A stretch of DNA of 64,000 nt from Sulfobacillus thermosulfidooxidans (GTDB lineage: Bacteria > Bacillota > Sulfobacillia > Sulfobacillales > Sulfobacillaceae): contig NZ_LGRO01000001.1 in NCBI RefSeq assembly GCF_001280565.1, positions 62,001-126,000 on the forward strand, read 5' to 3'. Position numbers and translations under genes: made by a program. This document shows positions 1 to 64,000 of this stretch, in pieces; the stretch's first letter is position 1, and each line of letters opens with the position of its first letter. The notes beneath the pieces are model-generated. The model searched no databases. It had not been told where the DNA came from and was given only the letters and a program-made list of their open reading frames with translations.

Positions 1-666
1 GACCATCGCATCAGTGCCTTCAATTGAAAAACGCTTCTGACCCGGAAAAGTATGATGCAAAAATTTTTCAAACTGGTCGACGGCAATTAACCGCCGCAGG
101 ATGGTTCGCTTGTCAACGGGTGATAATGGCAGTTGAATGCGGTGAGATTCGACATAATCCATAAGCCATTGGCGTTCCTCTAAGTTATGCACATGGCTAA
201 ATTCATAAGCGACAGTTCCTGTGTACAATTTCAATAACTCTTCAATTGCGTCCCATCCCGTTTTTAGGGTTTCTGGGCAGTTAGGCCATAAAGACTTCGC
301 TGGCACTTGTTGTAGTTGTTCAGGACTGAGCCCATAAGTTTCAAGGCGCAATAAGGGGGACGAAGGAACCCTGTTAGCGAGAGGATTCAAATGGGCTTGC
401 AGATGTCCATACTCCCGGATATTGCGCGCCAATTCTGTCCCGCGGCGGATGATTTCTAAGCTCGCATCGCTGACCGTGACGGGTTCGGGATAATCTTCGG
501 TGGGAAAATCATTGGGCGGAGGACCCCATTGTTCGAAGAGACGTCGACTGGCTTCATCAATCGACGCCGGATCCCGCAAGTATTGTTCATATAAGTCCAT
601 AATATAGCCGGCATTCGGTCCATAAAATTCTTGCCATAATGTGTGCAACTCGCGAGCTGCGGCCAT
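1..666 (-). CDS. odhA: 2-oxoglutarate dehydrogenase E1 component, N-terminal part (runs off the window)
   Basis: This is the first 222 codons of the thiamine-diphosphate E1 subunit of the 2-oxoglutarate dehydrogenase complex, which decarboxylates 2-oxoglutarate in the TCA cycle. The N-terminus shows the E1 docking-type segment (LWQEFYGPNAGYIMDLYEQ) and, near residues 195-220, the family pattern VDQFEKFLHHTFPGQKRFSI. The start is the ATG at 666, preceded by AAAGGAGATGG at good spacing. The thiamine-binding and transketolase domains lie left of position 1 and cannot be judged. No E2 subunit is visible on this side of the gene. The family is clear from residue pattern, although only about a quarter of a usual E1 protein is seen. 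Confidence 0.85.
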   Translation of the reverse strand, partial: MAAARELHTLWQEFYGPNAGYIMDLYEQYLRDPASIDEASRRLFEQWGPPPNDFPTEDYPEPVTVSDASLEIIRRGTELARNIREYGHLQAHLNPLANRVPSSPLLRLETYGLSPEQLQQVPAKSLWPNCPETLKTGWDAIEELLKLYTGTVAYEFSHVHNLEERQWLMDYVESHRIQLPLSPVDKRTILRRLIAVDQFEKFLHHTFPGQKRFSIEGTDAMV

Positions 667-689
667 TCTTTCCATCTCCTTTTACCACT

Positions 690-728
690 TTTTGAGGATA
701 ACCGGATCACTGAAAAATATCCTCAAAA
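690..728 (-). promoter_or_regulatory. 11-bp perfect inverted repeat in the odhA leader
   Basis: TTTTGAGGATA (690-700) and TATCCTCAAAA (718-728) are perfectly complementary around a 17-nt loop, about 24 nt upstream of the odhA start. In RNA from the minus strand it would form a leader hairpin. It lacks a following T-tract, so it is not a standard terminator. An operator or mRNA-stability element is equally possible. Confidence 0.45.
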
Positions 729-950
729 TCATTAACCCCGACGGACGACGTTGCCAATTTATGTCGAACGGTACTTACTAACCCGCTTATTACTATAACC
801 ATCCCTTTCTATTCTGGCTAATCACTGTTTTCTATAAGAAAGTAAACTCACAGTTATATAAAGACCGTGAACATGATTGTCAGATTTTCGCTGTTCGCGT
901 AAAATTTCATGGTCACATCGAATTATCGATTCCAGGCGAGGAGGCCTTGT

Positions 951-1691
951 ATGCATCTTGGATATTTATCCATCGATTCATATTTGATAGCATTCCTCAT
1001 CGTATTGGCCGCCTTTGCCATTCGGGGAATGCTGGGATTTGGATCGGGATTAATTTCCGTGTCGCTTTTGATATTTTTCTTGCCTATTAAACAGGTGGTG
1101 CCCATTGTCTTTTTGTTGGACGGTGTCGCGTCATTGGCGTTAGGTTCGTATGATTTTAAGGAGATTCGCTGGCAAGAAATGCCCTGGTTATGGATTTTTA
1201 CGATTTTAGGATTGATTGTGGGAGCCTGGATCTTAAAAACATTGCCCGCCCAGAGTGTGACCGTGTTGCTAGGGGTTTTCATTCTGCTTTATGTGGTCTA
1301 TGCCATCGTGACGAAACCCGAGCGTTTACCCCAAGTCTCTCGGATCTGGGGCGCTCCGTTAGGATTTTTAGGGGGAGTTATCGGTAGCTTATATGGAGGC
1401 GGTGGGCCCTCCATTGTGGCATATCTTCAGATGCGGCATTTGGATAAACGGGCGTTCCGGGCCTCGTTCCAATTTATCGCCATAACCGATAGCGTTGTTC
1501 GTGGCAGCCTATACTTTCTGTTGGGATTGTTAGGGGCCAAAACGGTAGTAACATCGGCATGGCTGCTGCCTGCCGTGGCCATTGGCTTGCTTGGCGGGAA
1601 CTTTCTCCATTTTCGAATTGATGCGAAACGGTTTCAATACCTTGTTCTCCTGGTTCTGGCATTTGCCGGCATTAAATTAGTGATACCCTAA
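951..1691 (+). CDS. TauE/SafE family anion permease
   Basis: A 246-residue membrane protein of the TauE/SafE (DUF81) family, whose members export sulfite, sulfoacetate or similar organosulfur anions. It is almost entirely hydrophobic, with about eight predicted membrane segments and the family's two halves: FAIRGMLGFGSGLISVSLL near residues 22-40 and GFLGGVIGSLYGGGGPSIVAYL near residues 137-158, each with the glycine-rich turn typical of the family. The ATG at 951 is chosen over an in-frame ATG at 909 because GCGAGGAGG lies 7 nt before it. It is divergent from odhA and followed by a hairpin. The transported anion cannot be told from sequence. Confidence 0.85.
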   Translation: MHLGYLSIDSYLIAFLIVLAAFAIRGMLGFGSGLISVSLLIFFLPIKQVVPIVFLLDGVASLALGSYDFKEIRWQEMPWLWIFTILGLIVGAWILKTLPAQSVTVLLGVFILLYVVYAIVTKPERLPQVSRIWGAPLGFLGGVIGSLYGGGGPSIVAYLQMRHLDKRAFRASFQFIAITDSVVRGSLYFLLGLLGAKTVVTSAWLLPAVAIGLLGGNFLHFRIDAKRFQYLVLLVLAFAGIKLVIP

Positions 1692-1703
1692 CCATCATAG
1701 CCT

Positions 1704-1740
1704 AGATAGCGCCACATGCATAAGAGACATGGCGCTATCT
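1704..1740 (+). terminator. Hairpin after the TauE/SafE gene
   Basis: AGATAGCGCCA (1704-1714) pairs perfectly with TGGCGCTATCT (1730-1740), starting 12 nt after the stop codon. No clear T-run follows, so it may end or protect the transcript rather than act as a textbook intrinsic terminator. Confidence 0.5.
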
Positions 1741-1849
1741 AAATGACATTACACAATGTACAATAGATTTAAAAAGAATATCTATAAAAATGAGACATTT
1801 GTGACGTCATATGAGGCAAAGGGTGTCATGAGCCATTCGGGTCACTATT

Positions 1850-2719
1850 TTGGATCTTCTCTCATTGTTGACAATGAATTTGATTTGGGCAGGTACTTAT
1901 CCGGCGACCGCGGTGGCGCTTATTTCCGTTTCCGCATCCTTGCTCACGTTAATCCGTTTGGGAACCGGAAGCCTTGTTATGTTGCCATTTTTATGGCGAA
2001 ATGTGCGGATATGGTCCAGACGAACGATTCTGCGCACGGCCTTTTTAGGAGTCATAGGGTTCTCTCTACCTCTGGTGTTGCAAACGCAAGGATTAAAAGC
2101 GTCGACACCAGCCATGGCCGCTATCTCCATTGCCTTAGAACCTTTAATGACAGCCGTCATGGCTAGTGTGCTGCTTAAGGAACACCTGTCCCGGGCCCGT
2201 AGATGGGCGCTGGCTATTGCCGCGTTTGGGGCTTGGGCCGTGGCCGGCTTTCCCCGTCCGGGGGTCAAAGGCTATATTACCGGAGACATCTTATTAGTGT
2301 TGGCGATTTTATGTTTTGCCGTCTATAATGTTTATTCCTCGTCATTAAGCCGGCATTTGAGCCCTGGACAAGCGACAGCTGGCACATTTCTCGGCGGTTT
2401 TCTAGGGACGATTCCCATTTGGTTAATAACGGGAGCAAAGTGGCCGACGACATGGCACACGACCAGTATTATGGCTACGGTTTATTTAGCCTTATTGGGA
2501 ACCGCCTTGGCGTATTTTTTGTGGATGCATACCGCATCCCGTATTCCTGTCGCATTAATGGCTCTCTTTCTCTACCTACAACCAGTTTTAGGCGTTGTTT
2601 TATCGATGCTCCTGACCCCGACGCATCTTAGTGGATCGTTTGTGATAGGATCGCTCGCGATCTTGGGGGCCTTATATATTGGACGCGATAAAACCCAAAT
2701 GTCATCCGCTTCAGCATAA
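1850..2719 (+). CDS. EamA/DMT family transporter
   Basis: A 289-residue protein of the drug/metabolite transporter (EamA) superfamily with about ten hydrophobic segments arranged as two five-helix repeats. Landmarks are the amphipathic stretch ending ALEPLMTAVMASVLLKEHLS near residues 90-110 and the second-repeat counterpart ALFLYLQPVLGVVLSMLL near residues 238-256, both typical EamA patterns. Members export amino acids, metabolites or drugs; the substrate is unknown here. The start is uncertain: the frame is open from 1832, TTG at 1850 gives a usual-length first helix but only a weak ribosome binding site, and the ATG at 1874 would cut into that helix. Confidence 0.8.
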   Translation: MDLLSLLTMNLIWAGTYPATAVALISVSASLLTLIRLGTGSLVMLPFLWRNVRIWSRRTILRTAFLGVIGFSLPLVLQTQGLKASTPAMAAISIALEPLMTAVMASVLLKEHLSRARRWALAIAAFGAWAVAGFPRPGVKGYITGDILLVLAILCFAVYNVYSSSLSRHLSPGQATAGTFLGGFLGTIPIWLITGAKWPTTWHTTSIMATVYLALLGTALAYFLWMHTASRIPVALMALFLYLQPVLGVVLSMLLTPTHLSGSFVIGSLAILGALYIGRDKTQMSSASA

Positions 2720-2784
2720 GGGGAACGCCGGTTTCCAGTCAGAAACACATTATGAAGACCATTAAGGAAGGGGAGGGAACGCTG

Positions 2785-3336
2785 GTGCCTTTAGAAATTG
2801 CTTCCCATCACGAGCCTCCTGATATCGTGTATTGGGATGCGCTTCACGTCTGGTCCTGGACATTATATGTCGCAGCCACTCCCTTCGGTGTATGCCGGGT
2901 TACACTTCCGGGAGAAAGCCTTGAGGACGATGAAAAGTGGCGCAAGCGTTTTATGCCAGATGCCCCATGGCGGCATGAGCCGCGTGTGCTGCATACGTTT
3001 ACACAGCAGATAAGAGAATATTTCGCCGGGACACGCCAGGATTTTTCTGGAACCTTGGACTTATACGGGACTCCATTTCAACGGGCGGTCTGGAAAGCGC
3101 TGTTAACGATTCCTTTCGGTGAGACGAGGTCTTATCAGGATATCGCCCACATGATTCATCATCCCAAAGCCGTGAGAGCTGTAGGCGGAGCCAATCATGC
3201 CAACCGCATCCCCATTATTATTCCTTGTCACCGGGTGATCGGCAAGCAGGGGGATTTAGTCGGATATGGGGGCGGACTGGACGTGAAAAAGGCCTTGCTG
3301 AGTTGGGAGCAGCAAACACGTCAACTCTTTGGTTAG
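2785..3336 (+). CDS. ogt: Methylated-DNA-[protein]-cysteine S-methyltransferase
   Basis: A suicide repair enzyme that moves the alkyl group from O6-alkylguanine in DNA to its own cysteine. The C-terminal active-site motif IPCHRVIGKQGDLVGYGGG and the preceding DNA-binding helix-turn-helix region (FQRAVWKALLTIPFGETRSY) are intact. The GTG at 2785 is preferred because AAGGAAGGGGAGGG ends close before it, giving 183 residues; an in-frame ATG at 2752 has no nearby ribosome binding site. No Ada-type regulatory domain is present. It follows the EamA transporter in the same direction with a 65-bp gap and may be co-transcribed. Confidence 0.92.
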   Translation: MPLEIASHHEPPDIVYWDALHVWSWTLYVAATPFGVCRVTLPGESLEDDEKWRKRFMPDAPWRHEPRVLHTFTQQIREYFAGTRQDFSGTLDLYGTPFQRAVWKALLTIPFGETRSYQDIAHMIHHPKAVRAVGGANHANRIPIIIPCHRVIGKQGDLVGYGGGLDVKKALLSWEQQTRQLFG

Positions 3337-3377
3337 ACGGTCTTTTTTCGGGGAGGTTTTAATTACAAAGCAAGGTT

Positions 3378-3411
3378 TTAAAAAATCGACTCGCTAGACG
3401 CGAGTCGATTA
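3378..3411 (-). terminator. Intrinsic terminator of leuCD
   Basis: AATCGACTCGC (3384-3394) pairs with GCGAGTCGATT (3400-3410) around a 5-nt loop. On the minus strand a run of six T follows the stem, so it is a good terminator for leuCD. It also separates the convergent ogt gene. Confidence 0.85.
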
Positions 3412-3417
3412 AAACAG

Positions 3418-4008
3418 TTAGCCGTGTTGCGATTCGTACAAGGTTATACGGTCCTCATATTGCAAGGTGCGGGCAATATCATCCAAGCCATATACCAGGG
3501 TTTCTTGCAAGTAGGGATCTAAGTCAAATGATGCAATAAGCTGATCGTTATCTGCCTTAACTTGGAGATTTTCTACGTCCACGGTCAAATAGAGGGGAGT
3601 TGAACGTTCAGCCAAAGACATCAAGTGGCGCACGGTGACTTCAGGCAAAATTAAAGGCAACATCCCATTCTTAAAACAGTTGTTGTAAAAAATATCTGCA
3701 AATGATGGCGCAATAATAATCCGAAATCCATAGTCAGCCAATGCCCATGGCGCATGTTCGCGGGATGAACCACAACCAAAATTTTGCCCAGCAATCAGAA
3801 TACTGGCTCCTCGGTAGCGGGGTTCATTCAGGATAAAGTCGGGACGGGGACGGCCCTGGGCATCATAACGCCAATCAAAAAAGAGAAATTCGCCGAAACC
3901 GGACCGTTCCACCCGTTTCAAAAATTGTTTGGGAATAATTTGATCCGTATCAATATTGGCGCGATTTAAAGGCACAGCCAGTCCACGGTGTTGTTGCAGT
4001 GGGGTCAT
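3418..4008 (-). CDS. leuD: 3-isopropylmalate dehydratase, small subunit
   Basis: The small (swivel) subunit of isopropylmalate isomerase, which with LeuC converts 2-isopropylmalate to 3-isopropylmalate in leucine synthesis. At 196 residues it has the usual length. It shows the family signatures NRANIDTDQIIPKQFLK near residues 16-32 and GQNFGCGSSREHAPWAL near residues 73-89. AAGGAGGA precedes the ATG. It follows leuC by about 50 bp and ends just before a strong terminator, so the two form one unit; no other leu gene is in the window. Confidence 0.95.
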   Translation of the reverse strand: MTPLQQHRGLAVPLNRANIDTDQIIPKQFLKRVERSGFGEFLFFDWRYDAQGRPRPDFILNEPRYRGASILIAGQNFGCGSSREHAPWALADYGFRIIIAPSFADIFYNNCFKNGMLPLILPEVTVRHLMSLAERSTPLYLTVDVENLQVKADNDQLIASFDLDPYLQETLVYGLDDIARTLQYEDRITLYESQHG

Positions 4009-4061
4009 CGAGGGATCCTCCTTCGCCTCATTATTTCATGGTTTCCGACATTTGCACGGAC

Positions 4062-5468
4062 TTAATCCAATAAATTTCTGATATCGACGAAATGGCCGTA
4101 TAAAGCGGCTGCCGCAGCCATTTGCGGACTGACCAAATGAGTTCGGCCGCCTTTGCCTTGCCGGCCCTCAAAGTTCCGATTGGATGTCGAGGCGCACCGT
4201 TCGCCCGGTTCCAGAATATCGGGATTCATGCCTAAGCACATGCTACAACCCGGTTCCCGCCATTCAAAGCCGGCGTCGATAAAGATTTGGTGAAGACCCA
4301 TGGCTTCGGCCTGCCGTTTGACCAGTCCGGAACCGGGAACTACCATGGCGCGAACACGGGGATGGACTTTCTTTCCTTTGACGATGTCTGCGGCCTTTTG
4401 CAGGTCTTCTAAGCGGCCATTCGTACAGGAACCAATAAAAACCCTGTCAACGGGAATCTCGGTCAAGGGCGTGCCGGGTTTAAGACCCATATATTCGAGG
4501 GCATACCGGGCGGATTCACGCATACTGTCATCGCCAAAAGAGTCCGGGTCGGGCACATTCTCATCAATCCTGGCGACCATACCGGGACTTGTGCCCCAGG
4601 TCACCATGGGTATTAACGTATCCAGATCAATGACGACTTCGCGGTCAAAGCTAGCCCCGGGATCGGTAGCATATTGGAGCCACCGGTCTTTGATTTGTTC
4701 GAAAGCCTCCCCTTGAGGAACATGGGGCCGTCCCCGCAAATAATTGATGGTCGTTTCATCTGGCGAGATCATACCCGCCCGGGCACCGGCTTCAATCGAC
4801 ATGTTACATAGCGTCATCCGTTCATCCATGGTTAAGGCATGCACCGCATCACCCATATATTCAATGACATAGCCAGTAGCCCCGGAGGTGCCGATTTGTC
4901 CAATTAAGGCCAAGATCATGTCTTTGGGTGTGACGCCTGGTGGCCGTTTTCCGGTAAAATACACGGCCATTGTTTTCGGCTTTGACTGTACCAGACATTG
5001 CGTGGCCAAAACATGTTCGACTTCGCTTGTGCCAATGCCGAAAGCTAAGGCACCAAAAGCTCCGTGTGTCGATGTATGGCTATCGCCGCAAACAATGGTC
5101 ATGCCAGGCTGGGTTAAACCTTGTTCAGGACCGATAATATGCACAATCCCCTGTTCAGGATGGTGCAGGTTAAAGAGAGGAATGTCATATTGCCGGCAAT
5201 TTTCTTCTAAGAGATCCATTTGCCGTTTGGCAATGGGATCCGTAATGGGAAGACTGCGGTCAGTCGTGGGCACATTGTGATCCATAACGGCAAACGTGCG
5301 ATCAGGTCGTCGTACCTTTCGGTTATGCAGCCGCAATCCTTCAAAGGCTTGTGGCGAAGTCACTTCATGAATCAAATGCAAATCGATATAGAGCAAGGCG
5401 GGTTTTCCCGGTTCTTGCATGACCACATGGTCGTTCCAAATTTTTTCAAAAAGAGTTAAAGGGGGCAT
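4062..5468 (-). CDS. leuC: 3-isopropylmalate dehydratase, large subunit
   Basis: The catalytic, [4Fe-4S]-containing subunit of isopropylmalate isomerase in leucine synthesis; 468 residues, the usual length of the bacterial LeuC type. The substrate-binding motif [19 protein letters not shown] and the three cluster cysteines ([10 protein letters not shown] and [11 protein letters not shown]) are present. The start ATG is preceded by AAGGTGA. It is first in the leuCD unit, with a well-formed promoter about 80 nt upstream of the start. No T-box or leucine-rich leader peptide was seen in the leader. Confidence 0.96.
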
Positions 5469-5506
5469 GGGACGTCACCTTCTTAAATTAGTGAGATCAA
5501 TGAAAG

Positions 5507-5570
5507 GAACACCAAGAAAGAATTGCTTAGGTGTTCAGAAAAATATACACTGATTTAAAGAGATTGCCAA
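5507..5570 (-). promoter_or_regulatory. leuCD promoter and inverted repeat at the transcription start
   Basis: On the minus strand TTGGCA (5565-5570) and TATATT (5542-5547) are separated by 17 bp, a good sigma-A promoter. Just downstream, GAACACC and GGTGTTC (5507-5513 and 5530-5536) form a 7-bp inverted repeat at or just after the expected transcription start, which could be an operator or a 5' hairpin. The rest of the 273-bp gap up to 5741 shows nothing else I can name. Confidence 0.6.
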
Positions 5571-5724
5571 GATAAACAACACAAAACCCCTTGTTATGGT
5601 GCGTGTGTTTTCCCGGTTCACAAAAAGAATTCCTCACAAAAAAACCTAGTAAAGGGGATTCACTAAGAAATGCTAGCAAGAGCCTGAATGGGTATGCATA
5701 GGCATGTCAGAGTGGTAGTGAAGG

Positions 5725-5760
5725 AATGGACCAGAGGCTTGTTACTCGTCCTGGTCCATT
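5725..5760 (-). terminator. Hairpin overlapping the stop of the 46-residue membrane protein gene
   Basis: AATGGACCAG (5725-5734) pairs perfectly with CTGGTCCATT (5751-5760); the stop codon of the small gene lies in the loop. There is little T-richness after the stem, so termination strength is unclear. Confidence 0.5.
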
Positions 5761-5882
5761 TTCGTAATGCGCACAAACCATTTGCCCAAAAACGTAAACA
5801 AAACTGTCGTGACAATAATGGCGCCAATAATGGTCGCGACTGTGGGATGGTAACTTAAAACTTGCGGTAATTTTGGCCACAT
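5742..5882 (-). CDS. Small single-span membrane protein of unknown function
   Basis: A 46-residue protein with one strong membrane helix (TVATIIGAIIVTTVLFTFLG, residues 14-33) followed by a charged tail (KWFVRITKMDQDE). The ATG at 5882 is chosen because GAGAGGGA lies about 7 nt before it; an in-frame ATG at 5924 would add 14 polar residues without a better ribosome binding site. The last six codons are part of a 10-bp inverted repeat. It lies between the DUF763 gene and leuC, all on the minus strand. I do not recognise the family; composition and ribosome binding site support it as real. Confidence 0.6.
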   Translation of the reverse strand: MWPKLPQVLSYHPTVATIIGAIIVTTVLFTFLGKWFVRITKMDQDE

Positions 5883-5985
5883 CGTTAAATCCCTCTCGTT
5901 CGCGTTGTCATGAGAATTAGGCAAAATCTTGATGATAACACTACTCAGTGTAATACCATTAGGCGGACGCGTAAAGAGTACGGCG

Positions 5986-7080
5986 TTAGGTTGTCACGGG
6001 TTTATCCCACTGGGCTAAACGGCGCAGACTGGCGAATTTGGTCCGGTCATCAATGCGCGCTTTGTTCAAAGCTTCTTCTAAAATTTGCAAGGAATGATTG
6101 TAGTCATGACGATTGACCGGATAGGGAATCCCGTCTTTTCCCCCATGCGCGAAGCTGTAACGGACGGGATCCTGGTAAGTTAGGGGAGAGCCAAAAATAA
6201 TTTCAGCAACCATGGCCAGGGCTTTTAGGGTCTGGGCACCCACACCTGGCGTCATGATCAGATCCTGGTAGGTCTTGGGATCACGCTGGTAAATCGCATT
6301 CAAGGATTTATTGAGATATTGGGCACGAGGAATATCATGATGACTCGGCATAATCAACTCTTTTTCGCCGTGATTCACACCTAAAGAGCGCAACGCAAGC
6401 AGAACTTCCTCTGGTTGGCGTGTTAATTGCAAGGAGGCATGTTGGATGGACACATTGTCTTTTTCGGTTAAATTTAAAACATGGGGAACTTTGCGACCTA
6501 CAATGCCTTGGTGGGGTTCCACCGTAAAGCTCTTCACGGTTTCACTCAGCCAGTGATAGCGGCGGGCACTTTGTGCTTGCTCATTCATGCCTTGTTGAAT
6601 CACCGTCCACTGCCCATCAGCGGTGAATATCATCACGTGGTGGTAGAGTTGATAGCCGTCCTGGACTAAAGCATTATCCACTTTAGCCACCAAACGGCTC
6701 GTATCCTTTAAGTGGCTAATGTTCTGGGTGAGCGCGGCCCATTCGCCGATGTTATCAATTTCCTGCGGGGTCTGGCGGGCCGTATTGCCTTTGCCACCGA
6801 CAATAAACAAGCCTAATTCGCGCTGCTTTTGAGATAATCCTTCTTTTAAAGCGCCGAGTCCTACGGTCGTGAGCCCTGAGGAATGCCAATCAAAGCCGAT
6901 AACGGCCCCAAAAGCTTGGAACCATACCGGGTCGGCAAACCGGCGCAAAACCTCGGCAGCGCCAAATTCCACAATAATAGCCTCAACAATGGCGGCGCTT
7001 AATTGAGTCATTTTTTGAAACAGCCATGGCGGACAATGTCCTCCATGGAGGGGCGCAATGGCCGTCCCGACTTTGGGCAT
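5986..7080 (-). CDS. DUF763 family protein
   Basis: A 364-residue soluble protein of the DUF763 family, which is best known from archaea and thermophiles and has no established reaction. Family features are the N-terminus PKVGTAIAPLHGGHCPPWLF, conserved glycine/histidine patches (GFDWHSSGLTTVGLGALK; GGKGNTARQTP) and the C-terminal FAHGGKDGIPYPVNRHDYN segment. The ATG at 7080 is preferred over a GTG at 7092, which would sit on the AAGGGTGG ribosome binding site. It is divergent from the 3-methyladenine glycosylase gene across 238 bp. A link to DNA repair is suggested only by that neighbour. Confidence 0.8.
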   Translation of the reverse strand: MPKVGTAIAPLHGGHCPPWLFQKMTQLSAAIVEAIIVEFGAAEVLRRFADPVWFQAFGAVIGFDWHSSGLTTVGLGALKEGLSQKQRELGLFIVGGKGNTARQTPQEIDNIGEWAALTQNISHLKDTSRLVAKVDNALVQDGYQLYHHVMIFTADGQWTVIQQGMNEQAQSARRYHWLSETVKSFTVEPHQGIVGRKVPHVLNLTEKDNVSIQHASLQLTRQPEEVLLALRSLGVNHGEKELIMPSHHDIPRAQYLNKSLNAIYQRDPKTYQDLIMTPGVGAQTLKALAMVAEIIFGSPLTYQDPVRYSFAHGGKDGIPYPVNRHDYNHSLQILEEALNKARIDDRTKFASLRRLAQWDKPVTT

Positions 7081-7163
7081 GATGATCACCACCCTTAAGA
7101 ATAATTCATTGTATCAGATTTTTCTGCTGTTCTTGGGAAAACAGAGTAAGTTTGATAAGGCTT

Positions 7164-7175
7164 GCTCCCGGGAGC
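7164..7175. repeat. 12-bp perfect palindrome in a divergent intergenic region
   Basis: GCTCCCGGGAGC is self-complementary with no spacer. It lies between the divergent DUF763 and 3-methyladenine glycosylase genes, where a regulator site would be expected. I recognise no known operator in it. Confidence 0.35.
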
Positions 7176-7318
7176 TATTAACTGTTGTATGAACTTAAGA
7201 TGATATTGCTAGAAGAATTCACAAGTGCGAGAAGATATATGAGATCGGATAGGGCTATGCGCATGATTTAATATCTATCGAGAATATCTCCTAAACAAAT
7301 GATAATAAGGAGGGCAAT

Positions 7319-7987
7319 ATGACTACGCTCACATCAACGCAATATCCTTGGAATGGACAAGTTAATCAGGAATTTTTTGAACAACCCACATATGATTTAG
7401 CCAGGCGATTACTGGGAATGATCTGTGTTCATGATACCCCTTTAGGACGGACAGCCGGCCGCATTATTGAAGTCGAAATGTATAAAGGTCCAGCGGATAA
7501 AGCGGCTCATAGTTACGGGGGCAAAATGACGGAAAGGACCCGTGTCATGTATGGTCCCCCGGGGCATGCCTATGTCTATTTCATTTATGGTATGCACTAT
7601 TGCCTTAACGTCGTTAGTGGGCCAGTGGGTTATCCCGAAGCGATTTTAATTCGGGCGTTGGAACCGGTAGAAGGACTTGATTTAATGGCCAAACGGCGTC
7701 AGATTCCCCAGCTGGGATCTATGCGCCAAATTTGTCAATTGACCAATGGCCCAGGAAAATTAGCTCAGGCGCTGGGCATTACCCGTGAGCATTATGGTTT
7801 GCCCTTATATGACTCACCGCTGACCCTTTACCACGATCAAGACCCGCTGCCTCCGTCACGGATTGCAGCGGGTCCGAGGATCAATGTCAGTTATGCGGAA
7901 GAAGCAGCGAATTTTCCTTGGCGTTTTTGGATTGTCGATCATCCGTGCCTATCGGTCAAAGCACCTGCTCAAAAAACAAAGACTTGA
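7319..7987 (+). CDS. 3-methyladenine DNA glycosylase (AAG/MPG family)
   Basis: A monofunctional base-excision glycosylase that removes alkylated purines from DNA. The 222-residue protein has the AAG fold signatures: LARRLLGMICVHDT near residues 28-41, the catalytic-site stretch GRIIEVEMYKGPADKAAHSY with its glutamate near residue 50, and YGMHYCLNVVSG near residues 98-109. The ATG is preceded by AAGGAGGGCAAT. Its last 19 bp overlap the 3' end of serA on the other strand, with no terminator between them. With ogt 4 kb away it forms part of a local group of alkylation-repair genes. Confidence 0.93.
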   Translation: MTTLTSTQYPWNGQVNQEFFEQPTYDLARRLLGMICVHDTPLGRTAGRIIEVEMYKGPADKAAHSYGGKMTERTRVMYGPPGHAYVYFIYGMHYCLNVVSGPVGYPEAILIRALEPVEGLDLMAKRRQIPQLGSMRQICQLTNGPGKLAQALGITREHYGLPLYDSPLTLYHDQDPLPPSRIAAGPRINVSYAEEAANFPWRFWIVDHPCLSVKAPAQKTKT

Positions 7988-9528
7988 CGAATTTCCGGAA
8001 TTTGTTTGAGATCATGCACCAATTCTTCAGGGGCTGTTTGGTCTAAGGATAATATCATCAGTGCTTGGTGAGCTTTTTCATCCCGGCCTAAATGCAAATT
8101 GCCAATATTGATATTGTATTGTCCCACTAATGTTCCGACTTTACCCACAACACCAGGTGCGTCGTTGTGGACCGTCATTAGCGCGTTTTTTGGCCACGGC
8201 AAATCCATGGCAATGCCGTTGATGCGGCGCAGACGGGGAACATGATTGTCGAGGACAACCTCGGTGGTCGTTTCTGCATGTCCTTCGAGACGGAGGCTCA
8301 AAGCCGGAGCTTGGTTGGGGCCTGCTTCTTCGACCAGCAGTTTTAAGCCTTGTTCTTCAGCTTTAATCAGCGCGTTGACAGCATTGACACGACCATCTAA
8401 CTGCTCGCTCAAAACAGCGGCAATGACTGTTTGTTTGAGCCAAGGGATTGCGTTTTTGGCTATTGGTCCCTTTAAGGTCAGAACCAATGGGACCGTGAGC
8501 GTTTTATTCATTTGAGCAAAAATCCGGCCGACAACGCGGGCCCCCTCATCCAAGATGCCAAATTCGTCCGGTGTGAGAGGGGGAACAGGCACATTGACGA
8601 TATTGGGAGGAGTTTGCCCTTGCAAGGCGGCAATAACGCCTTTGGCCGTCATAACGGCCACGCCGGTCATTGCTTCTTGGGTGCTTCCCCCCAAGTGTGG
8701 AGTAAGAACCGCTCGAGGATGGCGGAATAACGGAAAATCTTTTGGTGGCGGTTCTTGACTAAAGACATCCAGGCCCACCCCTAAAAGATGTCCCATGTCC
8801 AATAATTCTGCTAGGGCTGCTTCATCAATCATGCCCCCACGGGCGACATTAACGACAATAGCACCTTTTGGCAAACGTGAAAGCAGGTCCATTCCGATTT
8901 GTGGTCCCGATTTCGGAGTGTGTAACGTTAAGATGTCAGACACTGGCATAAGTTCTTCCAGAGAATCAATGCGGGTGACATTATGTGCTTGGAAAATTTC
9001 GTCACTCACGAATGGATCATAAGCATAGACCGTCATCCGAAATCCGTGAGCAATTCTAGCCGCTTCCCGACCCACTTTGCCGAAGCCAATAATTCCGAGA
9101 CGGCGGTCATGGAGTTCTCCTCCCAAAAACTTTTTGCGGTTCCAGCCGCCTTCGCGTACATGCGCATCTCCCAAATGGATATTGCGAAGAATTGTGAGCA
9201 TGTGCCCAAAAGCTTGTTCGGCCGCTGCAATCGCATTAGCTCCGGGAGCATTAACGACGGCGATACCAAATTCCGTACAAGCTTTCAAATCGACGTTGTC
9301 AACGCCGGAACCGGCCCGGGCAACGACTTTTAGGCGAGGACGGTTCATTAGCACTTCCCGGGGCAGCCGGTGTGCACTTCGAATGATCACGGCATCATAA
9401 TTTCCGAGAATTTCAGGCAATTGTTCTTTGGGAAGGAGATCATAGGCATCGACATCCGCAACTTCGCGTAACATGTCTATGCCTTCTTGACCGAGTGTTT
9501 CTGTAATCAAAATGCGTGGACGAGTCAT
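7969..9528 (-). CDS. serA: D-3-phosphoglycerate dehydrogenase
   Basis: Catalyses the NAD-dependent oxidation of 3-phosphoglycerate, the first step of serine synthesis. The 519-residue protein is the long form. It has an N-terminal substrate domain, a Rossmann domain with GFGKVGREAARIA near residue 148, the catalytic Arg in NVARGGMIDEAAL and His in TPHLGGSTQEAM, then an intervening domain and a C-terminal ACT domain (MTVHNDAPGVVGKVGTLV) that usually binds serine. Its ATG overlaps by one base the stop of the upstream aminotransferase gene, so translation is coupled. Transcription comes from the T-box leader at 10851-11066. Confidence 0.96.
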   Translation of the reverse strand: MTRPRILITETLGQEGIDMLREVADVDAYDLLPKEQLPEILGNYDAVIIRSAHRLPREVLMNRPRLKVVARAGSGVDNVDLKACTEFGIAVVNAPGANAIAAAEQAFGHMLTILRNIHLGDAHVREGGWNRKKFLGGELHDRRLGIIGFGKVGREAARIAHGFRMTVYAYDPFVSDEIFQAHNVTRIDSLEELMPVSDILTLHTPKSGPQIGMDLLSRLPKGAIVVNVARGGMIDEAALAELLDMGHLLGVGLDVFSQEPPPKDFPLFRHPRAVLTPHLGGSTQEAMTGVAVMTAKGVIAALQGQTPPNIVNVPVPPLTPDEFGILDEGARVVGRIFAQMNKTLTVPLVLTLKGPIAKNAIPWLKQTVIAAVLSEQLDGRVNAVNALIKAEEQGLKLLVEEAGPNQAPALSLRLEGHAETTTEVVLDNHVPRLRRINGIAMDLPWPKNALMTVHNDAPGVVGKVGTLVGQYNINIGNLHLGRDEKAHQALMILSLDQTAPEELVHDLKQIPEIRQVFVF

Positions 9529-10682
9529 TATGCATGTGCCTCCTCTTCAACATTAATAGCGTTATGCCATGTCACCCAAGCTGCCTGAACTCCATCAAAG
9601 CCGCCCGGTAACAAGTGGGCTAACGTGGCTAGGCCTTCAAACAGTTGTTCCGGTAATGCCGCACCCACATGACCAATGCGAATGTAATCATGATGCCATG
9701 GTCCCATAGCACCGGCGATTTGCAATCCAAGCTTCGCGGCCTGATTGCGGAAATCTACGGGGGTTATGCCCTTGGGAGCCGCTAATGCCGTGACCGTTGG
9801 AGACGCGATGGCTTCTTCAACAGGTGGTGTCATGCCAGAAGCCTGACCAAAAGCACGGGCCATGCGACTTAAGAGTTGGTGCCGTGCTAACCGTGGCATT
9901 TCGCCTTCGGCTTCGAGAAGATTTAACGCCTCTTCCAATCCGTTCCATAAAGAGACTGCAGGGGTATAGGGAAATTGGCCATTGAGATAAGGTTGTAAGT
10001 CAAAAAACAGGCGACCTGGGCGATCTTTTAAAACCTCCTGTTTGGCGCGGGCTGACAACGCGAGAATGCCCAATCCGGGAGGGCACATGAATCCTTTTTG
10101 TGATGCGGCAACAATGACATCGACATGATCAGCCTGTATCTTTAAGGGAATAGAAGGAACACCTGAAATGCTGTCAACAATAAGTAGGGGAGCATTATTG
10201 ACTGTGCGGAGTGCTTGAGCCAGCTGTGGCACGGGATTTAATACGCCCGTGGATGTTTCATTGTGGGTCACGAGAATGGCTTTGATGTCACGTTCTTCGC
10301 TCAAGGTTTCGAGAATATGCTGCGGGTCAAAGGCTTGGCCATAAGGAACGCGAATATGGCGCACATGTACACCCATTTTTTCGGCGATTTCCATAAACCG
10401 TTCGCCAAAAGTGCCTGTGCTCACGCCAATGACTTTATCGCCGGGCAAAAAGAAATTTTGTACAGCCGCTTCCAGCGCACCTGTTCCACTGGTGGGGATA
10501 ACGGCAACGCCACCATCTGGACCCACATCAAACAGTTGTTGCAATTGGGCTAATACGTGCTCTTTGACTTTGGTGAAGACACTGCCCCGGTGATCGGACA
10601 TCGCCTGTTGCATGGCCAGATTCACACTGGGGGGAACGGGAGTGGGTCCGGGTAATAATATTTGTGGCGGGTATAACATCAA
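9528..10682 (-). CDS. Class V aminotransferase (serine/alanine–glyoxylate or phosphoserine type)
   Basis: A 384-residue PLP enzyme of the small-subunit hydrogenase-like/alanine-glyoxylate aminotransferase group. The N-terminus LLPGPTPVPPSVNLAM, the phosphate-binding TSGTGALEAAV and the PLP lysine in AASQKGFMCPPGLGIL are intact. Overlap with serA and a shared T-box argue that it makes the amino donor step of serine synthesis in place of a classical SerC, as proposed for several thermophiles; serine–glyoxylate or serine–pyruvate activity is also possible. AAGGAGG precedes the ATG by 7 nt; a second ATG follows directly. Confidence 0.85.
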   Translation of the reverse strand: MMLYPPQILLPGPTPVPPSVNLAMQQAMSDHRGSVFTKVKEHVLAQLQQLFDVGPDGGVAVIPTSGTGALEAAVQNFFLPGDKVIGVSTGTFGERFMEIAEKMGVHVRHIRVPYGQAFDPQHILETLSEERDIKAILVTHNETSTGVLNPVPQLAQALRTVNNAPLLIVDSISGVPSIPLKIQADHVDVIVAASQKGFMCPPGLGILALSARAKQEVLKDRPGRLFFDLQPYLNGQFPYTPAVSLWNGLEEALNLLEAEGEMPRLARHQLLSRMARAFGQASGMTPPVEEAIASPTVTALAAPKGITPVDFRNQAAKLGLQIAGAMGPWHHDYIRIGHVGAALPEQLFEGLATLAHLLPGGFDGVQAAWVTWHNAINVEEEAHA

Positions 10683-10850
10683 TTATTCCTCCTTGAGATT
10701 TAAGATCGTAGATTTTTTCGGTTTGTAGCTGCTGGCGTCTTAGGATTTTCGAAATAGAACAACCTAATAATTGACGTCTTGCTTGTGAGAAACACGATGC
10801 TTGTCTTGTATGATCAATGAAATAACCACTTGACCAACGATGTGACGCAA

Positions 10851-11066
10851 AACAAAAAACGCCCCTAAATCTTTAGGGACGGTAGTCACCGCGGTGCCAC
10901 CCTATTTGACAGATCAATGATCTGCCCTCTCTTTGGCTATAACGCAGCACTGCGATCAACTCATCGCTGATATCCTCCTGGGCGGAATCGGGCTCGGGCA
11001 GCTCATCGGGTTCCATCCTACCGACTTTCTAGAGAACCACCCGGCTCTTCCCATTCATTGGCTGTT
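10851..11066 (-). ncRNA. T-box riboswitch controlling the aminotransferase–serA operon
   Basis: The minus strand carries the T-box core AGGGTGGCACCGCGG (10889-10903), followed by the terminator hairpin CCCTAAA-GAT-TTAGGG (10862-10878) and a T-tract (10852-10860). Upstream, CAGATCA/TGATCTG forms the stem III hairpin and GGTTC/GGAACC closes the distal part of stem I. A serine codon AGC (11001-11003, minus strand) sits in an unpaired part of stem I and is my candidate specifier; that assignment is inference. In T-box RNAs uncharged tRNA binding favours the antiterminator, so the operon would respond to serine starvation. The following 168 nt to the gene start hold only its ribosome binding site. 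Confidence 0.92.
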
Positions 11067-11072
11067 TGTGAA

Positions 11073-11102
11073 ATTATAAACATAGTCTGGCGTGCGTGTA
11101 AA
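11073..11102 (-). promoter_or_regulatory. Sigma-A promoter of the T-box/serA operon
   Basis: On the minus strand TTTACA (11097-11102) and a perfect TATAAT (11073-11078) are separated by 18 bp. Transcription would start near 11066, right before the T-box stem I. Confidence 0.8.
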
Positions 11103-11268
11103 GACTTTTTATCAAGAAAATTTTGCCGGGCATGTTTGCACCAGATGGCTTGTCCTCGTGATGTACAATGGAAAGAAACGTTGGCTCGTCATGGACAGGG
11201 CAGGAGAAAGCCTGTTCCACGGTCGTCGACAACGTGAAAACTCAATTGAGATAAAGAGGACAGTTGCG

Positions 11269-11796
11269 ATGAAGTTAGGGTATGTTTTGTCATTAAGTGT
11301 CTTAAGTTTAGGTTTGTCAGGATGTGGATTGTTTGCTGGACCGCCCCCCCAGACAGTGCCTTCAATGGTAGTTCCTTCACCGTCCCATGCCAAAAGCCAA
11401 TGGATGACGGTGAATGAGGCAGCACACTCGCTCAGTTTAACCGTTATTGCTGGCTATCAGAGTCATGGCTTTAATTTAAATGGTACCCAAAATGGTGCCA
11501 TGTGGATTACTGTGCCCGTGCATTGGCATGTTACCGTACATTTTACTAATGATTCCGGGTTATCAAACTCTTTGGCCGTAGTACCGGGCCCGACCAGTAA
11601 TCATGTCGTATTTCCGGGGGCTTCGACAAAGGATTTAACCAATGGTATTCCCCAAGGGCAGAGCCGAGTTTTCTCTTTTACGCCTATGCGTACAGGCCAT
11701 TTTCGATTAGCAAGCTTGGTGCCAGGACACGAAGATTCGGGGATGTGGGCGCATTTTGTGGTGACGAATGGGGGCAAGCCCTCTTTGCGCTTCTAA
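11269..11796 (+). CDS. Sulfocyanin-like lipoprotein lacking two copper ligands
   Basis: A 175-residue exported lipoprotein: signal peptide with lipobox LSGC (Cys19), a proline-rich linker, then a cupredoxin-like domain. The fold resembles sulfocyanin (SoxE, PF06525), shown by HVTVHFTNDSGLSNSLAVV and the C-terminal VPGHEDSGMW. Type 1 copper in that family needs His, Cys, His, Met; here His154 and Met159 remain, but Ser149 is where Cys is expected and Asn100 where the first His is expected. It may therefore not bind blue copper. The ATG at 11269 is chosen because the signal peptide starts there and AAAGAGGAC precedes it. In family members the role is electron transfer in iron/sulfur respiration. 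Confidence 0.7.
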   Translation: MKLGYVLSLSVLSLGLSGCGLFAGPPPQTVPSMVVPSPSHAKSQWMTVNEAAHSLSLTVIAGYQSHGFNLNGTQNGAMWITVPVHWHVTVHFTNDSGLSNSLAVVPGPTSNHVVFPGASTKDLTNGIPQGQSRVFSFTPMRTGHFRLASLVPGHEDSGMWAHFVVTNGGKPSLRF

Positions 11797-11894
11797 AGAT
11801 TATATAATGCGCGCAACGTATTCCTTTTAACATACACACCGTACGCACACAACACGGAGAAAGAACTTGAACTTCAAGAAAGGATGGCCTGATT

Positions 11895-13934
11895 ATGACC
11901 AGTGCCCGAAGGGTACATGGAGTCTGTCCTCATGACTGTTATGATACATGCGGCCTCGAAATCACGGCGCAAGATAACCAGGTGATTCGCATTCAGGGAG
12001 ATCGAAATCATCCCATTACACAAGGCTTTGCCTGTTTGAAGATTAACCGGTATTCAGAACGGCTCCATCATCCCGATCGGGTACGGTATCCCTTGCGACG
12101 ATCCGGACCCAAAGGTTCAGGTAAGTTTACACGCTGCACATGGGATGAAGCCATGACGGAGATTGGCCAGCAATTACAGCATATTATTCAAAATTACGGG
12201 GGCGAAGCGGTTTTACCCTATAGTTTTTCAGGAAATATGGGGATTTTAAGTGAAGCATCTATGGACCGACGATTTTTCCATGCAATCGGGGCGAGCCGGC
12301 TTGCACGGACTATTTGCACGGCATCAGCCGATGCGGCCTGGAAATGGGTTTATGGTTCTCGCATTGGCCCTGATCCGGAAAGTATTGTCTACGCACGATT
12401 TATTATGTTATGGGGAACCAATCCGGTGGCCACCAATATCCATCAGATCCCCTTATTGGATAAGGCGGTGGAAAACGGAGCCGAGCTGGTTGTGATTGAC
12501 CCGGTAAGGACCGAAACGGCAGACCGTTATGGCTCTCATATTCGTTTAAATCCCGGAACCGATGCGGTTTTGGCCATGGGCATAGGACGCTATATGGTGG
12601 ATGAAAAACTCTATGATGCGGAGTTTGTGGGTCGTTATAGCGTGGGGCTAGAGGCCTACCGTCAATTTGTGGAACCATGGACTCTAGAGAAGACGGCGTT
12701 AGTCACCGGTATTTCTCAAGACTTAATTCAACACCTGGCCAGGAGGATGAAAAATGTTCAGCCCCTACTAATCCGAACGGGATACGGGGTTCAGCGCCAT
12801 CAATACGGAGCCTTAGCCATATGGGCGATATCTGCGCTATCCATTTTAACCGGATCATATCGTTATCCAGGCGGAGGACATTTAATGTCCAATAGCGAAA
12901 TGTTTCCCATCAATTGGGACAAACTCACGCGGCCGGATTTGCTGAAGGGAAATCCGCGGGAAATAAACATGTTGCAGTTAGGAAACGCCTTATCCCCTGC
13001 ATTGAATCCGCCCATCAAAGCGTTGATTGTGTATAATTCCAATCCGGCTGCTACCGCTCCCGATCAATCGGCGGTATTGCGAGGTCTCATGCGTGAAGAT
13101 TTATTAACCATAGTGCATGAACAGATGTTAACTGATACCGCCCGGTACGCTGACTGGGTGCTACCGGCGGCAATGTTTCCGGAAATTCTTGACGTGCACA
13201 CCTCTTATTGGCATCGTTACGTTCAATTGAATCAACCGGCCATAACCCCACCTGGTGAAGCGGTATCAAATACAGAATTTTTCCGGCGTTTGGCACAATC
13301 TGTGGGATTAGGGCGAGAATCCTGGGCATTAGATTCCGATGAAATCTTAATCAAGCAGGCGCTAGACACGGATCATCCCTGGCTTCAAGGGATTACTTGG
13401 GATTCTTTGCAAACTAAGCCGGTGCAAAAACTCCGCCTGTCTATAGAGGCTCGGCCATTCATCGACTTTGGATGGCCTAAGTCGGGACTGCGTCTTGATC
13501 CTTTACCCTTTAGCAGGAACGCGTTTAAGGAATTTGTCGGGAATATAGCTGATAATCGCTACCCTTTGTGGCTTATTACCCCGTCACGAAAAAACACAAT
13601 TAAGTCAAGCTTCGCTAATATCAACAGTCTTTTAGTGAAAGAGCCTGTGCCAACAGTCTATATGCATCCCCAGGACATGAAGATCTTTAATGTGAGCCAT
13701 GGTGAAAAAGTGGAATTATATAATGACCAGGGATCGTGTCAAATGGTTGTTCATGCCAGTGAACGGGTATCACCGGGTGTTCTCGTGAGTTATGCCGTCC
13801 GGTGGAATAACGATGGGAACGGAAAGAATGTGAATCAACTAACGAGTCAAGCGTTGTCGGATTACGGTGGAGGCTCAACTTTTTATAATACGCGGGTAAG
13901 TATGAGATGGTGTCAACAGGAGGAGTCATGCTGA
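11895..13934 (+). CDS. Molybdopterin oxidoreductase (Mo-bisPGD family) with one [4Fe-4S] cluster
   Basis: A 679-residue enzyme of the DMSO reductase superfamily. Near the N-terminus Cys11, Cys15, Cys19 and Cys47 form the C-x3-C-x3-C-x27-C binding site for a [4Fe-4S] cluster; then follow the molybdopterin domains (LWGTNPVATNIHQIPLLDKA near residues 173-192; VIDPVRTETADRYG) and a C-terminal dinucleotide-binding domain (PTVYMHPQDMKIFNVSHGEK). There is no twin-arginine signal, so it should be cytoplasmic. No electron-transfer or membrane subunit is adjacent. Its stop overlaps ftcD by 7 bp, so the two are likely co-translated. The substrate is unknown; the closest look is to soluble YyaE/BisC-like oxidoreductases. 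Confidence 0.85.
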   Translation: MTSARRVHGVCPHDCYDTCGLEITAQDNQVIRIQGDRNHPITQGFACLKINRYSERLHHPDRVRYPLRRSGPKGSGKFTRCTWDEAMTEIGQQLQHIIQNYGGEAVLPYSFSGNMGILSEASMDRRFFHAIGASRLARTICTASADAAWKWVYGSRIGPDPESIVYARFIMLWGTNPVATNIHQIPLLDKAVENGAELVVIDPVRTETADRYGSHIRLNPGTDAVLAMGIGRYMVDEKLYDAEFVGRYSVGLEAYRQFVEPWTLEKTALVTGISQDLIQHLARRMKNVQPLLIRTGYGVQRHQYGALAIWAISALSILTGSYRYPGGGHLMSNSEMFPINWDKLTRPDLLKGNPREINMLQLGNALSPALNPPIKALIVYNSNPAATAPDQSAVLRGLMREDLLTIVHEQMLTDTARYADWVLPAAMFPEILDVHTSYWHRYVQLNQPAITPPGEAVSNTEFFRRLAQSVGLGRESWALDSDEILIKQALDTDHPWLQGITWDSLQTKPVQKLRLSIEARPFIDFGWPKSGLRLDPLPFSRNAFKEFVGNIADNRYPLWLITPSRKNTIKSSFANINSLLVKEPVPTVYMHPQDMKIFNVSHGEKVELYNDQGSCQMVVHASERVSPGVLVSYAVRWNNDGNGKNVNQLTSQALSDYGGGSTFYNTRVSMRWCQQEESC

Positions 13935-14824
13935 TAGAATCGGTCCCAAATTTTTCTGAAGGACGTCGTCCTGAGGTGATGGCGGCCATAGCCGAGGCGG
14001 CGCGGATTGATGGGGTGAAAGTTTTAGGCATGGAGGGAGATCCCGATCATAACCGTTCCGTGCTTACGGTGGTTGGAGAACCCCAGGCGCTTGTTGAGGC
14101 GGTCTTTCGTGCGGCCCAAGTGGCCGTAAGTCACATAAATTTGCAACATCATCACGGAACCCATCCTCGTATGGGGGCCATTGACGTCGTGCCCTTTATT
14201 CCTTTGCAAGATGCTACCATGGAGGATGCAATAAGTACCGCACGAAAATTGGGGCACCTGTTTGCCCAAGAACTTAATATCCCAGTTTATTTATACGAAC
14301 AGGCCGCTACAAAACCGGAGAGAAAGAATTTAGCTGACGTGCGCCGAGGCCAATTCGAAGGGTTATCACGTCGTATGGTCAATGACCCGCCTGACTTTGG
14401 TCCAGCACATCCGCATCCTACGGCTGGCGCGAGTGCCATCGGAGCGAGACTTCCGCTCATTGCTTTTAACGTGTTTTTAACGACCACCAATATGTCAGTG
14501 GCTAAGCATGTGGCCCGAGCTGTGCGCGGTTCGAGTGGGGGATTGGTCGGGATTAAAGCCCTGGCGATGAATACGGTCAGCCATGGACAAGTGCAGGTGT
14601 CATTAAATTTAGTGGATTATCCCAAAACCCCTTTGCCTAGAGTCTTAGAGATGATTCGGCAAGAAGCTATGCGCTATGGCGTCAGCATATCCCATACTGA
14701 GCTGGTTGGATTTATGCCTGCACAAGCCGTACTCGATACGGTACGGTATTATTTACAACAACCCGAGTTACGCTTTGACCAGATATTAGAATGGGCCATC
14801 ATGAAGGATTCTTCGCTCAAATAG
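13928..14824 (+). CDS. ftcD: Glutamate formimidoyltransferase
   Basis: Transfers the formimino (or formyl) group of N-formimino-L-glutamate to tetrahydrofolate. The 298-residue protein contains only the transferase domains (N-terminal MLIESVPNFSEGR; HHHGTHPRMGAIDVVPFIPL near residues 79-98; PHPTAGASAIGARLPLIAFN near residues 163-182) and no fused cyclodeaminase. The ATG at 13928 is preceded by CAGGAGG and overlaps the stop of the Mo-enzyme gene. No histidine-degradation (hut) genes are near, so a folate one-carbon role outside histidine catabolism is possible. The family call is secure. Confidence 0.92.
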   Translation: MLIESVPNFSEGRRPEVMAAIAEAARIDGVKVLGMEGDPDHNRSVLTVVGEPQALVEAVFRAAQVAVSHINLQHHHGTHPRMGAIDVVPFIPLQDATMEDAISTARKLGHLFAQELNIPVYLYEQAATKPERKNLADVRRGQFEGLSRRMVNDPPDFGPAHPHPTAGASAIGARLPLIAFNVFLTTTNMSVAKHVARAVRGSSGGLVGIKALAMNTVSHGQVQVSLNLVDYPKTPLPRVLEMIRQEAMRYGVSISHTELVGFMPAQAVLDTVRYYLQQPELRFDQILEWAIMKDSSLK

Positions 14825-14862
14825 TCCTGATGTCTCGTTTCTCGGATATTCCCGACTTCGGC

Positions 14863-14868
14863 TATAAT
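14863..14868 (+). promoter_or_regulatory. Possible -10 box upstream of acpS
   Basis: TATAAT lies 41 nt before the acpS start in the 85-bp gap after ftcD. No convincing -35 box was found at 16-18 bp, so this is a weak call. Confidence 0.35.
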
Positions 14869-14909
14869 AAAATGAAAAGTGTACTGATTGAGAGAATGGA
14901 GATCCACTG

Positions 14910-15281
14910 ATGATCTATGGCATTGGGGTAGACGCCACGGAAATCGCTCGCATTGCTAAGGCGTTAAGGAATCCCCGTTTTCTTCCTCGTTTATTTACCG
15001 AAGAAGAAGCCCAGAGCATAGGAAATGGTCCTGAAAGTATCCGGCGCTGGGCTGCACGGTTCGCCGCTAAAGAAGCTTTAATCAAAGCGTGTGGGGGAAT
15101 CCGTCAAAGCCGTTGGACCGATATCGAAATCATTCGGCAAGTGCATCAAGAGCCTATGGTTCGGGTCCGAGGACCCTTGGGACAATGGATTGAGCAAAAT
15201 CACTTGAAAATTTGGTTATCATTTACCCATGAGCAGCATTATGCGATTGCCATGGTTGTGTTAGAAAAAGGGAGTGCGTGA
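14910..15281 (+). CDS. acpS: Holo-[acyl-carrier-protein] synthase
   Basis: Transfers 4'-phosphopantetheine from CoA to a serine of acyl carrier protein. The 123-residue protein has the magnesium-binding start IYGIGVDATEIARI and the catalytic RRWAARFAAKEALIKACG near residues 45-62, both standard for AcpS. It heads the acpS–nnr–alr–mazE–mazF run, a conserved Firmicute order. Its stop overlaps or nearly touches the next gene. Confidence 0.96.
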   Translation: MIYGIGVDATEIARIAKALRNPRFLPRLFTEEEAQSIGNGPESIRRWAARFAAKEALIKACGGIRQSRWTDIEIIRQVHQEPMVRVRGPLGQWIEQNHLKIWLSFTHEQHYAIAMVVLEKGSA

Positions 15282-15282
15282 C

Positions 15283-16800
15283 GTGATGGAAAGCCACGCC
15301 GTGTGGACGGTAGAAGAATCCCGCGCGCATGACAACAGGGCCCAAGAAATGGGCGTCAACCTCTTGGCCTTGATGGAAACGGCAGGAGCGCGGGCTGCAT
15401 ATTATTTGTTGCCAGAGCTCAAGGGACATGGACTCATTATTGCTGGCAAAGGCCATAACGGCGGAGATGCGCTGGTGATGGCACGGCATTTGGCGCGTTA
15501 TGGAGATGTTCAGCTGCTGTTGCCATTTGGTGTACCCAAATTTCCCGGAGCCGAGGAATTGCTCAAGGCCCTTCAAAATTATGGGGCTAAAATTGTGAGG
15601 CCCGATCAGATGGAGAGGGCTTTGAGCCAAGCCAGATGGGTTGTTGATGGCTTATTTGGCACCGGTTTTCACGGGAACGTGGAAGACCGATTGATTACCG
15701 AGTTATGGAGAAGGCTGAGTCAGACTGAGAATAGAGTGTATGCTCTCGATATCTTGTCAGGAATTGATGCGAATACCGGAAGTTATGGTCTTGATCCCGT
15801 TTATGCCTACAAAACCCTGAGCTTTGGGGCGGCGAAATGGGGACATTTTAGTTTTCCGGGATCCCGTTTTAGTGGACAACTGGTCATCTTAGACATAGGA
15901 CTCCCTGATTTAGGTCCACCATCTGGGCAATGGCTGGATCCATTATGGGCTAAAATGCATATGCCTCCTCGGGACTTTTATGCCCACAAGTACCGGCGCG
16001 GACGCGTAGCGGTGATAGGCGGTTCGCCGTCCATGCCCGGTGCTCCGGTTCTTGCGGGATTGGCAGCTCTCAAAACGGGAGCGGGTCTGGTCGAGCTGTT
16101 TGTGCCCCGTAGCATTGTCCACCGTGTTCAGGCACCTACGCCATTATTGGTGCGTGGTGTCGGTGAGGGCGGCAATATGGTTTTAACGGGAGAAGACGTT
16201 GAAGCGTTGAAAAGGGCCGATGTTGTCATCATTGGGCCAGGGTTAGGAACAGGAGTAAGCCCGGCATTACTCGAAACGGTTATGACCTTAGGCAAGCCGT
16301 TGGTCATTGATGCTGATGCCCTGAGCTTATTAAAAGAGATTGCCACGGGACCATTACCAGAGGGAACAGTTCTAACGCCTCATAGCGGAGAAATGGCCCG
16401 ATTATTGGGAACAACGGCACAAGCTGTGGATGCTTTTCGCTATCAGAGTGTCAAACAGGCCGTAGACCGTTACCAGGCATGTGTTGTTCTTAAAGGGCCC
16501 TATTCGCTAATCAGCCGCGGGCCAACTTTTGTTAACACCGCGAATACACCCGCTTTGGCGACAGCCGGATCAGGGGACGTTTTAAGTGGTATTATTGCCG
16601 CGCTGTTAGCGGGGAGATATCCCAAAGATGTTACGGAAATGACCGCGCTGGCCACCTATTTGCATGGATGGGCAGGGATTCATGCGGAGCGTGAGCATGG
16701 CCTCAGTGTGATAGCGACGGATATTATTGCCGCACTTGGCCAAGCTTGGGATAGCATTGTGCGCGAGGAACAACCTCCAATGTTGCCAGAACGTTTTTGA
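15283..16800 (+). CDS. nnr: Bifunctional NAD(P)HX epimerase / ADP-dependent NAD(P)HX dehydratase
   Basis: Repairs hydrated NADH and NADPH. The N-terminal epimerase (YjeF_N) domain has GKGHNGGDALVMARHLA near residues 52-68; the C-terminal ribokinase-like dehydratase domain has VVIIGPGLGT, TPHSGEMARLLG and the phosphate loop ATAGSGDVLSGIIAALL. At about 505 residues it matches the usual fused form. Start choice: GTG at 15283 has AAGGGAG 8 nt upstream; ATG at 15286 is nearly as good, and GTG at 15274 overlaps the ribosome binding site. It is coupled to acpS. Confidence 0.94.
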   Translation: MMESHAVWTVEESRAHDNRAQEMGVNLLALMETAGARAAYYLLPELKGHGLIIAGKGHNGGDALVMARHLARYGDVQLLLPFGVPKFPGAEELLKALQNYGAKIVRPDQMERALSQARWVVDGLFGTGFHGNVEDRLITELWRRLSQTENRVYALDILSGIDANTGSYGLDPVYAYKTLSFGAAKWGHFSFPGSRFSGQLVILDIGLPDLGPPSGQWLDPLWAKMHMPPRDFYAHKYRRGRVAVIGGSPSMPGAPVLAGLAALKTGAGLVELFVPRSIVHRVQAPTPLLVRGVGEGGNMVLTGEDVEALKRADVVIIGPGLGTGVSPALLETVMTLGKPLVIDADALSLLKEIATGPLPEGTVLTPHSGEMARLLGTTAQAVDAFRYQSVKQAVDRYQACVVLKGPYSLISRGPTFVNTANTPALATAGSGDVLSGIIAALLAGRYPKDVTEMTALATYLHGWAGIHAEREHGLSVIATDIIAALGQAWDSIVREEQPPMLPERF

Positions 16801-16849
16801 CTCCAAGACAATCACGATAGACAGAATAGAGAGGTAGGGCAAGGCGTTG

Positions 16850-17956
16850 ATGAGACCGACGGTCGCCACGATTCATTTAGATCGATTGCGTAAGAATGTG
16901 CAGTGGATACGAGCACAACTGAATCCTCATGTGAAGATGATGGCTGTCGTTAAGGCGGATGCCTATGGTCATGGTGCGCACAAAGTGGCGGAGGCGGCTT
17001 TAGAGGCGGGTGCAGAGTTTCTTGGTGTCGCTCTCGTTGAAGAAGGGATGGCGCTGAGACGTCATGGAATTCGATCACCCATCTTAGTGTTGGGGCAAGT
17101 TCCCATGAATCAAGTCACCGAGGCCATTGCCTATGACTTGGACATCGTCGTGTTTGATCCCATGACGTTTGATCAGGCCGTACGCGCTGGTCAATTTCTG
17201 CACAAGCCCGTAAAAATTCACTTGAAGTTAGATACTGGGATGGGACGGATTGGCTTATGGCCCGATTACTTCGACCGGACCTGGATAGAACGATTAAGAA
17301 ATCCGGCCATAAGTTTCCAAGGCCTTATGACGCATTTTGCCAATGCTGATGCGCAAGACGAGCGAGGGACTAAAGAACAGGTCCAAAGATTTTTAGACGT
17401 CCTAGAGATATGTCGGGAAAACGGGCTTGAACCGCCTTTTGTGCACGCAGCCAATTCGGCAGCGGCGCTGAAAATGCCCGGGACTCAGTTTAATTTGGTC
17501 CGTATTGGGATTGCCATGTATGGATTGGAAGCCTATTCACCAATGCCCGCGGACTTAAAACCGGTATTGGAACTGACATCGCAAGTGGTTTTTATCAAAA
17601 CAGTCGACGAAGGCTTCGCCGTGGGGTATGGCAGCACCTATATCACCCAGGAACCTATGAAGATTGTGACCGTGCCGGTAGGTTACGCCGATGGCTACCG
17701 CCGGGGACTGTCGAACCGGGCACACGTTTTGATCCGGGGACGGAGATATCCGGTGATTGGACGGATTTCCATGGATCAATTGACCGTAGGCATGGGCATA
17801 GACGATCCAGTGGCGATAGGCGATCCCGTGGTGCTGATTGGGGAACAAGGCCAAGAGAGTATTACGGCCGATGACTTGGCTCGTCTTTTAGATACGATCG
17901 GTTATGAGATTGTGAGTGGGTTATCACCAAGAATTCCCCGGGTTTATGGTAATTGA
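16850..17956 (+). CDS. alr: Alanine racemase
   Basis: PLP enzyme that makes D-alanine for peptidoglycan. The 368-residue protein has the PLP-lysine motif MAVVKADAYGHGA near residues 33-45, the catalytic tyrosine region GYGSTY near residue 262 and the C-terminal substrate-site stretch GRISMDQLTVGMG. The ATG at 16850 follows AGGTAGGG at good spacing; a TTG directly before it is less likely. Its stop codon lies within the -35 box of the downstream mazEF promoter. Confidence 0.96.
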   Translation: MRPTVATIHLDRLRKNVQWIRAQLNPHVKMMAVVKADAYGHGAHKVAEAALEAGAEFLGVALVEEGMALRRHGIRSPILVLGQVPMNQVTEAIAYDLDIVVFDPMTFDQAVRAGQFLHKPVKIHLKLDTGMGRIGLWPDYFDRTWIERLRNPAISFQGLMTHFANADAQDERGTKEQVQRFLDVLEICRENGLEPPFVHAANSAAALKMPGTQFNLVRIGIAMYGLEAYSPMPADLKPVLELTSQVVFIKTVDEGFAVGYGSTYITQEPMKIVTVPVGYADGYRRGLSNRAHVLIRGRRYPVIGRISMDQLTVGMGIDDPVAIGDPVVLIGEQGQESITADDLARLLDTIGYEIVSGLSPRIPRVYGN

Positions 17957-17982
17957 CAGTAAAATTTTGCGAAGTCTATAAT
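17953..17982 (+). promoter_or_regulatory. Sigma-A promoter of mazEF
   Basis: A perfect TTGACA (17953-17958) and a perfect TATAAT (17977-17982) are separated by 18 bp. The -35 box contains the alr stop codon, so the toxin–antitoxin pair has its own strong promoter directly at the end of alr. Confidence 0.85.
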
Positions 17983-18002
17983 GAATTGGAAGAGGGAAAG
18001 AG

Positions 18003-18257
18003 GTGGGCATTTTGGAAGAAAACCGTCGCGTGATAGTGCGTTTGCCCCATCATTTGGTGGACGCATTAGATAAGATGGCGGACGGAGAAGGACGTCATCG
18101 AAGCGAAGTGATTCGCGAAAGCGTCGAGTTTTATCTTGCAGAACAGCGTAAGCAGCAACTCCGGCAGGAACTGATTCAAGGTTATCAGGAACTTGGCTCG
18201 CTCAACGCGGCCCTCGCGGAAGAACACTGGGAATACGCCGGATATTCTAGGGAGTAA
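18003..18257 (+). CDS. mazE: MazE-type antitoxin, ribbon-helix-helix protein
   Basis: An 84-residue ribbon-helix-helix protein of the CopG/EndoAI type. The N-terminal NRRVIVRLPHHLVDALDKMA and the RSEVIRESVEFYL helix (residues 32-45) are the DNA-binding fold; the C-terminal tail (LGSLNAALAEEHWEYA) resembles the toxin-blocking segment of EndoAI. It is 3 bp upstream of the MazF gene and downstream of alr, the same order as ndoAI–ndoA in Bacillus. Autorepression of the promoter at 17953 is expected from the family. Confidence 0.9.
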   Translation: MGILEENRRVIVRLPHHLVDALDKMADGEGRHRSEVIRESVEFYLAEQRKQQLRQELIQGYQELGSLNAALAEEHWEYAGYSRE

Positions 18258-18260
18258 TCG

Positions 18261-18626
18261 GTGGCAACCTCAGACATTGTCGTGAAACGTGGTGACATTT
18301 TTTTTGCAGATCTCTCTCCTGTAGTAGGATCGGAGCAAGGCGGCATACGTCCTGTGCTAATCCTGCAAAATGATATCGGTAACCGGTATAGTCCAACAAC
18401 CATAATTTGTGCGGTTACCTCACAGGTTTTTAAGACACGGTTACCGATTCACGTGGATCTGAAAGCTGAGGAATCTAATCTCGACCGGGATTCGGTCATC
18501 TTGTTAGAACAGATTCGAACGATTGATAAACGCCGACTAAAAGAGCGCATTGCGCATTTAAGTCCTGAAGTGATGAACCGAGTCAATCAAGCCATCGTCA
18601 TAAGTTTAGGCTTGACCGATTTGTAA
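18261..18626 (+). CDS. mazF: MazF/EndoA endoribonuclease toxin
   Basis: A sequence-specific mRNA interferase of the PemK/MazF family, 121 residues. It shows KRGDIFFADLSPVVGSEQGGI near the N-terminus (catalytic arginine and substrate loop regions), RPVLILQNDIGNRYSPTTI and the C-terminal VILLEQIRTIDKRRL. The GTG start is 3 bp after the antitoxin stop. It is close in length and motifs to chromosomal EndoA of Bacillus, so a housekeeping stress role is likely. Recognition sequence cannot be read from the protein. Confidence 0.94.
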   Translation: MATSDIVVKRGDIFFADLSPVVGSEQGGIRPVLILQNDIGNRYSPTTIICAVTSQVFKTRLPIHVDLKAEESNLDRDSVILLEQIRTIDKRRLKERIAHLSPEVMNRVNQAIVISLGLTDL

Positions 18627-18718
18627 AGTTAAGGTGAGTCCACGCACGGACTCACTTTCCCTATTTAAGGCACCAGTTAGGAACATGGTGAATTCCAAAA
18701 TGAAAGGTGGGCCACCTC

Positions 18719-19465
18719 GTGTCGACGCTGCAGCTAACGAAGCCCTTAATCGGGATTTCTGTTTCACGAGAAATCGGTTCGGATAATGTGCCGCGTGACT
18801 TCCTGCGTGCCAGTTATCTTCATGCCATACAATTGGCAGGTGGCATCCCCATATTATTGCCCAATATCCCTGAGAGCCAAGAAGCCTTAAAAGTCTGCCA
18901 TGGCCTGCTGTTGACTGGCGGGGGCGATTATGATCCGGCATGTTATGGGCAATCCGATAAGGGAACGAAATGGGATGGAGTCTCTGCGGACCGGGATGAA
19001 ACGGAATTGCTATTAATTCGTACGGCCTTCGATTTAGCAATGCCGGTATTTGGGATTTGCCGGGGTATTCAGGCCCTAGCTGTGGCCGGCAATGGTTCCT
19101 TGATTCAAGATATTGCTACAACCTATCCGGACTCATTATTGCACCATCATCAATCGGCGCCGCGTTCTTATCCCACTCATCAGGTGACGGTGGACAAATC
19201 GAGTCGTCTCGCCAGCATTGTAGGCACTGAACAAGTACAGGTAAATTCGTTTCACCACCAAGCCGTCGACAAGGTACCGAAAAACTGGGTGGTTAATGCC
19301 CATGCTGAAGATGGACTGATTGAAGGGATTGAATTGCCGCAATATCCCTTCGCTATCGGTGTGCAATGGCATCCCGAAGATTTGGTCGATAACTTTGGGG
19401 AGGCTCGTCAATTATTCATATCGTTTGTGCAAGCGGCACGACAATATCAGGAGGCAAACTATTAG
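18719..19465 (+). CDS. Class I glutamine amidotransferase-like hydrolase (PuuD/peptidase C26 type)
   Basis: A 248-residue hydrolase of the gamma-glutamyl-gamma-aminobutyrate hydrolase family. The nucleophile cysteine lies in FGICRGIQALAV and the His/Glu pair in GVQWHPEDL; the N-terminus KPLIGISVSREI is typical. The GTG at 18719 is preferred to GTG at 18707 because AAAGGTGG sits 8 nt before it. It is followed after 2 bp by an asparaginase gene and then by an amidohydrolase gene, suggesting a unit that frees ammonia or amino acids from amide-bonded compounds. The true substrate is unknown. Confidence 0.82.
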   Translation: MSTLQLTKPLIGISVSREIGSDNVPRDFLRASYLHAIQLAGGIPILLPNIPESQEALKVCHGLLLTGGGDYDPACYGQSDKGTKWDGVSADRDETELLLIRTAFDLAMPVFGICRGIQALAVAGNGSLIQDIATTYPDSLLHHHQSAPRSYPTHQVTVDKSSRLASIVGTEQVQVNSFHHQAVDKVPKNWVVNAHAEDGLIEGIELPQYPFAIGVQWHPEDLVDNFGEARQLFISFVQAARQYQEANY

Positions 19466-19467
19466 GC

Positions 19468-20493
19468 ATGGCAGAAAAAGCAGTCGAGATCCTTCGCGGT
19501 AAGATGGTAGAAAGCCGCGCATTTGCAGATGTAGCAGTCGTTGATAGTTTAGGACATATTCGTTTTTGGCTGGGGAATCCCGAACGCCCCACATTTTGGC
19601 GGTCGAGCGCGAAACCGTTTCAAGCACTGCCCGTAATTTTGTCGGGGGCGATGGAACGGTATCATTTTTCTTCCGAAGATGTAGCGATTATTTGTGCGTC
19701 CCACGGGGGAGAGGAGGCCCACGTCCGGCAAGTGTCCTCGTTATTAGAGCGGATTGGCGCAAGCGGCGAGGATTTAGCGTGCGGTGTGCATCCTCCAAGT
19801 GATCAAGCATCTTGGCGGTCTTTATTGGAAACAGGTCAAGAACCGACGATTTTACACAACAACTGTAGTGGTAAGCATACGGGCATGCTAACCTTAGCAC
19901 GCATGTTAGATGCCCCGTTAGCCGGTTATGAAAAGAGCGATCATCCTGTTCAACGCAAAATCCGCCAGGCTATCTCGCTTATGACCGATATTCCTGAAAT
20001 GGATTTGATTACAGGTATCGACGGATGTAGTGTCCCGACCTTTTACTTGCCACTAGCCCGCATGGCTCTGGCTTATGCCAGGCTAGTCGATCCCCGCGGA
20101 CTTCCTGAGGATATCCAGGCTGCTACCGCCGTTATCGCAGAAGCTATGCGCCTTCATCCATATTTGGTGAGTGGGACGGGACGTCTTGAGGTCACTTTAG
20201 CTGAAGCCACGCATCACCGGTTTGTGGCTAAAGGTGGTGCTGAAGCTGTCTTTTGTCTAGGAATTCCAGAAAAAGGACTAGGTTTAGCGGTTAAAATCGA
20301 TGATGGCATGTCACGGACCATCCCTCCTGTTGTTATCCATGCGCTAGAAGACATGGGTATCCTATCAGCTCAAGAATTGATGGCACTCTCAGAAGTGAGG
20401 GTTCCCATTTTACGCAATCACCGCGGATTAGAGGTCGGACGCATAACGCCGACATTTCATTTACACCGGGGGAAAATCTTATGTGGGCATTAA
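19468..20493 (+). CDS. L-asparaginase II family protein
   Basis: A 341-residue member of the thermolabile/type II L-asparaginase family (PF06089), distinct from the classical AnsA/AnsB fold. Recognisable blocks are RGKMVESRAFADVAVVD at the start, WRSSAKPFQALPVILSG near residues 44-60, ASHGGEEAHV, and the central LHNNCSGKHTGMLTLARML. Members hydrolyse L-asparagine to aspartate and ammonia. It starts 2 bp after the C26 hydrolase gene and overlaps the amidohydrolase by 13 bp, so the three are translated as a unit. Confidence 0.88.
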   Translation: MAEKAVEILRGKMVESRAFADVAVVDSLGHIRFWLGNPERPTFWRSSAKPFQALPVILSGAMERYHFSSEDVAIICASHGGEEAHVRQVSSLLERIGASGEDLACGVHPPSDQASWRSLLETGQEPTILHNNCSGKHTGMLTLARMLDAPLAGYEKSDHPVQRKIRQAISLMTDIPEMDLITGIDGCSVPTFYLPLARMALAYARLVDPRGLPEDIQAATAVIAEAMRLHPYLVSGTGRLEVTLAEATHHRFVAKGGAEAVFCLGIPEKGLGLAVKIDDGMSRTIPPVVIHALEDMGILSAQELMALSEVRVPILRNHRGLEVGRITPTFHLHRGKILCGH

Positions 20494-21623
20494 CACATGT
20501 TAGGATCATGGACGGCAGTGGGCTAGATATCGAAGATGGGGGAATGTTGATCGACAATGGGCGGATTGTGGATGTATCTACCCATCTTCAGGTTCCACTT
20601 CACGTGAAAGAGGTATCCGGACAGGGGCAGCTATGTTTGCCGGGATTTATTGATGCCCACAGTCATATTGGACTGAGCACCAGCGGTGAGACTTTAGGAA
20701 ACCAAGATGTCAATGAGGCTACCGAAGCCATCACCGCTGACGTGCGGGCCTTAGATGGGATTAATCCCCACGATCCCGCGATTTCAGAGGCCTTATCGCA
20801 AGGAGTGACTACGGCGTTCATAACAATGGGTTCAGCCAATGTAATCAGTGGCATGGGCTCTGTTGTGCATTTATGGGGAGAGACCGTGGAAGACATGGTG
20901 ATTGCCCCTGCAGCCGGAATGAAGGCAGCTATGGGAGAGAACCCTATTCGTGTGCATGGCAATTTGAAACACCGACCCAGTAGCCGGCCCGGAGTGGCGG
21001 CCATTTTGAGGGAATGGCTAGAAAGGGCCCGGTTATATGCCCAGCAAAGCCACGTTAGTTATAAAGATTATGATCCGCGTCTTGAAGCGCTAGCGGCTGT
21101 GGTCCGCCGGGACATTCCCTTACGGGTTCATGCGCACCGGGCAGATGATATCTTAACCGCCCTTCGCATTGCCCGTGAATTTCATCTCAATCTTGTCATC
21201 GATCACGGTACCGAGGCGGATTTAGTTATCGACCAAATTAAGGCGGCGGGCGTGTTCGTGGTGACAGGACCCTCTTTTTCCGCCCGAACCAAACAAGAGT
21301 TGCGCCACAAAGGATTTCATACACCAGCAGCATTAGTCCAGGCTGGAATCGTGACGGCGGTGGCTTCTGATCACCCTGTGGTGCCTGCTGAGTATCTGCG
21401 GCTTTATGCCGGCCTTACGATGCGCCAGGGATTAAGTTTTACCCAGGCCCTCAGCACCATCACCACAGCGCCGGCACAAATTTTAGGGATGGGTGATCAA
21501 CTCGGGCAGTTGAAAGCCGGTTATCGAGCGGATTTTGTACTTTGGAAGGGAAATCCCCTGACCGATATTCAAGCAGAAGCCACGGCCGTCTATATTTCCG
21601 GGCAGTCCGTGTTGTCATCGTAG
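20481..21623 (+). CDS. Amidohydrolase (imidazolonepropionase-like)
   Basis: A 380-residue metal-dependent hydrolase of the amidohydrolase superfamily. It has the metal motif GFIDAHSHIG near residues 57-66, later histidines in VHAHRADD and VIDHGTEA, the catalytic aspartate in VASDHPVV and the C-terminal beta-sandwich ending YRADFVLWKGNPL. The fold is that of imidazolonepropionase-like/prolidase-like enzymes, but no hut genes are near. Overlap with the asparaginase gene indicates a shared role in amide or cyclic amide breakdown. No strong terminator follows it. Confidence 0.85.
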   Translation: MWALTHVRIMDGSGLDIEDGGMLIDNGRIVDVSTHLQVPLHVKEVSGQGQLCLPGFIDAHSHIGLSTSGETLGNQDVNEATEAITADVRALDGINPHDPAISEALSQGVTTAFITMGSANVISGMGSVVHLWGETVEDMVIAPAAGMKAAMGENPIRVHGNLKHRPSSRPGVAAILREWLERARLYAQQSHVSYKDYDPRLEALAAVVRRDIPLRVHAHRADDILTALRIAREFHLNLVIDHGTEADLVIDQIKAAGVFVVTGPSFSARTKQELRHKGFHTPAALVQAGIVTAVASDHPVVPAEYLRLYAGLTMRQGLSFTQALSTITTAPAQILGMGDQLGQLKAGYRADFVLWKGNPLTDIQAEATAVYISGQSVLSS

Positions 21624-21655
21624 GACTGATTGGGTTTTCTACTAGTAAAAAAGTG

Positions 21656-21692
21656 TTGCTTTTATCTACGTCCTAAATTAGAATAATTATTA
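21656..21692 (+). promoter_or_regulatory. Rubrerythrin operon promoter overlapped by a PerR box
   Basis: TTGCTT (21656-21661) and TAGAAT (21679-21684) with a 17-bp spacer form a promoter. TTAGAATAATTATTA (21678-21692) matches the Bacillus PerR box consensus TTATAATNATTATAA at 12 of 14 defined positions and covers the -10 box. A PerR-type regulator is encoded at the end of the same operon, so negative autoregulation is expected. Confidence 0.75.
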
Positions 21693-21732
21693 GGTAAGTT
21701 TTATTACCAAAACAGAATGAAGGGGGATTTTT

Positions 21733-22155
21733 ATGCCATCATTAGCGAATACCAAGACCCACGCCAACTTAAAAGAAGCCTTTGCCGGAGAATCGCAGGC
21801 TAACCGCCGTTATTTATTCTTTGCTCAAAAAGCCGATATTGAAGGCCGCCCCGAAGTAGCTGGATTATTCCGTGACGTCGCTGAAGGAGAAACCGGTCAC
21901 GCATTTGGACATTTTGAATTTTTGGAAGAAGTCGGAGATCCGGTCACAGGTGTTCCTGTCGGTAGCACCGAAGATAACTTGAAGAGTGCGATTGAAGGTG
22001 AAACATACGAATACACGCAAATGTATCCGGGATTTGCCAAAGTTGCCCGTGAAGAAGGGTTCGATGAAATCGCGGAATGGTTTGAAACTTTAGCACGAGC
22101 GGAAAAAAGTCATGCTGGGCGATTCACCAAGGGCCTTGCTGCACTCGAGGACTAA
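21733..22155 (+). CDS. Rubrerythrin without rubredoxin domain (sulerythrin type)
   Basis: A 140-residue four-helix diiron protein that reduces hydrogen peroxide. It carries the rubrerythrin glutamate motifs [41 protein letters not shown] and [11 protein letters not shown], but ends there, without the C-terminal rubredoxin FeS4 domain; this is the sulerythrin form known from aerobic acidophiles. AAGGGGG precedes the ATG. It leads an operon with an Fe–S oxidoreductase, DUF3501 and PerR, and its promoter carries a PerR box. The electron donor would have to be a separate protein, perhaps the Fe–S protein next door. Confidence 0.93.
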
Positions 22156-22164
22156 CCGGGGAAC

Positions 22165-22190
22165 AAAGGGGGGCCTTGGTGCCCCCTTTT
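22165..22190 (+). terminator. Hairpin between rubrerythrin and the Fe–S oxidoreductase gene
   Basis: AAAGGGGG (22165-22172) pairs with CCCCCTTT (22182-22189), followed by only four T. It is likely a partial terminator that lets the abundant rubrerythrin message exceed the downstream genes. Confidence 0.6.
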
Positions 22191-22216
22191 AACGCTACGT
22201 TAAGGGGGGATGTTTA

Positions 22217-23494
22217 GTGGAATATAATCCGAATACGGATACCTATTGGGATGAGAGTGCATTAGTCCAGGATATGAAAACCGCATTTGACATTTGTAAT
22301 GGATGTCGGCTTTGTTTTAGCCTTTGTCCATCGTTTCCTGATCTCTTTAAATCGGTAGAAGCGCATGATGACAACGTGGACTTATTAACAGACGAAGAAT
22401 TGGCACGGCCTGCAGATTTATGTTACCAATGTAAACTGTGTTATATGAAATGTCCCTATATCCCTCCGCACCGTTTTGATTTAGATTTTCCTCGCTTAAT
22501 GCTGCGTTCAAAAGCCATTCGGGCCAAAAAGAACGGCATGGCACCAGTGGACCGCTTCCTTGGAGATCCGGAACGCATTGGGCGCTTAGGGACGGCGGCG
22601 CCGACATTGTCCAATTGGAGCAATCAAAATCCGATGATGAGACAATTGATGGAGAAAACCATTGGCATTGATCATCGCCGTCATCTTCCCAAATTTGCCA
22701 TCATGCGGTTTTCGACGTGGGCTTTAAAGCGTCAAAAACGCCTCGAAGAGACCGATGTGGCGATATTTAGTACCTGCACCGTGGAATATCATGAACCGGG
22801 TATTGGCCAGGCAGCTATGAATGTGCTTAGCCACAATGACGTGCGCGCCACGGTCCCGTCAAACCAACGCTGTTGTGGAATGCCGGCACTAGATGGTGGA
22901 GATATTGCTGGCGCGATGGAACGTGCCAAACAAAATGTCTCTATTTTTGCACCCTATGCGAAGGCGGGCAAAAAAATTTTGGCTTTACAGCCTACTTGTG
23001 CCTATGTTTTGAAACAGGAATATCCCCTATTATTGGGAACGGATGATGCTAAAGCCGTCAGCGAGGCCACCATCGATGTTACGGAGTACTTGGCGCATAT
23101 GGCACGACGCAAACAATTAAAGACAGATTTCAAACACGGTCTTGGCACGGTTACCTATCATTTGTCCTGCCACACCAAAGCCGAAGGGTTGAGGCGATCG
23201 GCTAAAGACCTGTTAAGTTATATTGACGGCACGACAGTGAATGTGGTGGACCGGTGTGCTGGCATCGACGGCACCTGGGGATTAAAGGCCGAGTTTTATG
23301 ATGAGTCGCAGAAAGTCGCGGCCAAACTAACCGAAGCGTTTCAGAAAGCGACGGGTACGACTGCATGCTCTGATTGTGCCTTGGCCGGTTTACAAATTGA
23401 AACGGTCGCAGATAGGGCGCCTAAACATCCGGTCGAACTATTACAGGCCGCATATGGGCTGGCTGGTGTAGACAGTTTGGAAAGTGAGGATTAA
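22217..23494 (+). CDS. Fe–S oxidoreductase with two ferredoxin motifs and CCG domains (GlpC/HdrD type)
   Basis: A 425-residue protein with two N-terminal 4Fe-4S motifs (CNGCRLCFSLCP near residues 29-40 and CYQCKLCYMKCP near 69-80) and two cysteine-rich CCG-type domains further on (RCCGMPALDGG; LSCHTKAEGLRRSAKDLL with RCAGIDGTWG). This is the architecture of GlpC and heterodisulfide reductase subunit D-like proteins. The same rubrerythrin–Fe–S protein–DUF3501 trio occurs in other aerobes, which suggests that it supplies electrons to the rubrerythrin; that is inference. The GTG start follows AAGGGGGGATG. Confidence 0.85.
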   Translation: MEYNPNTDTYWDESALVQDMKTAFDICNGCRLCFSLCPSFPDLFKSVEAHDDNVDLLTDEELARPADLCYQCKLCYMKCPYIPPHRFDLDFPRLMLRSKAIRAKKNGMAPVDRFLGDPERIGRLGTAAPTLSNWSNQNPMMRQLMEKTIGIDHRRHLPKFAIMRFSTWALKRQKRLEETDVAIFSTCTVEYHEPGIGQAAMNVLSHNDVRATVPSNQRCCGMPALDGGDIAGAMERAKQNVSIFAPYAKAGKKILALQPTCAYVLKQEYPLLLGTDDAKAVSEATIDVTEYLAHMARRKQLKTDFKHGLGTVTYHLSCHTKAEGLRRSAKDLLSYIDGTTVNVVDRCAGIDGTWGLKAEFYDESQKVAAKLTEAFQKATGTTACSDCALAGLQIETVADRAPKHPVELLQAAYGLAGVDSLESED

Positions 23495-23496
23495 TC

Positions 23497-24087
23497 ATGA
23501 GACCTTTGACCCGAGAAGACATTGTGCCCAATGAGATATATGAACAAACGCGGGATCAATTCAGGCGCCGGATTATTGACATCAAAAAAGTCCGGCGGGT
23601 CGACATTGGTCCTAGAATTTCCGTGGTCTTTGAAAATCGCGACACGATGCGTTTTCAAGTCCAGGAAATGTGCCGTATTGAACACATCACCCAACCGGAA
23701 TTGATTCAACAGGAATTAGATATCTATAACGATTTGCTTCCCTTGGGATATGCTATCGGTGCCACCTTGTTGATTGCACTGAGTCAAGAAGACAATATGC
23801 CAGAAATTTTACGGCAGCTATCGGGTGTTGAAGAACAGGTATATTTGCAGACCGACAAATTTCGAATTCATGCACAAGCCGAACTCGGGCGGTCAACTGA
23901 AGAAAAGACCAGTGCTGTTCATTATTTGACGTTTACCTTTACGAAGGAACAAGTTCAACAATTCGCCGAATCCGAGAACAATACGGTTGCGATTCACCAT
24001 CCGCATTATGACTATGTGGTGGCACTGCCGGAAGTGACGAAAGCATCATTGTTAGCGGACTTGATTCAAGAACGGGGAAATCTATGA
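23497..24087 (+). CDS. DUF3501 family protein
   Basis: A 196-residue soluble protein of the DUF3501 family, which lacks a known reaction. The start MRPLTREDIVPNEIYEQTR and the central FQVQEMCRIEHITQPELIQQ block are family hallmarks. It starts 2 bp after the Fe–S oxidoreductase and overlaps perR by 4 bp. Its constant pairing with rubrerythrin and this Fe–S protein implies a role in peroxide detoxification or cluster handling. No cofactor motif, signal peptide or membrane span is visible. Confidence 0.85.
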   Translation: MRPLTREDIVPNEIYEQTRDQFRRRIIDIKKVRRVDIGPRISVVFENRDTMRFQVQEMCRIEHITQPELIQQELDIYNDLLPLGYAIGATLLIALSQEDNMPEILRQLSGVEEQVYLQTDKFRIHAQAELGRSTEEKTSAVHYLTFTFTKEQVQQFAESENNTVAIHHPHYDYVVALPEVTKASLLADLIQERGNL

Positions 24088-24518
24088 ACCCATCGGTTCG
24101 CAGTTTAGATCTTTTGCGTTCATCGGGACTCAGGATTACACCGCAGCGCTTGGCCGTCTTTGAAAGTATTGCCGGCCTGGATCACCCTGCAGTTGACGAA
24201 ATTTATGACCATTTGCGTCATAGTCACCCGGGAATGAGTGTGGCTACCGTCTACAATACCGTGGAACGCTTGGTCCAAGAAGGGCTAGTGCGCGTCATTA
24301 TGGTGGAAGGTAAAAGACGATATGATTTACGTCTGGATCACCATGACCACTTACTATGCCAAGTGTGCCATCGGTTGGAAGATTGTCCGGATGATTGTCC
24401 TTCGGCTGGGATGACGGTGCCCCAGGAATTTTTGGTCAAGGGACAGACATGGCAGATAAATCAACACACGGTGATTTTGGAAGGGGTTTGTCCGCAGTGT
24501 ATGAACTCACAACCTTAA
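24084..24518 (+). CDS. perR: PerR-type peroxide-sensing Fur family repressor
   Basis: A 144-residue Fur-family repressor. The N-terminal winged helix contains SVATVYNTVERLVQEGLV. The regulatory metal ligands of Bacillus PerR (His37, Asp85, His91, His93, Asp104) correspond to His34, Asp81, His87, His89 and Asp100 here, and the aspartate in RRYD is the residue that separates PerR from Fur. The structural zinc site is Cys92, Cys95, Cys136 and Cys139. It is the last gene of the rubrerythrin operon (ATGA overlap with DUF3501), whose promoter holds a PerR box. Confidence 0.87.
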   Translation: MNPSVRSLDLLRSSGLRITPQRLAVFESIAGLDHPAVDEIYDHLRHSHPGMSVATVYNTVERLVQEGLVRVIMVEGKRRYDLRLDHHDHLLCQVCHRLEDCPDDCPSAGMTVPQEFLVKGQTWQINQHTVILEGVCPQCMNSQP

Positions 24519-25096
24519 AAGTCACAGAGTGCCAACGGTGTCCTCTTTCTCTCGGTCGAACGCAAATTGTAAACGGATCAGGGTGCATTAAGGCTGCTTT
24601 AATGTTTACCGGGGAAGCTCCGGGAAAAGCCGAGGACCGTCTAGGAGTGGGATTCCAAGGGCAAGCAGGGAAAATTTTTGATGCTATGCTAGCCTATCTA
24701 GGGTTAAGGCGAGACGAGATTTGGCTTAATAATGCCGTGCGGTGTCGGCCGTTACAAGGCCAAAAGAACCGAACTCCCCGTCGCGACGAGATTGAAGCTT
24801 GTAGGCCATGGCTACTTCAAGATGTGGATCAGATCGCTCCACGCCTCATTGTGACTTTGGGCCGCATTTCCTATGAATCACTTACCAGACACGACGACTT
24901 TGCCGCCATGCGTGGCAAACCTGTAACAGTTCCTGGTCTGCCCTCTGTGTTTCCTTTGTTTCATCCGGCCTATCTCATTTACCGGCGGGAAATGCGTGTT
25001 GTGATGTGTCAAGATTTGACGGCCTTAATCCGCTACATGGATGACAACGGCATTGAACATCGGCCGTCCGAACAACTGGGATTTTGTCTGTCCTGA
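24497..25096 (+). CDS. Family 4 uracil-DNA glycosylase
   Basis: A base-excision enzyme of the thermophile type, 199 residues, with a [4Fe-4S] cluster. The N-terminal pair of cysteines is in ECQRCPLSLGRT, the active-site motif is GEAPGKAEDRLGVGFQG, further cysteines occur in NAVRCRPL and EACRPW, and the C-terminal uracil-binding HPAYLIYR is present. The GTG at 24497 lies 22 bp inside the perR 3' end and has GGAAGGGG upstream; longer in-frame starts would run further back into perR. Uracil repair is useful at high temperature, which speeds cytosine deamination. Confidence 0.9.
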   Translation: MYELTTLKVTECQRCPLSLGRTQIVNGSGCIKAALMFTGEAPGKAEDRLGVGFQGQAGKIFDAMLAYLGLRRDEIWLNNAVRCRPLQGQKNRTPRRDEIEACRPWLLQDVDQIAPRLIVTLGRISYESLTRHDDFAAMRGKPVTVPGLPSVFPLFHPAYLIYRREMRVVMCQDLTALIRYMDDNGIEHRPSEQLGFCLS

Positions 25097-25433
25097 ACGG
25101 TGAAGATATCCCGGTCGCAGCTTATTTCACCATGAACATCAGCTGGGGACTCCAGGCAGCGATGCCTGGGCGTTTCTTTGAAGGGAATGGGACGGCGAGC
25201 CGTGATTCCGGTGGTCTGATAAATCATGACGATCGACTTAGCCGCATGATGCAAAGCATTGTGGTTCACGGGTTCGGTCTTTTGACTGATACGGTAACCG
25301 GCCCGACCGCAGAGTTTCCGAAAATATTTTTGGTCATCCGTGTGAAATTTCATTGTCAGTAATATTTTGGTAACGATTTTCGGAGATAATAGATGAGGAT
25401 TGAGTGATAAGGATCAGGATGAAAGGGGAATGA
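25097..25433. other. 337-bp gap with no convincing gene
   Basis: A minus-strand frame (25033-25353, 106 codons) starts with a protein-like MKFHTDDQKYFRKLCGRAGY, but it has no ribosome binding site before its ATG and overlaps the end of the glycosylase gene by 64 bp. The opposite plus-strand frame is no better. The last 50 bp carry the leader and ribosome binding site of the next gene. Confidence 0.4.
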
Positions 25434-25982
25434 ATGATGGCTGACGAATTATTACATGATAACCACGCTGCGCATGTGGCGGCGACCTTTAAAACCTATG
25501 AAGAAGCTGAAGATGCGGTGCGTAAACTGATCGATCGTGAGGTTCCGGTTCAACATATTTCTTTAGTGGGAAAGAATTTTGCTATTAAGGAAAAGCCTTT
25601 AGGCTATACCACTATTAGTGGCGTTGCGAAACAAGGCAGTAAGTTTGGTGCCTTGTGGGGTGGAGTTTTAGGATTGCTGATGGGATTCACCATCTTTTTC
25701 AGCCCGGTAGCGGGGCCATTAATTTTATTCGGCCCGTTGGCTTATGCTCTGGCAACGGCTGTGGAAGGCGCTGTTTTTGGAGGTTTAGCGGGCGTTTTGG
25801 TCGGTTGGGGAATGAAACATGAAAAAGCCATTGATTATCAACGATCGATTGAACAAGGCGATTATTTGGTTACAGTGAGTGGCGACCCGGAGTTGGTGAA
25901 CCGCGCTTATTTACTATTAAAGAGCATGGAACCGACGCATGTGGATTTATTTGATCCAACAGAAGCCGCGGCTAATAGCTAA
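25434..25982 (+). CDS. General stress protein-like membrane protein (YflT/DUF1269 type)
   Basis: A 182-residue protein with an N-terminal alpha/beta domain (VAATFKTYEEAEDAVRKLI, residues 14-32) like general stress protein YflT, then a glycine-rich hydrophobic stretch (ALWGGVLGLLMGFTIFF and GAVFGGLAGVLVGWG) that may form two membrane segments or a glycine-zipper pair, and a C-terminal repeat of the first fold (DYLVTVSGDPELVNRAYLLL). It stands alone with its own AAAGGGGA ribosome binding site and a strong terminator. Function in the family is unknown. Confidence 0.7.
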   Translation: MMADELLHDNHAAHVAATFKTYEEAEDAVRKLIDREVPVQHISLVGKNFAIKEKPLGYTTISGVAKQGSKFGALWGGVLGLLMGFTIFFSPVAGPLILFGPLAYALATAVEGAVFGGLAGVLVGWGMKHEKAIDYQRSIEQGDYLVTVSGDPELVNRAYLLLKSMEPTHVDLFDPTEAAANS

Positions 25983-25995
25983 ACATGTTGATTAC

Positions 25996-26027
25996 AAAGA
26001 ACCGTCTTAGGAAGACGGTTCTTTTTT
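25996..26027 (+). terminator. Strong intrinsic terminator
   Basis: AAAGAACCGTCTT (25996-26008) pairs with AAGACGGTTCTTT (26012-26024) around a 3-nt loop, followed by further T. It ends the stress-protein gene and lies against the convergent hydrolase gene. Confidence 0.92.
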
Positions 26028-26029
26028 CG

Positions 26030-26824
26030 TTAAAAGACCTGGGGGAGGCGGCGTTCAAGAAAATGGGCAATGCTGCGGTTAGTTAATTGGGGAGCTTCAA
26101 TGTGAGGCAAATGGCCAACCCCATCAAAGACGACGAGTTCCGCATCCGGTAACGCCTTTTCTAATGCTTTGCCATATTCTAAGGGAATAATACGGTCTTC
26201 CCGTCCCCAAATTAGCAAAGTGGGCATCGTGATCTGGTTGAGATTTTGGTCCGGATCCGGCACAATGCCTTGAGAACCTAAATATTTTGCAAAGCTTTGA
26301 CGCCCGCGGTTCAGTTCTTTGGCATCGTCCAAGGTACGGTAGGGAGTGAACTCGCGATAACGCTGAGGATCATGAACCAAACCCGACATAAATTGATCAG
26401 GGGGCAGAGTTAAGGGGTTGATTATCGGCACACCGGGCAAATTCACGCCAACACTGTCGAGGATAATTAACGCTGATACCATATGAGGATAGTGTGCGGC
26501 AAAGGATAGGGCCACGCGTCCTCCCATGGAATTTCCCCCTAAGATACATTGGGAGATGTTAAGAATTTCGAACCAACGTTGTAAAACGTGCGGAATATGT
26601 TCAACGGATGTGACGTCATCAATCCATTCAGATTGTCCAAAGCCGGGCATATCGGGGGCTATGACTCGGAACGAAGGAGAGAAATACTGAATCTGGTGCC
26701 AAAAGGCTTTGCCAGTGCCACCCCCACCGTGCAAAAACACGAGGGGATAACCTTGACCACTTTCGAACCAGCTAAACCCTTTACCACGCCAACGGCTCGT
26801 CTGGCGTATAATATCGGTGGTAAT
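26030..26824 (-). CDS. Alpha/beta hydrolase, probably starting at ATT
   Basis: A 264-residue alpha/beta-hydrolase-fold enzyme with the oxyanion region VFLHGGGGTGKAFWHQ, nucleophile elbow GGNSMGGRVALSFAA (serine nucleophile), acid in LLIWGREDRIIP and catalytic histidine in FDGVGHLPHIEAP. It resembles meta-cleavage-product hydrolases and esterases. The frame is open to 27007, but that would run into thiL; the nearest ribosome binding site is a perfect AAGGAGG (26833-26839) 8 nt before an in-frame ATT at 26824. A TATAAT at 26915-26920 (minus strand) also favours a start downstream of about 26908. Substrate unknown. Confidence 0.8.
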   Translation of the reverse strand: MTTDIIRQTSRWRGKGFSWFESGQGYPLVFLHGGGGTGKAFWHQIQYFSPSFRVIAPDMPGFGQSEWIDDVTSVEHIPHVLQRWFEILNISQCILGGNSMGGRVALSFAAHYPHMVSALIILDSVGVNLPGVPIINPLTLPPDQFMSGLVHDPQRYREFTPYRTLDDAKELNRGRQSFAKYLGSQGIVPDPDQNLNQITMPTLLIWGREDRIIPLEYGKALEKALPDAELVVFDGVGHLPHIEAPQLTNRSIAHFLERRLPQVF

Positions 26825-26959
26825 TGTTGTCGCCTCCTTGTATAAGCTGTCGTTATTGTAAACTTGTCGCCGACCAAAGAGAAGGGAAGACTGTAGAAAA
26901 GAGAAGATATGGATATTATAGAGATGCGGACATTTAGGCGTCGTAAACAAGGTGAAACG

Positions 26960-27967
26960 ATGAAAGTGAAAGATGTGGGCGAACGAGCGCTCATTTCGAC
27001 GATCCACCGTTTGCAGGCTATTGTTCCCATGGGATATTTAGGCATTGGGGATGATGCGGCCTATCTTCCCCCGTCTCCTGCGGGTTGGCTTATCAGCCAG
27101 GATATGCTGGTTGAAGGGGTGCACTTTCGCTTTGATTGGATGACTCCCGAACAACTGGGAGAAAAAGCGGTCGCCGTGAACATCAGTGATATCGCAGCGA
27201 TGGGGGGCATTCCCAAGGCTATTCTAACGAGTATCGCCGTGCCCGGGGATTTTGATGTAGAAGTTATCGAGGCCTTATACCGCGGGATGGCGAAGGCGCT
27301 TGATCGTTACGGAGCCGTATTAGTAGGCGGCGATACCGTGTCTTCGCCAGATAAATTCACGTTAGATGTATCCGTGGTGGGCCATCCGGGAGCCAAAGGA
27401 CCGGTGTTATTATCCGGAGCCAAACCCGGAGACCGGTTATTTGTCACGGGTCGTCTTGGCGCATCCTATGCGGGCTATATGCTATTGTGTCACAATGTGA
27501 GTTGGCCAAGCACCTCCATTCAACATCGAAGTGTTTTGCAAGCTCACTTGGCACCGGTGGCACGTGTGGAGGCCGGTCAGCAACTTGGGGCATTGGCTCA
27601 TGCTATGACAGATATTTCTGACGGATTAGTCAATGAACTGAAGGCCATGACGCGGTTTGGCGGGATTGGCGCCAGAATTGAGGCCGAACGGGTCCCTATT
27701 GATCAGGCTACCAAAATGGTTGCCAAAGAATATGGACAAGATGCCTTAGATTTTGCCTTATATGGCGGTGAAGACTACGAATTGTTGGCCGCGGTTCCAC
27801 CTTCTCGTGCGCGGGAAGCCGAACTATTGTGTTTACGCTGCGGGGTGCCCATTACCGAAATCGGGGTTGTGACCGATACGTTGGGAATTCATGTGATGCG
27901 AGACGGAGAGGAGCTCGCGGTAGATGAACGAAAAGGATTCCATCACTTCGCCTTGGATCAGGACTAG
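26960..27967 (+). CDS. thiL: Thiamine-monophosphate kinase
   Basis: Phosphorylates thiamine monophosphate to the coenzyme thiamine diphosphate. The 335-residue protein has the PurM-like ATP-binding motifs GIGDDAAYL near residue 29, AVNISDIAAMGGIP near residues 74-87, GGDTVSSPDKFTLDVSVVG and FALYGGEDYELLAAVP. The ATG at 26960 is preceded by AAGGTGAAACG and begins the typical KDVGERALISTI helix; an earlier ATG at 26909 would collide with the divergent hydrolase promoter. It is first in thiL–tsaE–tsaB–rimI and overlaps tsaE by 44 bp. Confidence 0.95.
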   Translation: MKVKDVGERALISTIHRLQAIVPMGYLGIGDDAAYLPPSPAGWLISQDMLVEGVHFRFDWMTPEQLGEKAVAVNISDIAAMGGIPKAILTSIAVPGDFDVEVIEALYRGMAKALDRYGAVLVGGDTVSSPDKFTLDVSVVGHPGAKGPVLLSGAKPGDRLFVTGRLGASYAGYMLLCHNVSWPSTSIQHRSVLQAHLAPVARVEAGQQLGALAHAMTDISDGLVNELKAMTRFGGIGARIEAERVPIDQATKMVAKEYGQDALDFALYGGEDYELLAAVPPSRAREAELLCLRCGVPITEIGVVTDTLGIHVMRDGEELAVDERKGFHHFALDQD

Positions 27968-28439
27968 TTACAATCTCGAGCAAACCCAGAAACTGGCTAG
28001 CACGCTGGTAGAGTTGCTGCTGCCTTCTGGAGTAATGTTGTTTTCAGGGGATTTGGGAACAGGCAAAACCACGATGATTCAAGCTATGTTATGGCATCTA
28101 GGCTATAAGGAATCGGTCAAATCTCCTACCTTTGACCTTGTTCATATCTATGAGTTCCATCCCTTTCGTGTCTACCATGTCGATTTGTACCGGTTGGACA
28201 GTCCCGAGGAGCTGGCGGTATTAGATTTACCCGCTCCTGGGGAAGAGAATACCTTGCTCTTGGTCGAATGGGGCGAAATGTTGACAACATTTTACCCCGA
28301 GTATTTTCAGCTAACGTGTGAGGCGTGTGGGGATACCTGTCGCCGGTTCACGCTCGAGACCCACGGGGAAACTCTCCAACAACGCTACGGGACATGGCAA
28401 GCTCGCCATTCTATGTCAGATAAGGAGAGAAATTCCTAA
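27924..28439 (+). CDS. tsaE: tRNA t6A biosynthesis ATPase TsaE
   Basis: P-loop ATPase that works with TsaB and TsaD to make N6-threonylcarbamoyladenosine at tRNA position 37. The Walker A motif SGDLGTGKTTMIQAM lies near residues 41-55, SPTFDLVHIYE and the YHVDLYRL switch follow, and LVEWGEM is the conserved end of the ATPase core. At 171 residues it is slightly longer than usual at the C-terminus. Its start lies 44 bp inside thiL, and tsaB follows after 3 bp. Confidence 0.94.
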   Translation: MNEKDSITSPWIRTSYNLEQTQKLASTLVELLLPSGVMLFSGDLGTGKTTMIQAMLWHLGYKESVKSPTFDLVHIYEFHPFRVYHVDLYRLDSPEELAVLDLPAPGEENTLLLVEWGEMLTTFYPEYFQLTCEACGDTCRRFTLETHGETLQQRYGTWQARHSMSDKERNS

Positions 28440-28442
28440 ATT

Positions 28443-29132
28443 ATGCGCGTATTAGGATTTGATGCATCGGGTCAAACCTTATCCGTGGGCTATATTGAGG
28501 GCGATGCAGTTTTGGCCGATTTATATTGGCAACGGCCAAAAACCGCAGGCAGTCATTTAGTGGCGTGGATCGAGATGATTGTGAAAGAATTCGGACAACC
28601 TGAGGGTGTATCCGTGGGAATTGGCCCGGGATCATTTACTGGAGTTCGCATTGCACTGAGTGCTGCTAAAGCCTTGGCCTATGCATGGAAAGTGCCAGTA
28701 GTGGGGGTTTCATCTTTACAAGCTTGGGCGTACTCCATTAAGGGATATCAGGGAAAAGTTTTTGTATCTAGTGAAAAAAGAGGACCGGCATTTTATGCGG
28801 GGCTGTATTTTCTGGGTCATAATCCTTTTCCTGAAGTGATTATCCCAGATTGGGCGGTGAACCAATCCTTGCCAGAGCTTTTTCCACTATCCGAACCGGT
28901 AGCGATCGTTGGTCCGGTTGCTGCAGATCGGTCATATAGTTATCAGATCAGTTTGCACCCCATATCCTTACAATGTCCGATATTAGGGAGTCGTGTGGCA
29001 TTTCTTGGTCAAAGCAGGTTACAATTAGGGCAGGTGGACGATCCCATGACATTGGCTCCGTTATATATTCGCCCACCCGCGATATCGACGCCACGAGGGC
29101 GAATAGGGCCTGAGGGGAAAGGAAGACAGTAG
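28443..29132 (+). CDS. tsaB: tRNA t6A biosynthesis protein TsaB
   Basis: ASKHA-fold partner of TsaD in the t6A complex; 229 residues, the usual size. The N-terminus MRVLGFDASGQTLSVGYIEG and the signature GIGPGSFTGVRIALSAAKAL near residues 59-78 identify it. It lies 3 bp after tsaE and 2 bp before rimI, the classic Gram-positive order. Confidence 0.94.
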   Translation: MRVLGFDASGQTLSVGYIEGDAVLADLYWQRPKTAGSHLVAWIEMIVKEFGQPEGVSVGIGPGSFTGVRIALSAAKALAYAWKVPVVGVSSLQAWAYSIKGYQGKVFVSSEKRGPAFYAGLYFLGHNPFPEVIIPDWAVNQSLPELFPLSEPVAIVGPVAADRSYSYQISLHPISLQCPILGSRVAFLGQSRLQLGQVDDPMTLAPLYIRPPAISTPRGRIGPEGKGRQ

Positions 29133-29134
29133 GC

Positions 29135-29629
29135 ATGGCAATCAGTGATGATCGAACCGGAAACGACTCGTCTCAATCCTCCCCGGATATTGTGATCCGG
29201 GATATGTATATGGCTGACTTGGATGCGGTAATGGGCATTGAAAGCCATTCATTTCCTACTCCGTGGTCGCGTAATGCCTTCCAAACTGAACTTTTAGAAA
29301 ATACTTTTGCAACCTATCTTGTTGTGGAATTTCATGGCAAAGTTGTGGCTTATGGGGGAATGTGGATTATTTTGGATGAAGCGCACGTGACCAATATTGC
29401 GGTCCATCCGGATTACCGCGGGCACCATTTGGGAGAAGCAATTATGATGGGACTTATTGAACGGGCCAAACATGCCGGCGTGGTGCGGATGACGTTGGAG
29501 GTGCGTCGCAGCAATTTAGTGGCACAAAATTTGTATAACAAATTAGGATTTGTGCAATTAGGTGTGCGGCGCGGCTATTATACAGATACGCGCGAAGATG
29601 CCTTTATTATGTGGAAGGACCCATTGTAA
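29135..29629 (+). CDS. rimI: GNAT acetyltransferase RimI (ribosomal protein alanine N-acetyltransferase)
   Basis: A 164-residue GNAT-family N-acetyltransferase. The acetyl-CoA binding core VTNIAVHPDYRGHHLGEAIM and the C-terminal LEVRRSNLVAQNLYNKLGF are typical RimI motifs. In other Firmicutes rimI sits between tsaB and tsaD; here a minus-strand membrane gene separates it from tsaD. It is convergent with that gene, 37 bp apart, with no clear terminator. Confidence 0.9.
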   Translation: MAISDDRTGNDSSQSSPDIVIRDMYMADLDAVMGIESHSFPTPWSRNAFQTELLENTFATYLVVEFHGKVVAYGGMWIILDEAHVTNIAVHPDYRGHHLGEAIMMGLIERAKHAGVVRMTLEVRRSNLVAQNLYNKLGFVQLGVRRGYYTDTREDAFIMWKDPL

Positions 29630-29666
29630 ACGGTTTTTGAGGCGGTCAGGAAATTCACGTAACAAA

Positions 29667-30158
29667 TTAACTGACACGGGACTCGGGTTCGGATTTTTTG
29701 GCCGGACTGGGAGGAGAGCCTTTGATGGGCCATCCGCCCCACCAGCTGGCAAAGCCTCCAAGAAGACCATAAAATCCGGCTGCAAACAGCGCGGTAATCA
29801 CTGCGCCAGAAATCATATGCAAGTGCAGCATTGTGATCACCGCTTGAGCCGGTACGCCGTGAAGCTGGCGTATTAAAGCCATCTCCGCCTGGGGTAAACG
29901 AATTGTATATTGGTAAATGAGGGAGCTAGCAAAAGCACTAAAGGCTCCTAATAGTAGGCCTGGCCAAAATGGCTGGTGCCCCCGCTTTTTTAGATGCCGG
30001 CCAAAAATGATAAAAATTAGCACGCTAAAGAGAAACGAAAAGATGTGACTGAGCGTGAGATAGGGGTAGGTTTGCGCGGACAAGGCCAATACCGAAGGCC
30101 CTGCCAAGACGAATAATAACAAGATGGTAGAGATGATCGCTAGCCCAAACATAATCAT
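29667..30158 (-). CDS. Four-helix membrane protein of unknown function
   Basis: A 163-residue protein with about four membrane helices (starting MIMFGLAIISTILLLFVLAG; SHIFSFLFSVLIFIIFG; PGLLLGAFSAFASSLIY; ISGAVITALFAAGFYGLLGG) and a short proline/serine-rich cytoplasmic tail. The ATG at 30158 is taken because TAAGGAG precedes it; a longer frame to 30221 has no ribosome binding site. It is inserted on the opposite strand between rimI and tsaD. I do not recognise the family. Confidence 0.65.
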   Translation of the reverse strand: MIMFGLAIISTILLLFVLAGPSVLALSAQTYPYLTLSHIFSFLFSVLIFIIFGRHLKKRGHQPFWPGLLLGAFSAFASSLIYQYTIRLPQAEMALIRQLHGVPAQAVITMLHLHMISGAVITALFAAGFYGLLGGFASWWGGWPIKGSPPSPAKKSEPESRVS

Positions 30159-30243
30159 TATGCACTCCTTAGTCGGGTAACATATGATTAATATGGCGAA
30201 TGATATGGGGATTTTATGCATTTAAGGAGTAGGAGGAAATCCA

Positions 30244-31227
30244 ACGAAAATTTTAGGGATTGAATCATCTTGTGATGAAACCGCTGCTGCCATTGTTGAA
30301 GACGGCCGACACCTTATTGCGACGACATTATCCTCATCAGCTCAAATTCATGCGCAATACGGAGGGGTCGTGCCCGAAGTCGCAGCGAGAGAACATGCCC
30401 TGGCCATTTTGCCGGTCGTTGATGCAGTCTTGAGGGAGTCTTCGCTTACCCTTCAGGATCTCGATGCGATTGCGGTAACGCAAGGGCCGGGGCTTTTGGG
30501 GGCGCTTTTGGTTGGCGTGACCTTTGCCAAAACTTTAGGTGCTGCACTCAATATTCCGGTCATAGGGGTTCACCATCTTGAAGCCCATCTCTATGCTAAT
30601 GCCTTAGTCGATGCCTTACAGTTTCCCGCATTGGCTCTTTTGGTTTCCGGTGGCCATACTTCTTTGCTTTTATGGCGAGATTATTTACAATGGGAACTTC
30701 TTGGGGAAACGCGGGATGATGCAGCGGGGGAAGCGTTTGACAAAGGAGCTCGAATTCTTGGACTTGGGTATCCTGGCGGACCTGAAATTGAACGGCTGGC
30801 CCGCCGGGCTGAAAAAAAGTCGCTGCATTTGCCCATCGCCAATCTAGGGAATACGTTAGATTTTAGTTTTAGCGGGGTGAAAACGGCGACACAAACGTTA
30901 TGGAAAGATCATTCTCATGAGCCAGAAGAAGTGGCCTACGCGCTCCAACAAGCGGTCGTTAAAGCGCTTGTCAAAAATGTCGAGAAGGCTCTAGATCGCT
31001 ATTTGGTTGAGCATCTTTATGTGGCTGGTGGTGTCAGTGCCAATCAAGCGTTGGCCGAGGCTTTAAGGCATCTTGGGCAAATGCGAAACATACACATCCA
31101 TATTCCTCCTACGGCATATTGTACCGATAATGCGGCAATGGTGGCGGCGCTTGGATATTATCTGTGGCAAGCCGGAAAATCCATGGGACCTTTTGAAGGC
31201 CCTCATGCTGTCTTGCCGTTGCGCTAG
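30244..31227 (+). CDS. tsaD: tRNA t6A transferase TsaD, with apparent ACG start
   Basis: Transfers the threonylcarbamoyl group to A37 of tRNAs. The 327-residue protein has the usual N-terminus KILGIESSCDETAAAIVED, the iron-binding histidines in VHHLEAHLYA, LVSGGHTSLLLW and GGVSANQALAEAL. In frame between a stop (TAA, 30223-30225) and the conserved N-terminus there is no ATG, GTG or TTG. AGGAGG (30231-30236) lies exactly 7 nt before ACG at 30244, the position where family members have their first methionine; ATT at 30250 is the only other candidate. The first GTG at 30370 would remove the conserved N-terminus and is not credible. Confidence 0.9.
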   Translation, partial: TKILGIESSCDETAAAIVEDGRHLIATTLSSSAQIHAQYGGVVPEVAAREHALAILPVVDAVLRESSLTLQDLDAIAVTQGPGLLGALLVGVTFAKTLGAALNIPVIGVHHLEAHLYANALVDALQFPALALLVSGGHTSLLLWRDYLQWELLGETRDDAAGEAFDKGARILGLGYPGGPEIERLARRAEKKSLHLPIANLGNTLDFSFSGVKTATQTLWKDHSHEPEEVAYALQQAVVKALVKNVEKALDRYLVEHLYVAGGVSANQALAEALRHLGQMRNIHIHIPPTAYCTDNAAMVAALGYYLWQAGKSMGPFEGPHAVLPLR

Positions 31228-31268
31228 TACGGTACACACAGGAGGGGAAAGGAGGATGGTGATCGGTC

Positions 31269-31781
31269 ATGTTGTTAAAATTTGGGGAATTCTATCCCGA
31301 AGTGGGTCAGCCGATTTTTGTGGCGCCAGGGTCTTATATCATCGGGCAGGTGGTATTAGGTGACTATGTCTCGGTATGGTTTAATGCCGTCATTCGGGCA
31401 GATAGTGCACCCATTATCATTGGAGCTGGCACTAACATCCAAGATAATGTGAGCATACATGCGGATCCTGGTTTTCCTTGTGCCATCGGTCAAAACGTCA
31501 CGGTGGGCCATAATGCGGTCATTCATGGAGCACAAATTGCGGATGAGGTGTTGGTGGGGATGGGGGCCATTGTGATGAATGGCGCTAAGATTCACCCGAG
31601 GGTTCTGATCGCGGCCGGATCCTTAATACCTCAAGGCATGGAAGTTCCTGAAGGAATGCTTGTTCAGGGCCATCCGGCCAAAGTGGTGCGAGCCTTAACC
31701 ACACAGGAAATGGAAGGAATAGTCCAATCCGCTCAACATTATCAGCAATTGTGGATTAAGCAAGGATGGCATTTTCGGTAG
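31269..31781 (+). CDS. Gamma-carbonic anhydrase-like hexapeptide-repeat protein
   Basis: A 170-residue left-handed beta-helix protein of the YrdA/PaaY/gamma-carbonic anhydrase group. The repeats run through GQVVLGDYVSVWFNAVIRAD, INDNVSIHAD-like IQDNVSIHAD and VTVGHNAVIHGAQI; the metal-binding histidine positions (IHAD, GHNAVIHG) are kept. Members bind zinc or iron and may hydrate CO2, but many have unknown roles. AAAGGAGG lies 13 nt before the ATG, a rather long spacing; no better start is in frame. It lies between tsaD and murC. Confidence 0.85.
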   Translation: MLLKFGEFYPEVGQPIFVAPGSYIIGQVVLGDYVSVWFNAVIRADSAPIIIGAGTNIQDNVSIHADPGFPCAIGQNVTVGHNAVIHGAQIADEVLVGMGAIVMNGAKIHPRVLIAAGSLIPQGMEVPEGMLVQGHPAKVVRALTTQEMEGIVQSAQHYQQLWIKQGWHFR

Positions 31782-31855
31782 ATATTTTTGGTGAACGAGG
31801 CATGAATACCGCAGAGATGGTAAATCATACCCCAAAAAGCTTGGAGGGATTCATT

Positions 31856-33238
31856 GTGAAGCACGTACACTTCATCGGCATAGGCGGATATAGTATGAGC
31901 GGGTTAGCCCTCTTGCTGCACCAACAAGGATACCAGGTCACGGGGTCTGATGTGAATCCTTCAAGCCGTACAGAGCGTCTTCAAAAGCATGGGATTCCGA
32001 TTGAATTTACACACAAGCCGGAAAACGTTCGTGGAGCCGACTGGGTTGTTTATAATACAGACGTCCAAGAAGACAATCCAGAAAGACAGGCCGCGGTCGC
32101 CCAAGGTATTTTGTTGTTGCACCGTTCGGAAATCCTGGCACAAGCCTTGGCAGGTCATAAAGCCATTACCATTAGCGGGACGCATGGAAAAACGACAACG
32201 ACGACAATGATCGGGACGATATTGCAAGATGCGGGACTCGATCCCACGGTGTTAGTGGGAGGAGAAGTCCCCCAGTTTGAAGGGAATGTGCGTATGGGCC
32301 AAGGAATCTATGCCGTCGCCGAAGCTGATGAGAGTGACGGCACATTTTTACGCTATCATCCCTTTATTGCGGTGGCAACGAATGTCGAACCAGAGCATTT
32401 AGATCATTATCACGGGCAATTTTCGTCGTTGATTGCGGCGTTTCAAGAATATTTGGCTAAAGTTCCAGAGAAGGGATTAGCAGTCATCGGCGTGGATAAC
32501 CCGCATTTATTGACTTTATCGCGAACCTTGGCGGTTCCAATGATGAGCTATGGACTTTCATCTGAAGCGAGGGTGCGAGCCCGGAATATCGTTCTTGGGG
32601 ATCATCAAACCCGGTTTGACGTTGTCGTTGATGGACAATTTGTGACGCCAGTCATTTTGTCAGTGCCGGGACTTCATAATGTCGTAAACAGTTTAGGCGC
32701 GATGGCCGCCGCGTATCATATTGGGGTTCCCTGGGACGTGTCGGCGAAAAGTCTTGAACGATTTGTAAATGCTAATAGGCGCTTTCAAGTCTTGTTGGAG
32801 CATCCGGTGATGGTTGTGGATGATTATGCTCACCATCCTACGGAGATTCAATCGACCTTAAAAGCATGCCGGCAACGTGCTAAAGGCCGGGTGATTGCAT
32901 TATTCCAGCCGCAGCGGTATGTGCGCACCCAAAACTTATGGAATGAATTTGTGACGGCTTTGCAAGATGCAGATATTTTGTATTTAACCGATATTTATGC
33001 CCCTGCTGGAGAAATGCCGATCCAGGGCATCAGCGGTGAACGTTTGGCCGAAGATATTGCCCGTCACGGAAAAGCCGTGCATTTTCGCAAGGATATGTTT
33101 GCTGTTGTGGATGAATTGGCCGAAAGCTTACAAGAAGGAGACCTTTTTATCACCATGGGCGCCGGCAATGTTTATTTAGTGGCACGGGATATGGCAAAGA
33201 AATTAAATACCAGAGGTGTGTCCGGCGCAGGGTTGTGA
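31856..33238 (+). CDS. murC: UDP-N-acetylmuramate–L-alanine ligase
   Basis: Adds L-alanine to UDP-MurNAc in the cytoplasm, the first amino acid step of peptidoglycan synthesis. The 460-residue protein has the nucleotide-binding start HVHFIGIGGYSMSGLALLL, the ATP loop SGTHGKTTTTTMIGTIL near residues 107-123, VEPEHLDHY and YAHHPTEI. The GTG at 31856 is preferred because GGAGGG lies 7 nt before it and the family N-terminus begins there; the frame is open upstream to 31766. It is followed by guaB and murA in the same direction. Confidence 0.95.
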   Translation: MKHVHFIGIGGYSMSGLALLLHQQGYQVTGSDVNPSSRTERLQKHGIPIEFTHKPENVRGADWVVYNTDVQEDNPERQAAVAQGILLLHRSEILAQALAGHKAITISGTHGKTTTTTMIGTILQDAGLDPTVLVGGEVPQFEGNVRMGQGIYAVAEADESDGTFLRYHPFIAVATNVEPEHLDHYHGQFSSLIAAFQEYLAKVPEKGLAVIGVDNPHLLTLSRTLAVPMMSYGLSSEARVRARNIVLGDHQTRFDVVVDGQFVTPVILSVPGLHNVVNSLGAMAAAYHIGVPWDVSAKSLERFVNANRRFQVLLEHPVMVVDDYAHHPTEIQSTLKACRQRAKGRVIALFQPQRYVRTQNLWNEFVTALQDADILYLTDIYAPAGEMPIQGISGERLAEDIARHGKAVHFRKDMFAVVDELAESLQEGDLFITMGAGNVYLVARDMAKKLNTRGVSGAGL

Positions 33239-33277
33239 TAGACTGATTAGAAATTCCGAACGACAGCGGGCAAGTAA

Positions 33278-34762
<1,485 letters not shown>

Positions 34763-34792
34763 GGGCTAACGGTTGATGAAAGGCGGATTGAC

Positions 34793-36082
34793 TTGGCAAG
34801 GCTCGTTATTCAAGGGCGTTATCCTCTAACTGGGGAAGTCAGTGTGGAAGGGTCTAAGAACAGTGCATTACCGATCATTACGGCGGCGGCGCTCGCCGCC
34901 GAAGGAACCTCGGTCCTGGAAAATGTGCCCCGTTACACGGACATCATGGATTTATGCCAAATTTTGCGCGAATTGGGCGCAGAGGTCGAATGGATTGGAG
35001 AAAGCCGGTTAAAAATTACGGCACGCAGTTTATCCAATTACCATGCGCCCTATGAATTGGCGAAAAAATTGCGGGGCTCGACATATGTCGTCGGATTATT
35101 GCTCGCACGTTTAAAGCAAGCCGATGTAGCCTTTCCAGGAGGCTGTCAAATTGGCTCGAGACCTGTAAATTTTCATGTACAAGGGTTTCAGGCTCTTGGG
35201 GCGACAATGTGGCTAGAACACGGATCGATTCACGGCAAAGTCGAAAACCGGCTAGTAGGAACCCGGATTTATATTGAACGGGCTTCCTTTGGTACCACGA
35301 TTAACCTCATGATTGCGGCCAGTTTGGCTGAAGGAACTACGACGTTGGAAAACGCGGCGATGGAACCCGAAATTGTTGACTTGGCCAATTTTCTGAATGC
35401 CATGGGCGCGAAAGTCCGGGGAGCGGGAACGAATTTAATCCGCATCGAAGGCGTTGACGTATTACATGGAGCGCATCACGAAATTATTCCCGATCGCCTA
35501 GAGGCCGGCACCTACCTGATTGCGGCGGGCGTGACTGGTGGGGTTGTTACGGTCACCAATGTAATCCCCGAGCACCTCCGCACCGTTTTGCTCAAACTGG
35601 AGCAAGCTGGGGCTGAAATTGAGGAGGATATGGATTGGATCCGGATCGTGGTGAACCGGCGCTTACAATCCGTAGATATCGAAACCTTGCCTCATCCTGG
35701 TTTCCCGACCGATTTGCATCCGCAAATGGTGAGTTTATTAAGCTTGGCTGATGGTGTGGCCGTTGTCCAAGAAACCGTGTTTGAAAACCGTTTTGGCTAT
35801 GCTCATGATTTAGTGCGTCTCGGCGCCGATATCAAACTCGAACGGGAAACAGCCATTGTTCGCGGGGTTGAGCAACTGACTGGGGCCCCCGTGCAGGCCC
35901 AGGATATTCGGGGTGGTGCTGCCCTGGTGCTGGCAGGATTAGGAGCCTTGGGAACAACGATAGTTGAAGGGGTGGAATATATCGATCGGGGTTATCATGC
36001 GCTCGAACAAAAATTAAGTTCCTTAGGCGCAAAAATCTATCGTGAAGATGAGAATAGCGGCAAATATCCAAAAATGTTGTGA
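34793..36082 (+). CDS. murA: UDP-N-acetylglucosamine 1-carboxyvinyltransferase
   Basis: Transfers enolpyruvate from PEP to UDP-GlcNAc, the committed step of peptidoglycan synthesis. The 429-residue protein has Lys22-Asn23 at the substrate site, Arg94 in KLRGSTYVVG and the catalytic cysteine Cys118 in FPGGCQIGSRPV, the residue attacked by fosfomycin in sensitive enzymes. The TTG start follows AAAGGCGG. It is 30 bp after guaB. The 229 bp after it hold no gene that I can support. Confidence 0.96.
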   Translation: MARLVIQGRYPLTGEVSVEGSKNSALPIITAAALAAEGTSVLENVPRYTDIMDLCQILRELGAEVEWIGESRLKITARSLSNYHAPYELAKKLRGSTYVVGLLLARLKQADVAFPGGCQIGSRPVNFHVQGFQALGATMWLEHGSIHGKVENRLVGTRIYIERASFGTTINLMIAASLAEGTTTLENAAMEPEIVDLANFLNAMGAKVRGAGTNLIRIEGVDVLHGAHHEIIPDRLEAGTYLIAAGVTGGVVTVTNVIPEHLRTVLLKLEQAGAEIEEDMDWIRIVVNRRLQSVDIETLPHPGFPTDLHPQMVSLLSLADGVAVVQETVFENRFGYAHDLVRLGADIKLERETAIVRGVEQLTGAPVQAQDIRGGAALVLAGLGALGTTIVEGVEYIDRGYHALEQKLSSLGAKIYREDENSGKYPKML

Positions 36083-36311
36083 GCTTGGGCATCACACCCT
36101 GCAATCAGGCCCACAGCAGTATAATAACAGCTGAAGCCCGTATTCAAACAGGCTTTTGTGGATTCACTTCTCACATCGAAATAGATGTCCTTTTACAAGG
36201 CATGTTTGACGGTACGAAGATGAAAGAGAAGATCCATAAAGCCTGCTTTTCCTGGAATCACCCGGAAAATCAAAAACTTGTCGAATTTGTTAGAAAGGCA
36301 GATGACCTCAC

Positions 36312-37493
36312 ATGCCAGAAAGTGTTGTGGTGAGTTTAGCCAGGACCCCCTTTGTTCCTTTTGGGGGGGCATTAAAAGATGTCCCGGCCACGGAACTTGG
36401 AGCTCACGTAATTCGTGCCGCCTTAGACCGCATTGCACTTGATCCTCAAGCGATTGATTATGTCTTTATGGGGCAAGTTGTGCAAGCGGGGGCTGGCCAA
36501 ATTCCTTCCCGTCAAGCTTCTATTGGCGCGGGTATGCCTGATACTGTTCCTTCGGACACAATCAATAAAGTGTGTGCGTCGAGTTTACGAGCAGTCAATT
36601 TAGCGGACATGGCAATCCGGGCAGGAGAAATTCGGTCGGCTGTGGCTGGAGGCATGGAATCCATGAGCCGGGCTCCGTATTTAGTCGACGGGGCTCGTTT
36701 TGGTTTGCGTATGGGTGATACCACCTTCGTCGATGCCGTTATTAAAGACGGTTTATGGTGCAGTTTTGGACAATGTCACATGGGGGTTTATGGCAGCGAA
36801 GTGGCCAAAGAATTTGGCATATCGCGTAAAGCCCAAGATGAGTGGGCATACCGCAGTCATATGCGGGCTATTGAAGCCATTGATAGCGGACGGTTTGCTA
36901 AGGAAATCGCACCATTCACCGTTCAAGGCAAGCGCGGGGAAAAAACTGTGATTGAACAGGATTTAGGACCTAGGCGGGATACGAGCCTTGAAAAAATCAG
37001 CTCATTGCGCCCAGTATTTGTGGAAGACGGAACGGTTACCGCAGGCAATGCGCCAGGATTGACTGACGGGGCTGCTGCACTTGTGGTAATGGAAAAGAAT
37101 ATGGCTAAAGAACTGGGTTTACCCATTTTGGCCACGATCATTAGTTCTGGTTATGTTTCACGAGCGCCTAAATATCTTCACACAGTGCCGGCCTATGCGG
37201 CACAAATGGCGTTATCCCGGGCAGGATTGGATGCTTCAGAATTGAAGCGTATTGAAATTAATGAGGCGTTTGCCGCAGTGACGTTAACAAGTATCAAAAT
37301 TGGCGAATTTGATCCGGAAATTGTGAATGTCAATGGGGGCGCTGTGGCATTGGGCCATCCGATTGGCGCGTCGGGAGCCAGAATATTAATGACGTTGATT
37401 GTCGAATTGCAACGAATCGGTGGAGGCTATGGAGTGGCGACCATTTGTAGTGGTGGCGGACAGGGCGAAGCGACACTGGTTCGCGTGGATTAG
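36312..37493 (+). CDS. Acetyl-CoA acetyltransferase (thiolase)
   Basis: A 393-residue thiolase II-type enzyme condensing or cleaving acetoacetyl-CoA. The nucleophile Cys88 lies in INKVCASSLRAV, the glycine-rich loop is NVNGGAVALGHPIGASGARI, and the second catalytic cysteine is in ICSGGGQGEA. The next gene, 13 bp on, is a 3-hydroxybutyryl-CoA dehydrogenase, so the pair forms the C4 part of a beta-oxidation or 3-hydroxybutyrate route. The ribosome binding site before the ATG is weak. Confidence 0.94.
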   Translation: MPESVVVSLARTPFVPFGGALKDVPATELGAHVIRAALDRIALDPQAIDYVFMGQVVQAGAGQIPSRQASIGAGMPDTVPSDTINKVCASSLRAVNLADMAIRAGEIRSAVAGGMESMSRAPYLVDGARFGLRMGDTTFVDAVIKDGLWCSFGQCHMGVYGSEVAKEFGISRKAQDEWAYRSHMRAIEAIDSGRFAKEIAPFTVQGKRGEKTVIEQDLGPRRDTSLEKISSLRPVFVEDGTVTAGNAPGLTDGAAALVVMEKNMAKELGLPILATIISSGYVSRAPKYLHTVPAYAAQMALSRAGLDASELKRIEINEAFAAVTLTSIKIGEFDPEIVNVNGGAVALGHPIGASGARILMTLIVELQRIGGGYGVATICSGGGQGEATLVRVD

Positions 37494-37506
37494 GAGATGA
37501 TGGCAC

Positions 37507-38361
37507 GTGTCATTGCGGTTGTTAGTTGTTGGAGCCGGCCAAATGGGCACTGGAATTGCTCAAAATGCGGCTCAGCACGATTTTGAGGTGTTTCTTTGGG
37601 ACAGCCTTAAGCAGCAAACAGAAAAAGCGCTACAACAGATTCGCGCTCGTTTAGACCGAGCGGTGCAAAAAGGCGAGATGGATACATCCCAGGCTGATGC
37701 TATTATGGGGCGGATTGCTGTTCCTCGTGATCTGGCCTTGGTACCCCCGGTCGATTTGGTCGTCGAAGCGATTATTGAACAAGAGAAGGAAAAGGTTTCA
37801 CTCTTTGAACAGCTGGGCCGTCTGTTTGATGCATCCACAATTCTGGCGTCAAACACTTCGTCAATTTCTATTTCCCGGATTGCCCGCCCTGTTCCTCATC
37901 CCGAACGGGTTATCGGGATGCATTTTATGAATCCGGTACCTGTTATGCGCCTGGTTGAAGTCGTGGCAGGGACTTTGACTAGTCAAGATACCGTGCAAAA
38001 GGTTGTCAAGTGGGCGGAGATGATGGGGAAGACCCCTGTCATTGTCCAGGATTACCCCGGATTTGTCTCGAACCGAATTTTGATGCCCATGATAAACGAA
38101 GCTATTTTTGCATTGCAGGAGGGCGTGGCTAGTAAAGAAGCCATAGACACGGTGATGAAACTGGGGATGAATCATCCCATGGGACCGTTAACTCTGGCGG
38201 ATTTTATTGGACTTGATACGTGTTTAGCCATTATGGAAGTGTTATATGAAGGCTTTGCCGATTCCAAATACCGGCCAGCACCGCTTTTGCGCAAAATGGT
38301 GGATGCAGGATTACTCGGACGGAAAACCGGTGTGGGGTTTTACGAATATGAAAAGGCTTAA
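37507..38361 (+). CDS. 3-hydroxybutyryl-CoA dehydrogenase
   Basis: NAD(P)-dependent dehydrogenase that interconverts acetoacetyl-CoA and 3-hydroxybutyryl-CoA; 284 residues, the usual bacterial single-function length. The Rossmann motif VVGAGQMGTGIAQNAA lies at residues 7-22, the catalytic histidine in GMHFMNPVPVM and the C-terminal dimer domain begins with PGFVSNRILMPMINEA. The GTG start follows TAGGAGA at 9 nt. Its stop codon is part of the terminator stem at 38355-38386. Confidence 0.95.
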   Translation: MSLRLLVVGAGQMGTGIAQNAAQHDFEVFLWDSLKQQTEKALQQIRARLDRAVQKGEMDTSQADAIMGRIAVPRDLALVPPVDLVVEAIIEQEKEKVSLFEQLGRLFDASTILASNTSSISISRIARPVPHPERVIGMHFMNPVPVMRLVEVVAGTLTSQDTVQKVVKWAEMMGKTPVIVQDYPGFVSNRILMPMINEAIFALQEGVASKEAIDTVMKLGMNHPMGPLTLADFIGLDTCLAIMEVLYEGFADSKYRPAPLLRKMVDAGLLGRKTGVGFYEYEKA

Positions 38362-38386
38362 AGACGGGTTTTCCCGTCTTTAAGCC
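38355..38386. terminator. Perfect 14-bp bidirectional terminator
   Basis: GGCTTAAAGACGGG (38355-38368) pairs perfectly with CCCGTCTTTAAGCC (38373-38386) around a TTTT loop. The T-run after the stem is on the minus strand (TTTTC), so it best serves the convergent polysaccharide deacetylase gene; the stop codon of the plus-strand dehydrogenase lies in its left arm. Confidence 0.88.
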
Positions 38387-38394
38387 TGCTGTGA

Positions 38395-39105
38395 TTAGAT
38401 GGCTTTAGGCGCATCGTGACGTTCTTTGACTAAGGTGGGTAATGTGACCATTTTGTAACCCATTTGTGTTAATTGTTCTAAGATGGCATTTAAGGCTGTG
38501 ACGGTTTGACTGCGATTTCCGCCTCCATCATGTAGCAAAATGATTGAGCCTGGTTTGACCTGTGTGGCCACTTTGTTGATGATTGACGCGACTCCCGGAC
38601 GTGCCCAGTCTCTTGTATCAATGGACCAGAGAACAACGGTGTAGCCGTGTTCTCCAAAAGTTTTGAGTAGTGAAGTTGACACCATGCCATATGGTGGGCG
38701 GTAAAACGGGACCACAGAAACCCCCAATGATTGAACGTATTGAGCCGTTTTAGCCGCATCATTCCACAATGCTTGGGCACCTACTCGGCGTAAATTTAAG
38801 TGACTCCAGCCGTGATCGGCAATGGCCGAACCTTGGTGGGCAATGTCCTTAACCAATCCGGGAAACCGCTGAACCTCGCTGCCGACAACGAAAAATGTGC
38901 CATAGGCATGATATTGCGATAAAGTTTTGAGAATTAATGGGGTATATTTGGGGGAGGGACCATCATCAAAGGTAATGGCCACAACTTTTTTATCAGTCAC
39001 GACGTGGGTCAATGCGCCCTGACTCGCTGGCTGACTCACAAGAAAGAACGCTAACACGACAATTATGACGGGACTTAGGACGAGCCATCCCCATCCCTGG
39101 TTCAT
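38395..39105 (-). CDS. Polysaccharide deacetylase (NodB domain), membrane-anchored
   Basis: A 236-residue protein: one N-terminal membrane anchor or uncleaved signal (WLVLSPVIIVVLAFFLVS), then a NodB deacetylase domain outside the cell. Motifs are AITFDDGPSPKYT (catalytic and metal aspartates), DHGWSHLNL (metal histidines), FYRPPYGMVS, DTRDWARPG and ILLHDGGGNRSQT. Members remove acetyl groups from peptidoglycan or chitin-like polymers; PdaA/PdaB-like sporulation roles are possible. The ATG at 39105 follows AAGGAG at 12 nt; the frame extends to 39216 without a better start. It is divergent from the M20 peptidase gene. Confidence 0.9.
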   Translation of the reverse strand: MNQGWGWLVLSPVIIVVLAFFLVSQPASQGALTHVVTDKKVVAITFDDGPSPKYTPLILKTLSQYHAYGTFFVVGSEVQRFPGLVKDIAHQGSAIADHGWSHLNLRRVGAQALWNDAAKTAQYVQSLGVSVVPFYRPPYGMVSTSLLKTFGEHGYTVVLWSIDTRDWARPGVASIINKVATQVKPGSIILLHDGGGNRSQTVTALNAILEQLTQMGYKMVTLPTLVKERHDAPKAI

Positions 39106-39216
39106 TGTACAGGTCATCTCCTTAATGGGCACTAGGCATGCCAACTCACATGATGTGTACGCACTGGTCCAAATCAATATGCGAAAAAGAACAAACAGGG
39201 AAAGGGGCTGAATCAC

Positions 39217-40371
39217 ATGGACGAACTATTATGGCAAGAAATTATGCCGTGGATGGTGGAGATCAGACGGAAGATTCACCAATATCCCGAACTAGGACTT
39301 GACACTCCAAAAACCGCCTCACGCGTTGAAGAGGCGTTAGATGAATTGGGGATTGGTCATCGACGGCTAGTTGAGAACGGAGTGGTCGGCTATCTTGGCC
39401 CCCAAAATGGCGATGCCATTTTGTTGCGGGCTGATATGGATGGATTGCCCATTGAAGAAAAAACGGGTCTGCCTTACGCGTCAAAGATGAAAGGACGCAT
39501 GCATGCTTGTGGACACGATGCGCATACCGCCATGTTGCTAGGCGCCGCCTATTATTTGAAACGCCGGGAAAGGGACTTAAAACATCCAGTAACCCTCATG
39601 TTTCAGCCAGGAGAAGAAGGACCCGGAGGAGCATTGCCGATGATTGAAGCGGGAATTTTGGACCATCCCCGGGTTACTCGCGCCGTAATGACTCACGTGG
39701 ACAGTGAGTTACCATGGGGAACCATTGGTCTTTTTAGTGGGCCGGCGATGGCCTCTCCCAACGACTTTAAGATCACCGTGCGGGGGAAAGGGGGACACGG
39801 GGCGCATCCGGACAAGACGGTGGACGCCATCATTGCGGCCACGGCAATTGTTCAAGGCTGTCAAACTTTGGTAAGCCGAGAACACGATCCTACAGAACCT
39901 TTAGTGGTGACATTTGGGACGATTCATGGCGGATACCGAGAAAATGTCATTGCAGACGAAGTGGAATTGACAGGAACCATCCGCATCCTGTCTCCAAAAG
40001 AGATTGATAACACCTTAACGCGCTTTACCCGGTTTATTGAGCAAATTGCTGCGGCGTACCGTGCCCAAGCGACTGTCGAAATTACGCGCGGTTATCCGCC
40101 TTTAGTCGCCGATGTTTTGTTGACAGACCAAGTCGAAGCGGTACTACAGCGAGAATTAGGACCAGATGCGGTAAGACGTTTGCCCAAACCATCAATGGGA
40201 GCCGAGGATTTTGCCTATATTGCCCAAAAAGTTCCGGCTACCAATTTACATGTCGGCGTCGTCGGACCAGAGTTTGTTACGGGCATTCACTCTGCAGGTT
40301 TTAATTTGGATGAGAGAGCTTTAATCACCGGGGCTAAAGCCTATGCGGCGGTGGCACTGTATGTGTCATGA
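39217..40371 (+). CDS. M20 family metallo-aminoacylase / amidohydrolase
   Basis: A 384-residue M20D enzyme related to N-acyl-L-amino acid amidohydrolases, IAA-amino acid hydrolases and N-acetyldiaminopimelate deacetylase. The start EIRRKIHQYPELGLDT, metal motifs MHACGHDAHTAML and FQPGEEGPGGALPMI, GGHGAHPDKTVDAI in the dimer domain, and MGAEDFAYIAQKVP near the end are all conserved. AAAGGGG precedes the ATG. No dapD-type gene is adjacent, so the acyl-amino acid substrate is open. Confidence 0.88.
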   Translation: MDELLWQEIMPWMVEIRRKIHQYPELGLDTPKTASRVEEALDELGIGHRRLVENGVVGYLGPQNGDAILLRADMDGLPIEEKTGLPYASKMKGRMHACGHDAHTAMLLGAAYYLKRRERDLKHPVTLMFQPGEEGPGGALPMIEAGILDHPRVTRAVMTHVDSELPWGTIGLFSGPAMASPNDFKITVRGKGGHGAHPDKTVDAIIAATAIVQGCQTLVSREHDPTEPLVVTFGTIHGGYRENVIADEVELTGTIRILSPKEIDNTLTRFTRFIEQIAAAYRAQATVEITRGYPPLVADVLLTDQVEAVLQRELGPDAVRRLPKPSMGAEDFAYIAQKVPATNLHVGVVGPEFVTGIHSAGFNLDERALITGAKAYAAVALYVS

Positions 40372-40438
40372 GGTCCCTAGAGGCGTCAAGGAGCACGTAA
40401 TAAACCGCCATAACCAACACTAGGGGGTCACATAGCTG

Positions 40439-40948
40439 ATGGACACTTATCCAAATCATTTAAATGAACGTGGCGAAGTGCATATGGTGAATGTGGGGGG
40501 CAAAGCCATTACCGAACGGATGGCTCGGGCCAAAGGGGCTCTTCTGGCTTCCCCTTCAATCTGCCAAGCGGTAAAGGAAGGCCGGATTCCTAAAGGCGAT
40601 GTATTGGCTGTGAGCCGGGTTGCCGGGATTATGGCGGCGAAAAGGACTGGCGAATGGATCCCCTTATGCCATCCCTTGCCGCTTACGGCGGTTGACATCG
40701 TGATTACCGTTCAAACGGATCGGTTCGTGGTCGAATCGACAGTGCGCACCACGGCACCTACCGGTGTTGAAATGGAAGCATTAACCGCTGTCTCGGCTAG
40801 CCTATTGACGTTATATGACATGCTCAAGGCTATGGACCGGACAATGGTCATGACCGATATCTTGTTACTCGAAAAAGACGGAGGGCGTTCGGGACATTTT
40901 ATACGGGAGGGCATTTCACATGTGGAAAATCGCCATCCTGACGAGTAG
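40439..40948 (+). CDS. moaC: Cyclic pyranopterin monophosphate synthase
   Basis: Converts the MoaA product to cyclic pyranopterin monophosphate in molybdenum cofactor synthesis. The 169-residue protein has the substrate-binding and catalytic blocks KRTGEWIPLCHPLPLTAVDI near residues 64-83 and TVRTTAPTGVEMEALTAVSA near residues 101-120, plus the conserved end LLEKDGGRSGHF. It overlaps mogA by 29 bp. Moco made here would serve enzymes such as the oxidoreductase at 11895. Confidence 0.96.
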   Translation: MDTYPNHLNERGEVHMVNVGGKAITERMARAKGALLASPSICQAVKEGRIPKGDVLAVSRVAGIMAAKRTGEWIPLCHPLPLTAVDIVITVQTDRFVVESTVRTTAPTGVEMEALTAVSASLLTLYDMLKAMDRTMVMTDILLLEKDGGRSGHFIREGISHVENRHPDE

Positions 40949-41399
40949 TGACCAAGGGGCTTTGGGTCAACGCGCCGATACGTCCGGAGCCTATATTAAA
41001 GATGCCGTTCGTGACTTGGGCGAAGTGGTCGCGTATCAAATTCTTCCCGATGATGAGGAGGGCTTGGTGACACAACTCAAGGCCTGGGTGGATGCGGGTA
41101 TGGATTTGATTTTGACCACAGGAGGAACGGGACTTGGTCCCCGTGACAACATGCCCGAGGCCACTCGCCAGATAATCGACCGAGAAATTCCAGGAATGAG
41201 CGAAGCTATGCGTTATGAATCCCTCAAGCACACACCTATGGGCATGCTGTCGCGTGCGGTGTGCGGACAAAAAGATCGTACGTTGATTATTAACTTGCCC
41301 GGCTCGTTGAAAGCTGTGCAGGAGTTATTGCCCGTTATTTTACCCGTTCTTAACCATGCCCTTGAGGTGATTCATGGGCAAACGGGACATAAAAATTGA
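40920..41399 (+). CDS. Molybdenum cofactor biosynthesis protein (MogA/MoaB type)
   Basis: A 159-residue molybdopterin adenylyltransferase-type protein. The motif LILTTGGTGLGPRDNMPEAT near residues 63-82 and the conserved end LPGSLKAVQELLPVILPVL identify the MogA/MoaB fold. GGGAGGG precedes the ATG. It overlaps moaC and is followed by the groES promoter region. MogA and MoaB are hard to separate by eye, so I give no symbol. Confidence 0.9.
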   Translation: MWKIAILTSSDQGALGQRADTSGAYIKDAVRDLGEVVAYQILPDDEEGLVTQLKAWVDAGMDLILTTGGTGLGPRDNMPEATRQIIDREIPGMSEAMRYESLKHTPMGMLSRAVCGQKDRTLIINLPGSLKAVQELLPVILPVLNHALEVIHGQTGHKN

Positions 41400-41483
41400 A
41401 GATTGAGCTAGATTTAGTGAGATAACGCGAGAAATATGGAGGAAAATCCCTTATTATCATGATCCTGTTTGTCTGGGAATTAT

Positions 41484-41512
41484 TTGACGCTGCTAGGCCT
41501 TTTGAGTAAACT
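41484..41512 (+). promoter_or_regulatory. Sigma-A promoter of groESL
   Basis: TTGACG (41484-41489) and TAAACT (41507-41512) are separated by 17 bp. Transcription would start near 41519, directly before the CIRCE element. Confidence 0.75.
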
Positions 41513-41526
41513 GCTTTATGGGTACG

Positions 41527-41553
41527 TTAGCACTCACCGACTTCGAGTGCTAA
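41527..41553 (+). promoter_or_regulatory. CIRCE element (HrcA operator)
   Basis: TTAGCACTC–N9–GAGTGCTAA is a perfect copy of the CIRCE consensus, 40 bp upstream of groES. It is the operator of the heat-shock repressor HrcA, whose gene is not in this window. Confidence 0.97.
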
Positions 41554-41592
41554 CAAAAACATATTACTCTCGTTGCAAGGAGGAAAACATCT

Positions 41593-41895
41593 GTGGAGAT
41601 TCGTCCACTGGGAGACCATATTGTGGTGCAAATCTTAAGTGACGATTCTATGCCTTCGGGGATTGTGCTGCCCGACACCGCGAAGGATAATCCGCAGCGG
41701 GGACGTGTGATTGCAGTAGGATCAGGGAGACTGCTGAGCAACGGTACCCGAGCACCTTTAGAGATTCAATCCGAAGATGTTGTGTTATTCAACGTAGAAT
41801 CTGCAACGAAAGTGCGAGTCAACGGCCACGATTATTGGCTATTAAAAGAAGACGACGTGTTAGCAGCGATCAACCCGTCTTTGGCTCATGTTTAA
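41593..41895 (+). CDS. groES: Co-chaperonin GroES
   Basis: Heptameric lid of the GroEL chaperonin; 100 residues. The start EIRPLGDHIVVQ, the mobile loop with SMPSGIVLPDTAK and the GRVIAVGSGR strand are typical. AAGGAGG lies 10 nt before the GTG start. It is transcribed with groEL from a promoter controlled by CIRCE. Confidence 0.97.
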   Translation: MEIRPLGDHIVVQILSDDSMPSGIVLPDTAKDNPQRGRVIAVGSGRLLSNGTRAPLEIQSEDVVLFNVESATKVRVNGHDYWLLKEDDVLAAINPSLAHV

Positions 41896-41915
41896 CACAC
41901 TGGAGAATTGGCTAG

Positions 41916-43562
<1,647 letters not shown>

Positions 43563-43578
43563 GGCCCATCAGTTGCCA

Positions 43579-43616
43579 GAGGAGAGCAAAAGGATTTTGC
43601 TCTCCTCTTTCTTTTT
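43579..43616 (+). terminator. Intrinsic terminator of groESL
   Basis: GAGGAGAGCAAAA pairs with TTTTGCTCTCCTC around a short loop, followed by TTTCTTTTT. The remaining 226 bp up to plsY show nothing I can name. Confidence 0.92.
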
Positions 43617-43842
43617 GCGAGAGGGCAATCAATAATAGACCAGAGAGATGGGCTTAAGGTCTGTGGTAAGATACCGAAGGCGTATATGGTGTCAACGTCT
43701 ATCGTGTCGAACGCTGATAGCATGAGAAGAGGGCACAACGTGTAAGGGACACCCAACAATGAGTCATCAACGGATGTTAAAAAGAACACCTGAATAATTT
43801 TCTTTATTGGATGCAAAGTGATTGAGATAAGGGGGCAACAGG

Positions 43843-44436
43843 GTGTCGGCACCTGAAATGGTGTTGTTTATCGGATCTTTTTTATTGGGTTCTATTCCTT
43901 TTGGATACTTGATGGCCCGTATGCGTTTTCAAACGGATATTCGCCAACATGGTAGTCAAAATATTGGAGCGACCAATGTGGCGCGGACTTTTGGCATTCG
44001 CGTGGGATTGGTGGTGTTAGTCTTAGATGCGCTCAAAGGGATATTGGCGGTGATGATGGCCTTTATGTTATTTCCTCATTTGCCAATGGTGCCTGCTGTA
44101 GCTGGTCTGATGGCCATGCTTGGCCACGTTTTTTCTCCATTCATGAAGTTTAAAGGCGGCAAAGGCATTGCCACTGGACTCGGTGTCTTGTCAGCATTAT
44201 TTTGGCCTGCAGCGCTCATAGCTGTCTTATGTTTCGCCTTCGTTGTCGCCCTATTCCGGATTGTGTCTGTGGCCTCTTTTGTGGCCATGTTGGCGGCCCT
44301 AGTGAGTTTTTGGGCATTTGGTCAACAAACCGATTTTTGGTTTTTTGGAATTCCTGCGGTTATCTTGGCATTTTGGGCGCATCGCAATAATTGGCGCCGA
44401 CTGCTTAAAGGTCAGGAACCTCGCTTTGGACGGTGA
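43843..44436 (+). CDS. plsY: Acyl-phosphate glycerol-3-phosphate acyltransferase
   Basis: Integral membrane enzyme that acylates glycerol-3-phosphate from acyl-phosphate, starting phospholipid synthesis. The 197-residue protein has about five to six helices and the three conserved PlsY motifs: LGSIPFGYLMAR near residue 15, GSQNIGATNVARTFG near residues 38-52 and FKGGKGIATGLGVL near residues 104-117. AAGGGGG precedes the GTG start. It is monocistronic or loosely linked to the next gene. Confidence 0.96.
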   Translation: MSAPEMVLFIGSFLLGSIPFGYLMARMRFQTDIRQHGSQNIGATNVARTFGIRVGLVVLVLDALKGILAVMMAFMLFPHLPMVPAVAGLMAMLGHVFSPFMKFKGGKGIATGLGVLSALFWPAALIAVLCFAFVVALFRIVSVASFVAMLAALVSFWAFGQQTDFWFFGIPAVILAFWAHRNNWRRLLKGQEPRFGR

Positions 44437-44528
44437 GGTGATGACGGACAGGTCTCTTCCTCTGGGGACTTTGAAATAGTCAAAGAATGGGTTGGCAATG
44501 GAATGAAATAGGTAAAATGGGGAAAGCT

Positions 44529-44568
44529 GACTGTTAGATAATACCTTTCTCAAAGGAGTCTAACAGTC
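44529..44568 (+). repeat. Nested inverted repeat touching a ribosome binding site
   Basis: GACTGTTAGA (44529-44538) pairs with TCTAACAGTC (44559-44568). Inside it, CCTTT (44544-44548) pairs with AAAGG (44552-44556) around CTC. The outer arm ends 2 nt before the AAGGAGG (44570-44576) of the next gene, so the structure could control its translation or serve as an operator. Confidence 0.65.
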
Positions 44569-44585
44569 TAAGGAGGCTTATCCCA

Positions 44586-45077
44586 TTGGAAGTGACATTA
44601 TCCCAGCTTATTGAATCGGCACCGGAATTAGCGGTAGCCTTACGCACCGATATTCGCAAGGGACGCTTAGCTGCCAAACGCCAAGAGGGCGTCGCGGGGC
44701 GTCCCTATGTGGTTGATACCCAAGCTTTAATGCAGTCCGATCGCGAAGCTTTTCGGCAATTAGCCCAAGATTTAGAAGCCGGCCGAGAAGTGGTGCGTTC
44801 TCGCAGTGCCAATATGGGTAGAATTCATCACACGCCAGCTATTGGCAATGAGGCCAACTGGCAACCGTTTATGAAGATAATGGAGTCGCAACAAAACATG
44901 ATGAGCCAGCTCCTGGAAGTGCTGACTGATGAAATGCGGCACCGTCAGGAACGTGTGGATCGGCAAGCTCGGGAAATGCAAGAATTGTCCTATAAACTTG
45001 GACAATCGCACCAACAGATCGAGCGGTTGGAGCGTTTATTGAAAGACCATGCCGATAATCACCTGGAACAAGCATAA
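44586..45077 (+). CDS. Unrecognised protein with N-terminal HTH-like domain and C-terminal coiled coil
   Basis: A 163-residue soluble protein. Residues 1-50 (LSQLIESAPELAVALRTDIR, then RKGRLAAKRQ and GRPYVVDTQAL) look like a small helix-turn-helix of the MerR/excisionase kind. Residues 95-160 form a long, glutamine- and arginine-rich coiled coil (SQQNMMSQLLEVLTDEM; MQELSYKLGQSHQQIERLER). The layout recalls RacA or KfrA DNA-anchoring proteins, but I see no sequence identity that proves it. TTG at 44586 follows a perfect AAGGAGG at 9 nt. It is preceded by a nested hairpin and followed by a MerR regulator gene. Confidence 0.65.
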   Translation: MEVTLSQLIESAPELAVALRTDIRKGRLAAKRQEGVAGRPYVVDTQALMQSDREAFRQLAQDLEAGREVVRSRSANMGRIHHTPAIGNEANWQPFMKIMESQQNMMSQLLEVLTDEMRHRQERVDRQAREMQELSYKLGQSHQQIERLERLLKDHADNHLEQA

Positions 45078-45124
45078 AACGGGTTATCTGGGCAACGATC
45101 TATGGAGAATTATAACGGGTTAGG

Positions 45125-45151
45125 TGGCAGGGGTTTTTATGACCCCTGCCA
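45125..45151 (+). terminator. 10-bp hairpin between the coiled-coil gene and the MerR gene
   Basis: TGGCAGGGGT (45125-45134) pairs with ACCCCTGCCA (45142-45151), with a T-rich loop. No T-tract follows, so it may be a weak terminator or an operator for the MerR-type regulator downstream. Confidence 0.5.
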
Positions 45152-45247
45152 AATTCTTACCAACCTGTTTAGTTTCGTGTCAAAGTTCGGTAAGATGGTG
45201 GCGGAGCCTCAAAAGGTCGTTTCACCTTAACAAAAAGGAGATGCGCT

Positions 45248-45682
45248 ATGAAAAATGCCAATCATTCGGATCAGCCTTCGTTTTCTATCCGTGTTGTAAA
45301 AGAGGCGACCGGTTTGACAGAAAGGCGCATACGCTATTATGAGACGTTGCATTTGTTAGCGCCAAGGCGTACTCAAGGAAATCAACGTCTGTATACTCAA
45401 GCAGACATTGATCGGTTGAAGTATATTAAAAGCTTGTTGGACCATGGGGTGTCACTAAAAGAAGTGCGCGCTCAGCTTCAACAGGAAGATTTAATTGCGC
45501 ATGACCGTGACTTTGATGATGTGGAACGGGATGCCGAAAGTTATTTCCAAGGCAAGCTAATTGCCCGGAAAGCCGAAATTCACCGGGATTCATTGTATCC
45601 CTTAATCAATCGTCATGAGATTATGCGTCGGTTAGTCCGTGACCATACAAATGGGCACGAAGATACGAAAGGGGACCAGTAG
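45248..45682 (+). CDS. MerR family transcriptional regulator
   Basis: A 144-residue regulator with the MerR DNA-binding domain at residues 12-80 (SIRVVKEATGLTERRIRYYE, then LHLLAPRRTQGNQRLYTQAD). The short C-terminal part is helical and charged, with no cysteine metal site, so it is not a metal or redox sensor of the MerR/SoxR kind. The DNA-binding part resembles GlnR/TnrA, but no glnA is adjacent; instead hpt follows after 3 bp. AAAAAGGAG precedes the ATG. Targets are unknown. Confidence 0.85.
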   Translation: MKNANHSDQPSFSIRVVKEATGLTERRIRYYETLHLLAPRRTQGNQRLYTQADIDRLKYIKSLLDHGVSLKEVRAQLQQEDLIAHDRDFDDVERDAESYFQGKLIARKAEIHRDSLYPLINRHEIMRRLVRDHTNGHEDTKGDQ

Positions 45683-45685
45683 AGG

Positions 45686-46228
45686 TTGCAGGGGGTTCAG
45701 GGAGAAGAGCTGGAAGTGCTCTTGTCTGCTAAAGACATTGCGAGTCGGGTGGAAAGTCTCGGAAAACGTATTACGTTAGACTACCAAAACAAACCATTGA
45801 TACTGATTGGGATTCTAAAAGGGTCTTTTATCTTTTTGGCGGATCTTATCCGTGCTATTGATTTACCTGTGGCCGTTGATTTTATGGCTCTGTCGTCTTA
45901 TGGCAGTTCAACGAAATCCTCGGGCGTGGTTCGCATTATTAAGGATTTAGATCATAGCTTGGAGGGCCATCATGTCCTCGTGGTCGAAGATATCGTCGAC
46001 ACAGGGCTCACGTTAAACTACATTTATGGGCATGTGAAATCGCGTGGCGCCTTGAGCGTAAAAATTTGTTCGTTATTGGACAAGCCTTCAAGGCGTCAAG
46101 TGGCTGTACCCTTGCATTATAAAGGGTTCGAAATTCCTGATGAATTTGTTGTAGGCTACGGATTAGATGTCGGTGAACGCTACCGCAACTTGCCTGATGT
46201 CTGCAAGTTAGTGAGGGCCAATGGATGA
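45686..46228 (+). CDS. hpt: Hypoxanthine-guanine phosphoribosyltransferase
   Basis: Salvages hypoxanthine and guanine with PRPP to IMP and GMP. The 180-residue protein has the N-terminal [19 protein letters not shown], the conserved [19 protein letters not shown], the PRPP loop [17 protein letters not shown] near residues 99-115 and the base-binding end [15 protein letters not shown]. The TTG start is supported by AGTAGAGG directly upstream, though weakly. It overlaps guaA by 4 bp, linking purine salvage to GMP synthesis. Confidence 0.93.
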
Positions 46229-47745
46229 ATGATACGGTATTAGTTTTAGATTTTGGGGCGCAGTATAATCAATTGATTGCACGGCGTGTGCGTGAAGCTC
46301 AGGTCTTTTGTGAAGTCGTGCCCGGAGATATTTCTTACGAAGAAGTACGGGCAAAAAATCCGGCTGCCATTATCTTATCCGGGGGCCCGGCGAGTGTTTT
46401 TGAACCGGGGGCTCCGAGTATGGATCCGGCGATTTTAACAATGGGTATTCCCACGTTGGGAATCTGTTATGGTATGCAGTTGATGGCGCACTTGCTAAAC
46501 GGGACGGTGACCCCAGCACAACGGCGTGAATACGGGCGGACGCTCATGACTCTCACGCAATCAAGCCCGCTATTTTTAGACATTCCTGAACACAGCACCG
46601 TGTGGATGAGTCATGGTGATCATGTGCTAAAAGCACCGGAAGGCTTTACCGTACTGGCCTCGACCAACACCACGCCAATTGCGGCAATGGCCAATCCGGC
46701 CCGTAACCTCTATGCCGTGCAATATCATCCAGAGGTGCACCACACCGAAGGTGGTTTTCGGATGCTCCAAAACTTTCTATATCAGATTGCGCATCTGGAA
46801 CCAAACTGGCAACCCGACCAATTTATTCCGCAAGCTATTGACCAAATTCGACAAAAAGTGGGCAATGGACGTGCCTTAATAGCCTTGTCGGGTGGAGTCG
46901 ATTCAGCAGTGGCGGCGGCTTTGGCGCATGAAGCGATTGGTTCGAAATTGACCGCGATTTTAATTGATCATGGTTTAATGCGGCAAGGCGAAATCGAAGA
47001 AGTCGTCAAAGCATTTCCCTCGTTGGATTTGCGAGTCGTTCGTCGTGATGACGTCTTTTTTGCCGCGTTAAAAGGCGTAACGGATCCCGAAGCCAAACGG
47101 AAAATTATTGGTCGGGAATTTATTCGTGCGTTTGAACATGCCAAAGAGGCAATAGGTCCGGTGGATGTTTTAATCCAAGGGACTGTCTATCCCGATGTGA
47201 TTGAATCGGGAGGAAAAAATGCCCGGACTATCAAATCCCATCACAATGTCGGGGGTCTCCCCGAAGATGTCGGGTTTGAAATAGTCGAACCGCTTAGGTG
47301 GCTGTTCAAGGACGAGGTGCGGAAAGTTGGAGAAGCGCTGGGCTTGCCAGATAGTATTGTCTGGCGACAACCCTTTCCGGGACCCGGCTTAGCCGTGCGT
47401 ATTGTTGGGGAAGTCACCCCAGATAAGGTGGATATTTTGCGTCAAGCGGATGCCATTGTCCGCCAAGAGATTCGTAAAGCTGGTCTCGAACGCCAAATTT
47501 GGCAGGCTTTTGCCGTGCTGTTAGATATTCGATCGGTGGGGGTCATGGGCGATGAACGGACCTATGGATTCCCCATTGTGATTCGGGCGGTCGAAAGTTT
47601 GGATGGGATGACAGCGGACTGGGTACGATTGCCAGATGATCTTTTAGAAACCATGGCCAGCCGGATTATTGGAGAAGTACCAAGGGTCAACCGGGTTGTT
47701 TATGATATTACATCTAAACCTCCTGGCACTATTGAGTGGGAATAA
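46225..47745 (+). CDS. guaA: GMP synthase (glutamine-hydrolysing)
   Basis: Aminates XMP to GMP with glutamine and ATP. The 506-residue single chain has an N-terminal class I glutaminase (Cys in [14 protein letters not shown], His/Glu in [10 protein letters not shown]), the ATP-pyrophosphatase loop [16 protein letters not shown] near residues 221-236 and the C-terminal dimer domain ending [10 protein letters not shown]. It starts with an ATGA overlap after hpt and ends at a strong terminator before the pur operon promoter. Confidence 0.97.
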
Positions 47746-47760
47746 GGATAACCGTATAGG

Positions 47761-47803
47761 AAAAGAGGTCAGGGATACATTATGCCCATGACCTCTTTTT
47801 TTC
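47761..47803 (+). terminator. Intrinsic terminator after guaA
   Basis: AAAAGAGGTCA (47761-47771) pairs with TGACCTCTTTT (47789-47799), followed by a T-run. It separates guaA from the pur operon. Confidence 0.92.
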
Positions 47804-47829
47804 TTGGACGGGGGACGATAAGGGTCGAC

Positions 47830-47874
47830 ATTTCCGAACAATTTCTATAGTATTTAACTGTAATGTTCGGTTAT
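47830..47874 (+). promoter_or_regulatory. Pair of inverted PurBoxes upstream of purB
   Basis: ATTTCCGAACAAT (47830-47842) and, on the other strand, ATAACCGAACATT (47862-47874) each fit the Bacillus PurR box AWWWCCGAACWWT at every position. They face each other across 19 bp, 22 bp before purB. This arrangement is the known binding site of the PurR repressor, relieved by PRPP. A weak promoter (for example TATAGT at 47846-47851) lies between the boxes. Confidence 0.85.
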
Positions 47875-47896
47875 TATCAGGAAGGGGTTTGTTCAT

Positions 47897-49198
47897 TTGA
47901 TCAACCGCTATGCACGGCCCATCATGCAAACACTTTGGTCTGACCAAAATCGCTATAACCGCTGGTTGGACATTGAACGATATGTGGTTGAAGCGTGGGA
48001 GCATTTAGGAGTGATTCCTCAAGGCGTGGCGGATCGACTCAAGAAAGCCACAGTGGATCCCGCTCGCGTTGATGAATACGAAAAAACGTTTCATCATGAC
48101 GTCATTGCTTTTATCAATGCTGCTGGAGAGACAGTAGCGCCTGAAGATGCCAAATACATTCATTTTGGATTAACATCAACAGATGTTGTGGACACCGCGT
48201 TATCGTCGTTAATTCGGGATAGTTTAGAAATCATTTTGGATGATTTGAGGAAACTGCAAGATGTCGTCCGGGAGTTGGCGATTCGCTACAAAGATACCCC
48301 AGTGATGGGACGCACTCACGGCATTCATGCTGAGCCGACAAGTTTTGGATTAAAACTTGCGTTATGGTGGTTAGAATTGGGACGGGATTATGAACGGATT
48401 GACCGGGCCCGTGACACCATAAGCGTGATAAAAATTTCTGGAGCCGTCGGAAATTACGCAAATATTTCTCCCGATATCGAAGAATTTGTTGCCCAGAAAA
48501 TGGGCATGAAACCGGCCCCATTGTCCACGCAGGTACTTCAACGCGATCGCCATGCCGAAGTGATTGCCTCCTTAGCTATTTTAGGGGGAACATTGGATAA
48601 AATCGCCACGGAAATTCGTCATATGCAGCGCACGGAACTGGGCGAATTAGCGGAACCTTTTGGGGAAGGACAAAGGGGGTCGTCCGCTATGCCTCATAAA
48701 AGAAATCCCGTGATGGCGGAACAAATTTCCGGTCTATCCCGCATACTTCGTGGATATATGGTTCCGGCTTTAGACGATATGGCCTTATGGCATGAGCGGG
48801 ACATTTCGCATTCCTCAGTGGAACGGGTGATATTTCCTGACGCGACGACATTGGCTGATTACCTTCTCGATACGATGCTTCGCATTATGCAAGGGTTGAC
48901 CGTCAATACTCAGCGCATGCGAGAAAATATTGATTTAACCGGAGGACTGGTTTTTTCCCAAAAAATTCTGCTCGCACTGGTCGAAGCGGGCATGACACGG
49001 GAAGAAGCTTACAAACGGGTTCAGTCGCATGCTATGGCTGCTATGAAAGAATCCTCGCCAAATTTCCAAGAACGTATCTTGCACGATCCTGAGATCGAGA
49101 AGTATTTAACCGCTGATAAGATTGTTGCTCTTTTTGCGATCGAACCCTATTTGAAGGAAGTTGATAGGATTTACCGCCGGATTGGACTGATTGATTAA
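47897..49198 (+). CDS. purB: Adenylosuccinate lyase
   Basis: Splits fumarate from SAICAR and from adenylosuccinate, serving both IMP and AMP synthesis. The 433-residue protein has the superfamily signature GSSAMPHKRNPVMAEQISGL and the catalytic regions TSTDVVDTALSSL and GRTHGIHAEPTSFGLKLALW. The TTG start follows GAAGGGGT at 8 nt. It is the first gene of the purine operon in this window; purE and purK, which precede it in Bacillus, are absent. Confidence 0.97.
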   Translation: MINRYARPIMQTLWSDQNRYNRWLDIERYVVEAWEHLGVIPQGVADRLKKATVDPARVDEYEKTFHHDVIAFINAAGETVAPEDAKYIHFGLTSTDVVDTALSSLIRDSLEIILDDLRKLQDVVRELAIRYKDTPVMGRTHGIHAEPTSFGLKLALWWLELGRDYERIDRARDTISVIKISGAVGNYANISPDIEEFVAQKMGMKPAPLSTQVLQRDRHAEVIASLAILGGTLDKIATEIRHMQRTELGELAEPFGEGQRGSSAMPHKRNPVMAEQISGLSRILRGYMVPALDDMALWHERDISHSSVERVIFPDATTLADYLLDTMLRIMQGLTVNTQRMRENIDLTGGLVFSQKILLALVEAGMTREEAYKRVQSHAMAAMKESSPNFQERILHDPEIEKYLTADKIVALFAIEPYLKEVDRIYRRIGLID

Positions 49199-49218
49199 TA
49201 GAAAGGGAGTAAAAGGAA

Positions 49219-49923
49219 ATGACATCCCAAAAACTGCTTTACGAAGGAAAGGCCAAAAAAGTTTTTGAGACCGATGTACCGGGTGTAGTGATTGTGGAGT
49301 TTAAAGATGATGCAACCGCCTTCAATGGGGAGAAAAAAGGGCAAATTGCGGATAAAGGAGTTGCCAATGCCGCGATTTCTACAAAATTATTTCAATTACT
49401 CGAAGCTCAGGGAATTGCCACGCATTTTCGAGAGCAGGTAGATGCCAGACATCTCGCCGTGGACTTGTTGCAAATGATCCCTCTGGAGGTTGTCGTTCGA
49501 AACCGTGTGGCAGGATCCTTGGAAAAGCGAACAGGGTTAAAAGAGGGAACGGTTTTGCCGAAGGCGGTCATTGAACTCTACTTCAAAAATGACCAATTAG
49601 GTGATCCCTTGCTCAATGACGATCACATTGAAGTGTTACAATTAGCCTCACCAGAATTATTACGCCAGCTGCGAAGCACGGCTACGAAAATTAATGAGAT
49701 TTTACAACAGTTTTTTGGCGAGCGGCAGTTGATTCTTGTCGATTTTAAACTCGAATTCGGACTGCGAGGAGATGAATTGGTTTTAGGGGATGAAATTTCT
49801 CCCGACACCTGCCGTTTGTGGGATGAACAAACCCTCAAAAAATTGGACAAGGACCGCTTTCGCCGGGATTTGGGTGGAGTCGAAGAAGCTTATCATGAAG
49901 TATTAGAGAGGGTTTTATCATGA
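49219..49923 (+). CDS. purC: Phosphoribosylaminoimidazole-succinocarboxamide synthase
   Basis: Joins CAIR and aspartate with ATP to give SAICAR. The 234-residue protein shows LLYEGKAKKVFETD, FKDDATAFNGEKKGQIADKG and EVVVRNRVAGSLEKRTGL, then the conserved DFKLEFGLRGDELVLGDEIS near residues 174-193. AAAGGGAG precedes the ATG. It overlaps purS by 4 bp. Confidence 0.97.
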   Translation: MTSQKLLYEGKAKKVFETDVPGVVIVEFKDDATAFNGEKKGQIADKGVANAAISTKLFQLLEAQGIATHFREQVDARHLAVDLLQMIPLEVVVRNRVAGSLEKRTGLKEGTVLPKAVIELYFKNDQLGDPLLNDDHIEVLQLASPELLRQLRSTATKINEILQQFFGERQLILVDFKLEFGLRGDELVLGDEISPDTCRLWDEQTLKKLDKDRFRRDLGGVEEAYHEVLERVLS

Positions 49924-50168
49924 CGTTCGACATTATCGTTAATGTGGCGTTAAAGGATGCGATTTTAGATCCGGCTGGTCAGTCGACCGCCAAAGTTTTG
50001 CGTAATATGGGATATCCGGTGCAAGATGTGCGTATTGGCAAGCAAATCAAATTACAAGTGACGGCCGAAAGCCTTAACGACGCGAAGGAGCAGGCTCGGC
50101 AGATGGCAGAGAAATTATTGGCTAACCCGGTAATGGAAACCTACGACATTGTGGTGAATGAATCATGA
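49920..50168 (+). CDS. purS: Phosphoribosylformylglycinamidine synthase subunit PurS
   Basis: Small bridging subunit of the three-part FGAM synthase, connecting PurL and PurQ. The 82-residue protein has LKDAILDPAGQSTAKVLRNM and VQDVRIGKQIKL, the hallmark of PurS. It overlaps purC and purQ by 4 bp each. Confidence 0.96.
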   Translation: MTFDIIVNVALKDAILDPAGQSTAKVLRNMGYPVQDVRIGKQIKLQVTAESLNDAKEQARQMAEKLLANPVMETYDIVVNES

Positions 50169-50848
50169 AAGTCGGGGTCATTACCTTTCCTGGGTCGAAC
50201 TGTGATACGGATACCTTTGAAGCCTTAAAGCAGTTAGGTGTTGACGCCGTGCCGTTATGGTATACCGATACCTCATTATCCGGAATTGATCGGTTAATTC
50301 TACCTGGAGGCTTTTCTTATGGCGACTACCTGCGGAGCGGAGCATTAGCCGCGCAGGCCCCTATTATGGATGCGGTCGAACAGGCGATTGAGGAACAGGA
50401 CTTACCGGTATTAGGAATTTGCAATGGATTTCAGATTTTGTGTGAACGGGGCCTTTTGCCGGGGGCATTAAGACCCAATGCGTCCGGGGAATTCCGTTGT
50501 ACTTGGGAGTATGTGCGCGTAAACGCTGTCCCCGAGAGTTTCCCCGGCCTTAAGCCTGGTGAAGTATTGCGTTTGCCGATTGCTCATCATGAAGGTGCTT
50601 ATGCCGTAGAACCGGGTCAATTAGCCCCGCTCTTTGAAAATCAACAGGTCTTTTTGCAATATAGTGACGAACACGGCGCCGTGCATGCTTTGACTAATCC
50701 CAACGGGGCAGTGGCTAATATTGCGGCGGTTAGTCGAGGACCTGTTGTCGGTTTGATGCCACATCCCGAGCGAGCGATGGCAGCGTATTTAGGTTCCGCC
50801 GATGGTGCGCGGTTCTTAAAGGCTTGGTTAGGGGAGGACATGGCATGA
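50165..50848 (+). CDS. purQ: Phosphoribosylformylglycinamidine synthase subunit PurQ
   Basis: Glutaminase subunit of FGAM synthase, 227 residues. The nucleophile cysteine is in VLGICNGFQILCERGLLPG near residue 86; the His/Glu pair is in LMPHPERAM near the end. N-terminus KVGVITFPGSNCDTDT is typical. It overlaps purL by 4 bp (ATGA). Confidence 0.97.
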   Translation: MKVGVITFPGSNCDTDTFEALKQLGVDAVPLWYTDTSLSGIDRLILPGGFSYGDYLRSGALAAQAPIMDAVEQAIEEQDLPVLGICNGFQILCERGLLPGALRPNASGEFRCTWEYVRVNAVPESFPGLKPGEVLRLPIAHHEGAYAVEPGQLAPLFENQQVFLQYSDEHGAVHALTNPNGAVANIAAVSRGPVVGLMPHPERAMAAYLGSADGARFLKAWLGEDMA

Positions 50849-53016
50849 CTTATCAAGATGTCGGGCTTACACAAGAGGAATACCGCGTCATTCAACAGCA
50901 ACTCGGTCGCGAGCCCAATGAATTGGAACTGGGGTTATTTGGCGTTTTATGGTCTGAGCATTGTAGTTATAAAAGCTCGAAGAACCTGTTGTCTTGGCTT
51001 CCCCATGAAGGACCAGCAGTGGTCCAGGGCCCGGGAGAAAATGCCGGGATTGTGGCTTTAAACGACCAAGTTCATGTGGCATTTAAGGTCGAGAGCCATA
51101 ATCACCCATCTTATGTAGAACCTGTGCAAGGCGCGGCGACAGGCGTTGGCGGCATTTTGCGGGATATTGTCGCAATGGGCGCAAGGCCAATCGCCTTGGC
51201 AGATTCCTTGCGTTTTGGAACCGATGATAAGGCGAAATGGATTCAAAATGGAGTCGTCGAAGGTGTCGGCGCTTACGGCAATGCTATTGGCATTCCGACT
51301 GTGACCGGGGAAGTTGCTTATGGAGCGGTTTACGACAAAAATCCGTTAGTGAATGTTATGGCGATCGGACTATTGTCGCCGGAACATCAAGTTAGTGCAA
51401 GCGATGCAAAGGTGGGATCCTATCTCGTTTTGTTAGGGCAGCCTACCGGACGCGACGGCATTCATGGTGCTAGCCTGTTGGCCTCGCAAGATTTTGGCGA
51501 TGCTACAGAACACATGCGTCCTACCGTGCAGGTAGGGGATCCATTTATGGGCAAAATGTTGATGGAAGCTACCTTGAGTGCCATCCAAACCGATAAATTG
51601 GATGCTGTACAAGATTTAGGCGCTGCAGGTTTGACCTCATCAGTTGCCGAACTCGCCTATCGTTCCGGCGTCGGTGCCCACATTTGGCTTGAACGGGTGC
51701 CTTGTCGTGAGGAGGGAATGACTCCTTACGAAATTATGTTGTCGGAAACTCAAGAACGGATGTTGCTCGTCGTGTCTCCAGAAAATTGGCCGGTGGTAGA
51801 AGACATCATCCAGCACTGGGAAGTGCCTTATTCCATTATTGGCGAAGTGAGTGCAGATAATGAGCTCGTGATTTCCATGAACGGGGAAATTGTTGCGGCG
51901 GTTCCTCCTCAGATCTTAGCCGGCTCCTGCCCCAGAAGGCCTGCAATATCGATGTGGGCAGAAAATGCGCGAGAACAAGCGCCTCAGTTGACGGCATTTC
52001 GCCCTCTGACATTTGAACGGGAATGGGCTTTAGAGGTTTTGGGGTCACCCCATTGCCGCAGCCGTCATCGAATTTATGAACGTTATGACTCGATGATTTT
52101 GACGAATACGGTTTGGGGGCCCACGCATGATTTGGCCGTTTTACGTATAAAGGGATCGCAAGAAGGGCTCGCTGTTGCGGTTTCAGGACCTGGACGTTAT
52201 GCGGCCCGTGATGCTTACAGTGGTGGGCTTGCTGCAGTCAGCCGGGTAATGGGTTTATTGGCGACTCAAGGGGCAGCGGCCCTAGGTCTTACAGATGGCA
52301 TTAATGCGGGCAATCCGGACAAAGAACGCGTATTTTTAGCTTTGACCCATTTGATTGCAGGGATTGCCGATGCGAGTCAAGAATTTCGTGTGCCTGTCAC
52401 CGGGGGTAATGTGTCCTTGCACAATGAAACGGAAGGCGAGCCTATTTGGCCTACGCCCGTTATTGGGGCGGTAGGTCGACATCTCCATCCATTGCGCCCT
52501 ACTATTGACGCTCCTTGGCAAGCGGGTCTGGATATTATCCGGCTGAGTCCCTCTTCGGACTTTAATTTGGGTGGCAGTGTGTTTGAGATGCTGCACAGCG
52601 AATTGAGTGCTTATCCAAGACCCGATATCACCAAATTGGCTCGCATGTATGACCTATTAATTGCGTCTAACCCGGAGTCGTTAGAATATGGTGCACGCCT
52701 GGTGGGTGATGGCGGTTTATTTGTGGCTTTGACCAAATCCCTGTTGGCGTCCCCAGCCAATTTGGGCATGGAGATCACTGTTTCGAGAGACGAGACGACC
52801 CAGGAACTCTTTAGCGAAGTGATGGGACAAATGCTATTGTTTACAGAACCCAGCATCACTGAGCATTGGGTCAATCTGTTCCATCACCACAAAATTCCGG
52901 CCGATGTTATCGGTCACGTGACTGATTCGTCCACGATGGTAATCCGGGCGGGTCGCTCCTATGTGTTCGAGCGCACAGAACTCGACAGGACGTTTAGGCA
53001 GGGCTATGGAGGGTAA
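50845..53016 (+). CDS. purL: Phosphoribosylformylglycinamidine synthase subunit PurL (small type)
   Basis: Catalytic ATP-dependent subunit of FGAM synthase. At 723 residues it is the small PurL form that needs PurS and PurQ. Motifs are LWSEHCSYKSSKNLL near residues 34-48, FKVESHNHPSYVEP, GGILRDIVAMGARPIAL and the C-terminal GGNVSLHNETEG. The ATG at 50845 gives an ATGA overlap with purQ and has AGGGGAGG upstream; a TTG at 50824 is rejected. Confidence 0.97.
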   Translation: MTYQDVGLTQEEYRVIQQQLGREPNELELGLFGVLWSEHCSYKSSKNLLSWLPHEGPAVVQGPGENAGIVALNDQVHVAFKVESHNHPSYVEPVQGAATGVGGILRDIVAMGARPIALADSLRFGTDDKAKWIQNGVVEGVGAYGNAIGIPTVTGEVAYGAVYDKNPLVNVMAIGLLSPEHQVSASDAKVGSYLVLLGQPTGRDGIHGASLLASQDFGDATEHMRPTVQVGDPFMGKMLMEATLSAIQTDKLDAVQDLGAAGLTSSVAELAYRSGVGAHIWLERVPCREEGMTPYEIMLSETQERMLLVVSPENWPVVEDIIQHWEVPYSIIGEVSADNELVISMNGEIVAAVPPQILAGSCPRRPAISMWAENAREQAPQLTAFRPLTFEREWALEVLGSPHCRSRHRIYERYDSMILTNTVWGPTHDLAVLRIKGSQEGLAVAVSGPGRYAARDAYSGGLAAVSRVMGLLATQGAAALGLTDGINAGNPDKERVFLALTHLIAGIADASQEFRVPVTGGNVSLHNETEGEPIWPTPVIGAVGRHLHPLRPTIDAPWQAGLDIIRLSPSSDFNLGGSVFEMLHSELSAYPRPDITKLARMYDLLIASNPESLEYGARLVGDGGLFVALTKSLLASPANLGMEITVSRDETTQELFSEVMGQMLLFTEPSITEHWVNLFHHHKIPADVIGHVTDSSTMVIRAGRSYVFERTELDRTFRQGYGG

Positions 53017-53018
53017 CG

Positions 53019-54440
53019 ATGGCAGACGAATTGCATGATGAGTGTGGGGTCTTCGGAATTTACGGGGATAATCAAGCCGCCCTGAAATCATATTGGGGAA
53101 CGTTCAGCTTGCAACACCGGGGCCAGGAAAGTGCCGGGTTGGCCGTCTTACAAGGTGAAGAGATTACCGTGCATAAAGGAATGGGACTCGTTACCGAAGC
53201 CTTAAAAATCGAGGAAGAAAGTCAACGCGCCGGTCATGCCGCGATTGGGCATGTGCGTTATTCCACGACAGGCGAATCGTCGATCGTGAATGCGCAACCA
53301 TTACTCATGAAAACCCGCTTTGGTCTTTTAGCCCTGGGACAAAACGGAAATTTGGTCAATGCCCCCGAATTACGTCAGCGTTTGGAAGCGGAAGGAGCCA
53401 TATTTCAAGGCACAACCGATAGTGAAGTGCTTGCCCACTTGATCGCACGCAGTCATCAAAGCTCTTTTTATGAGGCCCTGCGGGATTCCCTTCAACAGTT
53501 GCAAGGAGGATTCGCGTTTACTGTCCTAACCGATGATGCCTTGTATGGGGCTCGCGATCCGCACGGGATTCGTCCTTTGGCCCTCGGCCAAACAGAGGAT
53601 GGTGCGTACTTACTGGCGTCGGAATCGTGTGCCTTTGATGTGATTGGAGCCCGGTATATTCGCGAAATTGATCCCGGGGAATTAATCACGATTCGTGACA
53701 AAACCATCGAAACCGATCGCTTTGTGAATTTTAAAGGACCGAGAGCTCTTTGCAGCTTCGAAATGATTTATTTCGCCCGTCCCGATTCGCATATGGAAGG
53801 GCAGAGTACGCATGTTGTGCGGCGACGCCTCGGAGAAATCTTGGCACATGAAGCACCGGCGCAAGCAGATTTAGTGATTGGCGTTCCAGATTCCAGTATC
53901 CCCGCTGCGATGGGATATGCTCAGGCAGCCCATCTGCCTTTTGATTTTGGTTTGGTCAAAAATCGCTATGTGGCGCGTACTTTCATTGCGCCCAATCAAG
54001 CATTGCGCGAATCAGGGGTTCAACTGAAACTATCGGCCGTCCGAGAAGTGGTGGAAGGAAAGCGCCTGGTTTTGGTTGACGACAGTTTAGTCCGGGGAAC
54101 CACATCCCGCCACCTGGTGCAAATCTTGCGGCATGCGGGGGCAACGGAGGTGCATATGCGCATCGCTTCGCCGCCTTATACCGATCCTTGTCATTACGGG
54201 ATTGACACCTCACGAGCCACCGAATTAGCAGCCCGGAATATGAGCATTGACGAAATCCGGGACATGGTGGGAGCCGATTCTTTGGCATATTTGTCGATTG
54301 ATGGGCTGCGCCGCGGATTATCGCAAGAAGGATGGTGCATGGCGTGTTTTGGGGCGGGATATCCTGTACCTCTAAGTAACGATCTGAATGTTTCTGTCAG
54401 TGCGACGAAAGGCGGACCCAAATCCCATGAATTCCGATAA
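53019..54440 (+). CDS. purF: Amidophosphoribosyltransferase
   Basis: Makes phosphoribosylamine from PRPP and glutamine, the first committed step of purine synthesis. The 473-residue precursor begins with an 8-residue propeptide before the N-terminal nucleophile Cys9 in DECGVFGIYG. The PRPP loop is LVLVDDSLVRGTTSRHLV. Cysteines in RALCSFEMIYF, DPCHYGID and GWCMACFGAGYP match the four ligands of the [4Fe-4S] cluster in the Bacillus enzyme, so this is the oxygen-sensitive Fe–S type. Confidence 0.97.
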   Translation: MADELHDECGVFGIYGDNQAALKSYWGTFSLQHRGQESAGLAVLQGEEITVHKGMGLVTEALKIEEESQRAGHAAIGHVRYSTTGESSIVNAQPLLMKTRFGLLALGQNGNLVNAPELRQRLEAEGAIFQGTTDSEVLAHLIARSHQSSFYEALRDSLQQLQGGFAFTVLTDDALYGARDPHGIRPLALGQTEDGAYLLASESCAFDVIGARYIREIDPGELITIRDKTIETDRFVNFKGPRALCSFEMIYFARPDSHMEGQSTHVVRRRLGEILAHEAPAQADLVIGVPDSSIPAAMGYAQAAHLPFDFGLVKNRYVARTFIAPNQALRESGVQLKLSAVREVVEGKRLVLVDDSLVRGTTSRHLVQILRHAGATEVHMRIASPPYTDPCHYGIDTSRATELAARNMSIDEIRDMVGADSLAYLSIDGLRRGLSQEGWCMACFGAGYPVPLSNDLNVSVSATKGGPKSHEFR

Positions 54441-55473
54441 AGATATGACACGCGAAAATCGGCCTTTACGATATCAAGATGCTGGTGTAGATATCGACAA
54501 GGGTAACGAAGCGGTGAACCGAATACGGCCCTGGGCATTGAAAACGGCTCGAAAGGAAGTCCTCTCTGGAGTGGGAGGATTTGCTGGCGCATTTGAACTG
54601 CAAGAGAGCGGTGTGTTATTAGCCGGGGCCGATGGGGTAGGTTCAAAATTGATTATTGCCGAGGCGCTACAACAATTTGATACCATTGGCATTGATTTGG
54701 TGGCCATGAATGTGAATGACATTTTGGCACAAGGCGGTGAGCCGCTGTTCTTTTTGGACTATATTGCCACACATCAAATTATCCCGGAACAGATAGAACT
54801 TCTCGTTAAAGGCATCGTCCAAGGGTGTCTTGAATCCGGTTGTGCTTTGCTAGGCGGAGAAACGGCGGAACTGCCGGATCTCTATCAGCCTAATCATTTT
54901 GACTTAGCAGGTTTTTGTGTGGGACGCCTGGTGCATGAGCCGAAAGGTCCGGTGCAATCCGGAGACCAAATTTTGGGTATCGCATCAAGCGGGTTTCATT
55001 CTAATGGATATGCCTTGCTCAGGCGAATCATCAGCGAACGGCATTTGCAGTGGGATCAGGTCTATCCGGCGACCGGGGAAGAGACATTGGGACAAGCTTT
55101 ATTGACCCCCACGCGAATTTATGTGAAAGCCGTACAGGATTTGTGGCAAAGGGTGAGCATTAAAGCCATGGCGCATATTACCGGGGGAGGTCTGATTGAA
55201 AATGTGCCGCGCACATTACCACCTGATCTGACAGCGGTGATTGACAAATCCTCATGGACAATGAGCCCTTTGATGCGGTGGTTTCAAGAACTGGGTCCGG
55301 TCACCGATGAGGAATGGTACCGGACGTTCAATGCCGGTATTGGTTTTACAGTGGTTCTGGCACCAACGGATATCACGTTAGCCCAATCGATTTTGGCGCA
55401 GCACGGCCTGGCTTCTTTTGTTATTGGTCACATTGCAGCCAGGCAAGGCAAGCGAGGAGTGATATGGGCATGA
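54427..55473 (+). CDS. purM: Phosphoribosylformylglycinamidine cyclo-ligase
   Basis: Closes FGAM to AIR with ATP. The 348-residue protein has YQDAGVDIDKGNEAVNRI, LAGADGVGSKLIIAEAL near residues 60-76, DLVAMNVNDILAQGGEPLFF and GGETAELPDLYQ. The ATG at 54427 is chosen because GAAAGGCGG lies 10 nt upstream; it overlaps purF by 14 bp. An ATG at 54445 is the alternative. It overlaps purN by 4 bp. Confidence 0.96.
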   Translation: MNSDKDMTRENRPLRYQDAGVDIDKGNEAVNRIRPWALKTARKEVLSGVGGFAGAFELQESGVLLAGADGVGSKLIIAEALQQFDTIGIDLVAMNVNDILAQGGEPLFFLDYIATHQIIPEQIELLVKGIVQGCLESGCALLGGETAELPDLYQPNHFDLAGFCVGRLVHEPKGPVQSGDQILGIASSGFHSNGYALLRRIISERHLQWDQVYPATGEETLGQALLTPTRIYVKAVQDLWQRVSIKAMAHITGGGLIENVPRTLPPDLTAVIDKSSWTMSPLMRWFQELGPVTDEEWYRTFNAGIGFTVVLAPTDITLAQSILAQHGLASFVIGHIAARQGKRGVIWA

Positions 55474-56081
55474 AATGGGCGGCGTTAGTCGGCGGCTATG
55501 GCAGTAACTTAGAGGCTATGCTGGAATATGGTAATCCCATTAGTCTGGTCATATCCCATAAAGCCAATGTGCGCGCCTTGGAGGTGGCGAAGCGCTTTCA
55601 TGTGCCAACAGTGACGTTATTGCCTAAAGCGTTTCCCATGCGTGAAGCCTTCGATCAAGCGCTTTTGAAAATATTACGCGATGAAGGAATTGAGGCTTTA
55701 GCATTGGCGGGATATTTGCGCTGGTTGGATCCCGCTATTGTCCGCGAATATAAAGGGCGTGCTATTAACCTTCATCCTGCGCTTTTGCCCTCATTTCCTG
55801 GCCTCAATGCGATCGAACAGGCGTTCGAACACGGCGTATTTTGGACAGGTGTTACCGTGCACTTTATTGATGACGGCCATGATACCGGTCCTATTATTGC
55901 TCAAGCCGCTGTACCCCGTTACCGAGAAGACACGCTTTTAGATCTCCGAGAACGTATTCAATATCATGAACATCACCTCTATCCCCGCATTGTGGAAGCA
56001 GTTGATCAAGGCATTGTGGTCTTGGAGGGAACACAGGTCATTTGGAAGGAGTCAAAATCATGGATCAATGGGCAGTATTAA
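55470..56081 (+). CDS. purN: Phosphoribosylglycinamide formyltransferase
   Basis: Formylates GAR with 10-formyltetrahydrofolate. The 203-residue protein begins KWAALVGGYGSNLEAML and carries the catalytic block AINLHPALLPSFPGLNAIEQ with HFIDDGHDTGPII. The ATG at 55470 forms an ATGA overlap with purM; the ATG at 55464 has a closer ribosome binding site and is also possible. It overlaps purH by 22 bp. The usual GSGxGSN loop is GGYGSN here. Confidence 0.95.
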   Translation: MKWAALVGGYGSNLEAMLEYGNPISLVISHKANVRALEVAKRFHVPTVTLLPKAFPMREAFDQALLKILRDEGIEALALAGYLRWLDPAIVREYKGRAINLHPALLPSFPGLNAIEQAFEHGVFWTGVTVHFIDDGHDTGPIIAQAAVPRYREDTLLDLRERIQYHEHHLYPRIVEAVDQGIVVLEGTQVIWKESKSWINGQY

Positions 56082-57589
56082 GTGTCAGTGACAAAACGGG
56101 ATTGACCGAATTGGCACAAGGATTCCTCTCACAAGGCATTAAGCTTTTGGCTAGTGGAGGAACCTACCGATTTTTACAAGAACAGGGTATCGAGGCCACA
56201 CCTTTAGAGAACTTAACCGGTTTTAGTGAGATATTAGGGGGGCGAGTGAAAACACTGCATCCCCGCATTTACGCCGGAATTTTATCCCGCGAAACGGATC
56301 AAGATATTCGCGACCGGAACACCATTGGGGCTCCACAGATCATTGCGGTGGTGGTGAATCTATATCCATTCGAAAACCGTTTAACCCAAGGAGCCGATCA
56401 AGCGACGTTAATCGAAGAAATTGACATTGGCGGCGTGTCCTTAATTCGGGCAGCGGCGAAAAATTTTTCGCAGGTACTGGTTTTAGTCGATCCCAAACAA
56501 TATCCCGAAGCCTTGAAAACCCCTATTACAGCATTGACTTGGGATGACCGGTTACGCTTTGCACAAGAAGCTTTTCTCCATATTGCCCATTACGACGCGG
56601 TTATTGCACAAACCGTTAGCCAATGGTGCAATCCTCCCGTAAAGCCGGTTCATGAAGAAGTTTATGTTCTGTCAGGACGCAAATGGGGGGAACTGCGCTA
56701 TGGCGAGAACCCGCATCAAGATGCGGCATTTTACGCGGTGCCAGGACAAGAGGGTTTCCAGAGTGCAACGCTCTATCAAGGCAAAGCGTTGTCCTATAAC
56801 AATTTGGCCGACGCTGATACCGCCTGGCGGCTGTCAGCTAGTCTTCCGGCGCCGAATGCAGTTGCTGTCAAGCACCAGACTCCTTGCGGGGTAGGACTGG
56901 GTACAACATTAGAAGAGGCTTATGTCAAAGCGTATGAAGCCGATCCTGTATCGATTTTTGGCGGGATTGTGGCTTTAAAAGGCCGAGTTGATGAATCTCT
57001 CGCAACACGGCTTAATACGCTCTTTCTCGAAGTGGTGATCGCTGAATCTTTTAGCCCTGAGGCTTTAAAGATTTTGGGGAAAAAGAAAAATCTTCGAGTG
57101 CTTGCGATGCCGTTCAATTTGCCTCCTTATTCCGAAGAAATCCGTACGATTACCGGGGGCTTTTTAGTTCAGCAACGTGATAAGGTGAGTGTTCCCTGGG
57201 ATCGCCTCCAACATGTGGCGGGACCCGAAGCAGATCTTGAGAAATTTAAGCCAGATATTACGTTAGCCTGGACGACGGTGGGATTTGTCAAGTCTAATGC
57301 TATTGTTGTGGTTAAAGATGGGATGACCGTAGGCATTGGTGGTGGGCAAACAAACCGTATTGATGCTGCGCGTCAAGCTTTAGAACAGGCCAAGGAGAAG
57401 GCCCAAGGAGCAGTTCTGGCATCGGATGCCTTTTTTCCATTCGGCGATGTTATGACTGAAGCAGCCAAGTATCAAGTCGGCCTGGTTATCCAACCAGGGG
57501 GGTCTCTTAGAGACAATGAGTCTATTGACGCCGCTAATCTCCATCAAATTCCCTTGTATTTTACCGGTCAGCGTCATTTCCGTCATTAA
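56060..57589 (+). CDS. purH: Bifunctional AICAR transformylase / IMP cyclohydrolase
   Basis: Catalyses the last two steps to IMP. The 509-residue protein has an N-terminal cyclohydrolase domain (LSVSDKTGLTELAQ; LASGGTYRFLQEQG; GRVKTLHPRIYAGIL) and a C-terminal transformylase domain with WGELRYGENPHQDAAFY, the catalytic VKHQTPCGVGLG (most homologues have N before PCG) and ASDAFFPFGDV. AAGGAG precedes the ATG at 56060 by 8 nt. Confidence 0.96.
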   Translation: MDQWAVLSVSDKTGLTELAQGFLSQGIKLLASGGTYRFLQEQGIEATPLENLTGFSEILGGRVKTLHPRIYAGILSRETDQDIRDRNTIGAPQIIAVVVNLYPFENRLTQGADQATLIEEIDIGGVSLIRAAAKNFSQVLVLVDPKQYPEALKTPITALTWDDRLRFAQEAFLHIAHYDAVIAQTVSQWCNPPVKPVHEEVYVLSGRKWGELRYGENPHQDAAFYAVPGQEGFQSATLYQGKALSYNNLADADTAWRLSASLPAPNAVAVKHQTPCGVGLGTTLEEAYVKAYEADPVSIFGGIVALKGRVDESLATRLNTLFLEVVIAESFSPEALKILGKKKNLRVLAMPFNLPPYSEEIRTITGGFLVQQRDKVSVPWDRLQHVAGPEADLEKFKPDITLAWTTVGFVKSNAIVVVKDGMTVGIGGGQTNRIDAARQALEQAKEKAQGAVLASDAFFPFGDVMTEAAKYQVGLVIQPGGSLRDNESIDAANLHQIPLYFTGQRHFRH

Positions 57590-57630
57590 AAAGAGCCAAA
57601 GGTGAAAAGGTTAGAGGAGGGCTTGGGTGC

Positions 57631-58920
57631 ATGTATGAGGAGTCAAGTCAATTACCGTTATCGCAGATGACCGGCATTTTGGTTGTGGGCAGTGGTGCAC
57701 GTGAACATGCCATTATTTGGGGGATGGCCAAAAGCTCTCCTGGTGTTCCTCTTTATGCGGCGCCGGGGAATGCGGGCATTGAAAACCTCGCCACCTGCCT
57801 GCCTTTATATTCAGCTGCCGAGGTTGCTGCCTGGGCGCGGGATAAAGGGCGGTTATTAGTGGTGGTCGGTCCTGAAGCGCCTTTGGCCGAAGGAATTGCC
57901 GATCTCTTGCGAGAACAGGGGCACGTCGTGGTGGGACCGTCCCGACAAGCGGCGCAATTGGAAAGCAGTAAAGTCTTTGCCAAGCGGTTTATGGATCGCT
58001 ATCAGATTCCGACGGCCGCATGGCAAGTATTTCGCGACCGTAAGAGTTTGGGGGATTATGTGATGCAGCATGATACGTTTCCCCTTGTGCTCAAACAAAG
58101 CCGGTTGGCCCAGGGCAAAGGTGTGGTTGTGGCTGCTGACCGCGAAGAAGCTCTTCAGACTATTACGGAATGGTCTCATGATCCCGCAGTATTTGCCGAT
58201 GGGATTATTGCTGAACAATGTTTGACAGGTAAAGAGGTCTCGGTACATATTCTGACAAATGGACAAGATTATGTGTGGTTGCCCCTCGCCCAAGATTATA
58301 AACGGCTCACGCCCGAACCTCACAGTCCCAATACCGGAGGCATGGGAGCTTATGCTCCTGTTAACTGGCTTAGTGCTAAAGAACGCCAGGTAATCGATGA
58401 ACACATTTTACAACCCGTTGTGAAGGCCATAGCAGAAGAAAATTTGCTATACCGGGGTATTTTGTATGTCGGTTTGATGATGACTCCAGATGGTCCTAAA
58501 GTTTTGGAATTCAATGTGCGTTTAGGCGATCCTGAAACCGAAGTTCTCATTCCCATTGTGGATATTCCGTGGGTAGAATGGTGGTGGTTCTTGGGACAAG
58601 GCCGCCTTTTGGAAACGCAATTGCCGCAGCCGAATCGATCGGCTGTAGCAGTGGTCTTGGCGTCGGAAGGATATCCGAAACAGCCCATGACGGGTCAGTC
58701 TATTCATATTGAACCCATTGCCGACAGCCTCATTTTCCACGCGGCTACGGTGCGTGAGCAAGGGCACTTAAAGGCTCAGGGCGGGCGCGTGCTAACCGTG
58801 GTGGGTCTCGGTGATAATATTGAGCGTGCCCGGAAGCAAAGTTATGCGCAAGTGTCTACCATTACATTTCCTCATAGCCAACACCGTTTGGATATTGCGG
58901 CGAATATTGAGGCCAATTGA
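57631..58920 (+). CDS. purD: Phosphoribosylamine–glycine ligase
   Basis: ATP-grasp enzyme joining phosphoribosylamine and glycine to GAR. The 429-residue protein has ILVVGSGAREHAIIWGMAK, LVVVGPEAPLAEGIADLL, the ATP-grasp loop LKQSRLAQGKGVVVAADR and MTPDGPKVLEFNVRLGDPE. The ATG at 57631 has GAGGAGGG 9 nt upstream and adds 12 residues before the usual start at 57667, which lacks a ribosome binding site. It closes the pur operon. Confidence 0.96.
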   Translation: MYEESSQLPLSQMTGILVVGSGAREHAIIWGMAKSSPGVPLYAAPGNAGIENLATCLPLYSAAEVAAWARDKGRLLVVVGPEAPLAEGIADLLREQGHVVVGPSRQAAQLESSKVFAKRFMDRYQIPTAAWQVFRDRKSLGDYVMQHDTFPLVLKQSRLAQGKGVVVAADREEALQTITEWSHDPAVFADGIIAEQCLTGKEVSVHILTNGQDYVWLPLAQDYKRLTPEPHSPNTGGMGAYAPVNWLSAKERQVIDEHILQPVVKAIAEENLLYRGILYVGLMMTPDGPKVLEFNVRLGDPETEVLIPIVDIPWVEWWWFLGQGRLLETQLPQPNRSAVAVVLASEGYPKQPMTGQSIHIEPIADSLIFHAATVREQGHLKAQGGRVLTVVGLGDNIERARKQSYAQVSTITFPHSQHRLDIAANIEAN

Positions 58921-58985
58921 GTAAATTTGGTCCGCTTGGGGCACTCTGAACACATGACAATGTGTGTTCGGAGGAGGCATAACAG

Positions 58986-59708
58986 GTGCGTAAAATTTTG
59001 AGTTTGGCAATGATGGGCCTTTTTTTGACATTTGTCCCGGCTTGCAGTTTCACCATGGGAGCTCCTGCTCCAGAGCACGGAAGTACCGCCTCAACAAATC
59101 AAACGGAAGGAACGTCAGGATCCCATAGCCCGAGCTCCTCCTCGTCAGGTGGAGGGTCATCAGGATCGCAAGGGAGTAGCGGGTCTTCGTCTCAAGGGGG
59201 CTCGAGTTCGTCTTCAGGAGGATCCTCGGGAGGTTCCTCCTCAGGCGGGTCGAGTTCATCAGGCCAGGAACCGTCCATGGAAATTCAAAAGGCTGTTCGT
59301 GATGAGATGGAGACGCCCAAAATGCAGAAAATGATTGCCGAAACCATTTCCACTAGCCAATTACAACAAGCACTTATGACCCCCATGGGACAGTCGACGC
59401 TAGAGAAAGCGTTAATGATGGTTGTCAACAGTCCTACTTTTCAAAAAACCTTAGAGACCGATGTGAGCAAGGCCTTAAGTTCACCACAAATTATGGACAT
59501 GATTGATTCATCAGTAAAAACAAGCTTGATGAAAATGGCATCATCGTCCAGTAGCAGTAAATCGTCAAGTTCGTCAGGCGGCCAATCCTCCTCATCCTCA
59601 CCGAGCAGCTCATCATCGGGATCATCGTCAAGTGGTGGTTCCAGTGGTGGATCGAGTGGAGGCAGTTCGGGATCGAGCGGAGGGTCCTCGTCAAAGTCAT
59701 CGTCCTAA
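58986..59708 (+). CDS. GerD-like Ser/Gly-rich lipoprotein
   Basis: A 240-residue exported lipoprotein: signal peptide with lipobox VPAC (Cys near residue 19), a Ser/Gly-rich tract (about residues 43-93), a helical core (about 95-180) and a second Ser/Gly-rich tract to the end. The core contains spaced repeats such as MQKMIAETISTSQLQQAL, NSPTFQKTLETDVSKALSSP and QIMDMIDSSVKTSL, which resemble the helical rod of spore germination protein GerD of Bacillus, also a lipoprotein with a Gly/Ser tail. The extra N-terminal tract is unlike Bacillus GerD. GGAGGAGG lies 8 nt before the GTG start. Confidence 0.6.
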   Translation: MRKILSLAMMGLFLTFVPACSFTMGAPAPEHGSTASTNQTEGTSGSHSPSSSSSGGGSSGSQGSSGSSSQGGSSSSSGGSSGGSSSGGSSSSGQEPSMEIQKAVRDEMETPKMQKMIAETISTSQLQQALMTPMGQSTLEKALMMVVNSPTFQKTLETDVSKALSSPQIMDMIDSSVKTSLMKMASSSSSSKSSSSSGGQSSSSSPSSSSSGSSSSGGSSGGSSGGSSGSSGGSSSKSSS

Positions 59709-59739
59709 CTGGTGTGACATTGTTTAGTGATTGCGGTGA

Positions 59740-59778
59740 AAGAGCCCATCAAGAGTCAAACTCTCTTGACAGGCTCTT
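59740..59778. terminator. Two-part hairpin between convergent genes
   Basis: AAGAGCC (59740-59746) pairs with GGCTCTT (59772-59778), and TCAAGAG with CTCTTGA inside it, separated by an internal mismatch. It lies between the convergent GerD-like and peptide-binding protein genes and may stop both. Confidence 0.6.
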
Positions 59779-59796
59779 GCTGCTCCACCTGTCAGC

Positions 59797-61521
59797 CTAA
59801 TTAACGGTCCAATAATTCGGCGACTCCAGATCTGTCACTGGATTAAAGTGACGGTTGACACCGTGAAGATAGGATGCATGTTCCGTAAAGGTGGGAATCC
59901 ACGGAAGCCAGATTACAGGGAGATTTTTCGCCGCAAATTGTTGGTAAGCGTTCATCCGAGCCTGAATTTGCTCAGGGGTTCCCGGTTGATAGGTCTTTTG
60001 GATTAATTGATTCATCTCCTGAGAGTTGTAACTTCCGTAGTTCGCTGCGGCGTTGGTGCTAAAGAGTCCGCCACCCGTGGGGTAATAATCCGGTTCATAA
60101 GTCCAGCCCCCTCCCCAATTGGCAAGTTGCCAATGGGACGCATTTTGCTGAGTGGCGGTAGCAATAATGGTATTAAAGGGTTGAGAAACCAAATTGATGA
60201 CAATACCTTCTTGGGCGAGATCACTTTTGATGAGTTCCATTTCATGGGTGACGGTATTACTGCCGCTGACGTAATCCGCGGTAAATTCGAGTTTTTGACC
60301 ATTTTTGGTCATGACCCCATCCACCAACTTCCAACCATGTTCTTCCAAAAGTTTTTTTCCCGCCGAGGGATTAAAGGGATACGGATTTTTCAATTGCGGA
60401 TCATAAAATATGGTTGCCGGTTTGGAGGGAATCGGCCCATATTCTGGTACGCCATCATGATATAAGGCTTGAATGATGCCTTGTTGATTAATGCCCATTT
60501 GAAAGGCTTGACGGACGTAGAGATGGTTGAATATTTGTCCAAAATCACCTGGTGCTTTGACACTCAAATTGGGCAGCATATAGTTAAATCCAAACGGATA
60601 CTGAATGTCCATCACGTCGGTTGTGAGTTGATTGCGAGAATTCCATAGTGATGGGGGAAGATATCCGACCGTTAATGAGCCCGTCTTGAGCCCCGCAAAG
60701 ACGGCTGCAGGCGATGATTCGTACATGTAAACCAGCTTGGTGATGCTGGGCTTATGTCCATCGTAACGGGGATTGGGAATAAATGTCCAATACTGATTGT
60801 TGGTTTTAGATTCCGTTGCAGAAAATTCAAAAGGACCATCCACGACTTGGTAATATGGTGAAGCCGGATCATTGGCTACGGATTGAATGAACTTTAGTTC
60901 TTGAGTCATGTTTTTGTGAACATCCCAAATTGATGCCGGTACGACGTCAATCTGCCCCAACCCATTATGCAAGAACCATTGTGGGTTTGACGGCTGGTTT
61001 AACGTCACGATAACAGTATCCGGTCCTTGGGCTTTGACACTCTTCCAACGACTGGGAATGCCACCAATTCCTGCTGCACCATATTGCCAAGGAGGCGTTT
61101 GACCGTTGGCACCAGCCGCTGCCAACATCAAGTCAATGGTGAATACCACGTCTTGAGCGGTGACAGGTTGCCCATTGGACCAATGCCATTTGGGATTGAG
61201 TGTAATGGTGTAAACGGTGCCGTTACTATTCCAGGTTACCTGTGATGCTAGGGATCTTGCATAATCAATGCTGTCCGTATGTGAAATGTCCAATAAGGGT
61301 TTATACATTAGGGCATTAATTTGGCCATTAACTGTAGAAAAAGCCTGGCTGGATTCAATGGGAAACCACCAGTTCGGACTGACTTGAGCAGGTAACGCGA
61401 CGGTAATAGTTTTGGAGACGGTAGACGGGGATTGGCTGCCTGCCGATGAGGCTCCACATCCCGCCAAAAGTGCTGGAATGATAATGGCAGTCGATATTAA
61501 AGCCACAGATTGTTTGCGCAT
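59797..61521 (-). CDS. ABC transporter substrate-binding lipoprotein (family 5, peptide/oligosaccharide type)
   Basis: A 574-residue exported lipoprotein (lipobox ALLAGCGAS) of the OppA/DppA family 5. Typical blocks are the N-terminal INALMYKPLLDISHTDSIDY, the WSNGQPVTAQDVVFTIDLML motif near residues 112-131, YVRQAFQMGINQQGIIQALY and PFNPSAGKKLLEEHGWKL. The ligand may be a peptide, nickel chelate or sugar. No permease or ATPase genes are within the window on either side, so it is an orphan here. GTAGGAGGACC precedes the ATG. Confidence 0.9.
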   Translation of the reverse strand: MRKQSVALISTAIIIPALLAGCGASSAGSQSPSTVSKTITVALPAQVSPNWWFPIESSQAFSTVNGQINALMYKPLLDISHTDSIDYARSLASQVTWNSNGTVYTITLNPKWHWSNGQPVTAQDVVFTIDLMLAAAGANGQTPPWQYGAAGIGGIPSRWKSVKAQGPDTVIVTLNQPSNPQWFLHNGLGQIDVVPASIWDVHKNMTQELKFIQSVANDPASPYYQVVDGPFEFSATESKTNNQYWTFIPNPRYDGHKPSITKLVYMYESSPAAVFAGLKTGSLTVGYLPPSLWNSRNQLTTDVMDIQYPFGFNYMLPNLSVKAPGDFGQIFNHLYVRQAFQMGINQQGIIQALYHDGVPEYGPIPSKPATIFYDPQLKNPYPFNPSAGKKLLEEHGWKLVDGVMTKNGQKLEFTADYVSGSNTVTHEMELIKSDLAQEGIVINLVSQPFNTIIATATQQNASHWQLANWGGGWTYEPDYYPTGGGLFSTNAAANYGSYNSQEMNQLIQKTYQPGTPEQIQARMNAYQQFAAKNLPVIWLPWIPTFTEHASYLHGVNRHFNPVTDLESPNYWTVN

Positions 61522-61680
61522 TCGAAAATGGTCCTCCTACCTATTGAGCACGTCTTTTTGGATTTTTTGTTTTGAGCAATACCGGCCGGTCTCATTGAAA
61601 CAGGAGATACCATAACGCAGAATGCCTGAAGCGTCGACCAGCAAATTGACGATAATTTATGCAAAAATCGTGGAATATCA

Positions 61681-61698
61681 TAAACTGACATCAGTTTA
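61681..61698. promoter_or_regulatory. 18-bp palindrome in the divergent gap upstream of yerC
   Basis: TAAACTGA-CA-TCAGTTTA is a perfect 8+8 inverted repeat with a 2-bp centre. It lies between the divergent peptide-binding protein gene and yerC, 102 bp before yerC. It looks like a dimeric repressor site; the regulator is unknown. Confidence 0.55.
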
Positions 61699-61800
61699 CG
61701 ACAATTTTCGAATGAAAATGCCCTCTTTTCTTTAGTCCCCAATTCGGTATAGTGTAGTTAAAATCTAAATTTAATACCGAAATCGAGGTTGAGGCGCGTT

Positions 61801-62097
61801 ATGAACGTGAAGCTAAAGACACCGGAGACCGAATTACTATGCCGTGCAGTGTTGTCTTTGGAGACTGAAGATGAGTGTTTTGCGTTTTTTGAAGATATTT
61901 TGACGGTGCAAGAAATTCAATCCATCGCTCAACGGTTGTCTGTAGCGCAAATGCTTGATCAAGGTCAAACCTATGATGACATTGCCCGGGTTACTGGTGC
62001 ATCATCGGCCACAATTTCACGGGTGAAGCGGGCTTTAGCGTTTGGGGCTGATGGATATCGGCGGGTCCTCGACAAGCTGAATTCGGCAGACCAATAA
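61801..62097 (+). CDS. yerC: TrpR-like protein of the YerC/YecD family
   Basis: A 98-residue helix-turn-helix protein of the TrpR-like YerC family. The core CFAFFEDILTVQEIQSIAQR (residues 29-48) and the recognition helix region YDDIARVTGASSATISRVKR (residues 62-81) are characteristic. The ATG at 61801 is taken rather than the TTG at 61789. As in Bacillus, where yerC lies shortly upstream of pcrB–pcrA, it precedes pcrA here. Its DNA target and effector are unknown. Confidence 0.88.
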   Translation: MNVKLKTPETELLCRAVLSLETEDECFAFFEDILTVQEIQSIAQRLSVAQMLDQGQTYDDIARVTGASSATISRVKRALAFGADGYRRVLDKLNSADQ

Positions 62098-62146
62098 TTT
62101 TTTGCATGCGCTCTTTAATACGGTAATGCGTCAGGAGGGTAATGCG

Positions 62147-62446
62147 GTGAATTCTCTGCAGTTGCTGACCGAGTCGGGATTCTTTTGGCAAGACCGCATC
62201 AAGGGCTTTGCCCGGAGGAATGACCATGTTCTGACTTTATGGTACCGATTGCCCAATGAACTTGTGGCCGAGAAAGAATTGGTTCAAATAGCTAAATCCT
62301 TGCTCCGCATTGTGTCTTCAAAAGCAGACGGCGGCGGGTTTTTCACGGTGGAGAAAGATCACCATCCTCTTGCGGTGCATGTGCATTTTAACCAATGGCC
62401 CCATGATCTGAAGCCGATGTTTATGCGAGAAGAAAGCGTGCACTAA
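62147..62446 (+). CDS. Small protein of unknown function
   Basis: A 99-residue protein, probably soluble, without cysteines or recognised motif. It reads MNSLQLLTESGFFWQDRIKG at the start, is mixed alpha/beta in the middle (DHVLTLWYRLPNEL) and ends histidine-rich (KDHHPLAVHVHFNQWPHDL). The GTG at 62147 is chosen because AGGAGGG lies 7 nt before it; TTG at 62102 has none. It sits between yerC and pcrA in the same direction, with a 49-bp gap to yerC. Confidence 0.6.
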   Translation: MNSLQLLTESGFFWQDRIKGFARRNDHVLTLWYRLPNELVAEKELVQIAKSLLRIVSSKADGGGFFTVEKDHHPLAVHVHFNQWPHDLKPMFMREESVH

Positions 62447-62556
62447 GTCGCGGGTCCAATGATCAAGAGCTCTACGGATTGAGAAGGGACTTCAAGCTGA
62501 TCTGGTGGCCTAACAATCAAAGACGTGGATAAAGAACTGCTGAAGAGGCCCTTATA

Positions 62557-62594
62557 CTCCCGTGATATAATAGATAATGAGGACATCACGGGAG
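62557..62594 (+). promoter_or_regulatory. pcrA promoter and 10-bp inverted repeat spanning -10 box and ribosome binding site
   Basis: An extended -10 promoter (TGA followed by TATAAT, 62566-62571) lies 29 bp before pcrA with no clear -35 box. CTCCCGTGAT (62557-62566) and ATCACGGGAG (62585-62594) are perfectly complementary; the left arm runs into the -10 box and the right arm holds the GGGAGG ribosome binding site. Confidence 0.65.
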
Positions 62595-62600
62595 GCTATC

Positions 62601-64000
62601 ATGGATTTATTGAACGCATTAAATGACCGTCAGCGCGAAGCTTGTGAAATAACCGAGGGACCACTTTTGCTGTTAGCTGGGGCAGGTAGTGGGAAAACTC
62701 GAACGTTAACATACCGCATTGCCTATCTACTCGATCAACGTTTAGCCTATCCACATCAAATTTTAGCTTTTACGTTCACCAATAAAGCCGCCCGAGAAAT
62801 GAAAGAACGCATTGAGCGACTCGTTGGGGATATTGCTCGCAGCATGTGGGTAGGAACCTTTCACGCTGTTGCTGTGCGAATATTGCGGCAAGATATTCAG
62901 CGTCTCGAATATGGGCCACAATTTTTGGTGTATGATGCCGATGATGCCAAAGCGGTTATAAAAGAAATTATAAAAGAATTAGGTTGGGACGATAAACAAT
63001 GGCCGGCCGCGCAGTTTGTACACGCCATTAGCCGGGCCAAGAACGCCTTTATTTCACCCGAGCGATACCCCAGCCAAAGTTACCAAGACCAACATGTGCA
63101 ACAAGTCTATCAACTATATCAAAAACGCTTAAAAGCGCTCAATGCTCTAGATTTTGACGATTTGATTTATCTCACGGTGCGGTTGTTTGATCAATTTCCT
63201 GAGGTGCTCGAACACTATCAGGATCGTTTTCGTTACGTCTTTGTTGATGAGTATCAAGATACCAACTTAGCGCAGTACCGTCTGATTCAGCATCTCGCCA
63301 AAAAGCACGGAAATTTATGTGCTGTCGGGGATGATGATCAAGCGATCTATGGATGGCGCGGTGCTGATATGCGCAATATTCTTGAATTTCAACGAGATTT
63401 TCCGGGCGCTCGCGTGATCCGACTCGAACAAAACTACCGGTCGACGCAAAATATTTTGGATGCCGCCAATGCTGTTGTGGCCCACAACCAGGAACGATTA
63501 GGAAAGAACTTGTGGACGACAAAGGGAGAGGGCCAAAAAATACGCGTGTACGAAGCCCCAGAAGAGGAATCGGAAGCATGGTTTGCTGCAGAAATGGTTC
63601 ATGAAGCCGTAAGACGGGGGCATTCGCTGTCCGATTGTGCGATTTTATACAGGACTAATGCCCAGTCGCGAGCCTATGAAATGGCTTTGGCCCGAGCAGG
63701 GTTGGCTTACCGTCTGGTTGGCGGCAAGAAATTTTATGAACGCAAAGAAGTTAAAGACGTTCTGGCATACTTGAAAGTTTTGTTTAATTCTCAAGACGAT
63801 TTTTCGCTATCCCGAATCATCAATTTTCCCAGGCGAGGCATTGGCGATGTCGCCTTGGATAAAATCCGACAATACCAAGACGCCAATCAGCTATCGTTAT
63901 ATGATGCGCTTGGTCAGGCTGCAAATATCCCTGGACTCTCGGCCCAAGCTCAAAAAGCTTGTCACGAACTTCATGATTTGTTCGAATCCTGGCGGTCTTA
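62601..64000 (+). CDS. pcrA: UvrD/PcrA-family DNA helicase, N-terminal part (runs off the window)
   Basis: The first 466 codons of a superfamily 1A 3'-5' DNA helicase used in repair and replication restart. Motifs in order: Q motif LNDRQREAC, Walker A LLAGAGSGKTRTLTYRIAYL near residues 24-43, Ia FTFTNKAAREMKERI, Ib VGTFHAVAVRIL, Walker B VFVDEYQDTN, motif III VGDDDQAIYGWRGAD and motif IV RLEQNYRSTQNIL. GGGAGG precedes the ATG by 6 nt. Placement after yerC supports PcrA over other UvrD-like helicases. The C-terminal motifs V and VI lie beyond the window. Confidence 0.93.
   Translation, partial: MDLLNALNDRQREACEITEGPLLLLAGAGSGKTRTLTYRIAYLLDQRLAYPHQILAFTFTNKAAREMKERIERLVGDIARSMWVGTFHAVAVRILRQDIQRLEYGPQFLVYDADDAKAVIKEIIKELGWDDKQWPAAQFVHAISRAKNAFISPERYPSQSYQDQHVQQVYQLYQKRLKALNALDFDDLIYLTVRLFDQFPEVLEHYQDRFRYVFVDEYQDTNLAQYRLIQHLAKKHGNLCAVGDDDQAIYGWRGADMRNILEFQRDFPGARVIRLEQNYRSTQNILDAANAVVAHNQERLGKNLWTTKGEGQKIRVYEAPEEESEAWFAAEMVHEAVRRGHSLSDCAILYRTNAQSRAYEMALARAGLAYRLVGGKKFYERKEVKDVLAYLKVLFNSQDDFSLSRIINFPRRGIGDVALDKIRQYQDANQLSLYDALGQAANIPGLSAQAQKACHELHDLFESWRS

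Follow-up and report, generated by a model that had tools for sequence, protein, structure and literature searches.

Sulfobacillus species are acid-loving, iron-oxidising bacteria that are used in bioleaching. Their route of iron oxidation has been described as unresolved (PMC6803676), and sulfocyanin (SoxE) has been proposed as an electron carrier of the genus on the grounds of domain annotation and transcript level (PMC4062416; PMC6315122). Five soxE genes are given for S. thermosulfidooxidans (PMC6315122) and three annotated sulfocyanins for S. thermotolerans Kr1 (PMC6803676); the published iron-oxidation models count "sulfocyanins" regardless of their ligands. What those ligands should be is indicated by rusticyanin, for which His85, Cys138, His143 and Met148 are described (PMC10654088). 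A search of the open-access literature at the level of titles and abstract openings turned up no report of ligand loss in Sulfobacillus sulfocyanins.

The window referred to below is a stretch of 64,000 nucleotides from S. thermosulfidooxidans (contig NZ_LGRO01000001.1, positions 62,001 to 126,000, forward strand). It encodes a protein of this family in which two of the four ligand places have been refilled.

A sulfocyanin-like lipoprotein with two ligands replaced

The gene and the codons that matter for the argument are these:

11269-11796, plus strand: SoxE-domain sulfocyanin-like lipoprotein of 175 aa, with N/S/H/M at the ligand places (PF06525, genus orthologues, alignment)
11323-11325, plus strand: codon of Cys19 in the lipobox LSGCG, invariant, the sole Cys of the protein
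11386-11388, plus strand: codon of His40, invariant in 7 orthologues and found in 0 of 17 intact relatives (alignment)
11566-11568, plus strand: codon of Asn100 (AAC) at the place of the first ligand His; Asn in 7/7 orthologues, His in 17/17 intact relatives
11713-11715, plus strand: codon of Ser149 (AGC) at the place of the ligand Cys; Ser in 7/7 orthologues, Cys in 17/17 intact relatives
11728-11730, plus strand: codon of His154, the second ligand His, retained (alignment)
11743-11745, plus strand: codon of Met159, the axial Met, retained (alignment)

The reading frame runs from an ATG at 11269 to a stop codon ending at 11796. An alternative in-frame GTG at 11092 would yield 234 aa; the start at 11269 is preferred because of the lipobox, which occupies residues 16-20. 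In all 7 orthologues Cys19 and the residues flanking it are unchanged; lipidation is predicted, and the protein would accordingly be exported and lipid-anchored. Its residues 57-167 match the SoxE family PF06525 (E 5.9e-17; 62 bits, the cut-off being 21), so that the original prediction of a sulfocyanin-family lipoprotein stands on both profile and lipobox. The match does not extend to the narrower models: the sulfocyanin equivalog TIGR03094 gives 62.8 bits against a cut-off of 168.4, and the rusticyanin model TIGR03095 gives 18.3 against 146.7.

In an alignment of 53 SoxE-family sequences, 17 of which have His, Cys, His and Met at the four type-1 copper ligand places, the window protein presents Asn100, Ser149, His154 and Met159. 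The loop LASLVPGHEDSGMW places S149, H154 and M159 where Cys, His and Met belong, and N100 falls at the place of the first His. The spacing S149-x4-H154-x4-M159 is identical to C-x4-H-x4-M and equal to that of the loop ligands described for rusticyanin (PMC10654088). The alignment thus agrees with the original prediction that two copper ligands have been lost and two kept. That prediction would have fallen had conserved Cys and His turned up elsewhere in the protein: there is no Cys beyond the lipobox, the domain is free of Cys in all 7 orthologues, and the one additional invariant His, His40, lies before the barrel. Since its sole Cys is that of the lipobox, the window protein cannot form a normal blue-copper site; with the type-1 site lost, it should not transport electrons. 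Might it still be an electron carrier, holding copper in a different geometry? The retained fold and two of the four ligands speak for that reading, which is very improbable nonetheless, the thiolate and one imidazole being missing in 7/7 orthologues.

Orthologues and selection

Syntenic orthologues occur in seven of the eight Sulfobacillus genomes, that of the window included (the clear ones at 57-95% identity); the genome lacking one, G002, is 61% complete. A search of genome contigs with an alignment as query returned 6 loci, 5 of them orthologues, while the same contigs gave no match to a single protein used as query. The sixth locus (L074) was rejected as an orthologue, only 23 residues of the signal region matching.

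Whether relatives share the Asn and the Ser was a question that came with the prediction. They do: N/S/H/M is found in all 7 orthologues, from 7 genomes, which is more than chance would give. The two replaced places are encoded by synonymous variants (AAC/AAT for Asn100, AGC/AGT for Ser149). The Nei-Gojobori dN/dS ratio is 0.035 for the closest pair (G000/G006); 8 further pairs give 0.10-0.21, and the remaining 12 of the 21 are saturated at synonymous sites. The gene is under purifying selection. Because 69 of 156 positions are invariant across the 7 orthologues, the invariance of N100 and S149 taken by itself is weak evidence of selection on those two residues. That the ligand change is kept by relatives suggests a protein in use, and not as an electron carrier.

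A decaying pseudogene or a sequencing error is hardly credible. Nothing besides the ligand loss itself was found to suggest it, while the same residues recur in 7 genomes from several sources, and the frame is open in 7/7; with the dN/dS of 0.035 for the closest pair, the conserved orthologues rule out artefact and pseudogene for practical purposes.

Predicted fold and the question of another metal

An AlphaFold2 model built on six sequences is of modest quality (mean pLDDT 66, pTM 0.64, 54 of 175 residues under 50). Its best PDB matches in Foldseek are auracyanin (6kol, E 3.3e-7) and rusticyanin (2cak, E 5.2e-7), and VIA-align places it with a multicopper oxidase (3gdc, Z 13.0) and rusticyanin (1e30, Z 11.8, rmsd 3.2 over 119 residues). 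Since it aligns with solved cupredoxins, the barrel appears to be kept, as the original prediction of a cupredoxin had supposed. As a single query sequence, the protein has no significant match among solved structures (best E 0.22), and the structures listed include no sulfocyanin chain.

At E about 1e-5 the structural matches further include CupA, a Cu(I) chaperone of S. pneumoniae (4f2e), and a B. anthracis cupredoxin with zinc or copper bound (4hcg, 4hcf), all of them general fold matches. These bear on the main rival explanation: that Cu(I), Cu(II) or Zn is bound by His154 and Met159 with help from His40 or other residues, and that in an acid habitat rich in metals the protein serves to store, sense or chaperone copper. 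The invariance of His154 and Met159 in 7/7 orthologues, and of a His40 that is absent from that column in 17/17 intact relatives, counts in its favour. Against this, of the former ligands only two are left, with no thiolate between them; model confidence is low in the stretch that contains His40; the ligand His has been lost in other ligand-less groups as well; and no copper-handling gene was seen among the neighbours of the window protein and its orthologues. We consider this explanation unlikely, if worth keeping in view.

What remains is the reading that we prefer: the window protein is probably a redox-inactive, cupredoxin-fold envelope lipoprotein, derived from a sulfocyanin, without a type-1 copper site and most likely retained as a partner in binding, docking or assembly. 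It would sit at the outer face of the membrane (the most likely arrangement) with the sulfocyanin surface preserved and the redox centre gone, and its use would be binding, whether in docking, in assembly or in holding a ligand of its own. The absence of copper and the role with a protein partner are both things that we infer. Three options had been offered at the outset (another metal, another geometry, a structural or sensory partner), and of these a structural or binding role without copper is the best fit. One point against the preferred reading is that a purely structural protein would not need His154 and Met159, which are kept in 7/7; that His has also been lost in two other ligand-less groups.

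The SoxE family of Sulfobacillus and its relatives

How unusual is such a protein? The 53 SoxE-family sequences, 34 from the genus and 19 from elsewhere, were classified by their four ligand places. The 34 comprise N/S/H/M (7), N/S/Q/M (7), a set of E-types (15: E/D/D/L 7, E/N/N/Q 5, E/D/D/V 2, E/D/G/I 1) and H/C/H/M (5), so that the full set of four ligands survives in only 5 of the 34. The 19 others comprise 12 intact, 2 H/S/D/L, 1 N/S/Q/M (L045), 1 E/D/A/I and 3 weak matches. L045 comes from a genome that is 63% complete (G032) and is identical to L028 of another genus, which may reflect a binning error. In the domain columns counted, the H/S/D/L sequences have one Cys each and the other ligand-less groups none.

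(A technical note on the sample: the genus gave 36 matches to PF06525, two of which are outside the 34, namely a MurA homologue and a rusticyanin-like protein with an intact C-x4-H-x4-M, both of G007. The MurA homologue, 83% identical to a MurA-like ORF of the window, reaches 26.1 bits and passes the Pfam cut-off of 21 as a chance match; the SoxE match at 35264-35539 of the window, within that ORF (34793-36082), was likewise rejected as chance. The weak matches L049, L050 and L051 are in the 53-row alignment and omitted from the 50-row tree. Outside the alignment classification stand L048, L125, L123 (an E-type relative, in G024) and L082; L048 and L125 contain internal stop codons and appear to be disrupted relatives of the H/S/D/L group.)

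The genome of the window has one intact sulfocyanin (L002, H/C/H/M) and four ligand-less SoxE proteins besides the window protein. The second, intact sulfocyanin that the original prediction proposed to look for is therefore present, and the copper function is held elsewhere. Not every genome is so equipped: the searches made found no intact SoxE in G001 (98% complete) or G004 (96%); G004 has an intact rusticyanin-like protein. Among the family's 26 other genomes, the best homologue is an intact protein (L039 of G009, H/C/H/M, 45% identity, E 2.1e-35), encoded near a gene for cytochrome oxidase subunit I. When 398 genomes of the phylum were scanned with a profile built from the 7 orthologues, 7 genomes gave a match at E 1e-5. 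The matches examined outside the genus are intact (L076, L077, L083 and L085 by alignment, L078 and L082 by eye), and none among them is of the N/S/H/M kind.

In a tree of 50 sequences with the four ligand columns masked, N/S/H/M stands apart from N/S/Q/M, which groups with an intact clade (support 99/96). Forcing the two into one clade costs 20.9 log units and is rejected (p-AU 0.005); the same Asn and Ser replacements therefore arose at least twice. A single clade of all ligand-less rows is also rejected (p-AU 0.012), while N/S/H/M forced together with H/S/D/L is not (p-AU 0.43). The fewest changes between intact and lost on the tree are three. The spread of the intact state and the known function of the family suggest that it is the older one.

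Several other arrangements of the domain came to light. In the N/S/Q/M group it forms the last part of a membrane protein some 560-580 aa long; the representative in the genome of the window (562 aa, L062:7678-9366) has 7 relatives, and its membrane part resembles a separate protein of about 300 aa encoded beside a cytochrome c-SoxE fusion in L141, L142 and L143. In that fusion a cytochrome c domain is joined to an intact SoxE (L141:3648-4505, L142:3389-4246, L143:3037-3897; Pfam run on L141). By eye, an intact SoxE also ends an apparent cytochrome b protein behind a Rieske-like ORF (L077:385-1932, G240). The H/S/D/L proteins (L053 and L054, of G029 and G030) make a further ligand-altered SoxE group, and a second rusticyanin-like group (L159, L160, L162, L157, L158) appears by eye to keep His and Cys and to show neither a second His nor Met in the loop.

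Gene surroundings

Three neighbours of the lipoprotein gene need to be named:

9528-10682, minus strand: class-V aminotransferase (PF00266), divergent neighbour, conserved in 7/7
11895-13934, plus strand: molybdopterin oxidoreductase with Fe4S4 domain (PF00384, PF01568, PF04879), directly downstream in 7/7
13928-14824, plus strand: glutamate formimidoyltransferase FtcD (TIGR02024, 352 bits, over cut-off), next in the run

The gene order serA, class-V aminotransferase, lipoprotein, molybdopterin oxidoreductase, ftcD, acpS is common to the window and the 6 other genomes, with an additional ORF between aminotransferase and lipoprotein at L055 and L057. No oxidase or cytochrome gene was seen among the neighbours, in about 9 kb round the 6 other orthologues and at 4-20 kb of the window. 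The gene's own surroundings thus lend no support to the earlier suggestion of a partner in the respiratory chain, which draws indirect support from ligand-less paralogues that do lie beside cytochrome oxidase genes (see below).

Adjacency invites the proposal that the lipoprotein is an accessory of the molybdenum oxidoreductase and that the two genes form one transcription unit. They are adjacent and co-oriented in 7/7, separated by 11-98 bases according to genome and choice of start codon, and three genomes of other genera (G015, G029, G030) carry the intact cytochrome c-SoxE fusion 3-5 kb from the same oxidoreductase. That fusion lies elsewhere in the neighbourhood, however, and does not adjoin the oxidoreductase. 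At E 1e-60, 25 of the family's 34 genomes encode the enzyme; 7 encode the lipoprotein type, so that 18 of the 25 have the oxidoreductase without it. In 12 neighbourhoods taken outside the genus, no SoxE gene stands between oxidoreductase and aminotransferase, while L141, L142 and L143 have the intact fusion gene a few kb away. Moreover, Pfam finds no export signal in the oxidoreductase, and lipoprotein and enzyme are therefore probably on opposite sides of the membrane. The accessory role is doubtful on this evidence; a functional link between the two is possible but weak, the neighbouring enzyme being probably cytoplasmic and offering the window protein no obvious partner.

Some further features of the surroundings may be recorded. 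The oxidoreductase and ftcD genes (window 11895-14824; L141-L151) remain paired in much of the family, and an amidohydrolase gene often comes next (assigned by Pfam in L141, by eye in the others). Upstream of the aminotransferase gene, on the minus strand at 10860-10905, a T-box-like AGGGTGGCACCGCGG precedes a terminator-like stretch; it does not reach the Rfam gathering score, nor does anything else in 9000-14500 of the window. At 18003-18626 a gene for a CopG-type (RHH) protein is followed by one for a PemK/MazF-like toxin, a type II toxin-antitoxin pair.

Oxidase-linked paralogues and the sulfocyanin model

At two other loci of the genome (L063:6160-11206 and L064:1693-6392), the gene for an E-type SoxE lipoprotein immediately precedes those for a Tat-signal protein, CoxII, CoxI and CoxIII. 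The gap after the lipoprotein gene is 425 bases at L063 (a set identified by Pfam) and about 34 at L064; by eye, CoxII has a CuA motif and the Tat protein a C-x6-H-x4-M such as an intact blue-copper site might have. The same order occurs in G006 and G007. These ligand-less paralogues being conserved and placed beside oxidase genes, SoxE domains without ligands are evidently kept in the genus.

Published transcript work may touch these loci. For S. thermosulfidooxidans, Sulth_0449 (subunit III), 0450 (I), 0451 (II) and 0453 ("Sulfocyanin (SoxE)") are listed, and the Sulth_0453 transcript goes down by 3.63 log2 units in the presence of a stronger iron oxidiser (PMC6315122). To judge by the published gene order (CoxIII, CoxI, CoxII, one gene, SoxE) and a rough position in G006, Sulth_0453 would be the ligand-less E-type. 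Sulth_2749 may correspond to either member, intact or degenerate, of an adjacent pair (L023, L033). A protein search of S. thermotolerans Kr1 found three SoxE proteins (N/S/H/M, intact and E/D/D/V), a figure comparable by number alone with the three annotated.

If 29 of the 34 classified SoxE proteins cannot form a blue-copper site, then counts of "sulfocyanin" genes, or changes in their transcripts, do not show electron flow. One may go further, as a tentative proposal with a real chance of being right: sulfocyanins may repeatedly have become redox-dead scaffolds in Sulfobacillus, the window protein representing one branch and the oxidase-upstream proteins (apparently including Sulth_0453, by gene order) another. 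Most of the proteins behind the sulfocyanin model of iron oxidation might then be docking or assembly subunits, with electrons passing through other copper proteins or cytochromes. Whatever the fate of that proposal, the SoxE set is a natural series in which the fold is retained and the metal repeatedly lost, and it is open to simple spectroscopy.

Comparison with known systems

With the sulfocyanins (SoxE) of Sulfolobus and Ferroplasma the window protein shares the PF06525 match, the C-x4-H-x4-M spacing of the loop and the cupredoxin fold. It differs from them in having Asn for the first His and Ser for the Cys, in a TIGR03094 score below the cut-off, in bearing an N-terminal lipobox, and in the position of its gene, which is not beside oxidase genes. 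The intact relatives L002 (own genome) and L039 (G009) are 41% and 45% identical to it over the matched part; unlike it, they keep H/C/H/M, and L039 is encoded beside the gene for cytochrome oxidase subunit I. The ligand-less paralogues, that is, the N/S/Q/M membrane fusions and the E/D/D/L-like lipoproteins by cox genes, share its domain family and the lack of a domain Cys; they have lost more ligands and form separate groups in the ligand-masked tree. Rusticyanin (TIGR03095) and auracyanin have the fold in common with it, and those proteins bind copper.

Cupredoxin-type proteins that keep the fold without copper exist outside the sulfocyanins, among them CyoA of quinol oxidases and the early-nodulin-like proteins of plants. 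The accounts of SufI/FtsP (PMC2661564) and of the insect protein MCORP (PMC4203857) describe, in families other than sulfocyanin, the same outcome as is seen here: a cupredoxin-type fold retained after its copper ligands have gone.
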